Shown here: one piece after another, positions 1-10,158 of the stretch
Layout of the letters: each line of letters opens with the position of its first letter
Position numbering within the stretch: position 1 is the stretch's first letter
Source of the DNA: Candidatus Nomurabacteria bacterium RIFCSPLOWO2_02_FULL_42_17
Lineage (GTDB): Bacteria > Patescibacteriota > Minisyncoccia > Phycocordibacterales > MFVN01
DNA: 10,158 nt
Reading direction: 5' to 3'
NCBI GenBank assembly: GCA_001786095.1
Contig: MFVN01000005.1
Coordinates: 2,794 to 12,951, forward strand
Position numbers and translations under genes: made by a program
The notes under the pieces: generated by a model
What the model was told of the DNA's origin: nothing
Seen by the model: only the letters and a program-made list of their open reading frames with translations
Database searches by the model: none

Positions 1-29
1 GGGCGGGTTTTTCTATTTGTTTTCCACAG

Positions 30-57
30 TTGACATAAAAAGTACCGTATTTAAAAT
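30..57 (+). promoter_or_regulatory. Sigma-70-like promoter of htrA, nearly leaderless
   Basis: A perfect TTGACA (30-35) is separated by 16 nt from TAAAAT (52-57). Transcription would begin near 64-65, only a few bases before ATG 68. This decides the start codon, because the upstream TTG at 17 would place the promoter inside the coding sequence. No Shine-Dalgarno motif lies before the ATG. Seen directly as a motif; activity is inferred. Confidence 0.7.
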
Positions 58-67
58 ATTAATCTAT

Positions 68-1375
68 ATGGAGATAAAATTTGATGGAAAATTTAAACAA
101 GCGGTAACGGGTGGCGTTTTAGGGGCGTTGCTGGTTTTGGCCGCTGGGGCAGGGATTTTATGGAAGGAGCGGGCGACGGTTTACGGGTGGCTGGCGCGCG
201 AGTATTTTCAAAATATATCTCAACAAGAAGAACAACAAAATGAGAATAGTTCCGAATCCGAAAAAATTGTAAAAGAAACAAATATTTTCACCGAAGAAAG
301 TTTTGTTATTGACGCGGTCAAAAAAACCAATCCGGCGGTTGTGTCCATCGTGTTGACCAAAGACGTGCCTAAATATGAAACTTACTACGAAGAGCAAAGT
401 CCGTTCGGAGATTTCAAAGATTTTTTTGGCAACGATATGTTTCCTAATTTCTTTTTCCAAGTTCCGCGCCAGCGCCAGAACGGCACAGAAAAGAAAGAAG
501 TTGGTTCGGGTTCCGGATTTTTTGTGTCGGCCGACGGACTTATTGTTACCAATCGGCACGTGGTTGAGCAAAAAGACGTTGAATACACGGTCTTTACTAA
601 CGACGGTAAAAAACATCCTGCTAAAGTTATTGCGCGCGATTCTGTGTTGGACATTGCCATGGTTAAAGTGGATCCGCCAGCTGGCGGAGGTAGTTTTCCA
701 AAATTAGATTTAGGCAATTCCGATAATCTGCAAGTTGGACAGACGGTCATTGCCATTGGTAACGCCTTGGGAGAATTCCGCAACACTGTTTCGGTGGGCG
801 TGGTTTCCGGATTGGCTCGCACGATTACCGCCAGCACGGGTCTTGGGCGCAGTGAAGTTTTAGATAAAGTCATACAAACCGACGCGGCTATTAACCCCGG
901 CAATTCCGGCGGTCCGCTCTTAGATCTGCGCGGCAGGGTGATCGGAGTGAATGTGGCGGTGGCGCAGGGTTCGGAAAATATTGGGTTTGCTTTGCCGATA
1001 AATTCCGTAAAAACAGCGATTGATTCGGTTAAATCATCCGGTAAAATAGTTCGGTCATATTTGGGTGTGCGTTATGTGGCGATTACACCAGAATTGAAAG
1101 AAAAAAATAATCTTACGGTTGATTACGGGGTTTTGGTTCAGCGCGGGGAAGGTGCCGATGAGTTAGCGGTTATTCCGGGCGGTCCGGCCGATAAGGCGGG
1201 CATTGTGGAAAACGATATAATTCTAGAGATTGACGGGCAAAAAATAGACAAAGATAAAAGTTTGGCGCTTATCATACGCGAAAAGAAAGTTGGCGATACC
1301 GTCACGCTTAAAATTCTAAGCAAGGGTTCCGAAAAAACTGCGCAAGTAAAACTCGACCCCGCGCCGGAGAGTTAA
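68..1375 (+). CDS. htrA: HtrA/DegP-type membrane-anchored serine protease with one PDZ domain
   Basis: This is a trypsin-fold quality-control protease expected to act on the outer face of the membrane, degrading misfolded exported proteins. The 435-residue product has a single hydrophobic segment near residues 13-32 (a signal anchor), then a charged Gln/Glu/Ser-rich linker to about residue 70. The catalytic triad is visible: His164 in TNRHVV, Asp195 in LDIAMVKV and Ser280 in NPGNSGGPLL. One PDZ domain follows from about residue 330 to 430, including PADKAGIVENDIILEIDG. Length and order match short DegS/HtrA-like enzymes with one PDZ. An in-frame TTG at 17 would extend the protein by 17 residues, but that region holds a good promoter (-35 at 30-35, -10 at 52-57), so I prefer ATG 68, which would be nearly leaderless. 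There is no Shine-Dalgarno site. The stop overlaps the stop of the convergent MFS gene. Family assignment is secure; substrates are unknown. Confidence 0.96.
   Translation: MEIKFDGKFKQAVTGGVLGALLVLAAGAGILWKERATVYGWLAREYFQNISQQEEQQNENSSESEKIVKETNIFTEESFVIDAVKKTNPAVVSIVLTKDVPKYETYYEEQSPFGDFKDFFGNDMFPNFFFQVPRQRQNGTEKKEVGSGSGFFVSADGLIVTNRHVVEQKDVEYTVFTNDGKKHPAKVIARDSVLDIAMVKVDPPAGGGSFPKLDLGNSDNLQVGQTVIAIGNALGEFRNTVSVGVVSGLARTITASTGLGRSEVLDKVIQTDAAINPGNSGGPLLDLRGRVIGVNVAVAQGSENIGFALPINSVKTAIDSVKSSGKIVRSYLGVRYVAITPELKEKNNLTVDYGVLVQRGEGADELAVIPGGPADKAGIVENDIILEIDGQKIDKDKSLALIIREKKVGDTVTLKILSKGSEKTAQVKLDPAPES
673..688. repeat. 16-bp perfect palindrome inside htrA
   Basis: TCCGCCAGCTGGCGGA is identical to its reverse complement. 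It lies in the htrA coding sequence and encodes most of a Pro-Pro-Ala-Gly-Gly stretch between the catalytic Asp strand (LDIAMVKV) and the conserved LGNSDNLQVG region. That loop is usually charged and a little shorter in HtrA proteins, so the palindrome may be a small inserted repeat tolerated in frame. Only one copy is visible in this window, so its status as a dispersed repeat is inference. Confidence 0.5.
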
Positions 1376-2529
1376 ACCATATCTTTGAGGCGGGTGGCAA
1401 AAAAGAGGGAAGATAAAACAATTAAACCTAAAATTAGAAAAAGTGCCTTAAAGGGCAGGAAAATAAGCAAAGCTGAAGCCAAGAGCGGGGCGATAAAATA
1501 GGCCAACGGATACATATCACGGTAAAAACTAATAACCGACGGATCGGAATCCCGAATGTGTTTGAAAAAATAAACATCAGCCATAACTTCCACCGCGGCC
1601 GCGCCCAAGCGCGTGGCAAAAAGCGCCGCTGTCCAGATTAATATTGTTGGTGTTTTTATAAAAAATAACAAAGCCGTAGCCATAGCCATACAAATTAATC
1701 CCATGATAAGAAACTTTTTTTCACCTATTTTGTCAGAAAGTTTACCCAAAGTATATGGTAAAAATACAAAAGGCGTGAGCATAACCGTAAAAATTATTCC
1801 AATGGTCGGCCAAGACAAACCTATATGTTGATGGAGATAAATAGGCGTGTAGATAACCATCCAAGCGTAAAAAAATTGCAGTAAAAAATTAATAACAACC
1901 ACACGCAGTATGTCGTGATGTTCTTTAACATAATTCCAAGCTTGTCGCCAAGAGGTGCGATTATAATTTACATCCGAGTAGCCACGCAGGCGCGTAATAA
2001 CTACCAGTCCACACAACGTGACCGCAACCGCCGCGATTAGATAGGCGCGAGCGTAGCCCGCGCTGGCTACCAAAATTCCCGCCAATGCCGGCATTAACAC
2101 CCAAGCTAAGTTTATAATGGAAAGATATGTTCCGCGCGCGCGACCCTCAATATTTCGATTAGAAAAATGTTCTATAAAAATATCAAAACAAAAAATTACT
2201 AAACTATTGGTTACCACATAAGCTAGAAAAAAAGGAATGTTTAATTTACCAAAAATTCCAGAAGCAAAAACGACTAACGTCAGTAAATTTACAATTAAAA
2301 TACTCAAAAGCGCTCGAGTGTTGCCAAGTTTTTTGACTAGTCGCGGAATTGCCGTAAGTCCGACAAAGGTCAGTAACGCGCCAAAAGTATAAATTAATCC
2401 GACTCTGCGTTCGCCGATAATTTGTCCCAAGAAAGAAGAATTGATGTAAGCCGCCAATGCTATAGACGTGGCAAAGAAGAAACTGGCCGAGTACACATTC
2501 CTTAGCGGATTTTTAGTTGTTGTTATCAT
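1372..2529 (-). CDS. Major facilitator superfamily transporter
   Basis: This is a polytopic inner-membrane protein of 385 residues, almost entirely hydrophobic stretches joined by short basic loops, consistent with about 12 transmembrane helices. A motif-A-like loop, LGKLSDKIGEKKF, lies at residues 261-273 and marks the second half. A degenerate counterpart, IPRLVKKLGNTRALL, lies at residues 61-75 in the first half. The central cytoplasmic loop is around residues 180-207. The substrate cannot be read from the sequence; a drug-efflux or metabolite-exporter role is possible but unproven. The ATG overlaps the RNase J stop in an ATGA arrangement, implying translational coupling, and this is the last gene of the four-gene minus-strand operon. 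Its TAA shares a TTAA with the convergent htrA stop. No Shine-Dalgarno site is visible. Confidence 0.88.
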   Translation of the reverse strand: MITTTKNPLRNVYSASFFFATSIALAAYINSSFLGQIIGERRVGLIYTFGALLTFVGLTAIPRLVKKLGNTRALLSILIVNLLTLVVFASGIFGKLNIPFFLAYVVTNSLVIFCFDIFIEHFSNRNIEGRARGTYLSIINLAWVLMPALAGILVASAGYARAYLIAAVAVTLCGLVVITRLRGYSDVNYNRTSWRQAWNYVKEHHDILRVVVINFLLQFFYAWMVIYTPIYLHQHIGLSWPTIGIIFTVMLTPFVFLPYTLGKLSDKIGEKKFLIMGLICMAMATALLFFIKTPTILIWTAALFATRLGAAAVEVMADVYFFKHIRDSDPSVISFYRDMYPLAYFIAPLLASALLIFLPFKALFLILGLIVLSSLFFATRLKDMV

Positions 2530-4337
2530 ACGGAAAGTAAAACAGGAATAATTAACGGATGCTTGGCTGTTTTTTGAACTAAAAATTTAGACAAATTGTC
2601 GGTTACGCGTTCTTTTACAAAATCAAAGTTTATTGGATTCTGCCCTCGCGCGCTTTCCTCCACGGTTCTTTTAATGATAAGGCGCGCGTGCTGGAGAAGT
2701 TCTTGGGAATTTTTTAGATAAACAAAACCGCGCGAAATGATATCCGGCGATTTGCGTAGTTTACCAGTCTGGCTATCTAGCACAGCAACTATTACGAACA
2801 TACCATCTTCAGCTAACATTTGTCGGTCGCGGATCACGATTTCTTGCATATCACCAACAGTAAATCCGTCTACCATCATAGGACCGGCCGGCGCTTTTTC
2901 TTTTAGCATACTGATTTTTTTTCCACCATCCGTAATTTCAATTATTGAACCGTTGTCCGGCACCACAATATTTTCTTCGGACATTCCCAATTCCAACGCT
3001 AAATCTTTATGCAGTTGAAGGCGATAATGGTTGCCGTGTATCGGAACAAAAAATTTAGGCCGGACCTTGCGGTGCAACCATCGCACATCCTCTATGTTGC
3101 CGTGTCCGGTAGCGTGTACGAAATCTTCGCCGGGCGTGCGGTAACTTATTATTTTTACTCCCTGTCGTGCCAAGCCGTCTTTCATACGTTCCACCTGCCG
3201 TTCATTGCCGGGGATGATGGAAGCTGAAAGAATAATCGTGTCTCCTTTTTTAAGAGAGAATTTTTTGTGCGTTTTTTGGGCGGCGCGGTTGAGTGAAGCG
3301 AATTCTTCGCCTTGTGCGCCGGTCATAAGCACAACCACGCGTTCCGGCGGATATTTATCCGCCTCTTCAATAGAAATAATTGTTCCCTTATTGGGCTTAA
3401 AAAATTCCGCTTCAACAGCCACTTCAATATTGGTTTTCATACTGCGTCCATCAACAGCTACTTTTTTGTTTAAGTTTTGGGCGATATCTACAATTTTTGC
3501 CAAGCGGGTGATGTGCGAAGAAAAAGCCGCGATAATTGTGCGTCCGCGAACTTTTTTTAGCAGGTTTTCCAGTCCTTGGTGCACTTTGATTTCCGGCAAA
3601 GCAAAACCCTCATTTTCTATATTGGTTGATTCGGAAAGCAAAAGTAAAGTTTTAGCTTCGTCAAAAATATTATAAACTTTCTCTTCATTTTCGGTTACTA
3701 CTCCGTCTATCTGATCAAGTTTGTAATCTCCAGGATTCACAATCCATCCATAAGGCGTTTCAATAATTACACCCATAGAATCCGGCATGGTGTGAGTTAC
3801 ACCAAAAAAGCGAACGCGCAATTTTCCGCATTGTATAACATCATTTTTCTCCACAACTTTGGCGTTGAGCGGTGGCAAATGAGGAAATTCGGCTTGACGT
3901 TTTCGCATCATAAGAACCGTCAGATTGCGCGAATAGACGGGCGGATTGCCGATGCGCGACAGCACTAAGGGCACGCCACCAATATGGTCCAAATGCCCGT
4001 GCGTGAGAATAAGCGCGCGTATGCGATCTTTGCGCTCTTCCAGATAGCGCGTGTTGGGAATTACATAATCAATACCTGGCGTGTCGTCGGTTGAGAAATG
4101 CATTCCGGCATCAATGATGATAATATCATTTCCGATTTCGATTACGGTCATATTTTTACCGATTTCTTCGACTCCGCCTAAAGGTACGATACGAATCACG
4201 CCCTCTTTGGGAGGAGGAATTTTTAATCGCTCATAGGCATGACCAACTGGGGTTCTTGCGGACTCCGGTTTTATATAAGTTCGTATTTGTGGCCGGCTAT
4301 GCCGGCTAGTTGGTGGACGTGTATTTCTTCTAATCAT
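2526..4337 (-). CDS. rnj: Ribonuclease J (metallo-beta-lactamase/beta-CASP RNase)
   Basis: This cytoplasmic enzyme takes part in mRNA decay and rRNA maturation, with 5'-to-3' exonuclease and endonuclease activity in characterised relatives. The 603-residue product carries the zinc motif HGHLDH (His113, His115, Asp117, His118), further metal ligands His182 in GVTHTMPDS and Asp204 in NPGDYKLD, ESTNIENEG (236-244), the beta-CASP signature SASIIPGNE (371-379), HATGHG (408-413) and VPIHGNHYRL (431-440). Residues from about 485 form the RNase J C-terminal domain. The first 45 or so residues are a basic, Arg/Pro/Ser-rich extension preceding the catalytic domain; such tails occur in actinobacterial and some CPR RNase J proteins and may bind RNA. 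The start overlaps the end of the solute-binding protein gene by 8 nt (ATGATTAG), and the stop overlaps the MFS start by 4 nt. There is no Shine-Dalgarno site. The family call is firm. Confidence 0.97.
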   Translation of the reverse strand: MIRRNTRPPTSRHSRPQIRTYIKPESARTPVGHAYERLKIPPPKEGVIRIVPLGGVEEIGKNMTVIEIGNDIIIIDAGMHFSTDDTPGIDYVIPNTRYLEERKDRIRALILTHGHLDHIGGVPLVLSRIGNPPVYSRNLTVLMMRKRQAEFPHLPPLNAKVVEKNDVIQCGKLRVRFFGVTHTMPDSMGVIIETPYGWIVNPGDYKLDQIDGVVTENEEKVYNIFDEAKTLLLLSESTNIENEGFALPEIKVHQGLENLLKKVRGRTIIAAFSSHITRLAKIVDIAQNLNKKVAVDGRSMKTNIEVAVEAEFFKPNKGTIISIEEADKYPPERVVVLMTGAQGEEFASLNRAAQKTHKKFSLKKGDTIILSASIIPGNERQVERMKDGLARQGVKIISYRTPGEDFVHATGHGNIEDVRWLHRKVRPKFFVPIHGNHYRLQLHKDLALELGMSEENIVVPDNGSIIEITDGGKKISMLKEKAPAGPMMVDGFTVGDMQEIVIRDRQMLAEDGMFVIVAVLDSQTGKLRKSPDIISRGFVYLKNSQELLQHARLIIKRTVEESARGQNPINFDFVKERVTDNLSKFLVQKTAKHPLIIPVLLSV

Positions 4338-6075
4338 TTTTTTGGAATATTTTCCAAATCTTTTCCGTTTCCACGTACCATTTATGGATCTCTAGAAAAC
4401 GGTCGGATGGAAGAGTTAAATTGTTTAAGTTCAGACCTTTTAAATTTTTAGAAACGACATAGATAAATTCAGGGGAATAAATAAAGACGGCTGGAGCGTC
4501 TTTGCGCACTTCTTCTTCAAACGCGCGGTATTTTTGGCGGCGGAGTTCTGGATCCGTGGTTTTAATTATTTCTTCCAGTATTTTATCGGTTTTAGAAGAA
4601 GTGTACATGGCAATATTCAAACCCGGAGCATTTCTTTGCGAGGAATGCCAGAAAACAAAAAGATCCGTACCTTGCCCGATTATTTGCCCAAACAGAAGGG
4701 CGTCATACTCGCGCGGATATATAACCTCTTGGTTCAATGTTCCCAGCTCAAAAGTTTTTATTTCAATCGCCATTCCAAGCGCTAGTAAATTTTCTTTTAT
4801 AATCTCGGCTGTTTTTTGAAGTTCCGGCGTATCGCCCGTAGAAATAGAAAATTGCAGACGAGTCGTACTTTTTTTACCTTTCGTGTCTTTTATTTGTTTT
4901 TCCAGAATGCCGTCTTTACCCGGTTTCCATCCGGCCTTATTTAACACCTCTTTAGCTTCATCGACGGCTGTTTCCGGTACAGTATTTTCGGTTCCTGACA
5001 AAACAACTGATTCACCGAATCCTATGGGCAGAGGCCCGTTTACACTTACGCCATAACCTGAAAGAACTTCCTTGATTATGCGGTTTTTATCCACGGCCAA
5101 ATCAATGGCTTTTATAACGCTTTTGTCGGTAAAAACAGATGCTTGACTTTGGTTGAAGAAAAGACCAAAAACGCGCGGTAAGACGGCCGAGGAAATCCGG
5201 TGACTGCCGTTTTTAAAGTCGGCCGCGTTTTCGGGAGAGATGGCTGGCGCTTGATTTATGTCGCCTCGATCCAGTGCTGCTAACAATTCTTTTTCATTTG
5301 GATAAAAATAGATAATTATTTCTTTAATATGCGGTTTACCGAAAACAAATTGCTTAAACGGTTCAAGTTCATAATAGGCCGGTATACCCGAGGATTTTTT
5401 GCTGATTTTTTTAATACGATACGGACCGGAGCCGATTCCGTTTGTGTTCAAATCACTGAAACTAAATTCATCAATTGAAAGTTCCTTCCATTTGTATGCT
5501 GGCAGTATGCCCATAACGGTGTTTTCTAAAAAAGAAGCATAAGGTTGTTTAAGAGTGAATTTAACCGTGCGTTCATCCAGTTTTTCAACCTCAACGCCTT
5601 CCCAGTTGGTTTTACGCGGACTTTTTAGCATTGTATTTTGCGCGGTTGTTATGGTGAAAATTATATCATCGGCCGTAACAGGTTTATGGTCGTGAAATAC
5701 GGCCTCTTTTCTTATAAAAAAAGTATAACTAAGACCGTCGTCGGATATTTCATATCTTTCCGCTAGGTCGGGTGTGATTTGGCCGTCGGGAGTTTTGCGC
5801 ATTAGGCCGGAATAAACCAAGGCGGTAAGATCGCGGTCAGCGTCAGAGATGGCTAGAATGGGATTGATAAAGCGCGGCGTGCCGATTATGCCCTCGGTGA
5901 TTTGTCCGCCAACCACCGGTGTTTCTAAACTGACTAGATTGTTAACTTTAACCGCGATCACTAAAACACTCAAACCTGCCACGGCCACCAGCCCTAAAAA
6001 TCCCCAATATTCTTTTTTAGGGAAAGTCCGAATGATGTCGTTTAAGCGACCAAGAAAAGCTATGAATTTTTTCAT
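4330..6075 (-). CDS. Family 5 extracellular solute-binding protein (peptide-binding type), membrane-anchored
   Basis: This 581-residue protein resembles the OppA/DppA-like substrate-binding components of peptide ABC transporters. Family landmarks are the start of the mature domain FINPILAISDADRDLTALVY (69-88), the region DDGLSYTFFIRKEAVFHDH (112-130) followed by PVTADDIIFT, and GIGSGPYRI (213-221). The N-terminus has a cytoplasmic basic segment and one hydrophobic helix at about residues 24-44. I see no cysteine, so it cannot be a lipoprotein and is probably held by an uncleaved signal anchor. No permease or ATPase genes are nearby, so the transporter partners must lie elsewhere, or the protein is used in another way. 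It begins 8 nt after the secG stop and its TAG overlaps the RNase J start, making it the second gene of the operon. Ligand unknown; peptides are the default guess. Confidence 0.9.
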   Translation of the reverse strand: MKKFIAFLGRLNDIIRTFPKKEYWGFLGLVAVAGLSVLVIAVKVNNLVSLETPVVGGQITEGIIGTPRFINPILAISDADRDLTALVYSGLMRKTPDGQITPDLAERYEISDDGLSYTFFIRKEAVFHDHKPVTADDIIFTITTAQNTMLKSPRKTNWEGVEVEKLDERTVKFTLKQPYASFLENTVMGILPAYKWKELSIDEFSFSDLNTNGIGSGPYRIKKISKKSSGIPAYYELEPFKQFVFGKPHIKEIIIYFYPNEKELLAALDRGDINQAPAISPENAADFKNGSHRISSAVLPRVFGLFFNQSQASVFTDKSVIKAIDLAVDKNRIIKEVLSGYGVSVNGPLPIGFGESVVLSGTENTVPETAVDEAKEVLNKAGWKPGKDGILEKQIKDTKGKKSTTRLQFSISTGDTPELQKTAEIIKENLLALGMAIEIKTFELGTLNQEVIYPREYDALLFGQIIGQGTDLFVFWHSSQRNAPGLNIAMYTSSKTDKILEEIIKTTDPELRRQKYRAFEEEVRKDAPAVFIYSPEFIYVVSKNLKGLNLNNLTLPSDRFLEIHKWYVETEKIWKIFQKND

Positions 6076-6083
6076 ATGGTTTT

Positions 6084-6317
6084 TTACTTTAACAGAATGG
6101 ATGCTAAGGCCAGAGCGGTGAATAAAACGGCAATAACAATTGTCGCGTAAAATAAAAATTTTTCAAAACCACGGCGGGTATAACGCACGCCACCCATATC
6201 CCCACCGCCCAAAGCGCCGCCTAAACCCTCAGCCGAACGCTGAAGTAAAATACAGACCGTAAGCAGAACCGCGAGAGCTATTTGCGCCCAAGGTAATATA
6301 TTAGTCAGAATTGCCAT
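6084..6317 (-). CDS. secG: Preprotein translocase subunit SecG
   Basis: SecG is a small accessory subunit of the SecYEG channel that helps SecA-driven export. The 77-residue product has the family layout: a first transmembrane helix (about residues 9-26), the conserved LLQRSAEGLGGALGG segment, a short polar loop, and a second helix near the C-terminus (about residues 53-75). ATG 6317 is preferred over an in-frame TTG at 6335, because a TATACT -10 box lies between them and fits a near-leaderless transcript starting at about 6319. It is the first gene of a minus-strand operon with the solute-binding protein, RNase J and MFS genes. Grouping an export component with a surface binding protein and an RNA-decay enzyme suggests shared growth-linked expression, not one pathway. 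Confidence 0.93.
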   Translation of the reverse strand: MAILTNILPWAQIALAVLLTVCILLQRSAEGLGGALGGGDMGGVRYTRRGFEKFLFYATIVIAVLFTALALASILLK

Positions 6318-6325
6318 GCGTGAGT

Positions 6326-6354
6326 AGTATAGCAAACCGCTCTTTATAAGGCAA
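6326..6354 (-). promoter_or_regulatory. Promoter of the secG-SBP-rnj-MFS operon
   Basis: Reading the minus strand, TTGCCT (6354-6349) is followed after 17 nt by TATACT (6331-6326). The predicted transcript start near 6319 is two to three bases before ATG 6317, so the mRNA would be almost leaderless. It is the only good promoter I see for the four tightly packed genes downstream. Confidence 0.65.
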
Positions 6355-6367
6355 GAGGATGTGATAT

Positions 6368-6392
6368 GTACACTATCATTGGGTTAGTGTAC
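6368..6392. promoter_or_regulatory. Inverted repeat, candidate operator between secG and the toxin bicistron
   Basis: GTACACTA (6368-6375) and TAGTGTAC (6385-6392) form a perfect 8-bp inverted repeat with a 9-nt spacer. It lies in the 134-nt divergent region. The right arm falls inside the spacer of a possible promoter (TTGGGT 6379-6384, 18 nt, TATAAT 6403-6408) for the rightward genes. No T-tract follows either arm, so a terminator is unlikely. It fits a dimeric repressor site, possibly for autoregulation of the adjacent toxin-antitoxin-like pair. The binding protein is unknown. Confidence 0.5.
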
Positions 6393-6408
6393 GGATTGAA
6401 TGTATAAT
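6379..6408 (+). promoter_or_regulatory. Possible upstream promoter of the toxin bicistron
   Basis: TATAAT at 6403-6408 is a consensus -10 box. The best -35 match is TTGGGT at 6379-6384 with an 18-nt spacer. It would give a leader of about 37 nt and overlaps the inverted repeat, so it is a natural target for repression. Weaker than the proximal extended -10. Confidence 0.4.
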
Positions 6409-6436
6409 ATAGTTAGTAGTTTTTAGCGACTAATTA

Positions 6437-6445
6437 TGGTATAAT
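6437..6445 (+). promoter_or_regulatory. Extended -10 promoter, leaderless start of the toxin bicistron
   Basis: TGGTATAAT is a perfect extended -10 (TGn plus TATAAT at 6440-6445). No convincing -35 is present, which extended -10 promoters can tolerate. The predicted start coincides with ATG 6452, giving a leaderless mRNA. Confidence 0.6.
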
Positions 6446-6451
6446 ATAAAT

Positions 6452-6721
6452 ATGACGATTCATCAATTTATTAAAGAAAGGCCATATCTAGTTTGGTATG
6501 TGAAGGATTTGAGCAAGCTCGACGAGGCATCTATTGTAGAGCATGTTTTGAATTATGGTGATTGGGATGATGTGCAAACCATGATTAAAATCTTAGGTAT
6601 TCAAAAGACTGCCCAGATTTTCCGTCATAAGTCTACTCCTGACAAGTTTGGCAGACAGAATTATCGTCCGGAAATTAAACATTATTTTAATTTATATTTT
6701 AACAAATACGCAAATGCATAA
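6452..6721 (+). CDS. Small unrecognised protein coupled to an AbiEii-like toxin; putative antitoxin
   Basis: I do not recognise this 89-residue protein with certainty. It is soluble, with no signal peptide or membrane segment, and aromatic-rich: RPYLVWYVKD near the N-terminus, VLNYGDWDDV in the middle (32-41) and HYFNLYFNKY near the C-terminus. I see no clear DNA-binding helix-turn-helix of the kind found in AbiEi antitoxins. Its stop overlaps the start of the nucleotidyltransferase gene by 8 nt (ATGCATAA), so the two are translated together. That arrangement, the autoregulation-like inverted repeat upstream and its small size make it the likely antitoxin or partner of the downstream enzyme. 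This role is inference from context. The start is supported by the extended -10 box immediately upstream. The gene is visibly more AT-rich than htrA or groEL. Confidence 0.6.
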   Translation: MTIHQFIKERPYLVWYVKDLSKLDEASIVEHVLNYGDWDDVQTMIKILGIQKTAQIFRHKSTPDKFGRQNYRPEIKHYFNLYFNKYANA

Positions 6722-7325
6722 AGAAGTTCTCACTAAAGGACAGACTAAATTTTTGTCTTTTGTAGCTGAATTTTCTAAAGATTTCGGACTGGTTGGTGGT
6801 ACGGTCATAGCTCTTTATCTGGGTCATCGTCGGTCCGTGGATTTTGATCTTTTTTCCCAAAAAAATTTCAGTAACCAAAGCTTGCTCAATAAAATCCTGC
6901 GCCATTTTAAAACCGATGAAATTATCGTAAATAAATTAGGGGAGCTCACCCTAATGATAAGGGGAGTCAAATTTACTTTTTACCAATTTCCATTTCTTCT
7001 CGAATACACTGAAACTTTTGAGGGAATTAGGTTGCCCAACCTTTTAACTTTGGCCGCGATGAAAGCATTTGCCCTAGGTCAAAGAGCAAAATGGAAAGAT
7101 TATGTGGATTTGTATTTTATAATCAAAGATTATTTTTCTATTGAAGAAATATCACAAAAAGGCAAACAGTTTTTTGGGGACAACTTTAATGAAAAACTGT
7201 TCAGAAGCCAACTTGCCTATTTTGAAGGCATAAATTACGAAGAACAAGTGGAATTTATGCCCGGGTTTGAAGTTCCCGACGAAATAATCAAAAAAGCGTT
7301 AATAGAATTTAGTTTAGAGAAATAA
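6714..7325 (+). CDS. AbiEii/AbiGii-type nucleotidyltransferase toxin
   Basis: This 203-residue protein belongs to the DNA polymerase beta-like nucleotidyltransferase fold used by AbiEii toxins; characterised members (AbiEii, MenT) use NTPs, and some modify tRNA 3' ends. The core motif is visible: GGT at 28-30 followed by HRRSVDFDLF (38-47), whose Asp43 and Asp45 would bind the catalytic metal. The second family motif is LAAMKAFALGQRAKWKDYVD (113-132), with Lys117, Arg124, Lys128 and Asp129 in the usual pattern. An in-frame TTG lies at 6648, but ATG 6714 is preferred because it gives the family's typical N-terminus and an 8-nt overlap with the upstream gene. All key residues are present, so the enzyme looks intact. 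It could alternatively serve in phage defence by abortive infection. No Shine-Dalgarno site. Confidence 0.85.
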   Translation: MHKEVLTKGQTKFLSFVAEFSKDFGLVGGTVIALYLGHRRSVDFDLFSQKNFSNQSLLNKILRHFKTDEIIVNKLGELTLMIRGVKFTFYQFPFLLEYTETFEGIRLPNLLTLAAMKAFALGQRAKWKDYVDLYFIIKDYFSIEEISQKGKQFFGDNFNEKLFRSQLAYFEGINYEEQVEFMPGFEVPDEIIKKALIEFSLEK

Positions 7326-7344
7326 GAAATGCTTATAAATTAAA

Positions 7345-7373
7345 TTGCGTAAAAAGAGGCAATGGGGTAATAT
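7345..7373 (+). promoter_or_regulatory. Promoter of groESL, nearly leaderless
   Basis: TTGCGT (7345-7350), a 17-nt spacer and TAATAT (7368-7373) predict a transcript start near 7380, just before ATG 7384. I looked for a CIRCE element (the HrcA operator usual for groESL) here and saw none, so heat-shock control, if any, works differently. No terminator separates it from the toxin gene ending at 7325, so read-through is possible. Confidence 0.55.
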
Positions 7374-7383
7374 ACATATCACC

Positions 7384-7686
7384 ATGAAAACAATTATGCC
7401 TTTGGGCGACAGGGTTTTGGTTAAGCCACTGGGCGCGGGCGAGGATAAGAAAAATAAGGCCGGAATTATCATTCCCGATACAATCGGCAAGGAAAAGCCA
7501 GAACGGGGCAAGGTCGTGGCCGTGGGCGAGGGGCGGTGGAACGAGGACGGCGACGGGCTTGTTCCTATGCGCGTCAAAGTCGGCCAAACGGTAATTTTTT
7601 CCAAATACAGCCCCGATGAAATAAAAATCGAAGGCGAAGAATATTTTATTCTGAAAGAAGAAAGTATTTTGGCGGTTATAAAATAA
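7384..7686 (+). CDS. groES: Co-chaperonin GroES
   Basis: GroES forms the heptameric lid of the GroEL folding chamber in the cytoplasm. The 100-residue product is of normal length and begins with the family motif [10 protein letters not shown] (residues 6-15). The mobile loop that contacts GroEL is about residues 19-35 and includes [25 protein letters not shown] follows, then the conserved [10 protein letters not shown] and [15 protein letters not shown] near the end. ATG 7384 is chosen over an upstream in-frame TTG (7345) because the latter coincides with the promoter's -35; a Met four residues later (7396) is the only other reasonable start. groEL follows 14 nt downstream in the same operon. 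Confidence 0.97.
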
Positions 7687-7700
7687 TTTTTTAAAAATAT

Positions 7701-9344
7701 ATGGCTAAACAAATTATTTGGAGCGAAGAAGCTCGTAAAAAACTAAAACAGGGCATTGATAAAGTCGCCAATGCTGTGCGCATTACGCTTGGACCGCGCG
7801 GGCGCAATGTGGTTCTGGATAAGGGCTATGGCGCGCCCATGGTTACTAACGACGGCGTGTCTATCGCTAAAGAAATTACTTTAACCGATAAGTTTGAGAA
7901 TATGGGCGCGGAAATTATCAAGGAAGTTGCTGAAAAAACCAATGAAACGGCCGGCGATGGCACAACCACTTCGGTTATTTTAGCCGAAGCCATAATTTCT
8001 GAAGGGCTTAAACGCGCTTCTATGGGCGCCAACGGCATGGTTATACGGCGCGGGATAGAGCGGGCGAAAGAAGACGCGGTGATTGAATTAAAAAAATTAG
8101 CCAAGCCCATCAAAAACAAAGACGAGATTCGTCAGGTGGCCACCTTGGCGGCCGAGTCCGAAGAAATCGGAAAAATTATTGCCGGAACAATAGAAAAAGT
8201 TGGCAAAGACGGCGTGGTGACAGTGGAAGAATCACAATCTTTTGGCGTGGACTCGGAAGTTGTGGAGGGTTTAGAATTTGATAAAGGCTATGTTTCACCT
8301 TATATGATTACCGACGCCGAACGCATGGAGGCGGTATATAATCAACCGTCAATTTTAATAACTGACAAAAAAATCTCGGCTATCAAAGAAATACTTCCGC
8401 TTCTGGAAAAATTAGCGCAAACTGGCAAGAAAGAATTAGTGATTATTGCCGAAGAAGTGGAAGGCGATGCTCTGGCGACTTTTGTAGTCAATAAATTGCG
8501 CGGAACTTTTAGTATTTTGGCAGTTAAAGCCCCGGGTTTTGGAGATCATAAAAAAGAACTTTTAGGGGATATCGCCGTAACCGTGGGCGCTAAAGTAATT
8601 TCCGAAGAAGTCGGGATTAAGTTGGAAAACGCCGACTTGTCGGCGTTGGGGAGCGCGCGCAAAGTTATTGCCACTAAAGATAAAACTGTTATCGTGGGCG
8701 GACGCGGTAAGAAGCAGGAAATTGAAAAACACGTAGCCCAACTCAAAGCCCAGCGCGAGGCAACGGAATCTAAATATGATATTGAAAAAATAGATGAACG
8801 TATTGCCAAGTTGACCGGCGGGGTGGCGATTATAAAAGTCGGCGCGGCCACTGAAACCGAGATGAAATATTTGAAATTAAAAATAGAAGACGCGGTCAAT
8901 GCCACTAAAGCGGCCATTGCCGAGGGCATTGTGGCCGGGGGAGGCACGGCCTTAGTCAAAGTAGCGGGAAAACTTTCTCGCCGTGTAGCGGCTTCGGGAG
9001 ACTCGGAGTTCGCTATCGGCTACAACGCCTTAGTTAACGCACTTTACACACCGCTCCGGCAGATTGCCGTGAACGCCGGGCGCGACGATGGTGCGGTTAT
9101 CGTGGAAAAAGTAAAAAAGTCCGCGGGCGACGCTTTCGGTTATGACGCTTCGGGCGATCCCGCCGCCGAGGCGGAAATTTCCGATCTTATAAAAGCTGGC
9201 ATTGTTGACCCCGTTAAAGTAACACGCACGGCGCTGGAAAACGCGGCCTCGGCGGCGGCCATGCTCATCACCACCGAAGTTGCCATTGCCGACGAACCCG
9301 AAAAGAAAACTCCGCCCGAATCCCCCGATCATCATGAGTTTTAA
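7701..9344 (+). CDS. groEL: Chaperonin GroEL
   Basis: GroEL is the ATP-driven tetradecameric folding chaperonin. The 547-residue protein is full length. ATP-site motifs include LGPRGRNVVLDKGYGAP (30-46), DGVSIAKEI (51-59) and GDGTTT (85-90); GGGTAL near residue 412 and the C-terminal equatorial helices are also present. The usual Gly-Gly-Met-rich tail that fills the chamber is missing: after residue 530 it ends in DEPEKKTPPESPDHHEF, an acidic and His-containing tail. The DNA for the last 19 residues and stop is repeated 579 nt downstream, after the RelE-type toxin, so this gene end may have been replaced during insertion of the toxin-antitoxin unit. There is no Shine-Dalgarno motif in the 14-nt gap after groES, so translation is probably coupled. 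Confidence 0.99.
   Translation: MAKQIIWSEEARKKLKQGIDKVANAVRITLGPRGRNVVLDKGYGAPMVTNDGVSIAKEITLTDKFENMGAEIIKEVAEKTNETAGDGTTTSVILAEAIISEGLKRASMGANGMVIRRGIERAKEDAVIELKKLAKPIKNKDEIRQVATLAAESEEIGKIIAGTIEKVGKDGVVTVEESQSFGVDSEVVEGLEFDKGYVSPYMITDAERMEAVYNQPSILITDKKISAIKEILPLLEKLAQTGKKELVIIAEEVEGDALATFVVNKLRGTFSILAVKAPGFGDHKKELLGDIAVTVGAKVISEEVGIKLENADLSALGSARKVIATKDKTVIVGGRGKKQEIEKHVAQLKAQREATESKYDIEKIDERIAKLTGGVAIIKVGAATETEMKYLKLKIEDAVNATKAAIAEGIVAGGGTALVKVAGKLSRRVAASGDSEFAIGYNALVNALYTPLRQIAVNAGRDDGAVIVEKVKKSAGDAFGYDASGDPAAEAEISDLIKAGIVDPVKVTRTALENAASAAAMLITTEVAIADEPEKKTPPESPDHHEF
9283..9344 (+). repeat. groEL 3'-end direct repeat, copy 1 (in the intact gene)
   Basis: These 62 nt form the end of groEL (Ile529 to Phe547 plus TAA). 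They match 9862-9923 at 59 of 62 positions, with an uninterrupted identical core of 53 nt (9288-9340). The differences are at 9287, 9341 and 9344 and are all silent in the groEL frame. Similarity stops abruptly on both sides. Confidence 0.97.
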
Positions 9345-9373
9345 TTGTATTCGTTGGTGTTAAGTGATACAAT
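9345..9373 (+). promoter_or_regulatory. Promoter of the antitoxin-toxin operon, leaderless
   Basis: A good extended -10, TGATACAAT (TG at 9365-9366, hexamer 9368-9373), lies 7 nt before ATG 9381, so the transcript would start at or next to the ATG. A weak -35, TTGTAT (9345-9350), sits at the ideal 17-nt spacing and begins at the base after the groEL stop. The insert thus carries its own promoter and does not depend on groESL. Confidence 0.6.
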
Positions 9374-9380
9374 AATTAGT

Positions 9381-9578
9381 ATGCTTACTTTTACTAAAGT
9401 TCCGAAAAGTTACAGTAATTTGACGAAAATAATGGTTTCTCAGGCCGTTTCCGATTTTCTTACCGACCCGGATTTTGGTTTGGAATTAAGTTCTTATGCC
9501 AAACGTCGGCTAAAACTGGCTCGCTTTGGTAACCAAAAAACCACTCCAATCTCTCAAATCAAACGCAAGTATTGTTGA
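9381..9578 (+). CDS. Putative antitoxin of a RelE/ParE-type toxin
   Basis: This 65-residue protein is assigned as an antitoxin from position and size: it lies 13 nt upstream of a RelE-type toxin and shares its promoter. The first half (residues 7-31, VPKSYSNLTKIMVSQAVSDF and following) looks like a short dimerisation or DNA-binding region, and the second half is basic (KRRLKLARFG, then QIKRKYC), suited to wrapping the toxin. I cannot name its family confidently. The frame stays open back to a TTG at 9345, directly after and in frame with the groEL stop, but ATG 9381 is preferred because the extended -10 box ends 7 nt before it. No Shine-Dalgarno site. It probably represses its own promoter with the toxin, as type II antitoxins usually do. 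Confidence 0.65.
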   Translation: MLTFTKVPKSYSNLTKIMVSQAVSDFLTDPDFGLELSSYAKRRLKLARFGNQKTTPISQIKRKYC

Positions 9579-9591
9579 TATTCCATAAATT

Positions 9592-9861
9592 ATGGCGTGG
9601 TTGATCGAATTTCAAAAAGCTGCCGAGGTTGACCTTGCTAAATTAGATAAGGAAGTAAGAAGACAAGTGGTATGTAAATTAGAGTGGTTAGTAGAAAATT
9701 TCGAAAATGTCGTACCCCAAAATCTAGGCGGAGAATTCAAAGATTTTTATAAATTACGCGCTGGTGATTGGCGAATAAAATATAAAGTTAATTGGAATGG
9801 CAAAAAAATCATAGTTTGTTACATTGATCACCGAAGCCGAGCTTATCAAATTCGTAAATAA
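9592..9861 (+). CDS. RelE/ParE superfamily toxin
   Basis: This 89-residue protein has the RelE/ParE fold pattern: WLIEFQKAAEVDLAKLDKEV at the N-terminus (strand 1 and helix 1), then LGGEFKDFYKLRAGDWRIKYKV (45-66), then a final strand with IDHRSRAYQI (78-87). Lys54, Arg56, Arg61, His80, Arg81 and Tyr85 sit where RelE-type mRNA interferases carry their basic and aromatic active-site residues, so it is more likely a ribosome-dependent RNase than a gyrase poison, though this cannot be settled by eye. Length is typical and nothing is truncated. It is transcribed with the antitoxin upstream (13-nt gap, no Shine-Dalgarno). Its TAA is immediately followed by the duplicated groEL end. Confidence 0.88.
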   Translation: MAWLIEFQKAAEVDLAKLDKEVRRQVVCKLEWLVENFENVVPQNLGGEFKDFYKLRAGDWRIKYKVNWNGKKIIVCYIDHRSRAYQIRK

Positions 9862-9923
9862 CCATCGCCGACGAACCCGAAAAGAAAACTCCGCCCGAAT
9901 CCCCCGATCATCATGAGTTCTAG
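9862..9923 (+). pseudogene. Headless groEL 3'-end remnant (repeat copy 2)
   Basis: This copy encodes IADEPEKKTPPESPDHHEF and ends in TAG. Its frame is closed by a TAA at 9855-9857, so it is not expressed as a protein. Relative to copy 1 it carries ATC for ATT, TTC for TTT and TAG for TAA, all silent. Silent-only differences show that both copies evolved as functional groEL ends, so this is not a decayed local duplicate. It is probably the original gene end of this chromosome, because the next gene's promoter follows at once. Confidence 0.85.
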
Positions 9924-9928
9924 GCGGA

Positions 9929-9957
9929 TTGATATATAAATTTGCCCGTAGTATAAT
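9929..9957 (+). promoter_or_regulatory. Strong consensus-like promoter for the last gene, leaderless
   Basis: TTGATA (9929-9934), 17 nt, TATAAT (9952-9957) is a near-consensus sigma-70 promoter. The -10 box ends 6 nt before ATG 9964, so transcription should begin at or next to the start codon. It lies 5 nt after the stop of groEL copy 2. Confidence 0.75.
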
Positions 9958-9963
9958 GGCTGT

Positions 9964-10158
9964 ATGAAAAAAGTAGTCAAAGAAACGCCTAAATATGTGA
10001 CTGAAAAAACTTTTGAACAGAGTATGCGGGCTATTACAAGGTCTTTTGAAAGAGTTGATGAAGCATTTGAAAGAGTTGATGAAGCATTTGAAAGAGTTAA
10101 TAAGGCATTGGAAATAATAGTTAAAGAGATCAGAACAATTCATGAAGACAATAAATAT
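9964..10158 (+). CDS. Coiled-coil protein with FERVDEA heptads (partial, runs off the window)
   Basis: The reading frame is open from ATG 9964 to the window edge (65 codons, no stop). After a basic N-terminus (MKKVVKETPKY) comes TEKTFEQSMRAITRS, then three seven-residue repeats FERVDEA, FERVDEA, FERVNKA, then a further helical stretch (LEIIVKEIRTIHEDNKY). Phe and Val at fixed heptad positions predict a coiled coil. No catalytic motif is visible and I do not recognise a family. The start is supported by the strong promoter ending 6 nt upstream. The role is unknown; such heptad proteins often oligomerise. Confidence 0.65.
   Translation, partial: MKKVVKETPKYVTEKTFEQSMRAITRSFERVDEAFERVDEAFERVNKALEIIVKEIRTIHEDNKY
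10045..10107 (+). repeat. Three 21-nt tandem repeats encoding heptads
   Basis: Units at 10045-10065 and 10066-10086 are identical over all 21 nt. The third (10087-10107) differs at two positions, changing Asp-Glu to Asn-Lys. The period equals one coiled-coil heptad, so gain or loss of units keeps the frame. Confidence 0.93.

Follow-up and report, generated by a model that had tools for sequence, protein, structure and literature searches.

A toxin-antitoxin pair between two copies of the groEL 3' end in a Candidatus Nomurabacteria genome, with bracketed relatives at other loci

The groEL locus and its repeated gene end

The window (the whole stretch of DNA that was analysed, 10,158 nt) carries an intact groEL gene, a small toxin-antitoxin (TA) pair and a second copy of the groEL end; the features located below are on the forward strand. 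The groEL ORF (7701..9344) encodes a chaperonin of 547 aa that matches Pfam Cpn60_TCP1 at 222 bits. By sequence comparison, the final 62 nt of this intact gene, TAA stop included (copy 1, 9283..9344), recur at 9862..9923 (copy 2), where the groEL end stands alone with a TAG stop and the rest of the gene is absent. The copies lie 579 nt apart, start to start, and are identical at 59 of 62 positions. The three differences (ATT/ATC, TTT/TTC and TAA/TAG) are silent (3/3), an outcome with a chance of 0.009 if changes fall at random in this stretch of groEL, or 0.045 if only transitions are considered. The repeat score of 112 is far above chance; in a cross-locus null (n = 756), just three values exceed 36 (47, 132 and 148), and a recheck confirmed these outliers as same-genus pairs of tktC loci. 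The original prediction of a groEL end that recurs downstream with silent differences only is thus confirmed, as is the close fit of the insert between the groEL stop and copy 2, which begins one base past the toxin stop. Copy 2 is read here as a recombination scar.

A spacer of 36 nt (9345..9380), by eye the likely promoter of the TA pair, runs from the groEL stop to the ATG of the antitoxin ORF (65 aa, 9381..9578), which is followed by the toxin ORF (89 aa, 9592..9861). The pair is a predicted type II TA system of the RelE/ParE superfamily with a small upstream antitoxin-like ORF. The toxin scores 35.4 bits against Pfam PF05016, above the curated cut-off of 23, and 22.7 bits against NCBIfam RelE_StbE, under the cut-off of 27.9, while a profile built from 12 relatives matches solved RelE-type toxins. 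The antitoxin has no matches in Pfam, NCBIfam or PADLOC and is recognised by alignment to the ORFs that stand ahead of the toxin at 10 further loci; an ORF with a DPDxG motif precedes the toxin at all 11 aligned loci, which were chosen from 54 entered. Similarly to RelE/ParE TA pairs, the window combines a toxin of this superfamily with a small upstream antitoxin-like ORF; it differs from them in that the antitoxin is without a family in the three libraries and the pair is set between gene ends.

Within the interval that separates the copies, the complete ORFs of at least 40 aa are the antitoxin frame and the toxin, plus a 42-aa ORF on the opposite strand. No integrase ORF is present within the unit, as had been claimed, and, going by the ORF list, the interval is too small to hold a transposase. 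An integrase-coded island was disfavoured as a candidate on the former ground, and a transposon on the latter, together with the lack, by eye, of a common terminal sequence among 14 bracketed units. Integrase-coded islands restore the 3' end of their target gene. The unit shares with such islands a duplicated target gene end and a gene that is still functional, and is distinguished from them by the missing integrase ORF and by the use, at related loci, of 5' ends and regions ahead of genes.

Past copy 2 are a promoter-like TTGATA-17-TATAAT (9929..9957, by eye) and the start of an ORF with 21-nt repeats (9964..10158), which matches no Pfam model above cut-off and is ended by the contig end. A 10-bp word within the toxin gene (9723..9732) is the same as that at 9919..9928, which spans the TAG stop of copy 2, and marks the apparent joint of a natural deletion variant, P0003. 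This truncated toxin variant is found on 2 contigs and runs on into a near-copy of the sequence 3' of copy 2.

Brackets at related toxin-antitoxin loci

Direct repeats of 30-140 nt bracket 14 of 52 related TA loci at a score of at least 44 (4/28 at the level of the order and 10/24 at that of the class). The control counts are 1/2000 for random positions (400 kb, two genomes), 22/2760 for random positions at 69 further loci, some of which are tktC loci with cargo, and 0/171 for size-matched mechanical ORFs of 75-120 aa. Coding gene ends alone, at six loci (the window, L042, L043, L229, L230 and L231), give p = 1.4e-9 against the rate of 1/2000. Two loci that resemble gene-end copies, L049 (41) and L251 (43), fall under the threshold. 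Dropped before the 52 were L050 and L057 (too little flank) and L232 and L239 (too short); the class-level loci L223 (the window itself) and L241, L242 and L250 (the same as L055, L050 and L056) were not entered. The 38 of 52 loci without a bracket at this threshold are counted against the recombination-scar reading.

The repeats are core-gene ends at several loci, which by Pfam names include ychF, tktC, a solute-binding protein, a PEP-utilising enzyme and recO. The duplicated part is the 3' end or the 5' end of the gene, and regions ahead of genes are also used. Thus, TA units do occur with other gene ends, whereas the notion of groEL as a special target is not upheld. The bracketing repeats of L058, L234, L237, L244, L245 and L248 are non-coding and may be dispersed repeats, fitting other routes. 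At L231 both copies look truncated, such that more than one step is needed there. GIY-YIG genes, another cargo, are bracketed in 7 of 30 loci; thus, it may not be the TA itself that drives the process. The placement of the copies is tight: copy B starts -5 to 26 nt past the toxin stop in 12 of 14 units measured and copy A ends 24-55 nt ahead of the antitoxin ATG in 9, some of these ends being set by hand. This tightness counts against the recombination-scar reading, since random illegitimate joints, without selection or trimming, would be looser.

The coding copies differ mostly by silent changes. When six coding pairs are pooled (the window, L043, L229, L230, L231 and L251), 39 differences are silent and 19 are non-silent, compared to an expected silent fraction of 0.228 (p = 8e-13). 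Without L231, the largest case, the count is 15 silent to 7 non-silent (p = 5e-6), and without both L231 and the window it is 12 to 7 (p = 1.7e-4). For this count the frames and the ends of the copies were chosen manually, with one edge codon of L229 outside the 84 nt counted, and L042 (short and Asn/Gln-rich), L049 (nine codons) and every non-coding repeat were left out. The stop codon differs (TAA/TAG) in two pairs, the window and L230. The bias of 39:19 indicates that the copies mostly diverged while both were coding, and the pooled pairs, as compared by sequence, point to two alleles rather than one target sequence. Taken singly, the window, with its three silent changes, is no more than suggestive of two alleles. 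The earlier proposal that the copies represent the same gene end from separate lineages is, accordingly, strong for the six pooled pairs and weak for the window by itself.

groEL variants and the tktN-tktC site

No genome of the same family is present among the 40 other genomes compared. The best other groEL is 74% identical among the matches listed from 397 genomes of the order, and the best among the matches listed from genome contigs is 59% over the C-terminal part. The matches listed from these genomes include no close relative whose groEL end is either empty or occupied, and for this reason the groEL event itself is unreconstructed, a point against the recombination-scar reading. Nine other groEL variants occur in the protein database; in seven of them, every difference from the window falls within the final 59 residues, and all four combinations of sites 516 and 529 are represented. 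This pattern is counted in favour of recombination, although the combinations at 516 and 529 could come from mixed-strain assembly. The genome also includes a ComEC family match (76 bits), which is partial, located at a contig edge and likewise counted in favour of recombination.

The empty sites that the original prediction expected at groEL are found instead as a series at a sister site, tktN-tktC, where 6 of 16 genomes of one genus are empty (gap of -2 to 4 nt) and 10 are occupied. Genomes G391 and G344 have a TA plus 5' pieces of tktC; in G344 there are two of these pieces, and a toxin-antitoxin-like unit follows each. The toxin-tktC junction is alike in G344, G391 and G260 and the upstream junction is different in each, a combination of one similar and one variable junction that is expected if tktC is the homologous side. 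The longer tktC piece of G344 matches its own tktC and the tktC of G391 equally (75/81 in each case), and the pieces of G344 and G391 have different end points. A tktC piece above shuffled sequence is absent from 8 of the 10 occupied genomes, which is counted against the recombination-scar reading. The toxin frame is disrupted in G133, and a stop lies inside the toxins of G391 and G260. A second genome of the G133 family yielded no orthologous site.

Origin of the bracketed units and parallels in known systems

The TA pair is proposed, with a probability of about 0.58, to have come in through recombination between relatives for which the adjacent core gene served as anchor, in the form of homology-facilitated illegitimate recombination that leaves the recipient gene end as a scar. 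The donor DNA would bring a core gene, groEL in this case, with the TA immediately adjoining the gene end. One side would be fixed by homologous recombination inside the core gene, while the other, just past the TA, would be joined without homology into the recipient groEL, 62 nt ahead of its stop. The donor end would complete the core gene, which would stay whole and have the TA as its neighbour; past the TA, the original gene end of the recipient would persist as a short scar. The TA may be a passenger or a selfish driver. Inferred elements of this reading are which way the DNA moved, that it arrived by DNA uptake, which copy is native, and whether toxin addiction had any part in fixing the insertion. 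An arrival of the unit together with a groEL end, as originally worded, is not supported in that form: the window alone fits equally a donor groEL that arrived and a copy 2 that is the recipient scar, and the tktC junctions favour the scar.

A long target duplication, in which the TA inserts between staggered breaks (about 30-140 nt) and the copies, identical when formed, drift afterwards, is unlikely. Long direct repeats of the target are indeed found on both sides (59/62 in the window; 14/52 loci), with boundaries tight round the TA, and their lengths fit the 'order of 100 bp' described for restriction-modification systems (PMC3874152). However, a non-functional copy should gain mostly non-silent changes, whereas the pooled divergence is mostly silent; the G344 tktC piece is as close to the tktC of another species as to its own, and the G344 and G391 pieces end differently, unless they were eroded later. 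Similarly improbable is a small circle, by which the copies recombine to release 579 bp (the TA and one gene end) that integrate, through one crossover, at the corresponding gene end in another strain. Such a circle would account for the tight boundaries, the intact gene, the bracketing copies and the foreign alleles, and the P0003 deletion variant indicates a locus that recombines at short repeats. Yet 62 bp is short for RecA, and a circle predicts the same junctions for each gene across genomes, while the tktC pieces end at different codons, unless later erosion is invoked. Local duplication of the groEL end in tandem, followed by insertion of the TA between the copies, agrees with the two adjacent copies but is very improbable, as two separate events would have to coincide in position at many unrelated loci, and it is at odds with the silent-biased divergence. 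An assembly chimera of two strains is scarcely credible: the window stops at the contig end just 235 nt past copy 2, but the toxin/copy 2 joint has, by eye, no overlap that an assembler could follow, an identical toxin is listed for 26 contigs (the longest of 14,826 nt, compared to 12,951 nt for the contig here) and an identical groEL protein for 5 (the longest again of 14,826 nt), the P0003 variant enters matching downstream sequence, and the bracket pattern is also found in other genomes.

Restriction-modification systems have reportedly been inserted with long target duplication (in work ascribed to Nobusato in 2000 and Furuta in 2010), and such insertion is the nearest known parallel to the bracketed units. 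Shared features, as described in later papers, are a selfish unit without its own recombinase, a long and variable direct target repeat, and recognition by comparison of related genomes; here, instead, the cargo is a TA of ~0.5 kb and the copies would be diverged, mostly silent alleles of core-gene ends. Homology-facilitated illegitimate recombination is proposed for the T6SS effector-immunity modules of Vibrio cholerae (PMC5361080), which share one-sided homology, an illegitimate joint opposite, and old gene parts beside the new module in an array. In V. cholerae it is old immunity genes that remain, compared to housekeeping-gene ends, a TA cargo and Paceibacteria-type genomes here. No description of TA pairs bracketed by diverged gene ends was found among the titles and abstract openings of the papers listed, from a library that lacks most subscription papers.

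A broader and more tentative possibility is that Paceibacteria-type genomes host recombinase-free 'gene-end hitchhikers'. These tiny selfish units (RelE/ParE-type TA pairs and, possibly, free-standing GIY-YIG nuclease genes beside tRNAs) would spread between species by being carried along when a core gene or tRNA next to them undergoes homologous recombination, with the resident gene end left behind as a scar, and serial arrivals would build layered arrays of cargo and scar like that at tktC in G344. The question touched is the movement of chromosomal TA pairs without transposons or plasmids. Scars of diverged core-gene ends would record single transfers, the anchor gene and how far the donor and recipient alleles stood apart; thus, TA movement would be testable by counting in existing genomes, and the scars would form a sequence record of interspecies DNA exchange in largely uncultured bacteria.

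The groEL-end repeat and its toxin-antitoxin pair

The final 62 nt of groEL (9283-9344) are present again 579 nt downstream, at 9862-9923, with an identity of 59/62. As originally noted, the three differences are all silent (one is a change of stop codon) and the second copy directly adjoins the toxin stop. Two ORFs of 65 aa (9381-9578) and 89 aa (9592-9861) lie between the copies. The 89-aa ORF is a toxin of the RelE/ParE superfamily (PF05016, 35.4 bits, cut-off 23); a profile built from 12 of its relatives matches solved RelE-type toxins, and its score with the NCBIfam RelE_StbE model is under the cut-off. The 65-aa ORF, which has no family match in Pfam, NCBIfam or PADLOC, shares by alignment a DPDxG motif with the ORFs preceding ten related toxins. 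Directly upstream of groES (6452-7325) are an AbiEii-like gene (PF08843, 46.5 bits) and a DUF6922-like partner (below cut-off), and thus TA-like pairs occur on both sides of groES-groEL; no gene-end repeat surrounds the AbiEii-like pair among the repeats listed. Tandem 21-nt repeats (FERVDEA units) at 10045-10147 belong to an ORF cut by the contig end.

Because the contig, and with it the window, ends 235 nt past copy 2, an assembly chimera was weighed. The exact toxin is listed on 26 database contigs and the exact groEL protein on five, the longest in both cases being 14,826 nt. The database protein P0003 (2 contigs) matches the toxin through residue 47 and then continues as LIYKFARSIMIA, while the window sequence past copy 2 encodes LGGLIYKFARSIMAV. 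One 10-bp word is present twice, at 9723-9732 within the toxin gene and at 9919-9928, where it spans the end of copy 2. P0003 seems to be a natural variant that is missing the second half of the toxin and, on this reading, the second groEL end. As its tail resembles the sequence past copy 2, P0003 supports linkage of the TA pair to the region beyond copy 2 in other assemblies too.

Repeats around related toxin loci

Since the groEL site had no close relative among the matches listed, the surroundings of related toxins were surveyed. Relatives of the window toxin were detected in 56 genomes of the order (397 searched) and 129 of the class (383 searched); from each search the highest-scoring loci were used, with flanks playing no part in the choice. 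By a single procedure (threshold score 44), direct repeats bracket 14 of 52 TA loci (4/28 at order level, 10/24 at class level) and the other 38 are unbracketed. In the controls, the count was 1 of 2000 random positions (400 kb of genomes G002 and G026), 22 among 2760 positions drawn from 69 other loci (cargo-bearing tktC loci included) and 0 among 171 mechanical ORFs 75-120 aa long.

Coding gene ends form six of the 14 brackets (the window, L042, L043, L229, L230 and L231). By Pfam, these repeats include the 3' ends of ychF (L229, YchF-GTPase_C), a solute-binding protein gene (L230, SBP_bac_5) and, on both sides, a PEP-utilising mobile domain (L231), and, in genomes G344 and G391, the tktC 5' end (Transketolase domains). 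A repeat of the recO 5' end (RecO_N, Pfam) at L251 scores 43, under the threshold. The brackets of L228 and L224 are stretches preceding a Clp-type ATPase gene and another gene, respectively, while the non-coding brackets (L058, L234, L237, L244, L245 and L248) may be dispersed repeats. At L248, a gene resembling the AbiEii-like gene of the window lies beyond the TA pair. In G133 the TA pair follows groEL as well, but the bracket is the start and leader of the next gene. Of the groEL-end cassette originally proposed, recurrence at gene ends stands, but the ends are those of other genes and include 5' ends.

A sister site, the tktN-tktC junction, was surveyed in 16 genomes of the genus of G344. 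It is empty in six (G205, G283, G397, G361, G168 and G376; gap -2 to 4 nt) and carries cargo in nine, while in G344 cargo is present at tktC and the contig ends ahead of tktN. The cargo is the TA family of the window in G344, G391 and G260; other cargo includes HigB-like and HTH protein pairs (Gp49/DUF891 and HTH_3 by Pfam in G344, similar-looking elsewhere) and small DUF1653 ORFs in G398, G399 and G236 (Pfam on G399, the others similar by eye), beside which no tktC piece is found. In G344, two tktC 5' pieces each precede one of two TA-like units, with the intact tktC last; the longer piece is 75/81 identical to both its own tktC and that of G391. The toxin-to-tktC junction is alike in G344, G391 and G260, and each of the three has a different upstream junction. 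In 8 of 10 occupied genomes, no tktC piece scored above shuffled sequence; thus, scars (gene-end copies read as the leftover end of the recipient) are not always left or kept.

Direct repeats also surround GIY-YIG nuclease genes. Of 30 free-standing loci of the order (L253-L282), 19 have a tRNA gene within about 150 nt (ARAGORN), and 7, all near a tRNA gene, are bracketed at a score of at least 44; among 2000 random positions 8 reach that score, the null maximum being 45. At L282 it is the 5' portion of the tRNA that is repeated. In G039, an identical 81-bp repeat (L025, 3947-4027 and 4314-4394) that looks like the start of a downstream gene surrounds a GIY-YIG-like ORF, and in G026 (C7:66023-66495) a 46-bp repeat (87%) surrounds a GIY-YIG ORF (Pfam).

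Divergence of the copies and a proposed route of insertion

Were the copies identical at birth, the one outside the gene would be expected to drift regardless of coding. Six coding pairs (the window, L043, L229, L230, L231 and the sub-threshold L251) together have 39 silent and 19 non-silent differences where 22.8% silent is expected (p=8e-13). L231 alone contributes 24 silent and 12 non-silent; its removal leaves 15 and 7 (p=5e-6), and removal of the window as well leaves 12 and 7 (p=1.7e-4). These p-values are optimistic, as changes inside one pair are not independent events. The L229 scar carries a nonsense change; thus, scars also decay after arrival. The mostly silent pattern suggests that the bulk of the divergence is older than the insertion and that the two copies seem to be two alleles from two lineages. 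The original reading of separate lineages is retained in this form.

Homology-facilitated illegitimate recombination is the simplest way to explain the combination of foreign gene ends, a gene left intact, one junction that is constant and one that varies, and the lack of a recombinase. In this process, an incoming fragment would recombine by homology within a core gene, and its other end would be attached without homology. The main weakness of this account lies in how tight the boundaries are: in 12 of 14 units copy B begins -5 to 26 nt past the toxin stop, and in 9 of 14 the end of copy A lies 24-55 nt upstream of the antitoxin start. Selection keeping promoter and toxin in streamlined genomes may explain this; alternatively, the tight boundaries may favor a discrete unit, for example a small circle.

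Among the entries listed by literature searches, none reported TA pairs lying between core-gene ends that have diverged. Related events appear in passages of earlier papers, in which restriction-modification units insert with long, variable target duplications on the order of 100 bp (PMC3874152, PMC3031569), and homology-facilitated illegitimate recombination is proposed for stacked immunity genes of Vibrio cholerae (PMC5361080) and for small variable segments (PMC2884548). Among ten groEL variants (P0004-P0013), changes cluster at residues 489, 516, 529 and 543. Seven of the nine besides that of the window differ from it solely in the C-terminal 59 residues; one earlier change each is found in P0010 and P0012 (residues 46 and 346, respectively), and P0012 and P0013 have shorter, altered tails. 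The alternatives at sites 516 and 529 are combined in all four ways, as expected from recombination there, although mixed assemblies could also give this pattern. Patescibacteria are described, in a passage of PMC12455944, as naturally competent via comEC and pili, and the genome of the window has a partial ComEC match (76 bits) at a contig edge. By homology-facilitated illegitimate recombination, the donor would have supplied the groEL 3' region and the TA pair of the window, and copy 2 would be the groEL end of the recipient itself.
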